From Sneathiella sp. P13V-1 (GTDB taxonomy: Bacteria; Pseudomonadota; Alphaproteobacteria; Sneathiellales; Sneathiellaceae), in assembly GCF_015143595.1 (NCBI RefSeq), contig NZ_WYEU01000002.1, positions 1,054,001-1,118,000 of the forward strand: DNA of 64,000 nt, written 5' to 3'. The notes beneath the pieces are model-generated. The model searched no databases, was not told the origin of the DNA, and worked only from the letters and a program-made list of their open reading frames with translations. The translations under genes and the position numbers were made by a program. Positions 1 to 64,000 of this stretch are shown here, piece by piece (position 1 is the first letter of the stretch; each line of letters begins with the position of its first letter).

Positions 1-1245
1 GAACTTCCGATGATCGAAGGTTCAGTTGGGCCAAAAGTGATCGATATCCGTAAACTTTACGCCCAGACTGGTCATTTCACATACGATCCTGGCTTTACTT
101 CTACTGCTTCCTGTGACTCAGCAATTACCTATATCGACGGTGATGAAGGCGTGTTAATGCACCGCGGTTACAAGATCGAAGAACTGGCATCTCAAAGCGA
201 CTTTATGGAAGTTTGCTATCTTCTACTGAAAGGTGAATTGCCAAACGCACAGCAGAAAGAAGATTTCACAACAAGCATCACTTACCACACCATGCTTCAC
301 GAGCAGCTGACTAAATTTTTCAGCGGTTTCCGTCGTGACGCCCACCCAATGGCCATTATGGTTGGTGTTGTAGGTGCTCTGTCTGCCTTCTATCACGACA
401 GCACAGATATCAATGATCCACGTCAGCGTATGATTGCAAGTCATCGTCTGATCGCGAAAATGCCAACTATTGCTGCGATGGCATATAAATACTCCGTTGG
501 TCAGCCTTTCATCTACCCACGTAACGATCTGTCATACGCAGAAAACTTCCTGCACATGACATTCAGCGTTCCTGCAGAAGAATACAAAATGTCACCGGTT
601 ATTTCCCGTGCCATGGATCGTATTTTCACGCTGCATGCTGACCACGAGCAAAACGCGTCAACATCTACAGTACGTCTTGCCGGCTCTTCCGGTGCGAACC
701 CATTTGCATGTATTGCCGCTGGTATCGCTTGTCTGTGGGGCCCTGCCCATGGTGGTGCCAACGAAGCTGTTCTTGAAATGCTGGACGAAATTGGTTCTGT
801 CGACAATGTTCAGGAATACATCAACAAAGCTAAAGACAAGAACGATCCGTTCCGTCTGATGGGCTTTGGTCACCGTGTTTACAAGAATTACGATCCGCGC
901 GCGAAAGTGATGCAGGAAACTTGCTATGAAGTTCTGGAAGAACTGAACATGCAAGATGAGCCAATGCTGAAACTGGCGATGGAACTGGAACGCATTGCGC
1001 TTGAAGATCCATACTTTGTTGAGAAGAAACTGTTCCCGAATGTGGACTTCTACTCAGGCATTATCCTGAAAGCACTTGGCTTCCCAACAAGCATGTTCAC
1101 AGTGCTGTTTGCCCTTGCCCGTACAGTTGGCTGGGTTGCGCAGTGGAATGAAATGATGGAAGATCCTGCACGTAAGATCGGTCGTCCTCGTCAGCTATAC
1201 ACAGGTCCTGCGGAACGCCCATTTGTTCCACTCGACAAGCGCTAA
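1..1245 (+). CDS. gltA: Citrate synthase, 5' end cut by the window
   Basis: Type II (hexameric, proteobacterial) citrate synthase; condenses oxaloacetate and acetyl-CoA at the entry of the TCA cycle in the cytoplasm. The frame is open from base 1 (E-L-P before the first internal ATG at 10), and family N-termini begin about 20 residues earlier, so the true start lies outside the window. Counting from the ATG at 10, the active-site motifs are PAHGGAN (His ~247), [14 protein letters not shown] (His ~288) and NVDFYSG (Asp ~346), matching His264, His305 and Asp362 of the E. coli enzyme. It runs convergently towards lpxB. A perfect 10-bp hairpin lies 40 bases past the stop codon. Confidence 0.98.
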
Positions 1246-1253
1246 GAGACTTT

Positions 1254-1451
1254 ATGCGGGCGCGCGTTTCCATAGAGAACCAAATGCCTTCAGCCAAACC
1301 GGCTGAAGGCGAAAAACGCTCGCGCAAAATCATTTTGAAAGCGGTGAATGACAATCATCCACCGCTTTCATATCGACTAAAAAAATTCTTTTTCTATGGA
1401 TTACCGGTTGCCGGTATATTGACCTTATCGGTCCTTCTCTACCTATCCTGA
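1254..1451 (+). CDS. Possible small membrane protein, 65 aa
   Basis: Not recognised. The ORF starts 8 bases after the gltA stop with an AGAGA sequence just upstream, and ends 9 bases inside the 3' end of the convergent lpxB. The first 45 residues are polar and basic; residues ~47-64 form one hydrophobic segment (FFFYGLPVAGILTLSVLL), so a single-pass protein with a cytoplasmic N-terminus is the natural reading. A strong hairpin (1286-1310) lies inside the frame and codes for PSAKPAEG. It could be a real gene co-transcribed with gltA, or simply the gltA 3' region. Confidence 0.4.
   Translation: MRARVSIENQMPSAKPAEGEKRSRKIILKAVNDNHPPLSYRLKKFFFYGLPVAGILTLSVLLYLS
1286..1310 (+). terminator. Perfect 10-bp hairpin after gltA
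   Basis: GCCTTCAGCC, loop AAACC, GGCTGAAGGC. No T-run follows on the plus strand (GAAAAACGC), so if it stops gltA transcripts it would do so as a 3'-end stabilising or Rho-assisted structure rather than as a classical intrinsic terminator. Confidence 0.4.
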
Positions 1452-2606
1452 GATAAGCTCTTTAACGATCCTGGCTGCCTGAAGTCCAGGTGCTTCCCCG
1501 TTCCCTTGAAGCTTTGACATGGCACTGTTGTAGCCAGCTTGCTGCTGCTCTACTGCATTGTTGTCTGTCAGCAATTTTTTAATCGCAGGGGACAAATTCT
1601 CAACCGTACAGTCTTCCAGCAAAAACTCTGGCACAACTTCCTGCTCTTCCAGAATGTTCACCAGATTTACATAATCCAGTTTTACCAATTTGCGGGCCAA
1701 ATAAGACGTTACAGGATGCATTCGGTAAGCAATAACTGATGGCAGTCCGGCCATCGCCAGCTCTAGCCCCACCGTCCCAGACGCCGCCAGAGCCGCGTCC
1801 GATGCTGCCATCGCATCATATTTCTCGCCTGCTGCCTCGACGAGCAATGGCTCAAGGTCTGTATTCTGAAAATACTCGGTTACTAACGGTCTGGTCTTGC
1901 CAATAACAGGGATAACCAATTTTAAGTTCCTGACATTTTGCATCACATGGCGAACACTGTCCGTGAAAATGTCCAAATGCCTCGTAACTTCCCCTTTACG
2001 GCTACCCGGCAGCATCATAAGGAGCTTGGTATCTTCACCTATCCCGTGAGCTCTTCTGAACTTGTCCCGGTTACCCTTATCAGCCCCACTTTCAATGATT
2101 GAATGGCCGACAAAGCTAGCGGCAAGACCTTCTTTCTCAAAATAGGGAGGTTCAAAAGGCAAAAGTGTCAAAAGGTGATCATAAAGCCCCGCTATTTTCT
2201 TGGCACGTCCTGGACGCCAGGCCCAAACGGACGGGGCAACATAATGAACCTTCAGAAAACTGGCATCTTTGAGTTTCTTTGCTACCCGGAAACTAAAATC
2301 CGGAGCGTCAACAGTTATAAATACATCAGGTTGAACCGAGTTCGCATGTGATGCAGTGTGCTTGATCCGTTTTAAAAGATTTTTAAGTTGGGGTAATACC
2401 TCGGCAATACCCATCACGGTCAATTCATCCATGGGAAAAAGGCTCTTAAGTCCTTTCTCTTCCATGAGAGGGCCACCTACCCCATGAAATTCCAGATTTT
2501 CTTGACCAAACAATTCGATCAGTCCCGTCATGAGACGGCTTGCGAGCAAATCACCTGACGGCTCTCCAGCAACGAGGAAAATCTTGAGCCTTTTTGGATC
2601 ATACAT
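1443..2606 (-). CDS. lpxB: Lipid-A-disaccharide synthase
   Basis: Glycosyltransferase family 19 enzyme; joins UDP-2,3-diacylglucosamine to lipid X to form the tetraacyl disaccharide of lipid A at the inner membrane. The N-terminal AGEPSGD motif, MLPGSRKGEV near the middle and ASGTVGLELAMAGLP in the C-terminal half are typical. I place the start at the ATG at 2606 (387 aa, normal for the family), which overlaps the lpxI stop by 8 bases; the frame remains open further upstream but that part reads back into lpxI. Last gene of the pyrH-to-lpxB cluster; convergent with gltA. Confidence 0.96.
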   Translation of the reverse strand: MYDPKRLKIFLVAGEPSGDLLASRLMTGLIELFGQENLEFHGVGGPLMEEKGLKSLFPMDELTVMGIAEVLPQLKNLLKRIKHTASHANSVQPDVFITVDAPDFSFRVAKKLKDASFLKVHYVAPSVWAWRPGRAKKIAGLYDHLLTLLPFEPPYFEKEGLAASFVGHSIIESGADKGNRDKFRRAHGIGEDTKLLMMLPGSRKGEVTRHLDIFTDSVRHVMQNVRNLKLVIPVIGKTRPLVTEYFQNTDLEPLLVEAAGEKYDAMAASDAALAASGTVGLELAMAGLPSVIAYRMHPVTSYLARKLVKLDYVNLVNILEEQEVVPEFLLEDCTVENLSPAIKKLLTDNNAVEQQQAGYNSAMSKLQGNGEAPGLQAARIVKELISG

Positions 2607-3459
2607 CGCCACTTGCCTCAATGGCATATATAAACAGACCAAGAGTATTTGCTTTCTTCAAAAACTCTTCACGGTCCAGAATAATTGTATTTCCGGCTTC
2701 AATGACAAGGCCAGACAAGTTTGCAGACTTCATTTGCTGCAATGTATCCAGTCCAACAGTTGGCATATCCGCTTTTAAGTTCTGACCCGGTTTGGGTAAT
2801 TTGACAAGCACACCTGCCTGGCTCTCCCAAGAAAGGTCTTCACAACGATTAAGAAGCTTTTCAGTACCTTCTGCCGCCTCTACTGCCAAGACATACCCTT
2901 TTCGTATGACGATCGCCTGCCCGATATCTAATGCACCAATTTGTCGGCAAATGACACTCCCCTTCTCAATGTCACCCAGCTGATCAGAGGACGGTATAAT
3001 GTCATTTAACGGACCGCTTGAAATGGTCAGCTCTTCTTCAAGTTCATGCGCACCCAACACATGATATCCTTTTTCCTCAATATAGTTGGTCACAGCAGAC
3101 AACAGACCATCATCCCCTTTACTAAGTGCGCCACCAATGCGGGCGATTAGCTTGGCCCCTTCAAAATCTGGAATAAGTTTGCTGAAATTTGGTCTGCTGA
3201 CCGGGCCTGCAAGGGTTACAGCAGTGCAGCCACTTTTTTTAAGTGCTTTGAGAAATTTTCCCACCTTCGCGATGGGGACAATATCGTGCGGAAAACCAGA
3301 ATACCTGTTTGGATCCGCCTCCCCCTCAACGAGGAGGAAATGAAAGGATAATCCACGCTTCTCTAGCGATGAAGCCAGGGACAGAGGAAGATCCCCTCGC
3401 CCTGCGATTATACCAATTTTTTCATCTAGGCCGAGATTATGACGGCTGGCAGAAGCCAC
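2599..3459 (-). CDS. lpxI: UDP-2,3-diacylglucosamine pyrophosphatase LpxI
   Basis: Hydrolyses UDP-2,3-diacylglucosamine to lipid X and UMP, the step before LpxB. LpxI is the alphaproteobacterial replacement for LpxH and is unrelated to it. Visible features are IGIIAGRGDLP near the N-terminus, the ALKKSGCTAVTLAG stretch and the C-terminal MPTVGLDTL...GLVIEAG region of the family. I prefer the GTG at 3459 (286 aa) because GGGGAG sits 7 bases upstream; an ATG at 3474 is the alternative. Either start overlaps lpxA (stop at 3437). Confidence 0.93.
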   Translation of the reverse strand: MASASRHNLGLDEKIGIIAGRGDLPLSLASSLEKRGLSFHFLLVEGEADPNRYSGFPHDIVPIAKVGKFLKALKKSGCTAVTLAGPVSRPNFSKLIPDFEGAKLIARIGGALSKGDDGLLSAVTNYIEEKGYHVLGAHELEEELTISSGPLNDIIPSSDQLGDIEKGSVICRQIGALDIGQAIVIRKGYVLAVEAAEGTEKLLNRCEDLSWESQAGVLVKLPKPGQNLKADMPTVGLDTLQQMKSANLSGLVIEAGNTIILDREEFLKKANTLGLFIYAIEASGDV

Positions 3460-4222
3460 GTTTGGACTCCCCATTGATGAAATCGACCACCTGGCGAACA
3501 ACTTCTGATTCAGGAAAATTCTGTTGCAGTTTTACTGTTCGCTCCTGAAAAGTACCTTCGTGCGAAAAAAGCTGTTTATAGCCATTGCGAAGTGCATGGA
3601 TCTCTTCACGAGGGAAGTTGCGGCGTTTCATTCCAGTCAGGTTAAGTCCAGCCAATACAGCGCGGTTCCCTGTCGCTGAGCCAAATGGAATAATATCCGT
3701 TTCCACACCAGATGCTCCGCCTATCATCGCATGAGCACCAATTCGCACAAACTGATGAACCGCTGACAGTCCACCAATGATAGCAAAATCTTCTACGATA
3801 ACATGTCCACCTAGTGTCGCATTGTTTACAAGGATTACATTGTCACCCACAAGGCAATCATGGGCCACATGCGCCCCAATCATGATCAGACAATCATTCC
3901 CCACTTTAGAGAGGCATCCACCACCTTCGGTACCAGGGTTGATAGTGACATGTTCGCGAATAACACAACGCTCGCCAATGATCACTTCACTATCTTCCCC
4001 ATGGAATTTCAAGTCCTGAGGCGCATGACCAATAGAGGCGAAGGGAAACACGGTGGTCCCCTTACCAATGGTCGTTTTGCCTGCGACAGCAACGTGTGAT
4101 TTCAGTACTGCCCCTTCGTGGATTGTTGCGCCGCTCTCAACAACGCAAAAAGGTCCGATTTCAGCACTTGGATGAATATCGGCACCGTCTTCAATCACGG
4201 CAGTCTGATGTATGTTCGGCAT
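3437..4222 (-). CDS. lpxA: UDP-N-acetylglucosamine acyltransferase
   Basis: First enzyme of lipid A synthesis; moves a 3-hydroxyacyl chain from ACP to the 3-OH of UDP-GlcNAc. The protein (261 aa, usual length) is mostly left-handed beta-helix hexapeptide repeats to about residue 190, followed by the helical C-terminal domain. The catalytic histidine is His121 in VAHDC (His125 in E. coli). It lies between fabZ and lpxI, with a 101-base gap after fabZ that contains a hairpin, and overlaps lpxI by 23 bases. Confidence 0.97.
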   Translation of the reverse strand: MPNIHQTAVIEDGADIHPSAEIGPFCVVESGATIHEGAVLKSHVAVAGKTTIGKGTTVFPFASIGHAPQDLKFHGEDSEVIIGERCVIREHVTINPGTEGGGCLSKVGNDCLIMIGAHVAHDCLVGDNVILVNNATLGGHVIVEDFAIIGGLSAVHQFVRIGAHAMIGGASGVETDIIPFGSATGNRAVLAGLNLTGMKRRNFPREEIHALRNGYKQLFSHEGTFQERTVKLQQNFPESEVVRQVVDFINGESKRGFCQPS

Positions 4223-4295
4223 TTAATTACCAACTTAAATAATATTCGTTTAGTCTTGCTACCAATTCCAGTGAATTGCAGCAAATCACGCTTTG

Positions 4296-4320
4296 TTTCA
4301 ACGGGTTTCGACCCGTGAAA
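4296..4320 (-). other. Hairpin between fabZ and lpxA
   Basis: TTTCACGGGT, loop CGAA, ACCCGTTGAAA on the transcribed strand: a 10-bp stem with one bulged base beginning 4 bases past the fabZ stop codon. No U-run follows, so it is more likely an intercistronic stability or processing element than a terminator; lpxA must still be transcribed through it or have its own promoter in the 101-base gap. Confidence 0.4.
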
Positions 4321-4323
4321 GAA

Positions 4324-4779
4324 CTAGTCGGTAATCATTGCGGCAAAGTCAGCTTCAGCAACTTTTTTGCCTTCAACTTCCACTATACCAGTAAACTTCC
4401 AGACCGGTCCACGCTGCTGTTTTTTTGTGACTTTAATGTGCATAACATCACCAGGTGTCACCGTTGCACGGAACTTTGCGTTGTCGATTGACATAAATAG
4501 AACGTTCTTTTTCTCATTCTCAGCGCCAAGGGTCTTGATAACTAACACAGCAGAGGTTTGAGCCATGGCTTCTACGATCATAACACCAGGCATAATCGGA
4601 CGGCCCGGGAAATGCCCTTGGAACTGAGGCTCGTTCATTGTCACACATTTGATGCCGGTTGCACTTACATCCGGAACAATATCAACCACACGATCAACCA
4701 GCAGCAGAGGATATCTGTGTGGAATGAGTTCCAGAATCTGTTGAATATCGACAGCATCTACAACATCATTTTCGCTCAT
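4324..4779 (-). CDS. fabZ: 3-hydroxyacyl-ACP dehydratase FabZ
   Basis: Hot-dog-fold dehydratase of fatty acid elongation; removes water from 3-hydroxyacyl-ACP and so competes with LpxA and LpxD for the same substrate pool. The family signature is clear: [11 protein letters not shown] at 20-30, [11 protein letters not shown] at 55-65, with catalytic His56 and Glu70 (in IVEAMAQ). 151 aa, normal length. The start ATG overlaps the lpxD stop by 4 bases (ATGA), showing tight translational coupling inside the lpx cluster. Confidence 0.97.
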
Positions 4780-5804
4780 TTACGTGGTCCTTTTCTCTTT
4801 GCCAACTGCGCGAGGGTGGCAACTGATCTAAAAAATTCTTTTCGCGGGCGTGCTGGAAATCCGGCATAGACCTGTCCTGCTGGAATATCTGATATTACAC
4901 CTGATTTTGCAGTGACAGTCGCCCCCATCCCAACGGTTAAATGGCCAGCCATACCAACTTGACCACCCAAGACAACAAAATCTTCAAGCACACTGCTACC
5001 TGAAATACCAGTTTGGGCGGCCAGTATACAACCTCGGCCCATTTTCACATTATGTCCAATCTGACATAAATTATCGATCCAGCAACCATCGCCGATAACC
5101 GTATCGGGTCCTGCCCCTCTATCAATTGTGGTATTTGCACCAATCTCAACGGAATTTCCAATGATCACACGGCCTAGCTGTGGGATTTTGATGTGCCCGG
5201 CTGGATCTGGCGCAAAACCAAAACCATCACAACCAATACGAACTCCAGAATGGAGGGTTACTTGATCCCCAATATCGCACATTTTGAGGGTTACTTGTGC
5301 ATGAATAAGGCAATTCTCACCCAGTGTGGAATTGCTTTCAATAACACAATGAGAGCCAATGATTGTCCCGGAGCCAACTTTGACACCGTCTTCAACAACC
5401 GAATAAGCACCTACAGAAACATTTTCACCCAAAATTGCAGTATCAGAGATAAACGCTGTAGGATGAACAACCCCTTTTGAGATTTCTTGCGGATAAAAAT
5501 GAGCTGAAATCTTTGCGTAGGCCTTGTAGGGGTCTTTGGCAAGCAACAGCGTCATTCCATCTGGCACGACGTCAGTAAATTGGTCTGATACGATACAAAC
5601 ACCAGCAGAGGAATTTCGAAATTCATCGGCATATTTTGGATTGCTCAGAAAACTCAAATGATCTTTCTGGGCTTTATCAAGAGGCATGACATCCTGAACA
5701 GATTTACTCGTTTCACCTGCACCAGCTATTTCGGCGCCAACAAACTCAGCCAATTCGCCAACAGTATAGGGACCCGAATTCGAAAAAAATCTTGGATCTG
5801 CCAT
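4776..5804 (-). CDS. lpxD: UDP-3-O-acylglucosamine N-acyltransferase
   Basis: Third step of lipid A synthesis; N-acylates UDP-3-O-(acyl)glucosamine from 3-hydroxyacyl-ACP. An N-terminal uridine-binding domain (~1-100) is followed by a left-handed beta-helix of hexapeptide repeats (~105-300) and a short helical tail. The conserved IGHNVKMG histidine motif and the C-terminal [13 protein letters not shown] stretch are present. 342 aa, normal length. It starts one base after the skp stop and overlaps fabZ by 4 bases. Confidence 0.97.
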
Positions 5805-5805
5805 T

Positions 5806-6360
5806 TTACTTCTTCAAAGGTACAAGTTTCAAAGGCAGCTTAGTAAGCTTTCTGTTCAAATCCTTACTTACCGCAGCAGTGATATTAAGTTCTTTGCTAA
5901 CAAAGATAACCTGTTTCCGCTCCAAAATAATTGTTGCACCGACTTGTTTTGCTACTTTGGAAACAATCGGTTCCATGGCCTTTTCGATTTTCTTCAGTGC
6001 TTCAGCTCGCGATGCCGCAAGTTGCCGAAATTTCATCTGAAACTCATTGCGGCTATCGCGCATTTCAATGCTTAATGCGTTCTGCTTTTGAGAAAACTGC
6101 TCAGGTGCCAAGATCGCACGCTGTTGATTAAGAGAGAGTTGGCGATCACGAAAGTTCTCTTCCTTGGCTTTCGCGTCAGAACGCAGCTTTGCATCCAACT
6201 CTTTCAATTGCCGGTCTATGTCTTTCATTGCGGGAGAGTCTACGAGCACTTGCCCCAGATCAATAATTGCGATCCGCTGCCCCGCAGCTTCCGCATACAT
6301 TGGACCAAACGCGATGATCGCGACCGCAAATAAAATAACTTTTCTGATTCCAGATACCAT
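5806..6360 (-). CDS. skp: Periplasmic chaperone of the OmpH/Skp family
   Basis: Holds unfolded outer membrane proteins in the periplasm on their way to BamA. Residues 1-25 form a signal peptide ending in AEA; the mature protein begins with the family IAIIDLGQVLVDSPAMKD stretch and continues as a long charged coiled coil (~50-130). 184 aa. Placed between bamA (12 bases upstream) and lpxD, the usual proteobacterial order, which couples outer membrane protein assembly with lipid A synthesis. Confidence 0.93.
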   Translation of the reverse strand: MVSGIRKVILFAVAIIAFGPMYAEAAGQRIAIIDLGQVLVDSPAMKDIDRQLKELDAKLRSDAKAKEENFRDRQLSLNQQRAILAPEQFSQKQNALSIEMRDSRNEFQMKFRQLAASRAEALKKIEKAMEPIVSKVAKQVGATIILERKQVIFVSKELNITAAVSKDLNRKLTKLPLKLVPLKK

Positions 6361-6372
6361 TAAATAACCTGC

Positions 6373-8655
6373 TTAGAAACGTGTACCAAATTCAAGCTGG
6401 AACACTTCTTCCCTATCAAAAGATTCTTTAAGGAACGGGTACGAAATATTGACTTGTAGCGGGCCAAAAGGGGATGTCCAGTTTACACCGAAGCCTGCAG
6501 AAGCACGGAGGCTTGCTTCATCTTCAATATTCGGATCATCGTCATCAATACCGGTTGCTGTACCTGCATATACGAAAGTTCGTCCAACCAGTCCAAACTC
6601 TTCTGGGAAACCAAGCGGGAAACGAACCTCAGCTTTACCTACAGCGTATAGGTTGGATCCCAAACCATCGCCACTTGGCTCATCTCTTGGTCCAATGCCT
6701 GTTTTCTTAAAGCCTCTGAAAGACCGCCCGCCAATTTTGTAGCGTTGTGACAAGATAACATCCTCTCCAAGGCCAACAATATATCCAGCATCGGCGCCAA
6801 TACTTAATACCACATCATCATCGACGATTGGGAAAAACTCGACATACTCGCCTTGTGTCGCCAGAGAGTAAACATCACCACCCAAGCCTGAAATAGTTTG
6901 CCCGATTGAATATTTTCTACCTTCTGTTGGTAAAATCGGATCATCCAGATAATTAAAAGTCAGTCTATAACCAACTGAAGAAATTAAAAATTCTCCTGCT
7001 GATTTTTGGATACTTACAGAAGCACTAGATTTTACGTTTTCAATTTTTTCGTTAATCAGGGCATAAGTCAAAGATGCACTAACATCCTCGGTAATTGGAA
7101 ATCCAGTTCTCAACTGAATCCCTGTTTTCTGGGAATCATAACTTCCGGAATCCTGATTGTCCTGCTTTGTGTGGAAGATGTCAAAACCAGCCCGCAAGTC
7201 TTTACCCATGAAATATGGCTCAGTAAATCCGAGATCAATTTGTTGATTTTCGGCACCTAAAGAGATTTTGAAACGCAGATCCTGCCCTCGCCCTAATAGG
7301 TTTCTTTCGCGAAGTTGAAGATCCGCGGAAACAGAGTCTTGTGTAGAGAAACCAGCACCAACACTTAATTCACCCGTTGATTTCTCCTGCACGTCCACAT
7401 TGATTATTGTTTTGTCAGGATCAGAGCCTTCATCCTGCGTCACTTCAACTTTTTCAAAGAAGTTCATTCCGCGTATTCGGGAACGTGACTTTCTCAATAG
7501 AGCGGTGTTGAACGCATCCCCCTCAACTAATCTGAATTCTCGACGGATCACGTGATCAAGGGTACGTACATTGCCTGTTATGTTAATTCGCTCGACATAT
7601 ACACGTGGTCCCTTTTTAATTTGATAATTCAATCCAATAGTCAGGTTTTCTTTATCACGATCTACTTTCGGGCGAACATTTACGAACGCATAACCAAGAC
7701 GACCCAACTCAAAGGTAATATCCTGAATAGTCTCTTCAATAAGATCCGCATTATAAAACTGACCCTCAACGGTTTTCAGAAGAGGTCGTAATTGTTCGGA
7801 TTGTAGGTCCTTCAGCTCACTCTCAACATCAATCTTACCAAACTTGTAACGCTCTCCTTCGTCAAGGGCAAAAGTGATATAGAAACCATCCCTGTCAGGT
7901 GTCAGTTCAGCCACAGCGGAAGTCACTCGGAAATCTGCATACCCCTTACTCAGGTAATATTTCCGAAGCAGTTCCCGGTCATAGGTTAAGCGATCCGGGT
8001 CATATGTATCCCCATCAGATAACAGATTATACCAACGACTTTCAGTGGTGGAAACTTGCCCGCGCAAGCGCTTATCTTTAAATCGCTTATTACCGATAAA
8101 ACGGATTTTCTTGATGCCCGTCTCTTCGCCTTCATTAATCTCAAAAACCAAGTCGACCCGATTTTCTGGAAGCTGAATAACCTTAGGCTCTACCACAGTC
8201 GCAAATCGACCACTTCGCCGATAAACCGTAATAATTCTCTGTACATCATTTTGTACACGCGCACGTGTGTATACGACGCGCGGGCGCAACTGTACTTCGG
8301 CGCTCAGGATATCATCGGCAATACGAAGGTTACCCTCAAAAGCAAGGCGGTTGATGATTGGGTTTTCAACAACGCTGACAATAACCGCGGACCCTTCGCG
8401 ACGGATAGATACGTCCGCAAACAAGCCTGTGTTAAACAGGGCTTTCAAAGATTTATCGATACGTGATCTGTTATATGGGGATCCAACAGAAAAGAGGAGA
8501 TAGGATTGAACGGTTGCCCCTTCAATACGGCGGTTACCTTCAATGCGGACGTCACTGATAATCGCATTTGATTGAGCATAGGCCGTGTTTCTTTCAACAT
8601 AAGAAACACTCGCCACTGCTGCCAAGAGCATACAGATAAAGACCGTTACGCGCAA
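6373..8655 (-). CDS. bamA: Outer membrane protein assembly factor BamA
   Basis: Omp85-family core of the BAM complex; inserts beta-barrel proteins into the outer membrane. 760 aa: a signal peptide ending near AYAQ (28), five POTRA domains (~30-360) and a C-terminal 16-stranded barrel. The loop-6 motif appears as GGRSFRGF and the protein ends in ...GTRF, the terminal phenylalanine barrel signal. The start is a TTG at 8655 behind GGGTGGGAAA; the only other early start, ATG at 8631, would remove most of the signal-peptide n-region. Follows rseP by 54 bases. Confidence 0.97.
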   Translation of the reverse strand: MRVTVFICMLLAAVASVSYVERNTAYAQSNAIISDVRIEGNRRIEGATVQSYLLFSVGSPYNRSRIDKSLKALFNTGLFADVSIRREGSAVIVSVVENPIINRLAFEGNLRIADDILSAEVQLRPRVVYTRARVQNDVQRIITVYRRSGRFATVVEPKVIQLPENRVDLVFEINEGEETGIKKIRFIGNKRFKDKRLRGQVSTTESRWYNLLSDGDTYDPDRLTYDRELLRKYYLSKGYADFRVTSAVAELTPDRDGFYITFALDEGERYKFGKIDVESELKDLQSEQLRPLLKTVEGQFYNADLIEETIQDITFELGRLGYAFVNVRPKVDRDKENLTIGLNYQIKKGPRVYVERINITGNVRTLDHVIRREFRLVEGDAFNTALLRKSRSRIRGMNFFEKVEVTQDEGSDPDKTIINVDVQEKSTGELSVGAGFSTQDSVSADLQLRERNLLGRGQDLRFKISLGAENQQIDLGFTEPYFMGKDLRAGFDIFHTKQDNQDSGSYDSQKTGIQLRTGFPITEDVSASLTYALINEKIENVKSSASVSIQKSAGEFLISSVGYRLTFNYLDDPILPTEGRKYSIGQTISGLGGDVYSLATQGEYVEFFPIVDDDVVLSIGADAGYIVGLGEDVILSQRYKIGGRSFRGFKKTGIGPRDEPSGDGLGSNLYAVGKAEVRFPLGFPEEFGLVGRTFVYAGTATGIDDDDPNIEDEASLRASAGFGVNWTSPFGPLQVNISYPFLKESFDREEVFQLEFGTRF

Positions 8656-8709
8656 TTTCCCACCCCCCGAGCGGACAGATTTTGTTTTCTGCTTTTTGCC
8701 ATTTCCTCG

Positions 8710-9861
8710 TCAGGAAAACAGCCCTGTAAAGAACGACTTGACCCATGGTTTATTCAAGTCATTCCATGTGGCGAATATCATTAGCATTAGAACGAGTGTT
8801 AGTCCAATGCGGAAACCATATTCCATAAATTTTTCGCTAACCGGACGCCCCATTGCAGCTTCCAGAGAATAGAATAACAAATGCCCACCATCCAGCATGG
8901 GAATGGGGAATAAATTGATCAGTCCAAGGCTAATTGAGACGAAAATCATGAAATTGAATAGTGACAGCGCGTTCGTTGTAAGATCGCTCCCGCGCTTTGC
9001 TGCATCCCCGGACATTTTCAGGATACCGAGCGGCCCGCTTAGCTCCTTCGTATCACGGGCTCCTGTGATCATCTGCCAGGCCCCCTTCAAGGTTGCTGTC
9101 GTCACAAACCAGGTTTGGTCCACAGCACTGGTTAAAGCGCTCACCGGCGAATGCTCTTTGAACTCCCGCTCAGTTGAGCGAATACCAAGTTGGCCTATTT
9201 TTTGAACATTCCCATCGCTATCTTTATGTTCAACAATATGCGGTACAATTTCCAAAGTGACTTTTTCACCGCTGCGATCAATCAGCAAGGAAAGCGGCTC
9301 ATCAAGTCCAACTACTACAGTTTGGCGAAGCTGTTCGAAACTCTCAATTTCATCACCATTCACCGAAAGGACGCGGTCACCAGGCAAAATACCGGCTTCA
9401 AAAGCTGCACTATTTTCAACCACTTCAGATGCAATTGGTGGGGTATGGGCTTGACCCAAGGAGAGATGAAGAACGGTTAGGGCCGCAATCGCGAAAATAT
9501 AATTGGCTGCAGGTCCGGCGAAGACAACAGCCGCTCTTTGCCATAGGGCTTTATGGTGAAACGAGACCCGTTTCTCTTCTTCACTGAGCGTATCAAGTCC
9601 GATATCTGCGTTACTAGCAACGCCAGCGTCCCCAAAGAATTTTACATAACCACCAAATGGAATGGCACTTATCCGCCATCTGCATCCGTTTTTATCATAC
9701 CAACCATATAACTCTTTGCCAAAACCAATGGAGAAAACATCTACCTTCACACCGCAAAGACGCGCCACTTTATAGTGGCCATATTCGTGAATGAAGACCA
9801 GAACAGTTATAACAATCAGAAAAGCAGGAATATAGATCCAGTTCTCGCTGATAAACTCCAT
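8710..9861 (-). CDS. rseP: RIP site-2 metalloprotease RseP
   Basis: Intramembrane zinc protease that cuts membrane-anchored regulators or signal peptides after a first site-1 cut. The zinc motif HEYGH is at 25-29 in the first membrane segment, FAGPAANYIFA follows in the second, a PDZ domain sits in the middle (around GDRVLSVNGDEIES), and the third zinc ligand is the Asp of PMLDGGH near 324. 383 aa, shorter than the two-PDZ E. coli protein and typical for alphaproteobacteria (MmpA-like). It lies between dxr and bamA. Confidence 0.95.
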   Translation of the reverse strand: MEFISENWIYIPAFLIVITVLVFIHEYGHYKVARLCGVKVDVFSIGFGKELYGWYDKNGCRWRISAIPFGGYVKFFGDAGVASNADIGLDTLSEEEKRVSFHHKALWQRAAVVFAGPAANYIFAIAALTVLHLSLGQAHTPPIASEVVENSAAFEAGILPGDRVLSVNGDEIESFEQLRQTVVVGLDEPLSLLIDRSGEKVTLEIVPHIVEHKDSDGNVQKIGQLGIRSTEREFKEHSPVSALTSAVDQTWFVTTATLKGAWQMITGARDTKELSGPLGILKMSGDAAKRGSDLTTNALSLFNFMIFVSISLGLINLFPIPMLDGGHLLFYSLEAAMGRPVSEKFMEYGFRIGLTLVLMLMIFATWNDLNKPWVKSFFTGLFS

Positions 9862-9885
9862 TTAACTCTCCACACACTTTGATAA

Positions 9886-11088
9886 TTATACGCTGCTCAG
9901 CAATTCGAGCGCATTATCGCGCGCCCGCTGATCAACTTCAATCACTTCATCCAAGTTTGATAATTCACGTATGTCCGCAACCTGAAGAACTTTATCGACG
10001 ATTGTGGCGATTTCAAGAAATCCGATCCTGTTCTTCAAGAAAGCCTCAACAGCAATTTCGTTTGCAGCATTCAAAATAGCAGGGGCACTCCCTCCCGCTT
10101 GCAGGGCTTCTCTTGCAAGTCTTAACGCAGGAAAAAGATCTTCATCTGGATCAAAAAAGGACAAAGACCCAATTTCCGCCAAGTTGAGCCGATCAGCTTT
10201 AAAAGGGTGCCTATGTGGCCATCCTAATGTGTAAGATATTGGGGTGCGCATATCAGGTGCGCCCATCTGCGCCAATACCGACCCGTCCCGATACTCAACC
10301 ATACTGTGAATAATGGATTGCGGGTGAACAATGATATCAATTTGATTTTTCTCAACCGGGAAAAGAAAATAGGCTTCTATAAGCTCTAACCCTTTATTCA
10401 TCATGGTTGCAGAGTCAATTGAGATCTTCGCTCCCATATCCCAATTGGGATGAGCTAAGGCCTGATCAGGGGTAACCTTTTCCATAAAGTCGCGACTTTT
10501 CCCATGAAAAGGTCCGCCTGAAGCCGTTAGAATAATGCGTTCTACAGTACTTTGTTGCTCACCTTCAAAAACCTGAAAAATAGCATTGTGTTCGCTATCT
10601 ACTGGTAACAAAGTCGCGCCGCTTTTTCTAACTTGATCAAGAACCAGATCTCCGGCACATACAAGAGACTCTTTATTCGCCAATGCAACAGTGTTCCCGG
10701 ATTTAATGCTTGCGAGTGTTGGGGCCAAACCTGCTGCCCCTACAATCGCAGACATCGTCCAGTCGACAGGTTCTGACGCCGCATCTATCAACGCTGACTC
10801 ACCGGCTGCTGCTTCCACGTTACTTCCTGCAAGCAGGGCTTCCAATTCGCCCAACTTGCTCTCATCCCCAATAACGGCCAATTCCGCAGAAAGCTTGATA
10901 GCTTGCTCAGCTAGAGCTTCCACATTGGAATACGCTGTTAAGAAAGCAACATCAAAATCAGATGGCTTTTCTTCGATGAGTTTAATGGTGCTGCAACCAA
11001 TAGATCCAGTCGCTCCAAGAATACTTATCCTTCTCGGCTTGCCTCCAATATCTGCTACTTCCTTCGAAAACTCTATGACATCCGTCAT
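9886..11088 (-). CDS. dxr: 1-deoxy-D-xylulose-5-phosphate reductoisomerase
   Basis: Second enzyme of the MEP pathway; makes 2-C-methylerythritol 4-phosphate with NADPH, feeding isoprenoid synthesis and hence the undecaprenyl carrier made by UppS two genes upstream. The NADPH loop LGATGSIG, ALANKESLVCAGDLV, the metal-site PVDSEHNA and ISIDSATMMNKGLE motifs are all present. The ATG at 11088 gives 400 aa and begins one base after the cdsA stop; an upstream TTG at 11100 is possible but unneeded. Confidence 0.97.
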   Translation of the reverse strand: MTDVIEFSKEVADIGGKPRRISILGATGSIGCSTIKLIEEKPSDFDVAFLTAYSNVEALAEQAIKLSAELAVIGDESKLGELEALLAGSNVEAAAGESALIDAASEPVDWTMSAIVGAAGLAPTLASIKSGNTVALANKESLVCAGDLVLDQVRKSGATLLPVDSEHNAIFQVFEGEQQSTVERIILTASGGPFHGKSRDFMEKVTPDQALAHPNWDMGAKISIDSATMMNKGLELIEAYFLFPVEKNQIDIIVHPQSIIHSMVEYRDGSVLAQMGAPDMRTPISYTLGWPHRHPFKADRLNLAEIGSLSFFDPDEDLFPALRLAREALQAGGSAPAILNAANEIAVEAFLKNRIGFLEIATIVDKVLQVADIRELSNLDEVIEVDQRARDNALELLSSV

Positions 11089-11089
11089 T

Positions 11090-11899
11090 TCAACTACCAA
11101 CTATGTTTTTCAGGAAATATAGTGCAGGCGCAGCAAATAGCACCCCATCGAGACGATCTAGAATGCCACCATGTCCCGGGATTAGGTTACTGGCATCCTT
11201 GATGTCAAAGTAACGCTTCCAACCTGACTCGGTAAAATCGCCTACTTGGGCCAAAACCGCTATCAGCGCACCGGAGATAGCGAGAATATGAGCCGGAACC
11301 TCTAGCGTCAATAGATGCTCATTCACCAAAATTGCTGTGAAACCTGCACAAAGCGCACCCCCGATTAATCCTGCCCAGGTTTTGTTGGGGCTTATAGAAG
11401 TGGCGATTTTTGCGCCCCCGATACCTCGACCAACAAAAAAGGCTCCGATATCTGTCGCCCAGACGATCAGGAACAAAGCCAGTGTCCAGAACATTCCGAT
11501 ATCTTCATTACCTCTGAGCTCGAGAAGGCATATTGCGGGTATTCCGATATAAATTGGCCCCAGAAAACCGCCTTTCCACTCGCGTTCCTCTTTGCGGAAC
11601 CAGGTAAGTCCCATCAAAGCCGCAGATGCGACAACTACACCTAAAAGGCTCGCTTCAAGAAAACCTTCAAACGCAAAATAAAGCGCCACGACAAGCCAGA
11701 TTGAAACGAGAAGGGTGTAACTCGACCGGTTTTTCTGAAAAGAAGTCTTGCACCATTCCCAACTCATCCCCGCCACTGAAATAGCAAGAAATAGAGCAAA
11801 CCAGACGCCTCCTAAATAAACGGCCCCAACTGCAATCGGGGCCAAAATCAAGGCTGAAATAATTCGAAGTTGCAAGGAAGAAAGATTGGATTTAGCCAC
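11090..11899 (-). CDS. cdsA: Phosphatidate cytidylyltransferase
   Basis: Integral membrane enzyme making CDP-diacylglycerol from phosphatidate and CTP, the branch point to all phospholipids. About eight hydrophobic segments; the full CTP-transferase signature is near the C-terminus (SGWKRYFDIKD followed by IPGHGGILDRLDG). 269 aa. The start is a GTG at 11899 that overlaps the end of uppS by 8 bases, so the two are translationally coupled. Confidence 0.96.
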   Translation of the reverse strand: MAKSNLSSLQLRIISALILAPIAVGAVYLGGVWFALFLAISVAGMSWEWCKTSFQKNRSSYTLLVSIWLVVALYFAFEGFLEASLLGVVVASAALMGLTWFRKEEREWKGGFLGPIYIGIPAICLLELRGNEDIGMFWTLALFLIVWATDIGAFFVGRGIGGAKIATSISPNKTWAGLIGGALCAGFTAILVNEHLLTLEVPAHILAISGALIAVLAQVGDFTESGWKRYFDIKDASNLIPGHGGILDRLDGVLFAAPALYFLKNIVGS

Positions 11900-12626
11900 T
11901 TACAGCCCCGTAACGTCGGTTTCGTGAATAAAACTCGTTAATTGCATCCTGAAGATCATTCCTTGTGTAGTCTGGCCACAACACGTCTTGAAAAATCAAT
12001 TCGGAATAAGCCGATTGCCACAAAAGGAAATTACTGAGCCTCTTCTCTCCGCTGGTTCTGATAATCATGTCAGGATCGGGAATATCTTTTGTTTCCAAAT
12101 AACCCTCGAACGAGCCTTCTGATAGATCAGCGGCGGAAACTTTTCCAGACGCGATATCCTCAGCCAACCGCACCGCTGATTCAACAATTTCAGCGCGGCC
12201 GCCATAACTTAATGCGATTGTCAAAGTGAGCGCAGAATTATGTGACGTTCTTTCAACCAGTTCTTTCGACAATTTTTGAACATCATCTGGCAACTTGCTG
12301 ATATTGCCGATAAAATCAACTTTTACACCAGCATCAACAAGTTCATTGATTTCTTTGTTGAAGAAGAATTTAAACAACCCCATCAGGTGATTAACTTCCT
12401 CTTTTGGTCTTCTCCAATTCTCAGAAGAGAATGCAAAAAGTGTCAGATAAGGAATGCCCAATTCACGACAACCCTTGATCACCTCACGAACAGCTTTTGC
12501 CCCCTGTTCATGCCCTTTAAGGCGCGACATGGCCCGTTTGCCTGCCCAGCGTCCATTGCCATCCATAATGATGGCAATGTGCTTTGGCGCCTCAGGTAAC
12601 AGATCTTTCTTTCCGACAACTTCCAT
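11892..12626 (-). CDS. uppS: Undecaprenyl diphosphate synthase
   Basis: cis-Prenyltransferase that extends farnesyl diphosphate with isopentenyl diphosphate to the C55 lipid carrier for peptidoglycan and LPS. The five conserved regions are visible: IAIIMDGNGRWA with catalytic Asp, FAFSSENWRR, ALSYGGRAEI, DPDMIIRTSGEKRLSNF and the C-terminal WPDY. 244 aa, normal. Six bases after frr and overlapping cdsA. Confidence 0.97.
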   Translation of the reverse strand: MEVVGKKDLLPEAPKHIAIIMDGNGRWAGKRAMSRLKGHEQGAKAVREVIKGCRELGIPYLTLFAFSSENWRRPKEEVNHLMGLFKFFFNKEINELVDAGVKVDFIGNISKLPDDVQKLSKELVERTSHNSALTLTIALSYGGRAEIVESAVRLAEDIASGKVSAADLSEGSFEGYLETKDIPDPDMIIRTSGEKRLSNFLLWQSAYSELIFQDVLWPDYTRNDLQDAINEFYSRNRRYGAVSG

Positions 12627-12632
12627 CGAAGA

Positions 12633-13190
12633 TCAGACCTGCATAATTTCAGCTTGTTTTTCGCTCAGGATTTCGTCGACTTTTTTAACATAAGTGTCAG
12701 TTAGCTTCTGAATATCATCTTCAGCTTTCTTCACATCATCTTTTGAAAAGTCACCGTCTTTTTCGGCTGCTTTCGCATCATCAATTCCGTGACGGCGTAC
12801 ATTTCTAACAGCCACTTTTGCCTGCTCAGCATAGCCACTTGCAACTTTAGCCAAATCAACACGACGTTCTTCCGTAAGCTCCGGAATAGGAACACGAACC
12901 GTCATGCCATCAACAACCGGGTTTAGCCCCAGACCTGAGTTGCGAATACCTTTTTCAACGGCAGCCACATTACTCTTGTCCCATACTGAAACCGCAAGCA
13001 TCCGCGCTTCAGGCGCACTTACAGTACCAACCTGTTGCAATGGCATCTGTGCACCATAAGACTCTACCGTGACCGGCTCAAGCAAGCTCACATGAGCACG
13101 ACCGGTACGAAGGCCGGCAAATTCGGTCTTTAGTGCTTCCACGGCTCCGTTCATACGTTTTTCTAGGTCTTTATAATCTGGCGCTGCCAT
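12633..13190 (-). CDS. frr: Ribosome recycling factor
   Basis: Works with EF-G to split the post-termination ribosome. 185 aa, full length, with the three-helix-bundle sequence including the [13 protein letters not shown] hinge region and [12 protein letters not shown] near residue 110. A GGAG ribosome binding site is directly upstream. A short GC hairpin (13209-13222: GGGCC, loop TTGA on the plus strand, GGCCC) precedes that site in the 61-base gap after pyrH. Confidence 0.97.
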
Positions 13191-13251
13191 TGTTATCTCC
13201 CTACTTCAGGGCCTTGAGGCCCCGACACAGCATCAATCCGTCTAAAGAAGT

Positions 13252-13968
13252 TTATTTAACTTCAGTGAATTTACCCTCTTTACAGAGGACATTTGAAAAT
13301 GATCCTTCATCATGAATAGAGAAGACGAGGATCGGAATATTGTTTTCACGGGCCAAAGAAATGGCCGCGGCATCCATTACTTTCAGGTCTTTTGCAATAA
13401 CTTCCAGATGCGTCAAAGTTTCAAACCGTTGAGCATCATCAAATTTCTTAGGATCTTTGTCGTAAACACCGTCAACGTTTGTGCCTTTTACCAAAGCATC
13501 ACATTTCATTTCAGCTGCACGCAAAGCCGCCGCAGTGTCGGTTGTAAAGAACGGGTTCCCTGTACCAGCAGCGAAAATCACAACTCGACCTCTTTCCAGA
13601 TGTCGTTCTGCACGACGGCGAATATAAGGCTCACATACGGTTGCCATTGGGATAGCGGAAAGAACTCGACTATCCATTCCCTCTTTCTCGATAGCGTGCT
13701 GCAAGGCAAGGGCGTTCATAACGGTTGCCATCATCCCCATATAATCGGCGTTGGCCTGATCCATACCTTGCGCAGTACCAGACACGCCACGGAAGATGTT
13801 ACCACCGCCCACTACGATACAGATTTCAACACCCATATCATGGGCCTGTTTCACATCTCTTGCGATTCGGGAAGCTGTCTCCACATCAATTCCATATTGC
13901 TGATTTCCTAGTAATGCTTCACCGGAGCATTTCAACAAAACACGCTTGTATTGTGGCTCTTTCGACAT
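13252..13968 (-). CDS. pyrH: UMP kinase
   Basis: Phosphorylates UMP to UDP; amino-acid-kinase fold hexamer, allosterically controlled by GTP and UTP in the family. [14 protein letters not shown] at the N-terminus, [11 protein letters not shown] in the middle and the [17 protein letters not shown] uridine-binding region are all present. I start at the ATG at 13968 (238 aa), which has GGGGA 6 bases upstream; the open frame further upstream runs into non-coding sequence. First gene of the pyrH-frr-uppS-cdsA group, separated from tsf by a terminator. Confidence 0.97.
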
Positions 13969-14061
13969 ATCGGTCCCCGAACACGTATAAATTATGAACA
14001 ATAGTATTCCGGAAAGACAGCATACAGGATTGTCATAATTTTAAAAGTAATCCTGTCTTCC

Positions 14062-14096
14062 CATAAAAAGAAGGCGGCCTCGAGACCGAGACCGCC
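14062..14096 (-). terminator. Intrinsic terminator of rpsB-tsf
   Basis: GGCGGTCTCG, loop GTCT, CGAGGCCGCC on the transcribed strand (one U-G pair), followed by TTCTTTTTAT. It starts 27 bases past the tsf stop and separates rpsB-tsf from pyrH. Confidence 0.9.
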
Positions 14097-14122
14097 AAAT
14101 TTCTTGAAGATTTTAAGGCAAT

Positions 14123-15049
14123 TTAGCTGCTAACCGCAGCAGCAACTTCAGCAGCAAAATCTGATTCTTCTTTTTCGATACCTTCACCAACAGCAAAACG
14201 AACCATAGCCGTCAATTTAATTGGGCTACCGATTTCTTTTGCGACAAGGTCAATGGCTTTTTCGACAGTATTTTCACCGTCAATAACGAATGTCTGCTTC
14301 AGCAGAACAACGTCCTGATAGAATTTGTTGATACGGCCTTCGACCATTTTCGCGATGATTTCTTCTGGCTTACCAGATTCACGAGCCTGATCGCTCAACA
14401 CCTGACGTTCACGTTCAACCAAGCTCTGATCGAGGTCATCAACACTGATAGACTGTGGGTTTGTCGCCGCGATATGCATGGCAAGTTGTTTACCCAGAGC
14501 AGTTAGGCGATCTGCATCACCTTCTGATTCCAAAGCAACCAGGATACCGATCTTGCCAAGGCCATCGGTTACTGCGTTGTGGATATAGGAAGCAACCACA
14601 CCGTTACTAACTGTCAGCGCCTGCGCACGACGAAGAGACATGTTTTCGCCGATTGTTGCAATTGCGTTTGTCAGAGTAGCTTCGACTGTATCGGATGACC
14701 CTGGGTATGCAGCTGCCTTAACAGCGTCCAGATCATCACCAACAGATGCAACAACAGAAGCAATATCGCCAACCAGTTTCTGGAAGTCTTCGTTACGACC
14801 AACAAAATCTGTTTCTGCGTTTACTTCTACGATAGCACCTGTCGTGCCTTCAGTTTTAACAGCAACCAGACCTTCCGCAGCAACACGGCCAGACTTCTTG
14901 GAAGCAGTCGCCAGACCCTTTGTGCGCAGCCAGTCGATAGCCGCATCCAGATCACCGTTGGCTTCTGTCAGGGCTTTTTTACAATCCATCATGCCTGCGC
15001 CGGATTTCTCGCGCAGTTCTTTTACCAATGAAGCGGTAATAGCAGACAT
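14123..15049 (-). CDS. tsf: Elongation factor Ts
   Basis: Nucleotide exchange factor for EF-Tu. 308 aa: N-terminal UBA-like module with [16 protein letters not shown] at 12-27, then the [11 protein letters not shown] motif (~80-90) that contacts EF-Tu, and the paired core subdomains. AGGAA ribosome binding site. Directly follows rpsB (77-base gap) and ends at a strong terminator. Confidence 0.98.
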
Positions 15050-15126
15050 AACTAATTCCTCATGTCTTGAATGTTTCGGGTGTCAAAAGGTGTCACACAT
15101 CCATTTCGAATGTGTGACAACAGTCC

Positions 15127-15924
15127 TTACTCTGAAGCAGCTTCTGCAACTTCTTCGGCTGGAGCTTCTTCTGCAGCAGCCAGCTGTTCCATTTCTGGTT
15201 CAACAGCTTCACCAAGATCGGCGCCAGATGCAGCCATTTCTTCGGAGATACCGTCCAGAACAGCCTGTTTGAACAGATCACAATAAAGGTTGATCGCACG
15301 CAGAGCATCGTCGTTACCTGGAATTGGATAATCGATACCAGCAGGATCAGAGTTACTGTCGAGAATAGCAACAACAGGGATACCCAGTTTGTTTGCTTCT
15401 TTAACAGCCAGTTCTTCTTTGTTTGTGTCGATCACAACGATGATATTAGGCAGACCGCCCATATCTTTAATACCGCCAAGAGCCAGTTCCAGCTTGTCAC
15501 GCTCACGTGTCAGCTTCAGGATTTCTTTCTTGGTCAAGCCCTGTGCGTCAGAAGACAGCAGCTCATCGACTTTGCGAAGACGTTTGATGGATTCTGAAAC
15601 AGTTTTCCAGTTTGTCAGCATACCGCCGAGCCAACGGTGGTTTACGTAGAACTGCGCGCACTGTTTTGCGCTTTCAGCAACAACTTCAGATGCCTGACGT
15701 TTCGTACCAACGAACAGAACACGACCGCCACCAGATACTGTGTCACGAACTGCTTTCAGTGCGTGGTGCAGCATTGGAACTGTCTGCTGAAGATCCATGA
15801 TGTGGATATTGTTGCGTTTACCGAAAATGTAAGGGCCCATTTTTGGGTTCCAACGGCGGGCCTGGTGGCCAAAGTGTACACCAGCTTCAAGTAGCTGACG
15901 CATAGTAAAGGTTGGCAGTGACAT
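15127..15924 (-). CDS. rpsB: 30S ribosomal protein S2
   Basis: Small-subunit protein S2, here with the normal [22 protein letters not shown] beginning split over residues 8-29 and the [20 protein letters not shown] motif near 190. 265 aa; the last ~25 residues are an acidic Ala/Glu-rich tail ([14 protein letters not shown]) common in alphaproteobacteria. GGAG ribosome binding site upstream. The 184-base leader contains a hairpin (15966-15981). Confidence 0.98.
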
Positions 15925-15965
15925 CCTGCGATACTCCTTTTCCGGTTGAGCCTCCGTGGGTGATG

Positions 15966-15981
15966 GTTCAGAAATCTGAAC
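15966..15981 (-). promoter_or_regulatory. Hairpin in the rpsB leader
   Basis: GTTCAGA, loop TT, TCTGAAC on the transcribed strand, 42 bases upstream of the rpsB start, in a 184-base untranslated leader. S2 leaders are autoregulated in E. coli and other proteobacteria, so this may be part of such an element, but I could not match it to a known S2-binding fold. Confidence 0.25.
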
Positions 15982-16108
15982 ACCGGATGGGCCTTACCAA
16001 CACAGCAAAACCCGAACCCACGTGTGATTTACAGGGCGGTATCTATCTCTTATTCAGCGTGAACGCAAGAGGAAATATACAGAAAAACGGGTTTTTCACC
16101 GCTTTTTA

Positions 16109-19100
16109 TTAGATATCGTGAACATCCTGAACACCAGGCACATATTTGAGCGCCTGACGCACCTCTGGCGAAATGCTGAAGGTATTCTTTAGATCAAGTT
16201 CCACTTCCTTGTTTTCGCCCTCAAGATTAAGAACAAACGCAACCCGCCCCCGCCCGGATCCCGCTCCGTTCAGTATTTCAGCAATCTGAGTAATCGGGTT
16301 GTCATCATCCATAAAGATACGCACCCCATCTCCTGTCTGAGAAGCCACATATTCAAGACGCTGTACAGAGTTGGCGGTAACGCGTGGTTGTTCATTTTCA
16401 ACATCCATATGCCCAACGACGCTCACAACAACCGAATTTCCAACCTCAAGGATTTCACGGCATTGCATCAGCGTTTCTTCGAACAAGGTTACTTCAAAGG
16501 CGCCAGACGCGTCAGATAACTGAACAAAAGCAAGGGCTTTCCCCTTCTTCGTTTTGATCTGGCGCTTACCCATAATAGTACCGGCGAGTTTTGCAGCACT
16601 ATCGGCGGCACTCAAGGACGCCATATATGATGAACTGCTTCGTACCCCTGCCTTGTCGAGTGTTTTTGCATAGGCGTCCAACGGGTGCCCCGACAGGTAA
16701 AAACCAACCGCGTCAAACTCCTGCTTCAACTGCTCCATGGATGTCCAGCGACTGCTCTTTACCAACACAGGAGCAACGGAGGCCTCAACTTCCGAACCAC
16801 CAAACAAGTTCACCTGACCTGATCCGCGTTCCTCCTCCATTTGCTGCGCGTGCCGAATGAGGTTTTCTAAAGATGCGAAAACCTGTGCGCGATCTCCATG
16901 TAATGCATCAAACGCCCCTGCCCGCGTTAGATTTTCCGCCTGACGTTTATTCAAGTGTTTGGGGTTAAGTCGGGAGGAAAAATCAAAGATGTCTTTAAAT
17001 GCTCCGTTCTCTTCGCGCTCTTTAACGATACCGGCCATAGCATCGCGGCCCACATTTTTAACGGCAGCAAGGGCATACCGAACGGCGCCTTTCTCCCCTT
17101 CAAACTCAACATTAAACTCCACGTCAGAATGATTGAGGCATGGAGGGTAAAGAGGGATCTTCATCTGTTCCAGATCTTGACGGAAGATATTGAGTTTGTC
17201 TGTGTTATTAATATCGAGGCTCATGGACGCTGCCATAAACTCAACGGGATAGTTCGCTTTCAAGTAAGCAGTGTGATAGGACACAAGCGCATATGCCGCC
17301 GCGTGTGATTTGTTGAAGCCATAGCTCGCGAACTTTGCCACAAGGTCAAAAATGTGACTAGCCTGCTTCGGATCAACACCCTGTTCTTCCGCACCTTCAC
17401 AGAAGCGCGCCCGCTGTTTATCCATTTCCTCTTTAATCTTCTTACCCATGGCACGACGGAGCAAATCCGCTTCACCAAGGCTGTACCCAGCAAGGACCTT
17501 GGCGATTTCCATCACCTGCTCCTGATAGATGATCACGCCATTGGTCTCTTCCAGGATATGTTCCAGCTTTGGATGAAGAAGGTTTGGCTCTTCCTCCCCG
17601 TGCTTACAGCGGATATAGGTGGGTATGTTTTCCATGGGGCCCGGACGGTACAGCGCCACGATCGCGATAATATCCTCAAAAGCGTCGGGACGCATCTTCC
17701 GAAGCATGTCCCGCATACCTGAACTCTCCAACTGGAATACACCTACGGTATCACCGCGAGAAAGAAGCTCGAACGTCGCTTTGTCATCCAAGGGAATAGC
17801 TGAGAAATCAATATCAATGCCCCGCTTGGCAATCAGATCCTTGGCCCTGTCCAATACGGTCAGGGTTTTAAGTCCCAAGAAGTCAAATTTCACGAGACCA
17901 GCGGTTTCCACATATTTCATGGAATATTGTGTGACCGGCATGTCTGAGCGCGGGTCTCGATAAAGCGGAACCAGCTCGTCCAGTTCACGGTCACCGATCA
18001 CCACACCCGCAGCGTGGGTGGAAGCGTGCCGATAAAGACCTTCCAATTGCAACGCAATTTCAATAAGGCGCGCAACCTCCGGATCATTTCGCTGCGCTTC
18101 GCGCAACGGCACTTCCGTATCCAACGCTTCTTGAAGGCTCATGGGGTTGGCAGGGTTAGAGGGGATCAGTTTACTGATACGGTCCACCTGACCATAAGGC
18201 ATTTGCAAAACACGGCCCACATCACGAATAGCCGCTTTGGCCTGCAATTTACCGAATGTGATAATCTGCGCCACCTGATCGTGACCATATTTGTCCTGAA
18301 CGTAGCGGATCACTTCGCCGCGTTTATCTTGACAGAAGTCGATATCAAAGTCAGGCATACTGACCCGTTCCGGGTTCAGGAAACGTTCAAACAGCAAACC
18401 AAAGCGCAAAGGATCAAGGTCGGTGATGGTCAATACCCAGGCGACCAAAGAACCCGCACCGGAACCACGCCCAGGCCCAACTGGAATATCATGATCTTTG
18501 GACCACTGGATAAAGTCAGAAACGATCAGGAAGTAACCCGGGAACCCCATCTGAATGATGACGCCTAGCTCAAACTCAAGACGCTCCCAGTATTCTTTGC
18601 CTTTTTCCTCTCTTGCCGCTTCGTCCATATCATCAGTAAAAACAGCGGTTTCAAGGCGCATGTGAAGGCCTTTTTCTGCCAAAGCTCGCAATTCATCCGC
18701 CTCATTACGACCTTCACCTGATGTAAAAGCGGGCAAAATTGGTGGTCGTGTCGGGGATAAAACGGCGCAGCGCTGTGCAATGACTACGGTGTTATCAATG
18801 GCCTCTGGCAGATCATGGAAAAGTTCCCGCATTTCTTCAGCAGATTTGAAGTAATGCTCAGGTGTGCGGCGCGGGCGTTCCAGTTCCCCAACATAGGATC
18901 CCGAAGCAATGCAAAGAAGCGCATCATGTGCGTCATACATATCGCGCTTTGGGAAGAAACATTCATTGGTGGCCACTAGAGGAATATCATGCTCATAGGC
19001 AAGTTCCAGAAAACGAGGCTCTGTTCCTTGCTCCGCTTCGGTGCCATGACGCTGAATTTCCATATAGAGCCGCTGGTCAAAAGCTTTTTTAAGCCGGAGC

Positions 19101-19582
19101 AACATCTGGACGGCTTCATCATTATGCTCTTTGAGGATAAGGCGACCTATAGGACCTTCCGCCCCACCCGTCAGGCAAATAACACCTTCAGAATGTTTCT
19201 CTAAAACGTCAATCGGCACCTGAGCGGTCTCACCTGCTTCCGTTTTAAGGTAAGCATGAGAAGACAATTTCAGAAGATTGTAATAACCGGTATCATTTTG
19301 GGAGAGCAGCACAACGGGTGTTGGTTCCGGCCGACGACCATTTCTTTCAATCGGCTCAATACTGGTCAGGGCAATCTGACATCCAATAATCGGCTGGATG
19401 CCCTTACCCGGCAATGTGAGGGAGATTTCCAGGCTACCAAAAAGATTGCTGGTATCCGTTATCGCCACGGCTGGCATCTTGTTATCAAGACACAGGTCCG
19501 CAAGCATCTTAACAGGGATCGCCCCCTCTGAAAGAGAGTAAGCAGTGTGAACCCTTAAGTGAACGAACCCGGCGTGCGACAT
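16109..19582 (-). CDS. dnaE: DNA polymerase III alpha subunit
   Basis: Replicative DNA polymerase. 1157 aa from the ATG at 19582. An N-terminal PHP domain (FVHLRVHTAYS at the start, to ~270) is followed by the palm with the catalytic triad in MPDFDIDF (~405), thumb, fingers, a helix-hairpin-helix region and an OB-fold near the C-terminus (GKRQIKTKKGKALAFVQLSD). Homologues begin at MS..FVHLRVH, which favours 19582; an ATG at 19618 with AAGG 9 bases upstream would add 12 residues. The upstream region carries a perfect DnaA box and a GANTC cluster (see separate entries). Confidence 0.97.
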   Translation of the reverse strand: MSHAGFVHLRVHTAYSLSEGAIPVKMLADLCLDNKMPAVAITDTSNLFGSLEISLTLPGKGIQPIIGCQIALTSIEPIERNGRRPEPTPVVLLSQNDTGYYNLLKLSSHAYLKTEAGETAQVPIDVLEKHSEGVICLTGGAEGPIGRLILKEHNDEAVQMLLRLKKAFDQRLYMEIQRHGTEAEQGTEPRFLELAYEHDIPLVATNECFFPKRDMYDAHDALLCIASGSYVGELERPRRTPEHYFKSAEEMRELFHDLPEAIDNTVVIAQRCAVLSPTRPPILPAFTSGEGRNEADELRALAEKGLHMRLETAVFTDDMDEAAREEKGKEYWERLEFELGVIIQMGFPGYFLIVSDFIQWSKDHDIPVGPGRGSGAGSLVAWVLTITDLDPLRFGLLFERFLNPERVSMPDFDIDFCQDKRGEVIRYVQDKYGHDQVAQIITFGKLQAKAAIRDVGRVLQMPYGQVDRISKLIPSNPANPMSLQEALDTEVPLREAQRNDPEVARLIEIALQLEGLYRHASTHAAGVVIGDRELDELVPLYRDPRSDMPVTQYSMKYVETAGLVKFDFLGLKTLTVLDRAKDLIAKRGIDIDFSAIPLDDKATFELLSRGDTVGVFQLESSGMRDMLRKMRPDAFEDIIAIVALYRPGPMENIPTYIRCKHGEEEPNLLHPKLEHILEETNGVIIYQEQVMEIAKVLAGYSLGEADLLRRAMGKKIKEEMDKQRARFCEGAEEQGVDPKQASHIFDLVAKFASYGFNKSHAAAYALVSYHTAYLKANYPVEFMAASMSLDINNTDKLNIFRQDLEQMKIPLYPPCLNHSDVEFNVEFEGEKGAVRYALAAVKNVGRDAMAGIVKEREENGAFKDIFDFSSRLNPKHLNKRQAENLTRAGAFDALHGDRAQVFASLENLIRHAQQMEEERGSGQVNLFGGSEVEASVAPVLVKSSRWTSMEQLKQEFDAVGFYLSGHPLDAYAKTLDKAGVRSSSSYMASLSAADSAAKLAGTIMGKRQIKTKKGKALAFVQLSDASGAFEVTLFEETLMQCREILEVGNSVVVSVVGHMDVENEQPRVTANSVQRLEYVASQTGDGVRIFMDDDNPITQIAEILNGAGSGRGRVAFVLNLEGENKEVELDLKNTFSISPEVRQALKYVPGVQDVHDI

Positions 19583-19674
19583 GGATCTGTTTTCCAGTAA
19601 AGACTTTAGTTGTCCCATTATCACACACCTTTTTTAAAAGATAAGATCTTGACTCCCGTTCACGTCCATTTTTC

Positions 19675-19683
19675 TGTGGATAA
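19675..19683 (-). promoter_or_regulatory. Perfect DnaA box upstream of dnaE
   Basis: TTATCCACA on the minus strand, 92 bases upstream of the dnaE start. A one-mismatch copy (TTATCCACT) is at 19925-19933; both are followed on the plus strand by TTTGCA after 0-2 extra bases. Confidence 0.5.
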
Positions 19684-19700
19684 AATTTGCATATACAGGG

Positions 19701-19808
19701 TTAGCCCGTGAAGCTGTGAACAATTTCCGCCCAGAAAACCAGCGTTGCCATGACGCTACCAAAGACAACAAATTCAAAGCTGCTTTTCAAAATTTTGAAG
19801 TTAGTCAT
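19701..19808 (-). CDS. 35-aa single-pass membrane protein upstream of dnaE
   Basis: Not recognised. The ATG at 19808 has an almost ideal ribosome binding site, AAGGAGG, 5 bases upstream and a promoter-like TTGACA-17-CATCAT just before it. The predicted product has a short basic N-terminus (MTNFKILKSS), one hydrophobic stretch (FEFVVFGSVMATLVFWAEIV, residues 11-30) and a five-residue polar tail (HSFTG). It lies 118 bases upstream of dnaE on the same strand and 207 bases downstream of lolD. No known small-protein family (CydX-like or oxidase subunit IV-like) clearly fits. Confidence 0.6.
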   Translation of the reverse strand: MTNFKILKSSFEFVVFGSVMATLVFWAEIVHSFTG

Positions 19809-19834
19809 GTCATCCTCCTTGAGTTGTTGGAAGG

Positions 19835-19863
19835 ATGATGTTCATTTTTTGTTCTCATGTCAA
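19835..19863 (-). promoter_or_regulatory. Promoter of the 35-aa ORF (possibly also dnaE)
   Basis: TTGACA (19858-19863), 17-base spacer, CATCAT (19835-19840), read on the minus strand; predicted transcription start ~20 bases before the ribosome binding site of the 35-aa ORF. Confidence 0.5.
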
Positions 19864-19958
19864 ACAAAACAAGAACATTTATATAATATATATTAATTTC
19901 AATATGTTAAATAACATAACCAATAGTGGATAATTTGCAAAACGATCCCTTCTCTACC

Positions 19959-19997
19959 GAATCTTATATAGATTCCTAGAATCAAAAAAGGTGATTC
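19959..19997. promoter_or_regulatory. Cluster of four GANTC methylation sites
   Basis: GAATC 19959, GATTC 19971, GAATC 19979 and GATTC 19993, four sites in 39 bp in the AT-rich stretch between lolD and the 35-aa ORF/dnaE. GANTC is the CcrM methyltransferase site of alphaproteobacteria, and grouped sites mark GcrA/CcrM-controlled promoters in Caulobacter. Confidence 0.5.
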
Positions 19998-20015
19998 AAT
20001 TGTGCTTAAAGAGGA

Positions 20016-20696
20016 TTAATCTGCGATCAGTTGATGATCCCGGATATGGACAATACGGTCCATCCGGCGTGCCAGATCTTTATTATGGGTAGCGACCAAT
20101 GCACCTACGTTTTGGCTTTTGATCAAGTTGACGAAATTTTCAAACACCATATCCGATGTCTGTTCATCAAGATTGCCGGTTGGCTCGTCCGCCAAAAGGA
20201 CAGATGGATTATTGGCAAGCGCGCGGGCAATCGCCACACGTTGTTGTTCCCCGCCAGACAGTTTTGCAGGACGATGCGTTAGACGATGAGAAAGCCCCAT
20301 CAAGGTCAGCAACTCAGTCGCCTTCGCTTTTGCCTTGGATTTTGCCACCCCTGAAATCAGATTTGGCATCATGACGTTTTCCAGTGCGGAAAACTCGGGT
20401 AGCAGATGGTGGAACTGATACACAAAACCGATATCATTGCGCCGCGTTTCGGTTCGTTTTTTATCGTTACCTTGCGTGCAATCCTGACCGTTCACAATCA
20501 CCTTGCCGACCGTCGGTGGCTCCAGCAATCCTGCGATTTGCAACAAGGTGGATTTACCAGCCCCAGATTGTCCCAACAAAGCGACAATCTCACCCGGCTG
20601 AATATCCAGATTTACATTCTGCAGGATTTCGAGCTTCTCTCCGCCCTGCTCAAATGTGCGTCCAACCGCCTGCAAAGAAAGCACTGGATTACTCAT
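20016..20696 (-). CDS. lolD: Lipoprotein-releasing ABC transporter ATPase LolD
   Basis: ATPase that powers release of outer-membrane lipoproteins from the inner membrane to LolA. 226 aa from the ATG at 20696. Walker A GQSGAGKS at 42-49, signature [15 protein letters not shown] near 145, Walker [13 protein letters not shown] after it, and the H-loop THNKD. The start overlaps the end of lolC by 8 bases, so the ATPase and permease are translated as one unit. Confidence 0.94.
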
Positions 20697-21936
20697 AACG
20701 AAGTGCCTCCACCGGATCGAGACGTGCCGCACGCCAGGACGGATAAATGGTCGCAGCCAGAGAAATAACCAAGGCCATAATCACAACCGTCGTTACTTCA
20801 GATGGGTCCACTTTTGCAGGCAGGTTTGACAGGAAGTAAATCTCCGCGGAGAAAAGTTCCGCCCCTGTAAGGCCTTCGATTAACTCTTTAATACGGTCAA
20901 TATTGGCGCAGAATCCAAGCCCCAAAAGAAAACCGAACAGCGTTCCAACAACCCCAACACTGGCCCCTGCTATAAAGAACACGCGCATTATCATACCTCG
21001 GGTCGCGCCCATGGTTCTGAGGATGGCAACATCCCGTCCCTTGTCTTTTACCAACATGATCAGGCTTGAGATTATATTAAACGCTGCAACCAGAATAATC
21101 AGTGTCAGGATCAGGAACATCACGTTCCGTTCCACCTCCAAAGCGTTGAAGAAGCTCGCTCTGGATTGCTGCCAGTTATAGATGAAGGCGCGGATATTAA
21201 CGGCATTGATGATCTCGCGGCGAAGTTCCAACGCCCGATCCGGGCTGGTTGCAAAGACTTCAAGGGAAGATACACCCTCACCATATTTGAAGTATTTCTG
21301 GGCAGCGGACAGGGACATAAAGAGATACCCGCTGTCATATTCATACATGCCTGTATTGAACAGTCCCCCAACAGCATAGGTTTTCACCCGCGGAACACTT
21401 CCAAACACAGTTGCCGTGCCTTTGGGGGACAGGATTTTGACCTTGTCTCCAACGTTGAGACCCAAGCTCTGCGCAAGGCGATATCCAAGCAGAATGGATT
21501 TTCCTTCGGCAAAGCCTTCTCGTGATCCCGCAAAGATGTTGTCAGAAAGAACGGTTAGTTTATCCAGATCTTCCGGTGCCATGCCGCGCACCAACGCACC
21601 GCTGGCATTTGGTCCTGCCGCAGCCATCACCTGCCCCTGCACCAACGGCGTAACACGCACGATATCTTCAAGGGCAGACAGGTTTTTTATGACCGGCTCG
21701 TAGTCTATCAGCAGTCCGTTTTCTGGTGCACGAATTTCATAATGTCCGTTCATACCCAGAATTCGGTCCAGAAGTTCTGCCCGAAATCCGTTCATGACAG
21801 ACATCACAATGATAAGCGTTGCAACGCCAAGGCCGATCCCCAGAAATGAAAACAGGGCAATAACAGAAATAAAACCTTCCTGCCTGCGCGCCCGCAAATA
21901 ACGGAGCGCCATAGTCCATTCAAATCTGGAGAACAC
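20689..21936 (-). CDS. lolC: Lipoprotein-releasing system permease LolC/LolE
   Basis: Membrane partner of LolD. 415 aa with one membrane helix near residues 20-45 (ISVIALFSFLGIGLGVATLIIV), a large periplasmic MacB-like domain (~50-265) and three C-terminal helices, ending in [18 protein letters not shown], the FtsX-family end motif. A single gene here serves for the LolC/LolE pair of E. coli, as usual in alphaproteobacteria. Starts with GTG at 21936 (the conserved FEW-ALRYLRARRQEG start supports this over the ATG at 21912), 6 bases after proS. Confidence 0.93.
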   Translation of the reverse strand: MFSRFEWTMALRYLRARRQEGFISVIALFSFLGIGLGVATLIIVMSVMNGFRAELLDRILGMNGHYEIRAPENGLLIDYEPVIKNLSALEDIVRVTPLVQGQVMAAAGPNASGALVRGMAPEDLDKLTVLSDNIFAGSREGFAEGKSILLGYRLAQSLGLNVGDKVKILSPKGTATVFGSVPRVKTYAVGGLFNTGMYEYDSGYLFMSLSAAQKYFKYGEGVSSLEVFATSPDRALELRREIINAVNIRAFIYNWQQSRASFFNALEVERNVMFLILTLIILVAAFNIISSLIMLVKDKGRDVAILRTMGATRGMIMRVFFIAGASVGVVGTLFGFLLGLGFCANIDRIKELIEGLTGAELFSAEIYFLSNLPAKVDPSEVTTVVIMALVISLAATIYPSWRAARLDPVEALRYE

Positions 21937-21942
21937 GATTGA

Positions 21943-23256
21943 TTATCCTATCAGTTTGGCAAGGGCCGCTTCTGGCGTCATTTCTTCTTTTTCGCCAGCG
22001 CTACGGTTTTTGATTTCCACCATACCGGATTTTACTCCACGTGGACCAATGGAGATCTGCCAAGGCAAACCGATCAGATCCATATTAGCGAACTTGGCAC
22101 CGGCGCGGTCAGACGTATCGTCATACAAAACTTCAACGCCTGCAGCTTCCAGCTTGTGATAAAGATCTTCACAGGCCGCATCACAAGCGTCATCCCCAGA
22201 TTTCAGGTTAATCAGACCAACCTTGAACGGCGCCACTTCTTCCGGCCACACGATACCGTTTTCATCATGGCACGCTTCGATGATGCCACCAACCAGACGA
22301 GACACGCCGATACCGTAGGAGCCCATGGAGACAGTAACATCTTTTCCATCTGGACCAGCCACAGCTGCGCCCATAGCAGCAGAATATTTCTCACCAAAAT
22401 GGAAGATATGTCCAACTTCGATACCACGGCGGGACACAAGGTCGTCACCAGAAATCGGGCAATTATCCGCATCGTGCATTTCATCTGCCGCGGCATAAAG
22501 GCTTGTCCATTTGTCGACAATGCCCTGCAATTCTTCGGGTGTGTGGTCTTTGTCTTCCGGCGTTTCAAAGTTCAGGATATCTTTGTGATAGAAGACTTCG
22601 CTTTCACCAGTATCCGCCAGAATAATAAACTCGTGGGACAAATCACCGCCTATTGGGCCCGTATCGGCACGAAGTGGCATCGCCTGAAGGCCAAGGCGTG
22701 CATAGGTTTTCAAGTAAGCCACAAACATGCGATTATAAGCGATCTTCGCGCCTTCATAATCCAGATCGAAAGAATAAGCATCTTTCATCAGGAATTCACG
22801 GCCGCGCATTACGCCAAAACGTGGGCGGACTTCGTCACGGAATTTCCACTGGATATGATAGAGGTTAAGCGGCAGATCCTTATAGCTCTTCACGTTGGAG
22901 CGGAAGATATCTGTCACCTGCTCTTCATTGGTTGGGCCATAAAGCATTTCACGATCATGACGGTCCGTAATCCGCAGCATTTCCTTACCGTAATCGTCAT
23001 AACGATTGGATTCACGCCACAGATCAGCAGGCTGAATTGTCGGCATCAGAATTTCCAATGCCCCCGCTTTATTCTGCTCATCCCGAACAATATTTTCGAT
23101 CTTTTTAAGAACCCGCTGACCAAGCGGCAACCAGGAATAAATACCAGCAGAGGACTGCTGGATCATTCCCGCACGTAGCATCAAGCGGTGTGACGCAATT
23201 TGCGCTTCTTTTGGATCTTCTTTTAATGTGGGCAAAAAGTAACGGGATAGACGCAT
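21943..23256 (-). CDS. proS: Prolyl-tRNA synthetase, short bacterial type
   Basis: Charges tRNA-Pro. 437 aa: class II motifs 1-3 are present ([44 protein letters not shown] in two parts, and [13 protein letters not shown]), followed by the anticodon-binding domain (~340-437). The large INS editing domain of the ~570-aa E. coli type is missing, as normal for alphaproteobacterial ProS. It lies immediately upstream of lolC. Confidence 0.97.
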
Positions 23257-23383
23257 GAAAGCCTCGGTATTTCCTGCAAAACAGTTGAGTTTAGAATGTT
23301 GCCTGAGAATAAGGCGTTTTTCAGACTTTTAAAGGGATTTGATAAGATTGCAAGGTCTTATGGCCTATCAGACCAAACATGCT

Positions 23384-23812
23384 CTATTTGCCATATTTTT
23401 TCTGGCATTCCTCTGCAATTGCATTAAGGGCAGGATCAGCTAATTCCTGACCATTGAAAAAGAATTTTCCTTTTAGCAGATCATACCGGATCGTCCCCAC
23501 TTTGACTTCTGCATTTTTCAGCTCATCCTTTGGCGGGTTACCGGCAGAAAAAAGATCCTGAAGCGGTAACGACAGATCTATGACGATTTCATCAAACTGG
23601 ATGGTTGGAGTTGTGTTCACATCGGCCGGGGTCACCGGCTTGCCATACACATCAACCCCCGGCTTATAAGTCACATCATTCCGGGCGACATGTTTTTGAA
23701 TGCGCTGACATTCCTTCTGTGTGGTTTCAATACGAATGTCGTCTGCGGCAGCATCGAAAACCAAGAACAATGCCAGCATTGCAAAAATGATATGCCCGTA
23801 ACAGATCCTCAT
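23384..23812 (-). CDS. Secreted protein of unknown function, 142 aa
   Basis: Function not known. The start is the ATG at 23812 with GGAGGGATT upstream. Residues 1-24 form a signal peptide ending near DAAA. The mature part has two cysteines (in TQKECQRI and AEECQKKYGK, one at each end, so possibly bridged), a central TYKPGVDVYGKPVTPADV motif and a C-terminal LLKGKFFFNGQEL motif. I recall proteins with this PGVDV-GKPV-PAD pattern as conserved unknowns in Rhodospirillales-type bacteria. Lies between DUF1467 and proS, separated from the former by a terminator. Confidence 0.85.
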   Translation of the reverse strand: MRICYGHIIFAMLALFLVFDAAADDIRIETTQKECQRIQKHVARNDVTYKPGVDVYGKPVTPADVNTTPTIQFDEIVIDLSLPLQDLFSAGNPPKDELKNAEVKVGTIRYDLLKGKFFFNGQELADPALNAIAEECQKKYGK

Positions 23813-23894
23813 AATCCCTCCTGACAATCTCAAGCGAACGATATCACATTTAAAGGGCACCTAAAATAGAAAGGCTATTTACTTGTTTTTACAT

Positions 23895-23926
23895 AAAAAA
23901 GGCGGCTCAATTAAGGCCGCCTTTAC
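23895..23926 (-). terminator. Terminator after the DUF1467 gene
   Basis: AAAGGCGGC, 9-base loop, GCCGCCTTT followed on the minus strand by TTTTTTATG, 20 bases past the DUF1467 stop. Symmetric A/T flanks could also let it work on the other strand. Confidence 0.88.
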
Positions 23927-23946
23927 ATTCTAAATCCGGATAACCA

Positions 23947-24207
23947 CTATTTTTGACCGGATACCATCTCGCGGAAATTAAACAGGTCCATTTCAACGAT
24001 AGTATAAAAAATACCGAACAGGAGGGCAGTCACAATCGTTGTGATCAGCAACTTCTTCCAGATGGCCGGATTGACGGGGGCACTTTCAGCTGTACCCGGC
24101 TCAACCTCACCTTCTTCTTGTTGGGTGCGCACCCCCCACGGCAGAACCGTGAAAAGAACAACAAACCACATGATGCTGTAGACTACCAGCCCTGTAACAA
24201 AACCCAT
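23947..24207 (-). CDS. DUF1467 family inner membrane protein
   Basis: 86 aa with two membrane helices (~5-25 and ~53-73) and a glutamate-rich loop between them (QQEEGEVEPGTAES). The N-terminal MWFVVLFTVLPWGVRTQ stretch is diagnostic of DUF1467, a small alphaproteobacterial family without known function. Its place directly after mce, in the group rnj-mce-DUF1467-proS-lolCD-dnaE, is the usual alphaproteobacterial order. Confidence 0.88.
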   Translation of the reverse strand: MGFVTGLVVYSIMWFVVLFTVLPWGVRTQQEEGEVEPGTAESAPVNPAIWKKLLITTIVTALLFGIFYTIVEMDLFNFREMVSGQK

Positions 24208-24223
24208 TTTTTCCTCTTAAACC

Positions 24224-24628
24224 TTAAACTTGTTCCAGCTCAACGAGCGTGCCATTGAAGTCTTTTGGATGCAGGAATAGAACCGGTTTCTTATGGGCAC
24301 CGATTTTCGGCTCTCCGCTTCCTAGAATTCGTGCACCTTCTTCAACCAGTTTGTCACGAGCCGCCAGAATATCTTCCACCTCATAACAAACATGATGAAT
24401 GCCACCAGATTTGTTTTTGTCCAAGAACCCAGCGATCGGAGATCCTTCACCGAGAGGAAAGAGAAGTTCAATTTTTGTGTTGTCCAATTCAACAAATACA
24501 ACTGTCACGCCATGATCTGGTTCATCCTGAGGCGCACTTACAGTCGCGCCTAAAACATCACGATATGTCTTAGTGGCAGCTTCCAGGTCAGGAACGGCAA
24601 TGGCTACATGGTTCAGGCGACCAATCAT
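24224..24628 (-). CDS. mce: Methylmalonyl-CoA epimerase
   Basis: VOC-fold metal enzyme that interconverts (R)- and (S)-methylmalonyl-CoA in propionyl-CoA metabolism. 134 aa from the ATG at 24628 (GAGGA upstream). RLNHVAIAVPDLEAA at the start supplies the first metal His, GGIHHVCYEVEDI in the middle the second, and the final GTLVELEQ the Glu. The frame is open upstream into the end of RNase J, but the added residues are not family-like. Co-oriented with rnj and DUF1467. Confidence 0.92.
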   Translation of the reverse strand: MIGRLNHVAIAVPDLEAATKTYRDVLGATVSAPQDEPDHGVTVVFVELDNTKIELLFPLGEGSPIAGFLDKNKSGGIHHVCYEVEDILAARDKLVEEGARILGSGEPKIGAHKKPVLFLHPKDFNGTLVELEQV

Positions 24629-24680
24629 CTCAATATCCTCTTTAACTCTTTTCGCACTTTTGCCCTTCATAACGGGCTTT

Positions 24681-26336
24681 TTATTCTTCAATACGGATTA
24701 CATATACATCGGTAAGCGGACGTCTTCCACACAACTTTCTGAAAAAGCGGCGCACGGCTTGCGTGGCTTGCGTTTCTACCGCGTCATCATCCAGCCTTTC
24801 CCGTTTGGAAAGCGCATAATGTTCAGCAATAATATATTCATTCAAGTTTTTGAAAAGGTTGGGGAAATTATCCACATCCACGACGCCTTTCAATCGAACT
24901 TCTGGGTCTTCCGTTATGCGTCCCGCGCCATCAACGATCAGCATTCCACTTGCTGATCCATTGAAAGAAAATTTACGACGGTCTGCTAGAAACTCACTTT
25001 CCAGAGACGATAGACCGCCTGCATCTACAGCAAGGCGACCGGATGGGACCGTATCAATGATTTCTGCATTTCCAGGCGCAAGTCTAACCAGATCGCCATT
25101 TCGAACCGAGATTGCTTTTTCGACCCCTTTACTCAGTGCAAAATCGCAATGCTCTTCCAAATGTCTCGCTTCACCATGGACCGGAACGGAAATTTTGGGC
25201 TTTACCACATCATACATTTGGGAAAGTTCATCGCGCGCCGGATGCCCGGACACGTGCACAAACTCATCCATTTCAGTGATCACGTTGACACCGTTGTCCG
25301 TCAACCGGTTGTGAAGTGTATAGAGTGTCCTTTCGTTCCCCGGGATAACTTTTGATGAGAAGATAACCGTATCACCCTCAGACAAGGTAACATGCGGATG
25401 CTCATCTTTCGCAATTCGGGACATGGCACCGCGTGGCTCCCCCTGACTACCTGTGCATAGGTACAAAGTTTTCTCAGGCGGCAGATATCCGGCTTCTGCT
25501 TCATCAATAAATGACGGTAAATCAGTAAGATAGCCAGAGTTCTTTGCGACTTGCGTCATCCGGTGCAGGGACCTTCCAACCAACACAACATGACGCCCGT
25601 TTTTTTCTGCGATACGGGCAATGGTGGCAACACGCGCAATATTGGAAGCAAAGGTAGTGACTGCTACTTTGCCGGTTTTTATGGTTGAGAGGAGCTCATC
25701 CAAACTGTCTTGCACGTCCCCTTCAGAGCCGGAATCCCCCTTTTTGAAAACATTGGTGGAATCGCACACAAGGGCCAACACACCTTTCTCAGTGATTTCA
25801 GCCATTCGGTCCAGATCACTCTCTGGGCCAACAACAGGACGCGCATCCAGTTTCCAATCACCGCTATGGACAACATTTCCATACTTGGTGGAAATCAACA
25901 AAGCCTGCATTTCAGGAATTGAATGGGTGAGATCAACAAATTCAAGGTCAAAAGGGCCTATGGTAAGATTCCCACCTGGACTTACTGTGTTGAGTTCAAC
26001 AAGTTCCTCAAGTCCCTTTTCTCTGAGCTTCCCATATAGAATTTCAGCCGTGAACGGGCTTGCGTAAACAGGACATTCAAATTGTGTCCAGAGATGAGCC
26101 ACCGCGCCAACATGATCTTCATGAGCATGGGTAATCACCAACCCCAGAAGATCATCTTTCCGCTCAGCAATCCATGAGGGATCGGGCACAATCACGTCAA
26201 TTCCGGGGGCGCGATCATCTGAAAAGGAGATACCGCAGTCAATCATCAACCACTTACCATCACATTGGTAAAGGTTGAGGTTCATTCCAATTTCACCGCT
26301 TCCCCCAAGTGGGAGAAAATACAGGCCTTCTTCCAA
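24681..26336 (-). CDS. rnj: Ribonuclease J
   Basis: Metallo-beta-lactamase/beta-CASP ribonuclease with 5' exo- and endonuclease activity, used for rRNA maturation and mRNA decay in alphaproteobacteria. 551 aa. PLGGSGEIG at 9-17, the zinc motif HAHEDH at 70-75, a beta-CASP domain around GRSLHRMTQVA and SGHPARDEL, and a C-terminal domain after ~440. The start must be the TTG at 26336: a stop codon lies only 5 codons upstream, no ATG precedes the conserved PLGGSGEIG motif, and AGGA is 8 bases before it. Confidence 0.95.
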   Translation of the reverse strand: MEEGLYFLPLGGSGEIGMNLNLYQCDGKWLMIDCGISFSDDRAPGIDVIVPDPSWIAERKDDLLGLVITHAHEDHVGAVAHLWTQFECPVYASPFTAEILYGKLREKGLEELVELNTVSPGGNLTIGPFDLEFVDLTHSIPEMQALLISTKYGNVVHSGDWKLDARPVVGPESDLDRMAEITEKGVLALVCDSTNVFKKGDSGSEGDVQDSLDELLSTIKTGKVAVTTFASNIARVATIARIAEKNGRHVVLVGRSLHRMTQVAKNSGYLTDLPSFIDEAEAGYLPPEKTLYLCTGSQGEPRGAMSRIAKDEHPHVTLSEGDTVIFSSKVIPGNERTLYTLHNRLTDNGVNVITEMDEFVHVSGHPARDELSQMYDVVKPKISVPVHGEARHLEEHCDFALSKGVEKAISVRNGDLVRLAPGNAEIIDTVPSGRLAVDAGGLSSLESEFLADRRKFSFNGSASGMLIVDGAGRITEDPEVRLKGVVDVDNFPNLFKNLNEYIIAEHYALSKRERLDDDAVETQATQAVRRFFRKLCGRRPLTDVYVIRIEE

Positions 26337-26423
26337 TACTTTTTTCCTTCAAAATGTTATGCATGGTCTATCAGCAAAACTACTGAACCGAAAGGAAATT
26401 CGCTGAAAAAGGCAGGTCTAGCC

Positions 26424-26879
26424 TTATTTCTGAGATAAAGCAGGGTTGCTTAATTGGATAAAGTCAGGAAGCGGATAATCTTTGGGCAGCCCAAGGGAAG
26501 CATACATTTTCTCCTCGACCTCCGGGTCTGTGGCATGGAGAATCATATAACTGATGTTTTTTTGGCCGACGAAAGACATCATCATTCTGACAACTCCATG
26601 GGCCAACAAACTGTCTACAAGCAGGATTTCAGTATAACTGCCGCTTTTGGTTTGAGAGTTACGCATCATTGATGCAATAAAAGACATATCATCGGGGGAG
26701 AGTTTAATATCACACCCTCTTACATCTATTAACCGGTTTAAATTTTCACGATACCCACTATCGACAGCAACCCCTTCACCTCGCGCAACTACACTATCCC
26801 TTGTGATAGGTCCATGATGACGAATAAAGATACAATTCGCATCCGGGTCGATAACATATTCGTATTGTTTTTCCACCAT
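26424..26879 (-). CDS. SpoIIAA/STAS-like protein, copy 1
   Basis: 151 aa, no signal peptide or membrane helix. The pattern YEYVIDPDANCIFIRHHGPIT, then RLIDVRGCDIKLSPDDM, then a long helix and SYTEILLVDSLLAHGVVRMM resembles the SpoIIAA-like/STAS fold used in many alphaproteobacterial unknowns. It is clearly a paralogue of the next gene: shared positions include Y-Y/F--I-PD-N--F--H, D-R-----LS--D and YTE-L-V--LL--G--RM. The two are 31 bases apart and form one unit between coaX and rnj. Function unknown. Confidence 0.85.
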   Translation of the reverse strand: MVEKQYEYVIDPDANCIFIRHHGPITRDSVVARGEGVAVDSGYRENLNRLIDVRGCDIKLSPDDMSFIASMMRNSQTKSGSYTEILLVDSLLAHGVVRMMMSFVGQKNISYMILHATDPEVEEKMYASLGLPKDYPLPDFIQLSNPALSQK

Positions 26880-26910
26880 TATATAAAGTTCCGATCACTT
26901 AAAGCTGTCT

Positions 26911-27354
26911 TTAACTACTTCTGAACGGATCGCCTAGAAAATCAGGGAATTTAAAATCACTCGGTAACTCAATGATTTCCTTTACTTTATTTACTAAATC
27001 TGGATCATTATCCTGCAAAATTTCATACCGGATATCTATACCATCAAGCAATGCCAGCAGCATTCTTGAGAAACCTTGGGATAACAACCCTGTCACTATC
27101 AGGACTTCTGTATATCGGTCTCTTGTTTCTCGCTGACTGATGATCCAGTCAGCCGTTGCCTTTATATCTTCCGCCGAAAGCGCAATGTTGATATTTCGAC
27201 AATCTACAACTCGAGCTAATCTCGGCCCGCTATCCGGGTGACTATTAATTGCCCTTGCCCGCTCCAAAATGGAACTCAAATTGATTTCATTAAAGTGCTT
27301 AACGAAAACAACATTCAGGTCTGGCACAATCTGAAATCGGTACTGATCAGACAT
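26911..27354 (-). CDS. SpoIIAA/STAS-like protein, copy 2
   Basis: 147 aa paralogue of the neighbouring copy; soluble, probably cytoplasmic. YRFQIVPDLNVVFVKHFNEI, RVVDCRNINIALSAEDI and RYTEVLIVTGLLSQGFSRM carry the shared pattern. The start ATG at 27354 has AGGA 7 bases upstream; that site lies inside an inverted repeat (27359-27367 with 27417-27425). This is the promoter-proximal gene of the pair. Known STAS proteins act as anti-anti-sigma factors or sensors, but no partner kinase or sigma factor lies nearby, so no role is assigned. Confidence 0.85.
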   Translation of the reverse strand: MSDQYRFQIVPDLNVVFVKHFNEINLSSILERARAINSHPDSGPRLARVVDCRNINIALSAEDIKATADWIISQRETRDRYTEVLIVTGLLSQGFSRMLLALLDGIDIRYEILQDNDPDLVNKVKEIIELPSDFKFPDFLGDPFRSS

Positions 27355-27358
27355 GCAT

Positions 27359-27425
27359 TTCCTAGCTCGTTTTGTAACTTTGAATAATAATATTGAACAA
27401 ATTTGTTACAATTTCAAGCTAGGAA
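27359..27425 (-). promoter_or_regulatory. Promoter and nested inverted repeats before the STAS-like pair
   Basis: On the minus strand TTGTAA, 16-base spacer, TATTAT gives a plausible promoter. Three nested symmetric elements surround it: outer arms TTCCTAGCT/AGCTAGGAA (27359-27367, 27417-27425), inner arms TTGTAAC/GTTACAA (27372-27378, 27405-27411) and the perfect palindrome AACAAATTTGTT (27396-27407). The downstream outer arm contains the ribosome binding site of the first gene. Confidence 0.5.
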
Positions 27426-27453
27426 TTTTATTTGTACAGCAACAGAAATACCT

Positions 27454-28221
27454 TTAGTTGTTTTTATGGTAAATTTCCACAAGCCCTGTGAGTGTCAAAT
27501 CACGGTCTATATGGTCAATAATATCGGTTCCACGGGCCAACAACGGTGCAAGACCACCTGTCGCAACAGTTGTCAATTTGGTCCCATACTCTTCCTGCAT
27601 GCGGGCCACAAGCCCCTCAACCATACTGATATATCCCCAGTAAATACCTGACTGCATACATTCGAGAGTGTTTTTACCGATGACTTTACTAGGTCGTTCC
27701 ACAGCAATTCGAGGTAACTTTGCGGCGGCACTATGCAGCGCATCCAAACTTAAATTCACGCCAGGCGCAATAATACCGCCCGCGTAGTTTCCGTCTTCAT
27801 CAACCACATCAAGTGTAGTTGCTGTACCAAAATCTATGACAATCGTTGGGCCGCCATATTTGGAATGGGCCGCCACAGCGTCTACTAACCGGTCTGCCCC
27901 CGCCTCTTTGGGATTATCAATCTGCGGAACCATTCCTATTTCCACATTATCTTCACCAATAACCAGAGGCGTGCATCTGAAATAACGTTTACAGAGACCT
28001 TTCAAGTTAAATAGGGCACCAGGAACCACAGTTCCAATAATCACGTCCTTAATGTCGTAGAGTTTCAGACCATCAAGGGCCATTGCCTGACTTAACCAGA
28101 CACCATATTCTTCCGCAGTTCGGGAATTTGAAGTGGCGATGCGCCATTCTTTGACAAGGCTTCTTCCGGAAAAAGCCGCGAAGGTCATGTTGGTATTACC
28201 CACATCGATTGCCAATAACAT
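27454..28221 (-). CDS. coaX: Type III pantothenate kinase
   Basis: First step of coenzyme A synthesis; phosphorylates pantothenate with ATP. 255 aa, actin-like ASKHA fold: MLLAIDVGNTNM holds the phosphate-binding Asp6, GADRLVDAVAAH and IVIDFGTATTLDVVD are the pantothenate and second phosphate motifs, and GGIIAPGV follows. AGAGGTGAG ribosome binding site. 17 bases after birA, the standard alphaproteobacterial nuo-birA-coaX order. Confidence 0.96.
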   Translation of the reverse strand: MLLAIDVGNTNMTFAAFSGRSLVKEWRIATSNSRTAEEYGVWLSQAMALDGLKLYDIKDVIIGTVVPGALFNLKGLCKRYFRCTPLVIGEDNVEIGMVPQIDNPKEAGADRLVDAVAAHSKYGGPTIVIDFGTATTLDVVDEDGNYAGGIIAPGVNLSLDALHSAAAKLPRIAVERPSKVIGKNTLECMQSGIYWGYISMVEGLVARMQEEYGTKLTTVATGGLAPLLARGTDIIDHIDRDLTLTGLVEIYHKNN

Positions 28222-28238
28222 CTGCTCACCTCTGAAAT

Positions 28239-29000
28239 TTACTTGGCTGGGAAGAAGACCTCTCCAGCACTGATGTATTTTATTGCGCCGTTAGACTGCT
28301 TGAGGATCAGGGCACCATCTTTATCAAGCCCAGAAAAAATTCCATGCAGTTCTTCATTAGGGAGGCGGGCAACAACTTCGTTCCCTACTCCAACCGCATA
28401 CTTTAACCATTCATCCCGAATAGGCGCAAAGCCATTTTTCACCCAAATCTGGTAATAATGAAGGAAATTAGTGCAGTATATCGAAATCAATTCTGTTGGC
28501 TCTGGTTCCGCGCCATAAAGCCCCAATGCCGTTGCAGGCAAGCCTTCGGTTACTTTGGGATAATCATTGATATTCACGCCAGTTCCGATAACAAGCCAAT
28601 CAAGCGCTCCGTCAGGACGGCTTTTGCTTTCCAACAAGATGCCCGCGACTTTTTTACCATCCACAAGAACATCATTTGGCCATTTCAGGCTTACCGGAAC
28701 ATTTTCCGGCAAAAGAGATCTGATGGAATGGTAAAGAGCAACAGACACAAGAAAGGAAAGTTTCGCAGCTTCAGCGGAGCTACATTTAGGCCGGATCATC
28801 AGCGAGGCATACATATTGCCTTTAGGGCTCGTCCAAGCACGCCCGCGGCGCCCCACGCCGCTGTTTTGACTTTTGGCAATGACCAGTTGGCCGGATGGTG
28901 CCCCCTCTTCCGCTAACCTTTTCGCCTGAATGCTGGTGGAATCCACCTCGTTATAGGCGGTTAGAGAAAAAAAGGGCGGCAGATCAAGTCTGTCGCCCAT
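28239..29000 (-). CDS. birA: Biotin-acetyl-CoA-carboxylase ligase
   Basis: Attaches biotin to the BCCP subunit of acetyl-CoA carboxylase through biotinyl-AMP. 253 aa from the ATG at 29000; a TTG six bases earlier is an alternative. The biotin/ATP loop GVGRRGRAW, NMYASLMIRP and LKWPNDVLVDGKKVAGILLE are present, with a C-terminal SH3-like domain. The N-terminal DNA-binding domain of E. coli BirA is missing, so this is a group I ligase and not a repressor. 12 bases downstream of nuoN. Confidence 0.96.
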   Translation of the reverse strand: MGDRLDLPPFFSLTAYNEVDSTSIQAKRLAEEGAPSGQLVIAKSQNSGVGRRGRAWTSPKGNMYASLMIRPKCSSAEAAKLSFLVSVALYHSIRSLLPENVPVSLKWPNDVLVDGKKVAGILLESKSRPDGALDWLVIGTGVNINDYPKVTEGLPATALGLYGAEPEPTELISIYCTNFLHYYQIWVKNGFAPIRDEWLKYAVGVGNEVVARLPNEELHGIFSGLDKDGALILKQSNGAIKYISAGEVFFPAK

Positions 29001-29012
29001 TTTCAAATACTC

Positions 29013-30452
29013 TTAGTTAAACAGTGCGCTTGCCGCAGTCCCTGCTGTTTCAAGCAACAGTGCCGGATAGATGAAGAACAATGTTGTTACGACACCAGAT
29101 GCTGCCATGATCACGCCAAGCGGACGCTGTACTGGAACAAAGCCTTCGGCAGGTTCGTCGAAATACATGATCTTGACGATACGCAAGTAATAGAAAGCAC
29201 CAACTGCGGATGTCAGAAGGCCAATAACCGCCAGCGGATATAGGCCTGCATGGATCGCTGCCATAAAGACATAGAACTTACCGAAGAAACCTGCGAGTGG
29301 TGGAATACCAGCCAGTGAGAACATAAAGATCATCAGAAGCGCAGCCATTCCTGGACGTGTTTTTCCAAGACCAGCCAGTTCAGAAATATCCTCAACCATG
29401 CCTTCTTTTGCGCGCATTGACAGAATAATCGCGAATGTACCGATATTCATGATCACGTAGAGTGTCATGTAAACCAGAATACCGCGAACACCTTCTTCTG
29501 TACCGGCCGCCAGACCAACAAGCGCATAACCAATGTGACCAATGGAAGAATAGGCCATCAGACGTTTGATATTCTTCTGGTTGATCGCAGCAAAAGCACC
29601 AAGCGCCATAGACAGAATGGACACAAATACGATGACCTGCTGCCACTGCGCGACAACATCACCAAATGGCATCGCGAATGTCCGGACGAACAGCGCCATA
29701 CCAGCCACTTTAGGAGCTGCGGCAAAGAAAGCTGTTACGGGTGTTGGAACACCTTCGTAAACATCCGGGGTCCACATGTGAAACGGAACAGCAGATACCT
29801 TAAAGGCAAGACCGGCGATCAGGAAGACGATACCAACAAGCAGACCAAGACCCATTTCGATCTTACCACTGGAAAGACCATCAGCAATTACACCGAAGTT
29901 TGTGGATCCTGTGAAGCCGTAAACCAAAGAGCAACCGTAGAGCAACATACCGGAAGACAGGGCGCCAAGAACGAAGTATTTCAGACCGGCTTCTGTTGAG
30001 CGGATGCTGTCACGACGGAAAGCTGCTGTCACATAAAGAGACAAGCTCATTAACTCAATACCCAGATACATGGACATAAGGTCATAAGCTGAAATCATGA
30101 CCATCATACCCAAAGTGGCAATGACGATCAGAACCGGAAATTCGAACCGGTCCATTTTTTCACGGGCGTTGAAATCCATGCTCATGATCAAAGCCAGCGC
30201 AGACGCACCAAGGGCCAACAACTTCATGAAGTTGGAGAAGGCGTCAACACGATAGAGATCATTGAAAGTAACCATGGTCCCTTCTGGGCCCATAAGAACC
30301 AATACAGCAGCTATCACCATGCTGATCACAGCAAGCCAGGAGACCAGACCTGTTGATCCGTTACCTCTGAACACGCCGACCATCAACAGAGCCATCGAGG
30401 CGACGGCCAGGAAGATTTCCGGAAGTGCGATTGAAAATTCAGGCAATACCAT
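29013..30452 (-). CDS. nuoN: NADH-quinone oxidoreductase subunit N
   Basis: Antiporter-like membrane subunit of complex I, adjacent to NuoK in the proton-pumping arm. 479 aa, about 14 membrane helices. The proton-channel lysines lie in AFKVSAVPFHMWTPDVYEG and in the broken helix near KRLMAYSSIGHIGYALVG. Last gene of the 14-gene nuo operon, 14 bases after nuoM. Confidence 0.97.
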   Translation of the reverse strand: MVLPEFSIALPEIFLAVASMALLMVGVFRGNGSTGLVSWLAVISMVIAAVLVLMGPEGTMVTFNDLYRVDAFSNFMKLLALGASALALIMSMDFNAREKMDRFEFPVLIVIATLGMMVMISAYDLMSMYLGIELMSLSLYVTAAFRRDSIRSTEAGLKYFVLGALSSGMLLYGCSLVYGFTGSTNFGVIADGLSSGKIEMGLGLLVGIVFLIAGLAFKVSAVPFHMWTPDVYEGVPTPVTAFFAAAPKVAGMALFVRTFAMPFGDVVAQWQQVIVFVSILSMALGAFAAINQKNIKRLMAYSSIGHIGYALVGLAAGTEEGVRGILVYMTLYVIMNIGTFAIILSMRAKEGMVEDISELAGLGKTRPGMAALLMIFMFSLAGIPPLAGFFGKFYVFMAAIHAGLYPLAVIGLLTSAVGAFYYLRIVKIMYFDEPAEGFVPVQRPLGVIMAASGVVTTLFFIYPALLLETAGTAASALFN

Positions 30453-30466
30453 TTTTCGACACCTAC

Positions 30467-31978
30467 CTATTTAGCCGCGTGCATTGTTGATTTAACCAGT
30501 TCCATGGACGCTTGATGTTGTTCCATCAGGTTTGTCACAGAGGCGTGCATCACATCCAGGAAAGGATCCGGGTAAACACCGATCCAAAGTGCAACCGCGA
30601 TGAGCGGTGCAAAGATAGCGATTTCACGTTTGTTGACGTCCAGCATTGTTTTCAGATCTTCTTTGACAAGCTCACCGAAGATGATCCGGCGATAGAGCCA
30701 AAGGCTGTAAGCCGCGCCCAGGATCACACCAGTTGTCGCAAAGACGGCTGTCCAAGTGCTGACCTGATACGCACCGACCAGGATCAGAAATTCACCAACG
30801 AAACCACTTGTACCTGGCAGACCAATAGTCGCCATTGTGAAGAACATGAAGATCAATGCGTATTTCGGCATCCGATGAACAAGGCCGCCATAACGGGCAA
30901 TTTCACGTGTGTGCAGACGGTCATAAACAACACCAACACACAGGAACAAAGCACCGGAGACGATACCGTGGCTGATCATTTGCAGAATACCACCTTCAAG
31001 ACCCTGCTGGGTGAAGGTAAAGACACCGATTGTGATAAAGCCCATATGCGCAACAGATGAATACGCAATCAGCTTCTTCATGTCTTTCTGAACAAGGGCG
31101 ACCAAAGATGTGTAGATGATCGCGACAACGCTCAGGAAGAAAACAAGCGGCGTGAAATATTCGGATGCTTCTGGGAACATTGGAATGGAGAAACGAAGAA
31201 GTCCGTAACCACCCATTTTCAGCAACACACCCGCCAGGATCACTGAACCGGCTGTAGGCGCCTGCACGTGAGCATCTGGAAGCCATGTGTGAACTGGCCA
31301 CATCGGAACCTTCACCGCAAATGACGCAAAGAATGCCAGCCACAACCAAAGCTGCAAATCACTGTCAAAGTTTGTCGCCATCAATGTTGGAATATCTGTT
31401 GTTCCCGCAATCACATACATTGTGATCATCGCGGCCAACATCAGAACAGAACCAACCAATGTGTAGAGGAAGAATTTATAACTTGCATACACGCGGTTTG
31501 CGCCGCCCCAAATACCAATGATCAGGAACATCGGGATCAGACCTGCTTCGAAGAACAGGTAGAACATAACCATGTCCAATGAACAAAACACGCCAATCAT
31601 CAGTGTTTCCAGAAGCAGGAAGGCGATCATATATTCACGAACACGTGTTGTGATAGCTGTCCAGCTTGCCAGTACACAGATAGGCATCAGGAAAGTTGTC
31701 AGGATGATAAACAGCATGGAAATGCCATCCACACCCATATGGTAGTTAATACCACCACCCAGCCATTCCGCCTTTTCAACCAGCTGGAAACCAGCCTGGC
31801 TGTTGTCGAACATGTACCAAATGCCAAGGGACAGAACAAAAGTCACCAGTGTCGTCAGAAGCGCGACGCTACGTGCGTTACGAGCTGCAACCTCTTCCTT
31901 CCCGCCGATCAACAAGATCAACGCGGCGCCTGCCAGTGGCAGGAAGGTTACCCATGAGAGAATATTAAAATCAGCCAT
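30467..31978 (-). CDS. nuoM: NADH-quinone oxidoreductase subunit M
   Basis: Antiporter-like proton-pumping subunit of complex I. 503 aa, about 14 membrane helices. The key motifs are [12 protein letters not shown] with the conserved Glu, [22 protein letters not shown] and [13 protein letters not shown]. Starts 3 bases after nuoL's stop codon. Confidence 0.97.
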
Positions 31979-31981
31979 GAC

Positions 31982-33919
31982 TTAGTGCCCACCACCGGAT
32001 AGGAAAAAGAAGGAAACAAATGCGGCCACACCAATCATCATCGCAAAGGCGTAGTGATAGACATATCCGCTCTGCAGCCAGGATGCGCGTTTTGCAATAT
32101 CAACAACACGCGCAGCCACACCATTTGGACCCAGACCATCAATGATTTTTGTATCACCGATTGTCCACAGCTTCTTACCAAGCCATTTGGACGGACGGAC
32201 AAATACGTAATCATAAAGTTCGTCGAAGTACCATTTGTTCAAAAGGAACTGGTAAAGCGCAGAGTGTGTTTTCGCAAGCTGCGGCGCAATGTCTGTACGG
32301 CGTACATACATGTTCCAGGAAACAAGGAAACCAAGGACCATTGAACCAAGCGGCAACAGGAACACCCATAGAGGAGGATTTCTGAAATCTTCCATAACCG
32401 AGTTACCTTCAGCAATGTAGATCGCTGAGCCCCAGAATTCTTTATAGTTATCACCAACAAAGTAATCGAAGAATACGAAGCCTGCGAACAATGCGCCAAT
32501 CGCCAATACATAAAGTGGCACCAACATTACCTGTGGGCTTTCATGTACGTGGGACATAACTTCTTTGTCTGCGCGTGGCTTGCCATGGAACGTCATGAAG
32601 ACCAGACGCCAGGAATAGAAGGATGTCAAAACAGCCGCACCCACACCACACCAGAAGGCATATTCACCAACACCTGGACCGAAAGCATAAGCTGCTTCGA
32701 TAATGGCATCTTTGGAATAGAAACCAGACAGGAATGGGAAACCAGTCAGAGCCAGCGTACCGATGGTCATCATGATATAGGTGACTTTAATATGCTTCCA
32801 CAGACCACCCATCTTACGCATGTCTTGCTCATCAGATACGGCGTGGATGACAGAGCCGGAGCCAAGGAACAACAGCGCTTTAAAGAAAGCGTGCGTAAAG
32901 AGGTGGAAGATGGCAATTGGATAGGCACCAACGCCAATGGCGAAGAACATGTAACCCAGCTGCGAACAAGTGGAATACGCAATCACACGTTTGATGTCGT
33001 TCTGTACCAGACCAACCGTAGCCGCGAAGAATGCTGTAGACGCACCCACCACTGTCACAACAGCCAAGGCAGTTGGGGCAAATTCAAAGATCGGAGAACA
33101 ACGAGCGACCATAAAGACACCCGCAGTCACCATTGTCGCCGCGTGGATAAGCGCGGACACTGGTGTCGGGCCTTCCATCGCATCAGGAAGCCATGTGTGA
33201 AGACCGAGCTGAGCTGATTTACCCATCGCGCCAACAAATAACAGAAGGCAGATAGTCGTCAGGATATCAACGTCATAGCCGAGGAAGTTAAAGGTCTTCC
33301 CTGCTTCACTGCTTGCCGCAGCAAACACTGTATCAAAGGAGATGCTGTCGAATACCAGATAGATCGCCATGATACCGATCGCAAAACCGAAGTCACCGAC
33401 ACGGTTCACAACAAACGCTTTCATGGAAGCCGCGTTCGCAGATGGTTTTTTGAACCAGAAACCGATCAGCAGGTAACTGGCGAGACCCACGCCTTCCCAG
33501 CCAAAGTAAAGCTGCAGGAAGTTATCGGAAGTCACCAGCATCAGCATGGCAAAGGTAAACAGGGACAGATATGCCATGAAGCGTGGTTTGTGCGGATCGT
33601 GTGACATATACCCGATGGAGTAAATATGCACCAATGCAGAAACCGTGTTCACAACCACCAGCATAACCGCTGTCAGGGTATCAATACGAAGGCTCCAGCT
33701 AACGTCGAAGCTACCTGAACTGATCCAGGTGAAAAGCTCAACGGTAAGAGGGTTACCACCGATACCGACTTGGAAGAAAGCCACCCAAGAGAGAACCGCA
33801 CTGGCAACAACTGCGCCGGATGTAATGAGCTGACTGCCTCGATCACCGATTTTGGATCCGCCAAGACCCGCAATCAGGGAAGCAATCAAAGGAAGGAAGA
33901 CAATGAGGACGTACATCAT
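31982..33919 (-). CDS. nuoL: NADH-quinone oxidoreductase subunit L
   Basis: Most distal proton-pumping subunit of complex I. 645 aa, about 16 helices plus the long lateral helix that braces NuoM and NuoN near the C-terminus. GKSAQLGLHTWLPDAMEGPTP, NDIKRVIAYSTCSQLGYM and FFKALLFLGSGSVIH are characteristic. Two ATGs in tandem mark the start (33919 and 33916). Confidence 0.97.
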   Translation of the reverse strand: MMYVLIVFLPLIASLIAGLGGSKIGDRGSQLITSGAVVASAVLSWVAFFQVGIGGNPLTVELFTWISSGSFDVSWSLRIDTLTAVMLVVVNTVSALVHIYSIGYMSHDPHKPRFMAYLSLFTFAMLMLVTSDNFLQLYFGWEGVGLASYLLIGFWFKKPSANAASMKAFVVNRVGDFGFAIGIMAIYLVFDSISFDTVFAAASSEAGKTFNFLGYDVDILTTICLLLFVGAMGKSAQLGLHTWLPDAMEGPTPVSALIHAATMVTAGVFMVARCSPIFEFAPTALAVVTVVGASTAFFAATVGLVQNDIKRVIAYSTCSQLGYMFFAIGVGAYPIAIFHLFTHAFFKALLFLGSGSVIHAVSDEQDMRKMGGLWKHIKVTYIMMTIGTLALTGFPFLSGFYSKDAIIEAAYAFGPGVGEYAFWCGVGAAVLTSFYSWRLVFMTFHGKPRADKEVMSHVHESPQVMLVPLYVLAIGALFAGFVFFDYFVGDNYKEFWGSAIYIAEGNSVMEDFRNPPLWVFLLPLGSMVLGFLVSWNMYVRRTDIAPQLAKTHSALYQFLLNKWYFDELYDYVFVRPSKWLGKKLWTIGDTKIIDGLGPNGVAARVVDIAKRASWLQSGYVYHYAFAMMIGVAAFVSFFFLSGGGH

Positions 33920-33930
33920 TTTTCTGAGCC

Positions 33931-34239
33931 TTAGCCTTTCATGTGATGGATGTCCTCAACCGCAATAGAACCACGGTTTCGGAAATAAACAACGAGGATC
34001 GCAAGACCGATGGCCGCTTCACCAGCAGCAACCGTCAGGATGAACAGGGTAAAGACCTGACCGACCATATCATTGAGGAATGCTGAGAAAGCAACCAGGT
34101 TGATATTCACGGCCAGCAGCATCAATTCCACTGACATCAAGATAACAATTACGTTCTTACGGTTTAGGAAGATCCCGAAAATGCCGAGCGTGAGCAAGAT
34201 GGCAGATAGGATCAAGTAATGGGCTAGTCCGATTTCCAT
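33931..34239 (-). CDS. nuoK: NADH-quinone oxidoreductase subunit K
   Basis: Small membrane subunit (102 aa, three helices) at the base of the proton arm. The two buried glutamates of the proton path are visible in [12 protein letters not shown] (~36) and [11 protein letters not shown] (~71). Homologous to MrpC. Between nuoJ and nuoL. Confidence 0.97.
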
Positions 34240-34253
34240 ATTCAGCCTCCCCC

Positions 34254-34868
34254 TTATACGCCCTGGCCAGGTTCGACTTTGCGAACCGCCATGGAATCTT
34301 CAGGACGACGATAAACCTGATCAGCAATAACCTGCTTCTTAACACCCGGACGTTGACGGTGTGTCAGGACAATGGCACCGATCATCGCAACCAGCAGAAC
34401 CATGCCCGCTGCTTGGAACAGGTATACATAGTCTGTGTAGAGCAAGTTACCAATTTGTTCAGTGTTGGTGAGCTTGGAGATATCTGTTGCCGGTGCTGCC
34501 ACAACCGTTAGCGCGTCCGGATCCAGATGCCAGCCACCTACTACCAAAATCAGTTCAACTAGTAGGATGAAGCCGATCAAGGCACCGATAGGCAAATATT
34601 CAAGGAAGCCCTGACGCAGTTCGGAGAAGTTGATGTCCAGCATCATCACAACGAACAGGAACAGCACTGCCACCGCACCCACATAAACCACCACAAGGAT
34701 CATGGCGATAAATTCAGCGCCCAGCAGCAAGAACAAAGCCGCAGAGTTAAAGAAGGCCAGGATGAGGAACAGAACCGAATGAACCGGGTTCTTGGAGGCA
34801 ATCACCATAAAGGCGGATGCAACCGTCAGAAGGGCAAACAGGTAGAAAGCTAGTGATGCAACTATCAT
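34254..34868 (-). CDS. nuoJ: NADH-quinone oxidoreductase subunit J
   Basis: Membrane subunit of complex I, 204 aa, five helices. The conserved [18 protein letters not shown] helix that changes shape during turnover is at ~58-76. The C-terminal tail (~165-204) is polar and cytoplasmic. 65 bases after nuoI, the widest gap within the operon, with no other gene in it. Confidence 0.96.
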
Positions 34869-34933
34869 GACTTTCCTCCTCTTAGCGTTGTTGACGTATG
34901 TTTGATTACAGGGGTCACTCTTCTCATCCCATC

Positions 34934-35422
34934 TTATCGATAAGGCGTATCAGCGATCAGGTTTTGGGCAATCTCTTGCTCCCACCGGTCACCGTTGGCC
35001 AACAATTTATCTTTATCGTAGAACAGCTCTTCACGTGTTTCCGTTGCGAATTCGAAGTTCGGACCTTCTACAATGGCATCCACCGGGCAGGCTTCCTGAC
35101 AGAAACCGCAGTAGATGCATTTGGTCATATCGATATCATAACGGGTCGTCCGACGGCTGCCGTCTTCACGTGGTTCCGCATCAATGGTAATCGCCAATGC
35201 AGGGCATGCTGCCTCACATAGCTTACAGGCAATACAACGTTCTTCACCATTCGCATAGCGACGCAAGGCGTGCTCACCACGAAAACGTGGGCTAAGTGGC
35301 CCCTTTTCGTATGGGTAGTTCACCGTTGCTTTCGTCTTGAACATGTAACCGAAAGTTTTCGCCATACCAACGACGATCTCTCCCAGCAACAGACTGCGTG
35401 CTTGTTTGTCAATTAAGCCCAT
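34934..35422 (-). CDS. nuoI: NADH-quinone oxidoreductase subunit I
   Basis: Carries two 4Fe-4S clusters (N6a and N6b) in the electron path from NuoG to NuoB. 162 aa with two CxxCxxCxxxCP motifs: [12 protein letters not shown] and [13 protein letters not shown] hydrophobic N-terminal helix lies on the membrane surface. Confidence 0.98.
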
Positions 35423-35457
35423 AATATTTACAGCCTTCTACCTTTAACCATTCATTC

Positions 35458-36483
35458 TTAAGCAGGAACCATGTCGAAAGCGACAAGGAAGCCAGCCGTT
35501 GCAATCACCCAGAAAAGGGAGATCGGCAGAAATACTTTCCAACCCAGACGCATCAGCTGATCGTACCGGTAACGCGGTAATGTTGCGCGTACCCAGATAA
35601 AGACGAACAGCAATGCAGCCACTTTAATTCCGAACCAGATGATGCCTGGGATCCAGTTGAAAGGTGCAATATCCACTGGAGGCAACCAGCCGCCCAAGAA
35701 GAGGATTGTGCACATACCGCACATCAGGATCATGTTCATGTACTCACCCAGGAAGAACAGGGCGAATGTCATGGAGGAATATTCGGTCTGATAACCTGCA
35801 ACCAGTTCCGCTTCAGATTCTGGCAAGTCAAATGGATGACGGTTTGTTTCAGCCAGGATCGACACGAAGAAGATCACGAACATCGGGAATAATGGAATGA
35901 AGTACCAGTTCAAAATGCCAAGATCACCTGATTGCGCGCGAACGATATCACTGAGGTTCAGGGAACCTACACAAAGAAGAACGGTGATAATCACAAAACC
36001 GATGGAAACTTCGTAAGAAACCATTTGCGCCGCAGAGCGAAGTGCGCCCAGGAACGGATAACGTGAGTTGGATGCCCAACCAGAAATGATAATGCCGTAT
36101 ACACCGAGTGACGAAATAGCAAACAGATACAGAATACCGACGTTAATGTCAGCCAACACCCATCCATCATCAAAAGGAATAACCGCCCAAGCGATCAGCG
36201 CCAGGAAGAAAGTGATCATTGGCGCCAGTACAAACAGGAACTTGTTTGCGCCGGTTGGAATAATCGTCTCCTTGAAGAACAGCTTCGCACCATCGGCAAA
36301 CGGTTGCAGCATACCGAAGATACCAACAACGTTGGGACCACGGCGAAGCTGCATGGCACCCATAACTTTACGTTCGTAAAGCGTCAGATACGCCATCGCG
36401 ATCAGCATTGGTACGACAATTGCCAAAATCTGCGCCAAAATGATCACAGTTGGCAGCAAGTATGTTTCCCAAAACTCAACCAT
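35458..36483 (-). CDS. nuoH: NADH-quinone oxidoreductase subunit H
   Basis: Membrane subunit forming much of the quinone chamber (ND1 homologue). 341 aa, eight helices. [18 protein letters not shown], the acidic loop [17 protein letters not shown] and [18 protein letters not shown] are diagnostic. Its start overlaps the end of nuoG by 8 bases. Confidence 0.97.
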
Positions 36484-38539
36484 TTGTGCCTGTTCCCTCT
36501 ACTGCACCAGAAACGAACTGCTGGCTGCATTCAGCCATAATGCCGCTGGCACGTGAAATTGCGTTGGTGAGGTAATTGTCAGCAATCGGGTTTTTGAACG
36601 GTGCATCGCTCAAGTCACCTGCTGTTCCAAATGCGCCCCACTCGGCTGATGTCAGCATGTCCACATCAGCAAGATGCGGCGCGACCTCAACCATTTTTGC
36701 GCGAAGCTCATCAATGTTGTTGTAAGGCAGTGTTTTGCCTGCGACTTCGGACAGGGCCCGAAGGATTGTCCAGTCTTCGCGGGCATCACCCGGACCAAAC
36801 ACTGCGCGGTTACCAAGCTGCGGGCGACCTTCTGTGTTGACCCAAATGCCATCTTTCTCGGTGTAGGCAACACCTGGCAGAATTACGTCTGCAACATGTG
36901 CCCCTGCATCACCGTGACTGCCCTGATAAATCACAAAGGATTTTTCCAGCTTGGAAGTATCCAGTTCATCAGCACCCAGCAGATAAACAACATCCACGTC
37001 ACCGGCTTCGGCGGCTGCCAGAATGCCTGCAACATCTTTTCCGCCTTCACCCGGCACCAGACCAAGGTCGAGACCGGCAACACGTGATGCGGCTGTATGA
37101 AGAACGTTAAATCCGTTCCAGCCATCGTTCACCACACCAAAGTCATCTGCCATTTTCTTGGCAAGAGCCAGAACTGCAGCCCCGTCTTCACGGGAAAGCG
37201 CGCCCTGTCCGATGATGATCATTGGGCGTTCAGCTTTTTTGAGGACGTCAGCGAAAGAATGTTTACCTTCTGCGACTTCCTGCAGGGATTTTGTGCCCGC
37301 ACCAACATATTCGTGCTTGTAAGTCAGATCAGCTTCCTCACCGATCAGTGCGATCGGGAAGTTGCCTTTCTTCCAACGTTTACGAATACGTGCGTTGATA
37401 AGGGAAGCTTCCTGACGTGGGTTAGATCCGATAATCAGAAGCGCGTCTGCTTCATCAATGCCAGCAATACCGGAATTGAAGATGTAAGCTGCACGGGAAG
37501 ATGCATCCAGTTTCGCGCCGTCCTGACGACAATCGATGTTCGCAACCTCGTAGGCGTCCATCAGATCTTTCAACGCTTTCATGCTTTCCGCACAAACAAC
37601 ATCACCTGAGATTGCTGCGATCTTGGAAGCTTCCGTTGCGTTTAGCTTGTCAGCAACCACTTGCAGGGCTTCATCCCATCCAACTGCCTGTAACTTACCG
37701 TCTTTACGAACATAAGGTGTATCGAGGCGCTGACGCTTTAAACCATCGTAAGAGAAACGGGAGCGGTCAGAGAGCCACTCTTCGTTGATATCTTCGTTAA
37801 GGCGTGGAAGGATACGCATCACTTCCTGACCTTTACTGTCGATCCGGATGTTAGCGCCAACCGCATCAAGGGCATCAACACTTTCTGTCTTACGAAGTTC
37901 CCAAGGGCGTGCTGTGAAAGCGTATGGCTTTGATGTCAGCGCGCCAACCGGGCAAAGATCAATGATGTTACCGGAAAGTTCTGAGTTCAGAGCTTCTTCC
38001 AAATAAGTCACAATTTCCGTGTGTTCACCGCGATTTAGCGCACCCAGCTCATCCACACCGGCAACTTCAGTGGCAAAACGCACGCAACGTGTACAGTGAA
38101 TACAACGTGTCATGGTCGTCTTGATGAGCGGTCCCATGAACTTTTCTTTAACGGCACGCTTTGATTCAAGGTAACGGCTGTTACCGGAACCATATGTCAT
38201 GGATTGGTCCTGAAGATCACATTCACCGCCTTGGTCACAGATCGGACAATCAAGCGGGTGATTGATCAGCAGGAATTCCATGGCGCCTTCGCGCCCGTTT
38301 TTAACTTTTTCGGTGTTTGTATGGATGACCATGCCATCGCCCGCAGGCATCGCACAGGAAGCAACCAGCTTTGGCGCTTTTTCCATTTCCACAAGACACA
38401 TGCGGCAGTTCCCCGCAATGGAGAGCCGCTCGTGATAACAAAAGCGCGGGATTTCTGCTCCTGCTTCTTCACAGGCTTGCAGAATGGTTGCGCCATCTTC
38501 AACAGTGACTTCTACACCATCAACCGTAAGTGTCGGCAT
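36476..38539 (-). CDS. nuoG: NADH-quinone oxidoreductase subunit G
   Basis: Large iron-sulphur subunit of the peripheral arm. 687 aa. N-terminal 2Fe-2S ferredoxin domain with [15 protein letters not shown] (N1b), [15 protein letters not shown] (N5) and [16 protein letters not shown] with a later CPVGAL (N4), followed by a molybdopterin-oxidoreductase-like domain without cofactor. Size and lack of extra cysteines suggest no N7 cluster, as in other alphaproteobacteria and mitochondria. Confidence 0.97.
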
Positions 38540-38565
38540 TCTTCGCTCCTCAAGTAGCGTGCCAA

Positions 38566-39846
38566 TCAGGCCGCGTTCACGGCCTTACCGTTTTTAATTC
38601 GCTCTTCAATCACAGGACGGAAGTGACGAACCAGACCCTGGATCGGCCATGCAGCTGCGTCACCGAGGGCGCAGATTGTATGACCTTCAATGCGTTTGGA
38701 AACGTCGATCAACATATCGATCTCTTCCAGATCCGCATCACCCGTTACAAGACGCTGCATCACACGCCACATCCAACCCGTTCCTTCACGGCAAGGCGTG
38801 CACTGACCACAGCTTTCATGTTTATAGAAGTGTGAAAGACGCTCAATCGCGGCAATCACATCAGTGGATTTGTCCATAACGATCACAGCCGCCGTACCAA
38901 GGCCACTTTGAACCTCGCGCAGACTGTCAAAGTCCATCAGGACATCATCACAAATGCTTTTTGGAAGCATGGGAACGGAAGAACCGCCCGGAATAACCGC
39001 AAGAAGATTATCCCAACCACCACGAACACCGCCGCAATGCTTTTCGATAAGTTCCCGAAGCGGGATACCCATTTCTTCTTCTACGTTACATGGATTGTTT
39101 ACATGTCCTGAAATACAGAACAGTTTTGTTCCTGTATTGTTTGGACGACCAATACCGGCAAACCACTCAGCACCACGGCGCAGGATTTCTGGACCTACTG
39201 CAATGCTTTCCACGTTGTTTACTGTGGATGGGCAACCCCAAGCACCAACGTTAGCTGGAAACGGAGGTTTCAGACGCGGCTGACCTTTATTGCCTTCAAG
39301 GCTTTCGATCAGGGCTGTTTCTTCACCACAAATGTAAGCACCTGCTCCGCGGTGAACATAGATATCGAAATCATATCCACTGCCACAGGCATTCTTACCG
39401 ATCAGGCCATCTGCATAAGCTTCCTGAATGGCTTCATTCAAATGAATTGCTTCGTTGACGAACTCACCACGAATATAGATGTAAGCTGCAACGGCGCGCA
39501 TAGAGAAACCAGCGACCAGACAACCTTCAAGAAGACGGTGAGGATCAAAACGCATGATCTCACGGTCTTTACAGGTACCTGGCTCAGATTCGTCGGCGTT
39601 GACGATCAGGTAATTTGGACGACCATCAGATTCTTTAGGCATAAAGGACCATTTCAGGCCTGTCGGGAAACCCGCACCACCGCGACCACGAAGGCCACTG
39701 GCTTTCACCTGCTCAATAATCTCGTCCTGACCAATTTCCAGAAGCTTTTTGGTGTTATCCCAAACTCCGCGGCGCTTGGCACCTGCCAGACGCCAGTCAT
39801 CCTGACCATAGAGATTGGTAAAAATACGATCCTGGTCTTTCAGCAT
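38566..39846 (-). CDS. nuoF: NADH-quinone oxidoreductase subunit F
   Basis: NADH- and FMN-binding subunit where electrons enter complex I. 426 aa. The glycine-rich NADH loop [16 protein letters not shown] is near 50, the FMN region [16 protein letters not shown] near 95, and [16 protein letters not shown] plus [11 protein letters not shown] bind cluster N3. Shares one base with the nuoE stop region. Confidence 0.98.
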
Positions 39847-40448
39847 CAGGCGTCTCCCGTTTTCTCTAGCAGAGTTGTTGGACCGCCTTCTGGCGCTGAA
39901 TTGATACGATCAATCTGCGGACCATGTGGAGGCACATCATCTTTCGCCAGCTTGTCCAGCAATGCTGAGAAATTATCGGCGTTTAGATCTTCATAGAAAT
40001 CGTCGTTCACCTGAACGACCGGTGCGTTCACACAAGCACCCAGACATTCAACTTCAAGCAATGTGAACTTTCCGTCTTCGGAAGTCTCCCCATTGTGAAT
40101 GCCCAGCTTATCTTCACATACCTTTACAAGGTCGTCGCAACCACGAAGCCAGCATGGTGTCGTCCGGCAAAGCTGCAGGAAGTATTTACCAACTGGTTTG
40201 AGGTTGTACATTGTGTAGAAAGACGCGACCTCGAGAACACGCATATACGGCACATCAAGATATTTGCCGACATATTCAATGCACTCTTTAGAAAGCCAGT
40301 TTTCATTCTGTCTTTGCGCCAGATCCAGCAGAGGCATAACAGCACTTTGCTGGCGACCTTCTGGATATTTAGCAATAAAGACAGCTGCCTTATCTTTGTT
40401 TTCTGGGGTAAATTCGAATTCTTTACCCGTTGCAATAACCTGACTCAT
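39846..40448 (-). CDS. nuoE: NADH-quinone oxidoreductase subunit E
   Basis: 2Fe-2S (N1a) thioredoxin-like subunit. 200 aa. The four cysteines lie in [11 protein letters not shown] and [10 protein letters not shown] (CxxxxC...CxxxC pattern). The C-terminal ~25 residues ([21 protein letters not shown]) are the extra tail typical of alphaproteobacterial NuoE. Overlaps nuoD by 4 bases. Confidence 0.97.
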
Positions 40449-41623
40449 CGGTCCACCTCACCGAACACAATATCCAAACTACCCAGGATGGCTGAGGCAT
40501 CAGCCAACATATGTCCGCGGGTCAGGAAGTCCATTCCCTGCAGATGCGCAAACCCTGGCGCCCGGATTTTACAACGATATGGCTTGCTGCTACCGTCTGC
40601 GACCAGATACACACCGAACTCACCTTTTGGCGCTTCGATGGCGGTATATGTTTCTCCTTCAGGGACACGAACACCTTCGGTGTAGTGTTTAAAGTGATTG
40701 ATCAGCGCTTCCATAGAAGTCTTCATGTCTGTGCGACGTGGCGGTGCAATCTTTGGATCTGTTGAAAGAACAGGACCTTCTGGCATTTTATCCAGACATT
40801 GTTCCATAATTTTCAAAGATTGACGCATTTCTTCCATGCGCATCAGATAACGGTCAAAACAGTCACCGTTCAGGCCAACAGGAACGTCAAAGTCCAACTC
40901 GCCATAAACATCATATGGCTGGGCTTTACGGATATCCCATGGCAAACCTGTCGAGCGAAGCATAACGCCTGAGAAGCCCCAGGCCATCGCTTCTTCCTGC
41001 GTTACCACACCGATATCAACATTACGCTGCTTAAAGATACGGTTTTCAGTCAGCAGCGTGGAAATATCTTCCAGAACTTTCGGGAAGTCTTTGATGAAGG
41101 TACGAATATCTTCTTCAAGGCCTGCTGGCAGGTCCTGATGAACACCGCCCACCCGGAAATATGCAGCATGCATACGGGCACCGCATACACGCTCATAGAA
41201 TTCCATCAGAGTTTCACGTTCAACAAAGCCCCAGAGCATTGGTGTCGTCGCACCAACGTCCATGGCCTGAGCACAAACGTTCATCAGGTGGTTCATAAGA
41301 CGGGAAATTTCCGCGTAAAGAACACGGATGAACTGACCGCGGCGCGGCACTTCACATCCAAGCAGTTTTTCCGCTGCCAAAACAAAACCATGCTCCTGCG
41401 CCATTGGCGCGGAATAGTCGAGCCGATCGAAATACGGCATAGACTGCATATAAGTTTTGTTTTCGATAAGTTTTTCTGTACCACGGTGAAGAAGGCCAAT
41501 ATGCGGATCAACGCGCTCAACCAATTCACCGTCCAGTTCCAGCACCATACGAAGCACACCGTGAGCGGCTGGATGCTGTGGACCAAAGTTCAGGGTATAG
41601 TTTTTAATCTCTACTTCAGCCAT
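40445..41623 (-). CDS. nuoD: NADH-quinone oxidoreductase subunit D
   Basis: 49-kDa subunit that, with NuoB, forms the quinone reduction site. 392 aa, NiFe-hydrogenase-like fold without the metal centre. [15 protein letters not shown] at the start provides the loop His, [15 protein letters not shown] and GVHQDLP follow, and the terminal DIVFGEVDR is conserved. Start codon abuts the nuoC stop. Confidence 0.98.
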
Positions 41624-42231
41624 TAGCCCTGCTCCGTCGCTTTTTCATCGCCAGGAAGAACATATTCAGTTCCCTCCCAAGGGCTTTGGAAATCGAATTT
41701 ACGGAATTCCTGTGTCAGAGAGACCGGCTCATAGACCACACGTTTTTCTTCTTCGCTGTAACGAACTTCCACATAACCCGTAAGCGGGAAGTCTTTGCGA
41801 AGCGGATGGCCGTCAAAACCGTAGTCTGTCAGCATACGGCGAAGATCCGGGTGACCGGAGAACATGATACCATACATATCCCAAGCTTCACGTTCGAACC
41901 AGTTCGCCGCAGGATAAATAGACACAGCGCTGTCTACAGGTGTACGTGCATCTGTCTGCACTTTCACTGTGATGCGCTGATTTTGTTTCAGACTAAGAAT
42001 ATTGTAGACCACATCGAAACGCTTTTCGCGTTCAGGATAATCCACACCGCAGATATCACACAAAACCTGGAACTTGCAGCTGGGATCATCACGAAGGAAA
42101 GTCAGAACCTTTTGAATGGCTTCTGCTTTTACATCAACAAACAATTCGCCATGAGCGACCGTTGTGCCTTCTACGTCCGATGCAAGCTCACCCTTGATGT
42201 GGGCTGCTAATTCATTGAGAGCATTTTCCAT
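41623..42231 (-). CDS. nuoC: NADH-quinone oxidoreductase subunit C
   Basis: 30-kDa peripheral-arm subunit. I start at the ATG at 42231 (202 aa); a GTG 15 bases earlier is possible. The family signature appears as [41 protein letters not shown] split over ~120-160. Separate from nuoD, as in alphaproteobacteria (fused in E. coli). Confidence 0.97.
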
Positions 42232-42251
42232 GAGATTACCGATCACCGCTG

Positions 42252-42803
42252 CTATCTAACGAAAGTACCGGTACGGCGAATCTTCTTCTGCAATTGGAAG
42301 ATACCGTACACCAGTGCTTCCGCTGTTGGTGGACAACCTGGAACGTATACGTCCACTGGCACAATCCGGTCACAGCCGCGGACCACTGAATAGGAATAAT
42401 GATAATAACCACCGCCATTGGCACATGACCCCATAGAGATCACATAACGAGGCTCAGCCATCTGGTCGTAAACTTTGCGAAGCGCTGGCGCCATCTTGTT
42501 GGTAAGCGTACCTGCTACAATCATCACGTCAGACTGACGAGGAGAACCACGAGGCACAACGCCAAGACGTTCCATATCGTAACGAGGCTGCCATGCGTGC
42601 ATCATTTCAACCGCGCAACAGGCAAGACCAAATGTCATTGGCCATAACGAGCCTGTGCGAGCCCAATTTACAAGCTTATCGACCTGAGTAACGACAAAAC
42701 CTTTATCGTCTAGTTCCTGGCTGATGCCGCGGAAGAAATCGTCTTGATCTCCGCCCAGCTCAATACCACCTGCAGCAGGCACGTTTGAAGGACTTACTCC
42801 CAT
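42252..42803 (-). CDS. nuoB: NADH-quinone oxidoreductase subunit B
   Basis: Binds the last 4Fe-4S cluster (N2) before quinone. 183 aa from the ATG at 42803 (GGGAG 7 bases upstream); an ATG at 42824 is the alternative. Cysteines: adjacent Cys-Cys in [12 protein letters not shown], then [12 protein letters not shown] and [12 protein letters not shown]. Overlaps nuoA by 10 bases. Confidence 0.97.
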
Positions 42804-43159
42804 TCCAGGGCTCCCTTCTTCCATTCATAAACAAAACCGATGGTCAGAATTCCAAGGAAGACAACCATTGACCAGAAACCGAACATACCTATATCCCCAA
42901 GAGACACAGCCCACGGGAAGAGGAAGGCAACTTCAAGGTCGAAGATGATAAAGAGGATCGCAACCAAATAGAAGCGCACGTCAAACTGATTACGCGCATC
43001 ATCAAAAGGTTCAAATCCACATTCATAAGGAGACAGTTTTTCCGCATCTGGATGCTGTCTTGCCACAATCATGGAGGCTAGAACGATAACGGCTGAGAGA
43101 CCGCCCGCTACGCCCAGGAAGATAAGAATGGGCAGGTATTCAAGTAGCAATGCTTCCAT
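42794..43159 (-). CDS. nuoA: NADH-quinone oxidoreductase subunit A
   Basis: Membrane subunit at the junction of the two arms (ND3 homologue). 121 aa from the ATG at 43159, three helices; the conserved loop [16 protein letters not shown] with its active/deactive-state cysteine is at ~45-60. First gene of the nuoA-N operon. Confidence 0.97.
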
Positions 43160-43236
43160 CTTTATAGACCATAGCGACAATACCGCTCACAGGACGTGAC
43201 CGGACTGCGCTACTCCCTTTAGCTCAGTTCATCTGC

Positions 43237-43242
43237 ATTATA
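43237..43242 (-). promoter_or_regulatory. Possible -10 element of the nuo operon
   Basis: A perfect TATAAT on the minus strand, 78 bases upstream of the nuoA start. The -35 region is only T-rich (no clear TTGACA), so the assignment is weak. Confidence 0.35.
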
Positions 43243-43415
43243 GTGTGGGTTATAAGGAAAAAAAGCCAATTAGCAACCAAATTTAACCAATTTTTTTTAC
43301 CTGTAACCAATTGGCACACGTATAGAAAAATAGACTTAATTTCTGATTAACTTTGAAATTTCAGTGGGGAAGGTTTTGAAGCCTAGGGGCTGTACAGCGG
43401 GGCTTCTAAAAGAAG

Positions 43416-43492
<77 letters not shown>

Positions 43493-43505
43493 GCTGTGAG
43501 GCCGT

Positions 43506-43534
43506 GTTTTATTGAAGGAGCCCCAATCTGTCAA
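43506..43534 (-). promoter_or_regulatory. Promoter of tRNA-Asp
   Basis: TTGACA (43529-43534), 17-base spacer, TAAAAC (43506-43511) on the minus strand, 14 bases before the mature tRNA 5' end. Confidence 0.65.
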
Positions 43535-44008
43535 GCAACATAAATGCTTTTTTTTCAGTTTTTTTTCGGAGCCTTTAAAAGGCTAGAAAAACTGCCAATC
43601 TGACGGAAATTTTTATCCCCATTTTGAGGAAATTTAGATGACCTTCGGTAAGTTTTAAAAAAAATGTCACCAGCACTTTCTAAAATTCGTCGATTTAGAT
43701 TCATAATCTGAAGATTGAATCGTTTTTCTCACGCTTAAACCATTACCCTGAATTCATATTAATCTAATAGAATCAATATTTTATATTCCACAAACAAAAT
43801 TATATGATTCATTGAAAGTGGAATCTCTTCAAATCAGGAAAGACCGATTCATCTTAAAAAACACTCACCCCCTCCCCCTTCCCTGAGGCCGTATTAAGAT
43901 AGTCAGAAAGTGCACCTTATTACCCTGCTGTAAAACCACTGTCATAGGAGACAGATATGGTTCAATGCATCTGTGATTTACTGGGTGGCGGGAGATTGGC
44001 TAGGAAAG
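43535..44008. other. AT-rich gap between two tRNA genes
   Basis: About 470 bases without a confident gene. It holds six GANTC sites within 153 bp (43698, 43717, 43770, 43806, 43821, 43846), several T-runs, a palindromic AGCCTTTAAAAGGCT (43570-43584) and a C/T-rich stretch (CACCCCCTCCCCCTTCCCT, 43866-43884). A 28-codon frame on the plus strand (43957-44043) has GGAG six bases before its ATG, but its 3' part is the tRNA-Val terminator hairpin. Confidence 0.5.
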
Positions 44009-44043
44009 CAAAAAGGCTCGCAGAAGCGAGCCTTTTGAGATGA
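43957..44043 (+). CDS. Doubtful 28-aa ORF
   Basis: ATG at 43957 with TAGGAGACAGAT upstream. The predicted product starts MVQCICDLLGGG and continues with a basic helix (RLARKAKRLAEASLLR). The GGCTCGC/GCGAGCC hairpin codes for the last third and the stop falls at the edge of tRNA-Val. Good ribosome binding site, but no recognised relative. Confidence 0.2.
   Translation: MVQCICDLLGGGRLARKAKRLAEASLLR
44009..44036 (-). terminator. Terminator of tRNA-Val
   Basis: GGCTCGC, loop TTCT, GCGAGCC followed by TTTTTGC on the minus strand, 8 bases past the tRNA 3' end. TTTTG on the other side means it could also end a plus-strand transcript. Confidence 0.85.
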
Positions 44044-44120
44044 TGGTGGGTGATGAGAGATTCGAACTCCCGACCCCTTCGGTGTAAACGAAGTGCTCTA
44101 ACCAGCTGAGCTAATCACCC
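44044..44120 (-). tRNA. tRNA-Val (TAC)
   Basis: 77 bases with CCA encoded. Acceptor GGGTGAT/ATCACCC, discriminator A, anticodon stem CTTCG-TTTACAC-CGAAG with anticodon TAC. Between the hupB terminator and its own terminator. Confidence 0.97.
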
Positions 44121-44172
44121 ATCGTTGTTGTTGCGAGGCAGTGTATAACAGGCCCTTTTGACAAATGGAAGT

Positions 44173-44211
44173 AAAAAAAACGGGTCAGACCATTTTTTTT
44201 GATCTGACCCG
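44173..44211 (-). terminator. Terminator of hupB
   Basis: CGGGTCAGA, A-rich loop, TCTGACCCG followed by eight Ts on the minus strand, 27 bases past the hupB stop. Confidence 0.92.
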
Positions 44212-44237
44212 AATATTAGGTAAAAAGCCTATATAAA

Positions 44238-44513
44238 TTAGCTATTTACTGCGTCTTTCAGAGCTTTACCAGCTTTGAATTTAGGTTGTTTTGACGCCGC
44301 GATCTGGATTGTTTCACCAGTACGTGGGTTACGTCCCTCAGAGGCTTTACGTTCAGACACACTGAATGTGCCAAAGCCGACGAGACGAACGTCATCACCG
44401 CTGGATAACGCGTTAGAAACAGCTTCTAGGACTGCATCAACACCTTTAGCGGCATCTGCTTTACCAAGGCCGGAAATTTCAGCCACTGCGGCAACGAGAT
44501 CGTTCTTATTCAC
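44238..44513 (-). CDS. hupB: DNA-binding protein HU
   Basis: Nucleoid protein that bends DNA non-specifically. 91 aa. MNKNDLVAAVAE start, VRLVGFGTFSV core and the arm motif GRNPRTGETIQI (~60-71) are typical. The start is GTG at 44513 with GGGGG 7 bases upstream. Directly downstream of lon, the usual order, but with its own promoter and terminator. Confidence 0.96.
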   Translation of the reverse strand: MNKNDLVAAVAEISGLGKADAAKGVDAVLEAVSNALSSGDDVRLVGFGTFSVSERKASEGRNPRTGETIQIAASKQPKFKAGKALKDAVNS

Positions 44514-44584
44514 TTTAAAGCCCCCTTCGAATTAGGATAACACATTTTCAAAATTCCAAAATATGTCCAACAAAAGACCTGTGA

Positions 44585-44613
44585 ATACTAGTAGCGACAT
44601 TCCCTGCGGTCAA
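44585..44613 (-). promoter_or_regulatory. Promoter of hupB
   Basis: TTGACC (44608-44613), 17-base spacer, TAGTAT (44585-44590) on the minus strand, about 65 bases before the GTG start. Confidence 0.55.
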
Positions 44614-44672
44614 AGAGAAAATTGAGGTTATCCCCAGCTTTTCTGCGCATTTCAGACATATTTCAGAAAATT

Positions 44673-47084
44673 TTAGTGAGTTGTGACCCCATCCGTTACT
44701 TTTTGGCCAGATGCTGCACTTGCGAGCTCTTGCGCAACACGCTCTTCACTCCAGTCAAGTGGCTCCAGAGGCTTGGTCAAAGCAATTTTCAACACCTCTT
44801 CAACGTCAGAAACAGGTATAATTTTCAATCCCTCTTTCACATTGTCGGGAATCTCTGCCAAATCCTTTTCATTCTCTTTCGGAATCAGGACGGTTTTGAT
44901 ACCACCGCGCAAGGCGGCCAGAAGTTTTTCCTTCAGTCCACCAATTGGAAGTACTCGACCACGAAGTGTTACCTCGCCAGTCATCGCAACATCATTGTGA
45001 ACCGGAATGTTGGTCAATACAGAGATGATAGATGTCACCATTGCAATGCCAGCAGAAGGACCATCTTTCGGAGTTGCCCCTTCCGGGACGTGAACGTGAA
45101 TATCATGACGATCAAAATCGGTGGGTTTCACGCCCATTTCCAGACAGCGAGATTGGACAAAGCTTTTCGCAGCCTGAACAGATTCCTGCATCACATCACC
45201 GAGCTTACCGGTAATCTGCATACGTCCTTTACCGTATAGCTTGACGGCTTCAATATTCAAAAGCTCACCGCCCACTTCGGTCCACGCAAGTCCTGTGACC
45301 ATGCCAACTTGATCATCTTCTTCGATTTCACCAAAGCGATGACGACGAACTCCAGCGTAATCTTCAAGATTCTTTGGTGTCACCTCAATTGTTTTGGCCT
45401 CGCCAGTAACAATTTCCTTCACCGCCTTACGCGCCAATTTTGCAATTTCGCGTTCCAGATTACGAACACCAGCTTCTCGGCAGTAATAACGGATCAAGTC
45501 ACGTATTGCGTCATCAGTTATAGACCATTCGTCTTTTTTCAGGCCATGATTCTTAACCTGTTTTTGAACCAAATGACGTTTGGCGATTTCAACTTTTTCA
45601 TCTTCCGTATAGCCGGACAGTTGAATGATCTCCATACGATCCCGCAGCGGACCCGGCATATTCAAAGAGTTTGCCGTACAGATAAACATCACTTCTGAAA
45701 GATCATATTCGACTTCCAGATAATGGTCTGCGAAATGCGTATTTTGTTCAGGGTCCAAAACTTCCAGCAATGCGGAAGATGGATCACCCCGGAAATCATT
45801 ACCCAGCTTGTCGATCTCGTCAAAGAGGAACAATGGATTGATTGATTTTGCCTTCTTCATGGACTGAATGACTTTACCTGGCATTGAACCAATGTAAGTC
45901 CGGCGGTGACCACGAATTTCTGCTTCGTCGCGCACGCCACCCAAGGCAACGCGTACAAAATTACGCCCAGTTGCTTTCGCAACTGATTGGCCAAGAGATG
46001 TTTTACCCACACCAGGAGGGCCTACGAGGCAAAGAATGGAGCCCTGATTCTTACGAACACGCTGCTGAACAGCAAGATATTCAAGAATACGCTCTTTCAC
46101 CTTCTCCAGACCATAATGATCATCATTCAGCACAGTTTCAGCGTGGTTCAGATCTTTCTTCACGCGGGTACGCTTTCCCCAAGGAATGGTCAGCAACCAA
46201 TCCAGATAGTTACGCACAACTGTCGCTTCCGCTGACATGGGACTCATATTGCGAAGTTTTTTAAGCTCCTGCTGACATTTTTCTTCAGCTTCTTTAGTCA
46301 GCTTGGTCTTAGAGATTTTCTCTTCCAGTTCGGAGAGTTCATCTTTGCCCTCTTCCCCTTCGCCGAGCTCTTTCTGAATGGCCTTCATCTGCTCATTCAG
46401 ATAATACTCGCGTTGAGTTTTCTCCATTTGCCGTTTCACGCGACTACGGATTTTCTTTTCAACCTGCAGAACGCCTATTTCATCTTCCATAAGACTGTAA
46501 ACGCGCTCAAGACGTTCTGACGCGGTATCGATCTCCAAAAGCTCCTGCTTTTCGGTGATTTTAAGCGCCATATGAGACGCCATTGTGTCTGCAAGTTTTG
46601 AAGGCTCGTCAATCTGGTTCAAAGAGACAAGAACCTCAGGCGGAACTTTGCGGTTCAGCTTCACATATTGCTCAAACTGCGTAATCACTGACCGTGCCAA
46701 AGCCTCAAGCTCAGGTGTTTCCTGATCTTTTTCCTCAATCAGTTCAGCATGAACCTGAAAGAATTCTTCGTTATCAATGAAGCTGTCGATACGGGCGCGC
46801 TCAACACCTTCAACCAGAACCTTGACGGTTCCATCAGGTAGTTTCAGAAGCTGCAAAACTGAAGCGATCGTCCCCACACGATGAATATCATCTTCGCCTG
46901 GGTCGTCCTGACTAGCATTCTTCTGTGCAACAAGCAGGATTTGCTTGTCATCCTTCATTACATCTTCCAAAGCACGAACGGATTTATCCCGGCCAACAAA
47001 AAGCGGAACAATCATGTGCGGAAAGACAACAATGTCTCTCAACGGAAGAACAGGGAAAATCTGAGTTTGTGGTGTCTCGAGCAT
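44673..47084 (-). CDS. lon: ATP-dependent protease La (Lon)
   Basis: Soluble AAA+ serine protease for damaged and regulatory proteins; in alphaproteobacteria it degrades CcrM, DnaA and SciP. 803 aa: N-terminal substrate domain (~10-205), AAA+ domain with Walker A GPPGVGKT (~355) and FLFDEIDKLG, and the protease domain with the catalytic Ser677 in DGPSAGIAM and the Lys in GGLKEK (~720). Between clpX and hupB. Confidence 0.98.
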   Translation of the reverse strand: MLETPQTQIFPVLPLRDIVVFPHMIVPLFVGRDKSVRALEDVMKDDKQILLVAQKNASQDDPGEDDIHRVGTIASVLQLLKLPDGTVKVLVEGVERARIDSFIDNEEFFQVHAELIEEKDQETPELEALARSVITQFEQYVKLNRKVPPEVLVSLNQIDEPSKLADTMASHMALKITEKQELLEIDTASERLERVYSLMEDEIGVLQVEKKIRSRVKRQMEKTQREYYLNEQMKAIQKELGEGEEGKDELSELEEKISKTKLTKEAEEKCQQELKKLRNMSPMSAEATVVRNYLDWLLTIPWGKRTRVKKDLNHAETVLNDDHYGLEKVKERILEYLAVQQRVRKNQGSILCLVGPPGVGKTSLGQSVAKATGRNFVRVALGGVRDEAEIRGHRRTYIGSMPGKVIQSMKKAKSINPLFLFDEIDKLGNDFRGDPSSALLEVLDPEQNTHFADHYLEVEYDLSEVMFICTANSLNMPGPLRDRMEIIQLSGYTEDEKVEIAKRHLVQKQVKNHGLKKDEWSITDDAIRDLIRYYCREAGVRNLEREIAKLARKAVKEIVTGEAKTIEVTPKNLEDYAGVRRHRFGEIEEDDQVGMVTGLAWTEVGGELLNIEAVKLYGKGRMQITGKLGDVMQESVQAAKSFVQSRCLEMGVKPTDFDRHDIHVHVPEGATPKDGPSAGIAMVTSIISVLTNIPVHNDVAMTGEVTLRGRVLPIGGLKEKLLAALRGGIKTVLIPKENEKDLAEIPDNVKEGLKIIPVSDVEEVLKIALTKPLEPLDWSEERVAQELASAASGQKVTDGVTTH

Positions 47085-47161
47085 CGATAGAACCTATCAG
47101 ACCTGCGCCACCGACCGAATAACTCCAGTAATGTGGACACAGGTCCTGTATTTGGAAAGTA

Positions 47162-47180
47162 CGGGGTGACGAACACCCCG
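47162..47180 (-). terminator. Hairpin after clpX
   Basis: CGGGGTG, loop TTCGT, CACCCCG, 13 bases past the clpX stop, followed only by TACTTTCC on the minus strand. The weak U-tract suggests partial termination between clpX and lon. Confidence 0.45.
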
Positions 47181-47193
47181 ATAAAAATATTAA

Positions 47194-48459
47194 CTACGCG
47201 CTATTGCCGCTGGCATCTTTGCGATCAGCATAAATGTAGAGCGGTTGCCCCTCACCTTCAACAACGTCTCCATTAATAACAATTTCTTCAACGTTTTCGA
47301 CGGTAGGTAGATCATACATAGGATTTAGCAGGATCGCTTCAAGAATAGAACGAAGACCACGGGCACCTGTCTTACGCTCAATTGCTTTTGTTGCAATGGC
47401 TGAAAGCGCATCTTCGGTGAAGGTCAGTTTCACTTCTTCCATCTCAAACAGACGTTGATATTGCTTCACCAGAGCATTTTTCGGCGCCGTAAGAATTTCG
47501 ATCAGGGCCTCTTCATCCAGATCTTCAAGTGTCGCCAAAACAGGCAGACGACCAACAAATTCTGGAATCATACCAAATTTCGTCAGATCATCAGGTTCCA
47601 CACCTTTCAGCAACTCACCTGTTTTGCGATCGTCTTCAGACTGAACATCCGCACCAAAACCGATGGAGGAATCCCGACCACGTGAAGAGATAATCTTATC
47701 AAGGCCAGCGAAAGCCCCGCCGCAGATAAACAGAATGTTTGTTGTATCAACTTGCAAGAACTCTTGCTGTGGATGTTTACGGCCACCTTGTGGTGGAACG
47801 GACGCAACTGTCCCTTCCATGATTTTCAGCAAGGCCTGCTGTACCCCCTCACCAGATACATCACGTGTGATGGATGGATTATCAGATTTGCGGCTGATTT
47901 TATCCACCTCGTCAATATAAACGATACCGCGCTGAGCGCGTTCAACGTTGTATTCAGCAGACTGAAGCAATTTCAGGATAATGTTTTCAACATCTTCACC
48001 AACATAACCAGCTTCGGTCAGGGTTGTCGCATCAGCCATAGTAAATGGCACATCTAGGATACGTGCCAATGTCTGCGCCAGAAGTGTCTTACCACAACCA
48101 GTTGGACCGATCAGAAGGATATTGGATTTTGCCAGTTCTACATCATCTGACTTTGAACCGTGATGCAGGCGCTTATAGTGGTTGTGTACCGCAACAGACA
48201 GAACTTTCTTCGCGTGCTTCTGACCAATCACATAATCATTGAGAACGTCATTAATCTCAGAAGGTGTCGGTACACCATCACTGGATTTCACCAAAGTGCT
48301 TTTATGTTCTTCGCGGATAATATCCATGCAGAGCTCAACACACTCGTCACAGATAAAGACAGTCGGCCCTGCGATAAGTTTGCGCACTTCATGCTGGCTT
48401 TTGCCGCAGAAGGAGCAATACAGGGTGCTTTTTGAATCTCCGCCACTTAATTTGGTCAT
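47194..48459 (-). CDS. clpX: ClpXP unfoldase ClpX
   Basis: AAA+ unfoldase feeding substrates to ClpP. 421 aa from the ATG at 48459; the longer upstream frame is non-coding. N-terminal zinc domain with Cys15, Cys18, Cys37 and Cys40, Walker A GPTGCGKT (~118), Walker [11 protein letters not shown], and the GYVGEDVE pore-loop motif. The IGF loop that docks to ClpP appears as IGFGADVQ. 227 bases downstream of clpP. Confidence 0.98.
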
Positions 48460-48625
48460 AGATACTCCAATATCTCGATGGACTTTCCATATTAGCCGCC
48501 GACCGGCGGACCGACAACAAGAATGTGAACCTCTTCTTTTACGTCGTAGCCGAAAAGCAGATTTCAACGCCCCTTGGATCAAATATTACAATCCATGCAG
48601 TCAACATTCCGTTAACAACGCAAAT

Positions 48626-48651
48626 GGGGCTGCGAATTTCTTCGCCGCCCC
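48626..48651 (-). terminator. Hairpin after clpP
   Basis: GGGGC-G-GCGAA, loop GAAA, TTCGC-A-GCCCC (11-bp stem with one mismatch) on the minus strand, 35 bases past the clpP stop, then ATTTG. Weak U-tract; probably partial termination before clpX. Confidence 0.5.
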
Positions 48652-48686
48652 ACCTTGACTAATTGATCAGTGAATCAGTCAGAAGA

Positions 48687-49328
48687 TCAGGATTTGCTCC
48701 CTTCCCCTTCTGCTGCTTCTGGACGGCTTGAAACCACTTCATCAATCAAACCAAATTCCTTGGCCTCATCAGCGGTCATGAAGTTATCGCGCTCCATGGA
48801 GCGTTCAATGACGTCCAGTGGCTGGCCTGTGTGTTCAACATACAGGTCATTCAAGCGGGCACGAATTTTCAGGATCTCACGCGCCTGAATTTCGATGTCT
48901 GTTGCCTGCCCCTGCGCACCACCTGAAGGTTGGTGGATCATCACCCGCGCATTTGGCAATGCAAAGCGCTGACCTTTCGTTCCTGCTGTCAGCAGGAATG
49001 ACCCCATAGAGGCGGCCTGACCAACACAAACTGTGGAAATTTCAGGTTTGATATACTGCATTGTGTCATACATCGCCAAACCGGACGTTACAACGCCACC
49101 GGGAGAGTTGATATACATGTAAATCGGCTTGTTAGGATTCTCAGCTTCAAGGAACAGAAGCTGGGCAGTAACAAGGCTCGCCATCCCATCATGGACCTGC
49201 CCGGTCACAAAGATGATACGTTCCTTCAAAAGACGTGAAAAAATATCATATGAACGTTCGCCTCTAGCTGTCTGCTCAACAACCATCGGGATCAGTGTGT
49301 TCATATAAGTATCAATCGCATCAGCCAT
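48687..49328 (-). CDS. clpP: ClpP protease subunit
   Basis: Tetradecameric serine protease chamber for ClpX/ClpA. 213 aa. Catalytic triad Ser107 (GQAASMGS), His132 (MIHQPSGG) and Asp181 (ERDNFM). The N-terminal ~14 residues are the propeptide/axial loop region. Follows tig after a strong terminator, so it likely has its own promoter in the 164-base gap. Confidence 0.98.
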
Positions 49329-49432
49329 AGTGCTGTTTCCTCAGTTGAATTTGTATTATTTCCAATGTGCATATGATTTGGAAAATTACCACCCAAAAAC
49401 GAATTTTCTTCGATTTCTTGTTCATTTAAATC

Positions 49433-49466
49433 AAAAAAGGCGACCGTTATTCTAGCAACGGTCGCC
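49433..49466 (-). terminator. Terminator of tig
   Basis: GGCGACCGTT, 8-base loop, AACGGTCGCC followed by TTTTTTGATTT on the minus strand, 27 bases past the tig stop. Perfect 10-bp stem. Confidence 0.93.
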
Positions 49467-49492
49467 TCTTTAGAATTGTTTAGATGACTGAA

Positions 49493-50950
49493 TTAGTCGT
49501 CTTTTTTCTTCGCTGCTGCTTTCTTTTTAGGAGCAGCCTTTTTCTTTGGGGCTTCTTCCTTGTCTTCAGCCGCTTTTTTCTTTGGAGCAGCTTTCTTTTT
49601 AGCAGGAGCTTTTTTCTTTGGCTCTTCTTCTGCGTCCGGATCAGCAGTCAGTTCTTCGAAAGAAACTTTCTTTTCTTTCACGTCAGCCAATTCTGCGATG
49701 AAATCAACAACTTTGTCTTCAAAGATTGGTGCGCGAAGAGAATTCTGCATTTCAGGATTTTGCTGGAACATCTGGAAGATTTGCTGTTCCTGACCTGGGA
49801 AGTTACGTGCCTGAGCCAGCATTGCTTGCTGAACTTCTTCCGTTGTCACGTCAATGTTGTTGATGCGACCAACTTCTGCAAGCAACAGACCAAGACGAAC
49901 ACGCCGCTCGGCAATTGAGCCATATTCTTCACGAAGCTCTTCTTCGCTCTGATCTTGGTCTTCCAGTTTTTCGCCAGTGCGTTCAAGTTCTTTCTGGAAC
50001 TGCTCCCAGATACTGTCAAACTCAGCTTGCTTCATTCCTGGAGGAACTTCAAAATCGTGGTTGTCGGACAGAGCGTCAAGCATGTTGCGCTTCAATGTCT
50101 GGCGTGAAAGCTGACCATAATCGGCTTCAATACGTTCGCGTACAGCTGTTTTCAGAGCTTCCAGATCATCAAGGCCAAGTTTCTGAGCGAACTCGTCATC
50201 GATTTCGACGTCAGCAGCTTCCTGAACTTCATGGATCTTCACTTCGAAAACCGCATCTTTACCTGCAAGGTGCTCTGCACCGTAGTTTTCAGGGAAAGTG
50301 ACGTTCACTTCAACTTCATCGCCACCTTTTTGGCCGATCAACTGATCTTCAAAACCAGGAATGAACTGACCGGAGCCAAGTTCAAGCTGGTGACCTTCAG
50401 CAGCACCACCTTCGAATGCCACACCGTCAACTTTACCGAGGAAGTCCATAAGAACGGCATCACCGGCTTTCGCTTTACGGTTACGTGCAACTTTTTTGAA
50501 GTTTTTCTGTGCACCTGCGATTTCAGTCAGAGCTTCGTCAACTCTGCTGTCTTCAACGTCAGCAACCAGTTTTTCGAGCTTCAGTTTGGAGAAATCCATT
50601 GGCTCAAATTCTGGCATCACTTCAACTTCGATTGTAAATTCCAGATCGGAACCCTGATCGAATTTTGTGATTTCAATTTTTGGCTGCTGTGCTGGACGCA
50701 GATCGTTGTCGTTCAGCGCTTTCTGGCTACACTCGTTTACGGCTTCTTCCAGAACTTCGCCCATTACCTGGTTACCGAAACGCTGACGTAGAATTGACAT
50801 AGGGACTTTACCAGGACGGAAACCTGGAAGTCTTACCTGTTCGCCTACAGTTGTCAGTTTTTCTGTTACCTTGGAGTCGATTTCCGCGGCTTCAACTACA
50901 ACTGTGAAATCCCGCTTCAGCCCTTCAGAGCTCGTTTGTGTAACCTGCAT
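49493..50950 (-). CDS. tig: Trigger factor with lysine/alanine-rich tail
   Basis: Ribosome-bound chaperone with peptidyl-prolyl isomerase activity. 485 aa from the ATG at 50950; the frame stays open upstream through the tRNA-Leu gene, but that part is not coding. N-terminal ribosome-binding domain with LPGFRPGKVPMS (~40, the GFRxGKxP loop), FKBP-type PPIase domain (~160-245), and C-terminal arms. The last ~45 residues are an added low-complexity tail with six KKK triplets separated by Ala/Pro (AP-KKK, AA-PKKK). Downstream of tRNA-Leu by 76 bases. Confidence 0.96.
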   Translation of the reverse strand: MQVTQTSSEGLKRDFTVVVEAAEIDSKVTEKLTTVGEQVRLPGFRPGKVPMSILRQRFGNQVMGEVLEEAVNECSQKALNDNDLRPAQQPKIEITKFDQGSDLEFTIEVEVMPEFEPMDFSKLKLEKLVADVEDSRVDEALTEIAGAQKNFKKVARNRKAKAGDAVLMDFLGKVDGVAFEGGAAEGHQLELGSGQFIPGFEDQLIGQKGGDEVEVNVTFPENYGAEHLAGKDAVFEVKIHEVQEAADVEIDDEFAQKLGLDDLEALKTAVRERIEADYGQLSRQTLKRNMLDALSDNHDFEVPPGMKQAEFDSIWEQFQKELERTGEKLEDQDQSEEELREEYGSIAERRVRLGLLLAEVGRINNIDVTTEEVQQAMLAQARNFPGQEQQIFQMFQQNPEMQNSLRAPIFEDKVVDFIAELADVKEKKVSFEELTADPDAEEEPKKKAPAKKKAAPKKKAAEDKEEAPKKKAAPKKKAAAKKKDD

Positions 50951-51026
50951 GAACGATTGCCCGTCATTTATCGTTAAAGTTCTTAAAACTAAGTCGCAAG
51001 CGGCCGGTCGCCGATTGCAAGAATTA

Positions 51027-51110
51027 TGGTGCGGGTAGAGGGAGTCGAACCCCCACACCAAAGGTACTGGTACCTAAAACCAGCGCGTCTACCAATTCCG
51101 CCATACCCGC
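51027..51110 (-). tRNA. tRNA-Leu (TAG)
   Basis: 84 bases with CCA encoded. Acceptor GCGGGTA/TACCCGC, discriminator A, anticodon arm CTGGT-TTTAGGT-ACCAG with anticodon TAG, long variable arm GTACCTTTGGTGT typical of class II tRNA-Leu. Upstream of tig in the same direction, probably one transcript. Confidence 0.97.
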
Positions 51111-51261
51111 ATAATGTAGCCCATCCGGACACATGTGCTAACTTGATGTTTCACACCGTTTCCCTCAGGAGCGGCGTTCTATAGCACATGATTTCCGGCT
51201 ATGCCTAGACTATTTCTGGCAACTTTTGAAGAAAAATTCTCAATTCAGATAAATTAAATAC

Positions 51262-51292
51262 AAAAATGGCAGAAAACTAACGTTTCTGCCAT
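51262..51292 (-). terminator. Terminator of the 76-aa gene
   Basis: ATGGCAGAAA, loop CGTTAGT, TTTCTGCCAT followed by TTTTGTATTT on the minus strand; 10-bp perfect stem. Confidence 0.9.
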
Positions 51293-51336
51293 CGAAAATA
51301 ATTTGAAATCTGACCTCCCCCATGGCCGAAATTTCT

Positions 51337-51567
51337 CTAATTTACATGAAAGTCTTTTGCAAAGGCGTCCAGAGCCAGAACACGAACACCTTGAGGATCT
51401 TTAAAACAGCTGCCAACAAGAGTTCTCTCAAATCGTACATGTGGGATGCCTTGCTCGTCATCCATGATACTCAGAACTTTTGCTTCTTCACGTGCGTTCA
51501 CACGCATATTACGATGATAAATTTCGCCGCAGGAAATCTTCTCTTTAAGGTTAGCCCGTTTAAACAT
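51337..51567 (-). CDS. Conserved small protein of unknown function, 76 aa
   Basis: Function not known. No signal peptide or membrane helix; mixed beta-strand character. The central YHRNMRVNAREEAKVLSIMDD stretch followed by GIPHVRFERTL and RVLALDAF looks like a small conserved alphaproteobacterial family that I recognise only by pattern. It has a perfect intrinsic terminator directly downstream, which supports its being expressed. 106 bases downstream of nnr, same strand. Confidence 0.75.
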   Translation of the reverse strand: MFKRANLKEKISCGEIYHRNMRVNAREEAKVLSIMDDEQGIPHVRFERTLVGSCFKDPQGVRVLALDAFAKDFHVN

Positions 51568-51673
51568 AATTCTGTACCTAGATCCTTCAAATACCCCTTC
51601 AATCTATTGGAATTTAACGTAAAAAAGTAAATAAACTCTTTACAGTAGAATAAGGCACAACTTCCTTCAAAAT

Positions 51674-53152
51674 TTACGAATAATCTACATAAAGTTTTTG
51701 AAAAATATAAGGAATTTGCTGCTCTATATCTTCGGCAACAAGCCCCTGTCCAACGACCGCTCCGGCCTCTGAGTGGATCCATACGGCGGCGCAAACAGCC
51801 GCAAAAGGATGTTCCGCCCCAATGACTTGGCCTCCAATAATACCTGCAAGCGCATCCCCTGATCCGGCTGTTGCCAGATAAGGTGGCGCATTTGTGTTTA
51901 AGGTCGCGCGGCCGTCAGGCGCCGCAATAACCGTTGTCGCCCCTTTCAGCAAAACAATAGCCCCGGACTTGGCCGCTGCTTCACGGCATCTCTCCAGCGC
52001 GCTTCCCTCAACATCAAAAAGTCGCGCAAATTCCGCTTCATGCGGGGTGAGGACAACAGTACCGTTCGCCTTCTCCCAGATCGCATTAAAAAGCGTGTCT
52101 GGATCTTCCTGAAATACTGTAATGGCATCGGCATCCAAAATAACGTCGGCATTACTGGCGAGGGCTTTTAAAACAAAGCTGCGGGTGCGGTCATTCACAC
52201 CATTGCCCGGCCCAATAATAACCGCTCCAATACGCCGATCAGCTATCCAGCTCTCAAAGTCATCCTCACTGTCAATGGATTTCACCATCACAGCTTCCAG
52301 CGCGGTGGCATAAACCATTAATGCTGACGGCGGTGTTACAACAGTGACAGCCCCTGCTCCAGCGCGCAGACCAGCCCGCGCGGAGATACGAGCCGCACCG
52401 GTGGAGCTGACACCGCCCCCATTTACTGCCAAATGCCCACGTGAGTATTTGTGTCCGTCCAGTACAGGCTGAGGGATCAGATCAAACCAGTCGGCCGGAT
52501 TATTTTGCCGTACATCAATGGCGATCTCATCCAGAACTTCTTCGGGGATGCCTATATCGGTTACCACCAATTCCCCCACATAGGCACGACCCGGCAACAG
52601 ATAATGCCCGGTTTTGGGACGGAAAAACGTCACCGTAAGATCTGCTTCCAGTGTGCCAGCGGAAGCTGTTCCATCTGTGCCCTGCACCCCGCTTGGGGTA
52701 TCTACAGCAACCACGTGGGATCCTTGAGAGGAAATTGCATCGAACAGATCCCGGATAGGCTCTGGCAGGTCCCCCTTAAATCCAGCGCCAAAGATCGCAT
52801 CCACGATAAGAAGCTCATCTTCGAGATTATCTGCGCCTGCTAAAGCCTCAATGTCACCGGTGTAGCGACGATACATTTCCAGCGCATCGCCCTTTAATTT
52901 CTCAGGGTCGCCAAACACCACAACACGAACGGGCCAATCTTTCTCTGCCAAGGCGCGGGCGATGACATATCCATCGCCCCCGTTATTACCGGGACCGCAT
53001 AAAACCAATACAGGCTCCGGTGCCCAGCGGGCTTCTATCTCCCGAACGATACTTTGACCGGCATTTTCCATCAGGGTAAGGCCGGGAACACCGCCTTCCA
53101 TGGCGGCTTTGTCCGCCGCATACATTTGCTCTACAGAAAACAGCTCGGTCAA
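51674..53152 (-). CDS. nnr: Bifunctional NAD(P)H-hydrate epimerase/dehydratase
   Basis: Repairs hydrated NADH and NADPH: the N-terminal YjeF_N domain (~1-215) epimerises NAD(P)HX and the C-terminal ribokinase-like domain (~230-490) dehydrates it with ADP or ATP. LCGPGNNGGDGYVIAR marks the first domain; VLTPHEAEFARLF and ATAGSGDALAGIIGG the second. The start is TTG at 53152 with AGAGG 6 bases upstream; family N-termini begin at this point. 492 aa. 16 bases after the amidase gene. Confidence 0.94.
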   Translation of the reverse strand: MTELFSVEQMYAADKAAMEGGVPGLTLMENAGQSIVREIEARWAPEPVLVLCGPGNNGGDGYVIARALAEKDWPVRVVVFGDPEKLKGDALEMYRRYTGDIEALAGADNLEDELLIVDAIFGAGFKGDLPEPIRDLFDAISSQGSHVVAVDTPSGVQGTDGTASAGTLEADLTVTFFRPKTGHYLLPGRAYVGELVVTDIGIPEEVLDEIAIDVRQNNPADWFDLIPQPVLDGHKYSRGHLAVNGGGVSSTGAARISARAGLRAGAGAVTVVTPPSALMVYATALEAVMVKSIDSEDDFESWIADRRIGAVIIGPGNGVNDRTRSFVLKALASNADVILDADAITVFQEDPDTLFNAIWEKANGTVVLTPHEAEFARLFDVEGSALERCREAAAKSGAIVLLKGATTVIAAPDGRATLNTNAPPYLATAGSGDALAGIIGGQVIGAEHPFAAVCAAVWIHSEAGAVVGQGLVAEDIEQQIPYIFQKLYVDYS

Positions 53153-53168
53153 AATATACCTCTTTTAC

Positions 53169-54596
53169 TTATCCCAGCTTGGAAAGGTCCGGACGTTTGC
53201 CCGTTGCTGGTGATATTTTTTCAAAGGCCGCCGCCGCACGCAAGACCATTTCGTCTTTATGCATTGGGCCTACGATCTGCAGTCCGATCGGCAGGCCCTC
53301 TGGAGACAATCCACATGGCACGGAACAGGCCGGTTGCTGCGTTAAGTTAAATGGATAAGAGAACGGGGTCCAATCTACCCAGTTTTCATCCTCTGGCTTT
53401 CCATCACGATCCCCCGGTGCCATCTGCCCGGCTGTAAAGGCCGTGACCGCCAAAGAAGGTGTCAGCAACAGATCATACTTTTCATGGAAGGCGCGCATAT
53501 GTGCACCAAGTGCCGTACGGCGAACGCTTGCATCAAAGAAGTCGGTCATCGTGAACTCTTCCCCTGATTTCACAACTTCCTGCAAAGCCGGATCCATCAA
53601 TTTCCGTGTTTCTGCTGGAACGTCTTTCACTGCGTAAGCTGCCCCCGCATACCAAAGCACACCAAAGTCCTTTAATGGGCTCTCAAAACCGGGATTGACC
53701 TCCTCCACGTCACCGCCTGCGTCCCGGATCAGCTCAATGGCTTTATCAAACGCCTCCAGAATGGCGGGTTCAATATTGTCTACATATCCAAGATCACGGC
53801 TATAAGCGATTTTCAACCCCTTGAAGCCGCCTTCCAGATTATTGCGATACTGCATATCCGTTGATGGAAGCGCGTACCAGTCGCGGGCATCAAAGCCCTT
53901 CATCACATCCAACATAAGTGCCGCGTCCGCGACGCTACGGGTCATTGGCCCTACGTGAGACACCGTTCCGAAAGCTGAGGCCGGCCAAACCGGCACACGC
54001 CCGAAACTTGGTTTAATGCCGAAGATACCGGCAAAGGCTGATGGAATACGAATGGACCCACCACCGTCTGAACCCGTATGGAAAATCCCCATACCCGCAG
54101 CACAGGCCGCGGAGGCACCGCCGCTTGATCCGCCCGGTGTGCGATCTGTATTCCATGGGTTGCGGGTGATACCGGATAGCGGACTATCGGTTACCCCTTT
54201 AAAGCCGAACTCAGGTGTGGTGGTTTTGCCCAAGAAGACAACACCACTTTCACGAAGGCGTTCCACAGCAGGGGAATCATCTGACCAATCTCCCTTGGGG
54301 TCCACAAGCTTTGATCCTTTCAAAGTGGGGAAGCCTTTCATCAACATGATGTCTTTAACTGTGGTCGGCACACCATCGACAAGCCCCATAGGCTCACCCT
54401 TCATCCAGCGGGCCTCTGACGCGCGTGCCGCCTCCAGTGCGCCTTTATGATCCACAAAGACAAACGCGTTCAGATACTGGTCATAGGCATCAATTTGATC
54501 CAGCGCCGCTTGGGTCGCTTCGACCGGAGAGATTTTCTTGTTCTTATAAGCCTCTAACAGATCCGTTGCTGAGATATAGGCGAGTTCCTGGTCCAT
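53169..54596 (-). CDS. Amidase of the amidase-signature family
   Basis: Hydrolyses a C-N amide bond; substrate not predictable (the family includes GatA, 6-aminohexanoate and aryl-acylamidases). 475 aa. The Ser-cisSer-Lys triad is Lys81 (TTVKDI), Ser157 (GGSSGG) and Ser181 (GGSIRIPSAFAG). No GatB or GatC gene is near, and the C-terminal GLPIGLQIVGP is that of stand-alone amidases. Apparently co-transcribed with nnr. Divergent from the next small membrane gene. Confidence 0.94.
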   Translation of the reverse strand: MDQELAYISATDLLEAYKNKKISPVEATQAALDQIDAYDQYLNAFVFVDHKGALEAARASEARWMKGEPMGLVDGVPTTVKDIMLMKGFPTLKGSKLVDPKGDWSDDSPAVERLRESGVVFLGKTTTPEFGFKGVTDSPLSGITRNPWNTDRTPGGSSGGASAACAAGMGIFHTGSDGGGSIRIPSAFAGIFGIKPSFGRVPVWPASAFGTVSHVGPMTRSVADAALMLDVMKGFDARDWYALPSTDMQYRNNLEGGFKGLKIAYSRDLGYVDNIEPAILEAFDKAIELIRDAGGDVEEVNPGFESPLKDFGVLWYAGAAYAVKDVPAETRKLMDPALQEVVKSGEEFTMTDFFDASVRRTALGAHMRAFHEKYDLLLTPSLAVTAFTAGQMAPGDRDGKPEDENWVDWTPFSYPFNLTQQPACSVPCGLSPEGLPIGLQIVGPMHKDEMVLRAAAAFEKISPATGKRPDLSKLG

Positions 54597-54751
54597 TCTG
54601 TCCCCCTTGGTTTTCTTTTCAGGTTATGAGAGCTTTTGTTGGTAATCAACCTTTCTAAAGCCGTGACTTTGTGAAACCTTGTTTACAATGCTGCCACAAT
54701 TGTCACATATGTGGAAAATTCAGTGATTTAACAGGGCACCCATCAGCCGAG

Positions 54752-55051
54752 ATGATCAAAGATATCGATTTCAGTAATTTAAAAAGCAAAATCAAGATCC
54801 CGGCGAAGAAATGGCAACGCACATTGCTTGGATGGGCGCTTATATTCGGGGGAATCTTCTGGTTCTTACCTGTAGTGGGTTTCTGGATGCTCCCCTTGGG
54901 CATTATGGTCCTTGCTATTGACAGCGCGTTCTTCCGCCGCCTTCGCCGTAAGATGGAAGTTTGGTGGGGCCGCAAGAGACAGAAGAGCCGCCGAAAAGAT
55001 CGACCGAGGGCCAAAGGCAAACGCACCCTGCCCCGATCTTTTCGCGATTAA
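54752..55051 (+). CDS. Small inner membrane protein, 99 aa
   Basis: Function not known. A polar, lysine-rich N-terminus (~1-25), then a hydrophobic hairpin (LLGWALIFGGIFWFLPVVGFWMLPLG written over ~26-55) containing a GFWMLPLG motif, and a very basic tail (RRLRRKMEVWWGRKR...) that would stay in the cytoplasm. The LP-x-GFWMLPLG-x-LA-D pattern is shared by small PGPGW-like unknowns in alphaproteobacteria. An earlier start at 54671 would add a cysteine-rich stretch that does not look like the rest. First plus-strand gene after a 53-kb minus-strand block. Confidence 0.75.
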   Translation: MIKDIDFSNLKSKIKIPAKKWQRTLLGWALIFGGIFWFLPVVGFWMLPLGIMVLAIDSAFFRRLRRKMEVWWGRKRQKSRRKDRPRAKGKRTLPRSFRD

Positions 55052-55120
55052 ATAATAATATTTGTCACAGTTTCTGGTCTATACTCGTCTATACATCATC
55101 TAACGACAGAGAGATGACTT

Positions 55121-55561
55121 ATGCGCGTAACGATCCTTGGCTTATTGATCCTCCCCCTCACATTTTTCAGCGTCCACGCTGAAGAGATCACCAATAAATA
55201 TGCGGGCATCGTCACTGATGTGTATGACGGCGACACGGTGACCATGGAAGTGCTCATCTGGAAGGGACAGCGCGTCGAAGCAAAGATCCGTTTAAAAGGG
55301 ATCGACACACCTGAAATACGCGGCAAATGCGAGGCAGAGAAAATCCTGGCAATTGAAGCCCGTGATCTGGTCAGAGAAAAAACCTTAAACAAACTCACCA
55401 TTCTGGAAGCCATCCCTTACGAAGGTAAAGCCGACGGCAAATACGGCCGTATCATCGGCGTGCTTTATACCCCCACCGGGGAGAATATAAACGATCTCCT
55501 TGTCACCCGCGGCCTCGCCCGTTCATATGATGCAGGTGCACGTCAGGGATGGTGTGAATAA
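55121..55561 (+). CDS. Secreted SNase-like thermonuclease
   Basis: Staphylococcal-nuclease-fold Ca2+-dependent nuclease, exported. 146 aa: signal peptide 1-20 ending in VHA, then GIVTDVYDGDTVTM, the first catalytic region IRLKGIDTPEIRG (~66-78) with Arg and Asp ligands, the second catalytic Arg in KYGRIIGVLY (~107), and the final GLARSYD motif of the fold. Two cysteines (GKCEAE and GWCE). AGAGAG upstream of the ATG. Between the small membrane gene and hicAB. Confidence 0.92.
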   Translation: MRVTILGLLILPLTFFSVHAEEITNKYAGIVTDVYDGDTVTMEVLIWKGQRVEAKIRLKGIDTPEIRGKCEAEKILAIEARDLVREKTLNKLTILEAIPYEGKADGKYGRIIGVLYTPTGENINDLLVTRGLARSYDAGARQGWCE

Positions 55562-55680
55562 CTATAGCGATAAATAAAAAGACGCTTTGGATCTACAAAA
55601 TTAAGATTAATTAAGGGCTTAGATGAATATCGTTGCTCTTCTCTGATTCAATCCGCTTTTCTTCTGCTTGTATGAAAACA

Positions 55681-55709
55681 TTGACAATACACACTAGTGT
55701 GTATAAATT
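55681..55709 (+). promoter_or_regulatory. hicAB promoter with palindromic operator
   Basis: TTGACA (55681-55686) is followed at once by the perfect 18-bp palindrome ATACACACTAGTGTGTAT (55687-55704), which fills the spacer and overlaps the -10 region (TATAAA at 55702 or TAAATT at 55704). This is where a HicB dimer would block RNA polymerase; autorepression by HicB is known in the family. Confidence 0.8.
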
Positions 55710-55733
55710 CACATCAAAGAGACAAGCACGTTT

Positions 55734-55925
55734 ATGAATAGTCGTGATATTCTGAAGGCTCTACTTGCAGATGGATGGTATGAAGTGGCGCGGCGAGGGT
55801 CTCATATGCAGTTGAAGCACCCCACAAAGAAGGGCAAGGTGACTTTGCCCCATCCGAAGAAGGAGCTTCCCAAAGGCACTGTCAAGAGTATCGAAATTCA
55901 AAGCGGCCTTAAGTTACTGAATTGA
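55734..55925 (+). CDS. hicA: HicA family mRNA interferase toxin
   Basis: Small double-stranded-RNA-binding-fold RNase that cuts mRNA when free of HicB. 63 aa; the catalytic histidine is His24 in RRGSHMQLKHP, with the DGWYEVAR strand before it and VTLPHPKKELPKGTVKSI after it. The ribosome binding site is weak, as often for toxins. First gene of the pair, 13 bases before hicB. Confidence 0.95.
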   Translation: MNSRDILKALLADGWYEVARRGSHMQLKHPTKKGKVTLPHPKKELPKGTVKSIEIQSGLKLLN

Positions 55926-55938
55926 GTGCGGTGAAATC

Positions 55939-56322
55939 ATGAGCTTAACAAAATACCCCGGTGTCATTCATAAAGAAGACGACTCCGCCTTTGGTATTCA
56001 CTTCCCTGACTTTCCCGGTTGTATCTCCGCTGGAGATACCATTGAAGAAGCGCTGGAGATGGGAGCGGAAGCCCTGCAACTTCATGTGGAAGGCATGGTG
56101 GAGGATGGCGATGACATACCAACTCCGTCCCCTATGAAAAAAGAAATGGCGGATGATGACGGTATTCTTGTTTTTGTCTCTGTCACTATTCCTGGGAAAA
56201 TGAAGCGATATAATGTGATGTTGGATGAAAAGCTTGTATCAGACATAGACGCCATCGCCCCCAATCGAAGCGCTTTCCTGAATGAAGCCGCCCGCGCCGA
56301 ACTGGAACGCCGCACGAATTAG
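55939..56322 (+). CDS. hicB: HicB family antitoxin
   Basis: Binds and blocks HicA and represses the operon. 127 aa with two parts: an N-terminal partial RNase H fold (FGIHFPDFPGCISAGDTIEEAL at ~19-40, the HicB hallmark) and a C-terminal ribbon-helix-helix-like domain (RYNVMLDEKLVSDIDAIA then SAFLNEAARAELERR) that would dock on the upstream palindrome. Stop lies 10 bases before the shared hairpin that ends the convergent DUF2145 gene. Confidence 0.95.
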   Translation: MSLTKYPGVIHKEDDSAFGIHFPDFPGCISAGDTIEEALEMGAEALQLHVEGMVEDGDDIPTPSPMKKEMADDDGILVFVSVTIPGKMKRYNVMLDEKLVSDIDAIAPNRSAFLNEAARAELERRTN

Positions 56323-56332
56323 TGTGGTGAAT

Positions 56333-56357
56333 AAAAAAGCCCCGCAAATTGCGGGGC
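56333..56357 (-). terminator. Terminator of the DUF2145 operon
   Basis: GCCCCGCA-loop-TGCGGGGC followed by TTTTTTATT on the minus strand, 6 bases past the DUF2145 stop. On the plus strand the following bases are ATAATATT, so it may help end hicAB too. Confidence 0.9.
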
Positions 56358-56363
56358 ATAATA

Positions 56364-57191
56364 TTATCCAGCGAGTTCGTAGTTTCGTTCGATTTGACCG
56401 CTTTTCATCAGGTATTCGACAACTGACTTCACACTGACAAATTCAAAACGCCCCTGCTCTTTTGAAGCGGTGGGATGATCTTTGAAGGTCACGTTTTCCT
56501 TGAATAGTCCGCCAAACAGAGCTTCAAAAAAACGCACCCGAATAACGGACCCTTTAAAGGCATTTTCTTGCAGAACATCCTGGGCATCTTTCCGATCCAT
56601 AATTTGCCTGCCGTTAAGCCGCCCCTGAGCCATGCCAATCATTTCCAAAATAAACTGATTTGAATTGGCATATGTCTCGCTCCTTGGGTTGGCGATCATA
56701 TTGTATTTTTTAACAACGACTGTTTTGTAATCCCCCGTGCGGATAATCTCATGCAATTCTTTACGCAGTTTTTCCTGTGGGATGGTAATCAACGTGTCGT
56801 ACTTAAACGGATCATCCATATAGAAATCAAGAATTCCCTGCTCATAAATATCGGAATTTGAGCTTTCACAGAAATTCAGCAGATGAGTGACTTTCCAACT
56901 GTCTGAAACGTCCCCCCGCCAAAACACACCCATATGCGTGTATTTCAAACCTTTGCTGCTGATATCACTTCCGATACGAGATACGAGCACCAGATTGGTG
57001 TTGGAGTTGTTCAACTCCTTTAAAAGCGATTGCGATTGCTTATTCGCCTTTAAGAAAGCTTCTGTCTTGATTTCAGGTGGCTTACAGGGAGCTTCATTCG
57101 CCGCGGCGGCTGAGGCCAACCCTATAAATGAGATAAAGAAGAGAACAATCATTTTGCCCAAAAGGGACGATCTGGATTTCAAATAAGCCAT
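56364..57191 (-). CDS. DUF2145 family exported protein
   Basis: Function not known. 275 aa with a signal peptide (~1-32, ending ASAAAA). The hallmark pattern of DUF2145 is clear: LVSRIGSDISSKGLKYTHMGVFWRG, HLLNFCESSNSDIYEQGILDFYMDDPF and YANSNQFILEMIGMAQ, each split over residues ~70-190. The conserved His in YTHMG and the NSNQ motif suggest a papain/NlpC-like hydrolase fold, but this is inference. Transcribed 4 bases after the small secreted gene 57196-57600 and divergent from a TetR regulator. Confidence 0.85.
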   Translation of the reverse strand: MAYLKSRSSLLGKMIVLFFISFIGLASAAAANEAPCKPPEIKTEAFLKANKQSQSLLKELNNSNTNLVLVSRIGSDISSKGLKYTHMGVFWRGDVSDSWKVTHLLNFCESSNSDIYEQGILDFYMDDPFKYDTLITIPQEKLRKELHEIIRTGDYKTVVVKKYNMIANPRSETYANSNQFILEMIGMAQGRLNGRQIMDRKDAQDVLQENAFKGSVIRVRFFEALFGGLFKENVTFKDHPTASKEQGRFEFVSVKSVVEYLMKSGQIERNYELAG

Positions 57192-57195
57192 CGAC

Positions 57196-57600
57196 TTAGT
57201 CCTTCGCCGTTGTCAGGGCTTTACCAACTTCATTTGGAATAAAGGCAATTACCTGCCCCGCTTTTTCAAGCAAATATCCTGTGGATAGGGTTATCACCTT
57301 GATAACCTGCCCCGCCGCGAGGGAGGCATCTTCCGCGACCTTGCCCGAGATTTTAACAGCAACCGAAGCCGCCTCACCTGAACCTTTGAGGACAACAACC
57401 GCGCCTTCACCTACGGCTTTGACACTTTCAACTACTAACTCAGAGCTGGCCTCCAATAGCTTTGAAGTACCATAAACAACCAATGAACCTGTTAGAACGG
57501 ATGCTTCTGATGCACCGTTTGAAGCCTGAGAGGCGGACGCCTGCACTGGCTGCATTAACAAAGCTGACAAAGAAATCACTGCAAATAGTTTTTGAAACAT
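57196..57600 (-). CDS. Small secreted protein of unknown function
   Basis: 134 aa from the ATG at 57600, which has GGGGAGA 6 bases upstream. Signal peptide 1-21 (MFQKLFAVISLSALLM...). The mature part contains no cysteine and is a run of short Ala/Val/Ser/Gly-rich segments (GSLVVYGTSK, GEGAVVVLKGSGEAASVAVK, GQVIKVITLSTGYLL, GQVIAFIPNEVGKAL), which could be a beta-rich or membrane-associating domain. Leads the operon with DUF2145; the two are 4 bases apart. Confidence 0.8.
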   Translation of the reverse strand: MFQKLFAVISLSALLMQPVQASASQASNGASEASVLTGSLVVYGTSKLLEASSELVVESVKAVGEGAVVVLKGSGEAASVAVKISGKVAEDASLAAGQVIKVITLSTGYLLEKAGQVIAFIPNEVGKALTTAKD

Positions 57601-57622
57601 CTTGTGTCTCCCCATTTTTAAT

Positions 57623-57716
57623 TTAACAGCGCTCAATTAAAGTTTAAATGAACACTGCTCATTTGCAAACATATTGACTTCTTCGACGAAGTCAAGCATT
57701 AATTGATCACTGTTCA
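57623..57716. promoter_or_regulatory. Divergent promoters with three TetR operator-like sites
   Basis: Three 13-bp near-palindromes share the pattern TGAWCANTGWTCA: TTAACAGCGCTCA (57623), TGAACACTGCTCA (57649) and TGATCACTGTTCA (57704). Between sites 2 and 3, arms TTGACTTC and GAAGTCAA (57674-57681, 57688-57695) supply face-to-face -35 boxes: minus TTGACT-16-TATGTT (-10 at 57668-57673), plus TTGACT-17-CATTAA. Site 2 covers the expected minus start point and site 3 the plus one. Confidence 0.6.
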
Positions 57717-57732
57717 ATAAAGAGTAAAAGTT

Positions 57733-58338
57733 ATGGCAAGACGTTACGATCACAGCCGCGAAGAACTGCGGCAAATGATACTGGATAAGACGCAGGCGCA
57801 TATTGCCGAGTTTGGCGTACAAAACTTGTCTCTTCGAAAAGTGGCCAAGGAAATAGGCTACTCCGTCGGTACCATATATAACTTCTTTAAGGATCTTGAT
57901 GATTTGGTGATGCAAATGAACGGTGTAACACTGGATCGTCTGCGTGACCATTTGAAGTCAACAAAGATCACTGGAACATCTGAGGCAAAGCTTATCCAAC
58001 TTGCCCGCGCCTATGTGGATTTCACGCGATCCAATATGAATTTGTGGAACAGCGTTTTTGAACATCATCTCCTCCCCGGGGAGGAACAACCAGACTGGTA
58101 TCAGACAAAAATCCAGAACCTGCTTGCCATTATTCAAGAAGTCATCACCCCTTATTTTGATGATCAGGAAGCGGATATGCTACGAAAATCTACCTGGTTA
58201 CTGTGGAGCTCCTTTCACGGCATATGTACTTTCACCAATTTGCAAAAGGACGATAAGGTTGCCAAAGCAGAGGCCTATGATCTTTCAGAATTACTGATTT
58301 CGAATTACCTGTCTGGCATTTCTTCAGAAAAAAGATAA
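57733..58338 (+). CDS. TetR family transcriptional regulator
   Basis: 201 aa. N-terminal helix-turn-helix (~28-52: LSLRKVAKEIGYSVGTIYNFFKDLDDLV), then a helical ligand-binding and dimerisation domain with several tryptophans and TWLLWSSFHGICTF near 160. Divergent from the DUF2145 operon across 132 bases with three operator-like sites, and followed 39 bases later by a VOC gene, so it probably controls both directions and itself. Ligand unknown. Confidence 0.93.
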   Translation: MARRYDHSREELRQMILDKTQAHIAEFGVQNLSLRKVAKEIGYSVGTIYNFFKDLDDLVMQMNGVTLDRLRDHLKSTKITGTSEAKLIQLARAYVDFTRSNMNLWNSVFEHHLLPGEEQPDWYQTKIQNLLAIIQEVITPYFDDQEADMLRKSTWLLWSSFHGICTFTNLQKDDKVAKAEAYDLSELLISNYLSGISSEKR

Positions 58339-58377
58339 GACAAAAAATAAAAACGAGCCAAAAAAGAAAGAAAAACA

Positions 58378-59064
58378 ATGAAACTCGCGAAGCAACATCT
58401 GGATATCGGCCTTTATACAAATAACAAGGATGCCATGCTTGAGTTCTGGCAAACAGTTGTTGGGCTTGAATTTGATCATTTAGGCAAGCTGGGGGGTGGT
58501 ATTCATCAGCATCGTCACTTTCTGGGGGATGGTCCCACCGGTCCCATTTTAAAAATCAATCACAGCCGAGGCGAATTGCCTGATGTTGGCCCAAGTGGGT
58601 ACCGTCGCTTGTCCATCGTCCGCGACGGAATAGATGAAGCCAAATTGCTTGTCGATCCTGATGGGAATGAAGTGGCACTTATCCCCCCTACTCCTGATCA
58701 CCCAAGCGGGATTGCGATTGAAATGGGGGTTCGTGATCTTGCTGCCTTTGACAGATATTTTTCTGAGGCGCTGGAGTTTACCCCGGCGGGAGAGCATCGT
58801 TGGAAATGCGGTGACACAGTGGTTATCGGGGTGGCAGATCCGGCTGCGAAAGATGATGTTCCTCTACTGGGTTTGGGGTATCGGTATCTAACAATGCAGA
58901 TCTTTGATGCGGATGGATGCTATCAGCATGTGCTTGAAAATGGGGGTCAAGGCGGTAAGGCACCAGAAACATTGGGAACGACAGTGCGTTACGGTTTTGT
59001 TCGTGATGCAGATGGAAACTGGATAGAGCTTTCACAACGGGCGACCCTGACAGGCGCGCTCTAA
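58378..59064 (+). CDS. Two-domain VOC (glyoxalase-fold) protein
   Basis: 228 aa with two tandem vicinal-oxygen-chelate domains. Domain 1 (~1-105) starts KQHLDIGLYTNNKDAMLEFWQTVVGL and ends DPDGNEVALIPP; domain 2 (~108-222) starts GIAIEMGVRDLAAFDRYFSEAL and ends RDADGNWIELS. Candidate metal ligands are His7 and the Glu in NEVAL and WIELS. This layout fits a ring-cleaving dioxygenase-, glyoxalase- or resistance-type protein; substrate not predictable. Follows the TetR gene and ends at a strong terminator. Confidence 0.88.
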   Translation: MKLAKQHLDIGLYTNNKDAMLEFWQTVVGLEFDHLGKLGGGIHQHRHFLGDGPTGPILKINHSRGELPDVGPSGYRRLSIVRDGIDEAKLLVDPDGNEVALIPPTPDHPSGIAIEMGVRDLAAFDRYFSEALEFTPAGEHRWKCGDTVVIGVADPAAKDDVPLLGLGYRYLTMQIFDADGCYQHVLENGGQGGKAPETLGTTVRYGFVRDADGNWIELSQRATLTGAL

Positions 59065-59081
59065 CCTTTCATCCCAGAAAC

Positions 59082-59111
59082 AAAAAAGCCCCGCAAACTG
59101 CGGGGCTTTTT
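59082..59111 (+). terminator. Bidirectional terminator after the VOC gene
   Basis: AAAAAGCCCCGCA, loop AAC, TGCGGGGCTTTTT. Ends the tetR-VOC transcript on the plus strand and, read the other way, tRNA-His. Its stem core is the same as that of the 56333-56357 terminator. Confidence 0.92.
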
Positions 59112-59113
59112 GA

Positions 59114-59191
59114 TGGGGCGAATGACCGGGATCGAACCGGCGACCTCCTGAGTCACAGTCAGGCGCTCTAACCAACTGAGCTACATTCGCC
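59114..59191 (-). tRNA. tRNA-His (GTG) with G-1:C73
   Basis: 78 bases counting the G at -1, CCA encoded. Acceptor GCGAATG/CATTCGC, discriminator C73 opposite an encoded G-1, anticodon arm CCTGA-CTGTGAC-TCAGG with anticodon GTG. Own promoter upstream and terminator downstream. Confidence 0.96.
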
Positions 59192-59204
59192 ACAAGAGGC
59201 GCCC

Positions 59205-59233
59205 TATTTACCGCTCTAATTTCGCTCGGTCAA
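59205..59233 (-). promoter_or_regulatory. Promoter of tRNA-His
   Basis: TTGACC (59228-59233), 17-base spacer, TAAATA (59205-59210) on the minus strand, 13 bases before the tRNA 5' end and just past the aminotransferase stop. Confidence 0.6.
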
Positions 59234-59240
59234 GGCGCTT

Positions 59241-60410
59241 TTAATCATTTCCGTTAAAAAATTCTTCCAAACGGCGGATCGCGGTGGTCAGCACGTCCTC
59301 GCGTTTACAGAAACAGAAACGGACAAAATGGTTTACCGCTCCTTCTGTCGCGTAAAATGCACTTACCGGAAGGGCCGCAACACCGGCCTTTGTGATGATT
59401 TCCTGACAGAACTCCACATCGGTGCCTTCATATCCAATGGACCGGATATCCGCGTTGATGAAATAGGTTCCATCGCAATCGGCCGTCTCAAACCCAATGT
59501 CATTCAGGGCATTTCTGAAGAAATCCCGTTTGGCCTGCATACTATCCTGCAGGTCATTATAGAACTCGTCATCTTTCTCAAGACCAAAGGCCACCGCATT
59601 TTGAAGCGCAGGCGGTGTTGTAAAGGTGACAAACTGATGAGCTTTGGCGATTTTGCCAATAAGCTCTGTGCAGCCGGTGATATAACCCACCTTCCAACCC
59701 GTCAGGGAGAATGTCTTACCTGCCGACCCAATACGGACGGTACGGTCTCCCATCCCATGCAAGGTGCACAGGGGAATATGACGGGCCAAACCGAAGGTAA
59801 TATGCTCATACACCTCATCACAGACTGCGTAAGCATCATATTTCTGAACATAGTCAGCAAGAAGCTGCAATTCTTCTGCGGTGAACACTTTACCCGTTGG
59901 GTTCATTGGGGTGTTCAGTAAAAGAAGTTTGGTCTTCTCTGAAAAAGCGGCATCCAGGCGTTCTTTTGACAATTCCCAATGGGGTGGGTCCAGTCGGACG
60001 AATTTTGGAATGCCCCCCGCCCTCAACACAAGGGGCAAGTAACAGTCATATAAAGGCTCAAGCAGAACAACTTCATCGCCCGGGTTAATAAGGGCCATCA
60101 GGCAGTCATTCAGCGCCTCTGTGGCACCTGAGGTGACAATGATATCTGTATCAGGCTCCACCGCGATCCCATAAAAGCGATGATTGCTGTGGGCCACGGC
60201 ATTTCGAAGCTCTTTTGTACCCATCATGGGAGGATACTGATTTGGTCCTTCAACAAAGCCTTTGGCCGCCATAGCGCGCACATCTTCCGGCCCGTCCTCA
60301 TCCGGAAAGCCCTGCCCCAGATTAATCGCCTTGTTCTCCATCGCCAGTTTGGACATCACTTCAAATACAGTGGTTCCAAATCTGCCCAGCACCTCATTTG
60401 TCTGCTTCAC
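59241..60410 (-). CDS. Class I/II aminotransferase (methionine/kynurenine type)
   Basis: PLP enzyme. 389 aa from a GTG at 60410 that has GAGGA 7 bases upstream; family N-termini begin (M)-TN-LL--FGTT-FEVMS, matching this point. INLGQGFPDEDGP (~29-41), NQYPPMMGTKELR (~57-69), Asn170 in NTPMNPTGK, Asp198 in CDEVYEH and the PLP lysine Lys232 in GSAGKTFSLTGWK are present, with the substrate-carboxylate Arg near FVRFCF. Sequence style is that of YbdL/kynurenine aminotransferase-like enzymes; exact substrate unknown. Divergent from the next aminotransferase. Confidence 0.93.
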   Translation of the reverse strand: MKQTNEVLGRFGTTVFEVMSKLAMENKAINLGQGFPDEDGPEDVRAMAAKGFVEGPNQYPPMMGTKELRNAVAHSNHRFYGIAVEPDTDIIVTSGATEALNDCLMALINPGDEVVLLEPLYDCYLPLVLRAGGIPKFVRLDPPHWELSKERLDAAFSEKTKLLLLNTPMNPTGKVFTAEELQLLADYVQKYDAYAVCDEVYEHITFGLARHIPLCTLHGMGDRTVRIGSAGKTFSLTGWKVGYITGCTELIGKIAKAHQFVTFTTPPALQNAVAFGLEKDDEFYNDLQDSMQAKRDFFRNALNDIGFETADCDGTYFINADIRSIGYEGTDVEFCQEIITKAGVAALPVSAFYATEGAVNHFVRFCFCKREDVLTTAIRRLEEFFNGND

Positions 60411-60505
60411 GCGTCTATCCTCAGTCTTGACTTGCAGTACCGTTATTGTTGGGCATATCTTCTGATGGCCTCGCGCCGAAGTAAAGGGAAAAGGAAAAGC
60501 AATAA

Positions 60506-61684
60506 ATGAGTGTTTCTGCAAAAATGTCCAAACTGGGAACGGAAACCGCCTTTGATGTTCTGGCCCGGGCCGCCGCACTTGCAAATACGGGAATGGATGT
60601 GATCAATCTTGGTATTGGCCAGCCCGATTTCCCAACCCCTGCCCCCATTGTTGAGGCGGGAATTCAGGCGCTGAAAGACGGTCATCATGGATATACAGCC
60701 GCGACCGGTATTCCGGAACTTCGCGAAGCCGTCGCCGAGGATATTGCCGCCCGCCGGGGTGTTTCCGTAAACCCGGATCATATTCTGATCATGCCGGGCG
60801 GTAAAATGACCATGTCTTTTGCCATCGAAATGTTTGGTGAAGAGGGTGCAGAAATCCTCTACCCCAATCCGGGGTTTCCCATTTATGAAAGCATGATCCG
60901 ATACAGTGGCGCGACACCTGTTCCGATCCCCCTCCTGGAAAGCGCGGACTTTTCCTTCAAGGCGGAAGATGTTCTGACGCTTGTGAATGAAAATACCCGA
61001 TTGATCATCATTAATACGCCCGCCAACCCGACTGGTGGCGTTATCCCCCGAGAAGAACTTGAAAAGCTCGCCAAGGGTCTGAAAGACTGGCCTGGTGTAT
61101 TTATTTTATCTGACGAGATTTACAGCCGCATGACCTATGACGGGCTTAACCATTGTAGCCTTCTGGAATTTGCAGAAATCCGCGATCGCTTGATTTTATT
61201 GGATGGCTGGTCCAAAACCTATGCCATGACTGGGTGGCGCCTTGGGTGGGGCTTGTGGCCGGAACAATTGATCGAATATGCCAAACGGCTTTGCGTGAAT
61301 TATCATTCCTGTGTCAATTCATCCGCGCAATATGCAGGCATTGCCGCCCTTAAAGGGGATCAGTCCCCGGTTGATGAGATGATGACCGCCTTTAACAGAC
61401 GCCGAAAACTGATTGTGGCGCGTCTGAATGAAATGGCCGGTGTATCGTGCGTAATGCCAAAAGGTGCGTTTTACGCCTTCCCTAACATCACCGGCACTGG
61501 CCTTACCGCCAAGCAGATGCAGGATCTATTGCTTGAGAAAGACGGCATCGCCACCATTGCCGGCACGAGCTTTGGTAAAGATGGCGAAGGATATATCCGT
61601 TTTTCTTACGCCAACTCAGAAGAAAATATCGAGCGGGCCATGGACCGTATGGAAAAGCGAATGCGAGAGATTATGGGAGCCTGA
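60506..61684 (+). CDS. Class I aminotransferase (aspartate/alanine type)
   Basis: PLP enzyme of fold type I, 392 aa. DVINLGIGQPDFPTP (~31-45), YTAATGIPELREAV (~63-76), Asn174 in NTPANPTGG, Asp203 in LSDEIYSRM and the PLP lysine Lys237 in LDGWSKTYAMTGWR are all present. Homologues are annotated as aspartate, alanine or branched-chain aminotransferases; specificity cannot be read here. Shares a 95-base divergent region with the other aminotransferase and is followed 2 bases later by slyX. Confidence 0.93.
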   Translation: MSVSAKMSKLGTETAFDVLARAAALANTGMDVINLGIGQPDFPTPAPIVEAGIQALKDGHHGYTAATGIPELREAVAEDIAARRGVSVNPDHILIMPGGKMTMSFAIEMFGEEGAEILYPNPGFPIYESMIRYSGATPVPIPLLESADFSFKAEDVLTLVNENTRLIIINTPANPTGGVIPREELEKLAKGLKDWPGVFILSDEIYSRMTYDGLNHCSLLEFAEIRDRLILLDGWSKTYAMTGWRLGWGLWPEQLIEYAKRLCVNYHSCVNSSAQYAGIAALKGDQSPVDEMMTAFNRRRKLIVARLNEMAGVSCVMPKGAFYAFPNITGTGLTAKQMQDLLLEKDGIATIAGTSFGKDGEGYIRFSYANSEENIERAMDRMEKRMREIMGA

Positions 61685-61686
61685 GC

Positions 61687-61890
61687 ATGAGTGAGGAAAG
61701 ACTGGTCAAACTGGAAATGACCATTGCCGAACAGGATCAAACCATCCAGGACTTAAGCGACATGGTCAATCGACAGTGGCAGGAAATTGAAAAGCTGCAA
61801 CTTAAATTGAAGCAAACCCATTCCAGAGTAGTTTCTTTGGAAGAAAATATACCTACGGGTGGTCAGGACGAAAAGCCGCCCCATTATTAA
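61687..61890 (+). CDS. slyX: SlyX family protein
   Basis: 67 aa. Short coiled coil (VKLEMTIAEQDQTIQDLSDMV, QWQEIEKLQLKLKQ, split over ~8-42) with the family PPHY C-terminus (KPPHY). The role of SlyX is unknown even in E. coli. Two bases after the aminotransferase stop, so co-translated. Confidence 0.9.
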   Translation: MSEERLVKLEMTIAEQDQTIQDLSDMVNRQWQEIEKLQLKLKQTHSRVVSLEENIPTGGQDEKPPHY

Positions 61891-61941
61891 GGGAATGCTT
61901 GCCAATTCGGTGGCAACTGGATAAAAGCCAAACAGCTTACC

Positions 61942-61956
61942 TCCGGATAATCCGGA
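61942..61956 (+). repeat. Short inverted repeat before the DUF3253 gene
   Basis: TCCGGAT-A-ATCCGGA, a perfect 7-bp inverted repeat 15 bases before the DUF3253 start and 3 bases before its ribosome binding site. A second one, TTGCCA-6-TGGCAA, is at 61899-61916. Either could be a protein site or a small leader structure. Confidence 0.4.
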
Positions 61957-61971
61957 CTTTAAGGATACCAT

Positions 61972-62289
61972 ATGACTAAAGACGTCAAAGCGAACAATAA
62001 ACCTGAAAATGATGACAACGAACGTGATGACGATCCTGTTGTTGGTTACATCATGCGCGCCCTGCAATATGGTGACGAGGTTTCCCCAAACCATATCGCG
62101 CAGGCAATTGCCCGCGACCGAGCCAAAGAGCACTCTCCGTCTGACTTCTGGCGCAAGTTCATGACAGCTGTTCGCCAGCAGGCCATCCACCTTGCCCGTA
62201 AAGGAGAGATCGAAATCGTTCGTAAAGGTAAAGTTGCCGATCCTAACGACTTTAAGGGCCTGTATAAACTTCGTCTGCCTAAGAAATAG
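61972..62289 (+). CDS. DUF3253 family protein
   Basis: 105 aa. Acidic N-terminus (~1-22: NNKPENDDNERDDD) followed by a small winged-helix-like domain: YIMRALQYGDEVSPNHIAQAIA, SDFWRKFMTAVRQQAIHLARKGEIEIVRKG and a GLYKLRL end, which is the DUF3253 pattern. The fold suggests nucleic acid binding, but no function is known. TAAGGA 7 bases upstream of the ATG. Confidence 0.85.
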   Translation: MTKDVKANNKPENDDNERDDDPVVGYIMRALQYGDEVSPNHIAQAIARDRAKEHSPSDFWRKFMTAVRQQAIHLARKGEIEIVRKGKVADPNDFKGLYKLRLPKK

Positions 62290-62472
62290 CCAAGAAAAAG
62301 CGGTTTTAATCAGTGGTGTGAATTAGCATTTTTCCTAATTCGTCCATTTTTTAGTCATTTGATTAAATTTTAGGCATTGTTTTTGATCATTTTTTTAGCA
62401 CTTTCAGATATGTACTCTGAATTTTGCGCAGAAAAGCTACTTTTCAGAACAAGCCAACTGCAAATTTGAAAC

Positions 62473-62488
62473 TGGCACGACTTATGCT
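62473..62488 (+). promoter_or_regulatory. Sigma-54 promoter of glnBA
   Basis: TGGCACG-ACTT-ATGCT: GG and GC are 10 bases apart as in the consensus TGGCACG-N4-TTGCW, with one mismatch (A for T in TTGC). 56 bases before the glnB start. NtrC-dependent nitrogen control is expected; no clear NtrC site was found upstream. Confidence 0.75.
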
Positions 62489-62541
62489 TTATGAGAAGCG
62501 GACATCAATGCCACGATCTGACGCAGCAACTGAAGAAGTGA

Positions 62542-62883
<342 letters not shown>

Positions 62884-62905
62884 GCCAACCCAACAATAAC
62901 TAATT

Positions 62906-62922
62906 GGGTGCGAAGAGCACCC
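62906..62922 (+). other. Hairpin between glnB and glnA
   Basis: GGGTGC, loop GAAGA, GCACCC in the 72-base gap, followed by CCCCTTTG rather than a T-run. It may cause partial termination or stabilise the glnB message, which would set the GlnB to GlnA ratio. Confidence 0.4.
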
Positions 62923-62955
62923 CCCCTTTGAATTCTAGATAACAGAGAGACTGAA

Positions 62956-64000
62956 ATGACAATTGCAGACGTTCTCAAACGCATCAATGATGAAGAAATT
63001 GAATATGTAGATCTTCGCTTCACTGACCCTAAAGGTAAGTGGCAGCACCTTGCGATGCACGCTGACGCGGTTGACGAAGACATGTTCGAAGACGGCATTA
63101 TGTTTGATGGCTCATCCATCACAGGCTGGAAAGCAATTAACGAATCCGACATGACACTGATGCCAGATGTGACAACAGTGACTGTTGATCCGTTTGCAGC
63201 TCGCCCAACATTGGTTATCTTCTGCGATATTCACGACCCAACCAGCGGTGAGCGTTACGAGCGCGACCCACGCTCCGTTGCGAAAAATGCTGAAGCGTAT
63301 CTTGCAAGTACAGGTATCGGCGACACTGCATACTTTGGTCCAGAAGCTGAATTCTTCATGTTCGATGATGTACAGTTCAGCAATGACAGCCACCACACAT
63401 TCTTCAAACTGGACGACGTTGAAGCCCCACACAATACTGGCGGCGAAATCGAAGGCGGCAACACAGGTCACCGCCCAAGAGTTAAAGGCGGTTACTTCCC
63501 TGTACAGCCAGTGGACAGCGGTGCGGATATCCGTTCTGAAATGGTTTCCATTGCTAAGGAAATGGGTCTGCTTGTTGAAAAGCACCACCACGAAGTGGCA
63601 CCTTCTCAGCATGAACTTGGCTTCAAATTCAAAACTATGGTTGAAGCTGCTGACGACATCCAGCGTCAGAAATATGTGATCCACAATGTGGCACACGCTT
63701 ATGGCAAAACAGCGACATTCATGCCAAAACCAGTTGCAGGTGACAACGGCTCCGGTATGCACGTTCACCAGTCCATCTGGAAAGACGGCAACCCAACATT
63801 CGCAGGCTCCGGCTACGCAGCGCTTTCTGAAACTGCTCTTTACTATATCGGCGGTATCATCAAGCACGCGAAAGCCATCAACGCCTTCACAAACGCTTCT
63901 ACAAACTCCTACAAGCGTTTGATCCCAGGGTTCGAAGCGCCAGTTCTTCTTGCATATTCTGCGCGTAACCGTTCTGCTTCTTGCCGTATTCCGTTTGCAC
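62956..64000 (+). CDS. glnA: Glutamine synthetase, 3' end cut by the window
   Basis: Type I (GSI-beta) glutamine synthetase; joins ammonia to glutamate with ATP. The ATG at 62956 has AGAGAGA upstream; 348 codons are in the window, the remaining ~120 (with the adenylylation Tyr) lie beyond it. Beta-grasp domain with [11 protein letters not shown] (~49-59), catalytic [10 protein letters not shown] (~130), [14 protein letters not shown] (~215) with metal ligands, and the ATP site [10 protein letters not shown] (~264-273). Runs off the window edge, open to the last base. Confidence 0.98.

Follow-up and report, generated by a model that had tools for sequence, protein, structure and literature searches.

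A putative SOS-inducible, SidA-like microgene ahead of dnaE in Sneathiella, with a lineage-restricted cluster of GANTC sites upstream

The closest described counterpart of the microgene studied here is SidA of Caulobacter crescentus, a 29-aa inner membrane protein that acts on FtsW and is controlled by LexA (PMC4211646). The SOS box of Caulobacter is given as GTTC-N7-GTTC in the accessible text of a further paper (PMC9578287), and excerpts of two others list Caulobacter dnaE as CC1926 (PMC1839093) and sidA as CCNA_02004 (PMC11034885). A broader likeness is to YneA, DivS, ChiZ and SosA, described in the excerpts available as SOS-induced small division inhibitors of other bacteria; the same excerpts treat yneA, divS and chiZ together with sidA as genes unrelated to sulA. 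We know of no report that places the genes for YneA, DivS, ChiZ or SosA at dnaE. CC1927 we take to be sidA, so that it and dnaE (CC1926) would be neighbours. To our knowledge, division arrest after DNA damage is largely open in alphaproteobacteria outside Caulobacter, because such peptides are too short and too divergent to be found by sequence. Where the available literature couples sidA with dnaE (Caulobacter, SOS, LexA), the latter is mostly dnaE2; that on Sneathiella and LexA offers nothing beyond a review on resistance genes, and no work on SidA orthologues appears in the titles and abstract openings of the matches listed.

The depletion of GANTC in alphaproteobacteria and its intergenic excess are already known, as the accessible part of one study states (PMC3973325). 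In Caulobacter, timing by methylation depends on whether a GANTC lies between the -10 and the -35, according to a study whose search was limited to 50 bp around transcription starts and whose available text also says that DnaA regulates replisome components (PMC4287350). No description of GANTC at dnaE was found in the accessible portions of the literature on GANTC, dnaE and CcrM, and the words dnaE and dnaN are absent from the main texts of PMC3973325, PMC7987155 and PMC3667746.

The window analysed here, a stretch of 64,000 nucleotides from the marine bacterium Sneathiella sp. P13V-1, holds a locus that resembles each of these systems in part. Its microgene would encode a very short membrane protein under LexA, with 35 aa as against the 29 aa reported for SidA, and adjoins dnaE in 22/22 loci, as sidA probably does in Caulobacter, judging from gene numbers. 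The Sneathiella peptide is six residues longer, and the two are likened by size, control and probable position, not by sequence. As at CcrM/GcrA promoters of the ctrA P1, ccrM and ftsZ type, GANTC sites are grouped ahead of a gene relevant to the cell cycle, and CcrM and GcrA are both encoded in the genome; in contrast to these promoters, a distance of 96-134 bp separates the sites from the conserved -35 of the LexA-box promoter downstream, and few relatives have them, whereas the Caulobacter study, in its available text, counted sites at ≤50 bp (PMC4287350). A DnaA box stands upstream of a replication gene, as at DnaA-regulated genes of Caulobacter, but it is fixed at dnaE across the genus and the control it may exert is putative. 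An earlier note on this DNA had pointed to the GANTC sites and to the micro-ORF; the conserved features, namely the LexA and DnaA boxes and the resemblance to SidA, do not appear in it.

The microgene ahead of dnaE and its control region

The features of the region are as follows.
16109..19618, minus strand: dnaE, DNA polymerase III alpha, named by reading the translation
19651..19655, strand not applicable: single GANTC (GACTC on the plus strand) between micro-ORF and dnaE, from the motif count; at the same aligned spot in L003
19675..19683, minus strand: perfect DnaA box, TTATCCACA, upstream of dnaE, present in 22/22 loci
19701..19808, minus strand: micro-ORF of 35 aa, single-helix and SidA-like, with a Shine-Dalgarno sequence AGGAGG at 19819-19814
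19835..19863, minus strand: sigma-70-like promoter (TTGACA, 17 bp, CATCAT) driving the micro-ORF, from promoter scan and alignment
19840..19854, minus strand: LexA box GAAC-N7-GAAC in the promoter spacer, from motif match and conservation
19862..19876, minus strand: second LexA-box-like sequence, imperfect and inverted, overlapping the -35, read directly by eye
19959-19963, 19971-19975, 19979-19983 and 19993-19997, strand not applicable: cluster of four GANTC sites of CcrM type, from the motif count
20016..20696, minus strand: lolD-like ABC transporter gene upstream of the cluster, named by reading the translation

Read along the minus strand, the gap between the lolD-like gene (end 20016, minus) and dnaE (start 19618, minus) begins with the GANTC cluster, 19 bp from the lolD stop, 151 bp upstream of the micro-ORF start at 19808 and, by coordinates, about 341 bp upstream of the dnaE start. 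There follow an AT-rich stretch with a promoter-like match (19910-19883), the TTGACA promoter (19863-19835) with its LexA box, the 35-aa ORF (19808-19701), the DnaA box (19683-19675), the GANTC at 19651 and dnaE, whose start at 19618 is backed by tblastn from residue 1 in 22/22 loci.

The micro-ORF was found in 21 of the order's 25 genomes; of the four in which it was missed, three are incomplete (65, 70 and 84%) and the fourth belongs to another genus. The 22 loci compared throughout are those of the 21 genomes, own genome (L002) included, together with contig L028; in every one an ORF of 35-37 aa lies ahead of dnaE. Among 21 of these ORFs, pairwise differences at codon positions 1, 2 and 3 are 8.4, 7.7 and 20.0, and all six invariant residues that are neither Met nor Trp vary in the third base of their codon. 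The micro-ORF is coding. The peptide is hydrophobic and conserved, with a best 17-residue hydropathy of 2.01, a value that fits a single-pass membrane product. Two traits of SidA are found in the microgene, a single-pass peptide of about 30 aa (by hydropathy) and a LexA-controlled promoter (by sequence). Pfam and NCBIfam gave no match to it. A micro-ORF profile run against 387 genomes of the class at E ≤ 0.01 matched only six genomes of the genus and, weakly and partially, a 115-aa frame in G404; with matches otherwise confined to the genus, sequence homology alone does not reach other families.

The promoter is conserved chiefly at its -35, TTGAC being invariant in 22/22 aligned loci, while the whole promoter rule including the -10 is satisfied in 12/21. 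GAAC-N7-GAAC is perfect in 22/22 loci; where its distance to the micro-ORF was measured, in 21 loci, it is 42-56 nt. It is this conservation that gives the LexA box its weight, since the bare motif is common by chance: the window has two where 2.1 are expected, and a sample of 1.264 Mb of the 3.71-Mb genome (three 400-kb stretches plus the window) has 37, 4 of them between ORFs. LexA and RecA are encoded, and in this genome the same box also precedes both lexA and recA. The second, inverted LexA-like box was seen by eye in all five species that carry the GANTC cluster (own genome, L003, L004, L005 and L008), where the two operators face each other; by eye it is perfect in L010, a locus lacking the cluster.

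The gene directly after the micro-ORF is dnaE in 22/22 loci, across a gap of 77-133 bp that holds the DnaA box. In 22/22 loci the distance from the beginning of TTATCCACA, a 9-mer that we take to be the DnaA consensus, to the dnaE start is 65-66 bp. The position of this box between micro-ORF and dnaE suggests that dnaE may have a start of its own. The sole terminator call of the region is a terminator-like stem of 6 pairs on the minus strand (19758-19740), inside the micro-ORF; a genuine terminator there would restrict read-through into dnaE.

The GANTC cluster in its genome and in the genus

Four GANTC sites do lie within 39 bp at 19959-19997, and the earlier note was right to call their density far above expectation; its base rate of one per 256 positions was too generous, as the 1.264-Mb sample gives about one per 1.1 kb. 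The motif is strongly avoided. In the window, 69 copies stand against 274 ± 14 in dinucleotide shuffles; the sample has 1140 where base composition predicts about 4900, an approximately four-fold depletion, at densities of 0.85 per kb inside and 1.56 per kb outside ORFs (ORFs from a crude script). Among eight gapped palindromes of the same composition it is the rarest in the sample, the other seven occurring 2323-7511 times. A similar density in random AT-rich intergenic regions would, by the note, have spoken against its reading; within the sample, at least four sites in 50 bp were found at 19959-19997 and nowhere else, and four in 60 bp at two further places, one in a tRNA-Gln gene. Four sites in 39 bp arose in 0/20,000 dinucleotide shuffles of 19625-20015 and in 44/20,000 trials in which the 136 sampled intergenic sites were placed at random. 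Chance is an unlikely origin by these shuffles and by the sample, also because the cluster recurs in 5/22 loci. GANTC beyond chance upstream of a gene, as marks a CcrM/GcrA-regulated promoter, is thus found here.

In the five loci (L002, L003, L004, L005 and L008), 3-4 GANTC fall between -127 and -189 relative to the micro-ORF start, and none of the other 17/22 has at least two within 330 bp. L008 (also L031), from S. glossodoripedis, has three. Number and spacing of the sites vary among the five, whose gap sequence is by eye mostly unalike otherwise. L004 has the cluster with no lolD detected upstream of it, which assigns the cluster to the side of the microgene and dnaE. In a tree, the five species fall outside a supported group of 17 species lacking the cluster; the rooting is weak, and a single change for the cluster in the genus occurs in only 2% of 200 bootstrap trees. 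By these comparisons the cluster is lineage-restricted, present in a minority of the genus.

At least three GANTC in 60 bp occur at nine places in the sample, the one upstream of dnaE included; apart from ccrM, the genes at the others were named from their translations. Three sites lie directly 5' of ccrM (G000:C1:367767-367807; L100), close to a TTGACG, an arrangement that a ccrM promoter timing itself would be expected to show. Another three lie before dnaN, between dnaA and dnaN (G000:C1:869597-869622), where the crude ORF caller overlays a short ORF. Further clusters lie between a DUF1223-like and an AMP-ligase-like gene, at an ORF end ahead of a PEP-CTERM-like gene, inside the tRNA-Gln gene, and, flanked by tRNA genes and ahead of a nuoA-like gene, at 43770-43850 of the window. 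The genes ccrM and dnaN are of the type expected to carry CcrM marks; the remaining clustered loci are not obviously so.

Some smaller observations belong here. The last of the places listed is part of a wider run of six GANTC in 153 bp (window 43698-43850), between tRNA-Val and tRNA-Asp, the window's other dense intergenic stretch of the motif. Two more of the nine places are three sites in 37 bp within an ORF at 7116-7152 of the window, in a genome that avoids the motif, and three in 21 bp (G000:C1:983-1003) between flbT-like and flagellin genes. Upstream of dnaN in 27 other CcrM-positive genomes (L204-L233), GANTC is enriched at 100-250 bp, in 28/81 fifty-bp cells compared with 3/108 further up.

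Explanations for the microgene, the cluster and dnaE

We propose, at a probability of roughly 0.5, that an SOS-inducible, SidA-like microgene and dnaE form a two-gene unit with a shared control region, of which the GANTC cluster is a lineage-restricted, methylation-sensitive element. LexA, bound at the box in the promoter spacer, would repress the microgene. DNA damage would free the promoter from LexA, and the 35-aa membrane peptide would then block division, by analogy with SidA. The microgene transcript may continue into dnaE, and the DnaA box before dnaE could add replication-linked control. The cluster, as an added upstream element methylated by CcrM, might let the unit sense the methylation state left by a passing fork, and would offer a further case in which the action of fork-passage signals on the microgene-dnaE unit can be tested.

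Both proteins needed for such an element are encoded in the genome itself: CcrM, with a RAMA domain (PF18755 match, E 1.3e-17), and GcrA (PF07750 match, E 6.7e-20). A ccrM homologue, on whose presence the earlier note had made its proposal depend, is thus at hand. Five species keep 3-4 sites of a genome-avoided motif in an otherwise divergent-looking gap, and this recurrence, together with the presence of CcrM and GcrA, favours a function for the cluster. Methylation-sensitive control through it, in this lineage only, is about even to somewhat likely and no higher, because a long distance separates the sites from the conserved promoter, most relatives do not have them, and class-wide GANTC at dnaE is untied to CcrM and strand-biased.

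The cluster could instead be a fading relic or a neutral local accumulation in an AT-rich gap, with only the LexA and DnaA boxes of consequence. Its distance of 96 bp from the conserved promoter, the 17/22 loci that do without it and its varying number and spacing in the other five are what such a history would leave. However, no gap shuffle reproduced it, GANTC is strongly avoided genome-wide, and five species with gaps that otherwise look mostly unalike by eye all have 3-4 sites; we regard a functionless cluster as rather unlikely.

The earlier note had proposed methylation-state timing of the transcript leading into dnaE. On such a reading the cluster, or the match at 19910-19883, would start a GcrA-dependent transcript running through the microgene into dnaE. 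Part of the case for timing stands: CcrM and GcrA are encoded, comparable clusters precede ccrM and dnaN, and 3-4 sites occur in 5/22 loci. Against it are the 96 bp between the cluster and the conserved -35, the 17/22 loci with no cluster and the independence of class-wide GANTC at dnaE from CcrM. A transcript starting at the cluster could draw on its minus strand, which reads GAATC-TATATAA-GATTC, or on TTAACA-16-TATTAT at 19910-19883, the nearest promoter-like match, weak and 49 bp away. Yet the promoter scan of the region made no call within the cluster, and its three promoter-like matches are no more than shuffles give (1.8 ± 1.4). A promoter between cluster and microgene at 19910-19883 was rejected, as the match has no counterpart in L003, L004, L005 or L008, the other four cluster-bearing species. 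Such a transcript would also render the LexA-controlled microgene leaky, and we think it unlikely.

That the micro-ORF is a leader peptide controlling dnaE translation, and no division inhibitor, would agree with its place directly ahead of dnaE in 22/22 loci; the 77-133 bp gap with its DnaA box separates the two, however, and a LexA-box promoter of its own, a Shine-Dalgarno sequence and a conserved hydrophobic peptide fit a membrane product, which makes a leader peptide quite improbable. That the cluster is the lolD 3' end, with alternating GAATC/GATTC hairpins as terminator or RNA stabiliser, would suit the alternating orientation in this genome and the position right after the lolD stop, but L003 and L008 show no alternation, L004 keeps the cluster with no detectable lolD, and the gap gave no terminator call at the cluster and no Rfam match, so that we give it next to no credence.

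The layout and GANTC at dnaE across the class

The two-gene unit was sought beyond Sneathiella with a strict scan for a LexA box, a -35 match of 5 of 6 and an ORF that is 24-60 aa long, includes a hydrophobic segment and ends ahead of dnaE. With a perfect box, this LexA-promoter, micro-ORF and dnaE layout was found in 14/127 non-Sneathiella alphaproteobacterial genomes, from 12 families by database labels. All fourteen have a Shine-Dalgarno-like run, and by CcrM status they make up 14/94 genomes with the enzyme and 0/33 without. Control regions gave 0/30 for dnaN and 0/30 for rpsB, and the reverse strand of the dnaE regions gave 0/130 for a perfect box and a single case for a box matching at 7 of 8. 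The Sneathiella profile scored above all 200 shuffles for 3/14 of the syntenic peptides (G092, G124 and G101) and not for the other 11, so common descent of all 14 is not established by sequence.

We suggest tentatively, at odds a little short of even, that SidA belongs to an old and fast-changing family of SOS-induced division-inhibitor peptides that spans the class and is held together by gene order, directly ahead of dnaE, and by control through LexA, not by sequence. Damage (through LexA), the initiation of replication (through DnaA) and, in certain lineages, the passing of the fork (through CcrM sites) would then all be read at the control region of dnaE, and the supply of polymerase would be tied to the arrest of division. 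If gene order and a LexA box do find such peptides, many unannotated inhibitors become testable at once.

Single GANTC sites are also frequent near dnaE across the class. In a first set, a GANTC lay in the 50 bp before dnaE in 33/71 CcrM-positive genomes, as against 1/21 for rpsB; in the enlarged set the figures were 35/94 with a RAMA-type CcrM and 12/33 without. Among 16 of these 33 that were queried with the CcrM protein no clear CcrM was found, the best match being 40% over part (G119). The sites are strand-biased as well: within 70 bp before dnaE, GAATC occurs in 33/127 genomes and GATTC in 9/127. Being as common in genomes lacking CcrM, and strand-biased, class-wide GANTC at dnaE was dropped as proof of CcrM control and is excluded here as evidence for methylation. 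A strand-specific element, TRTGGAATCC, was noticed ≤70 bp before dnaE in 6/127 genomes (L067, L069, L153, L157, L163 and L173) and in 0/1126 other 70-bp cells. Genomes with and without CcrM have it; it contains GANTC yet may be read by something else.
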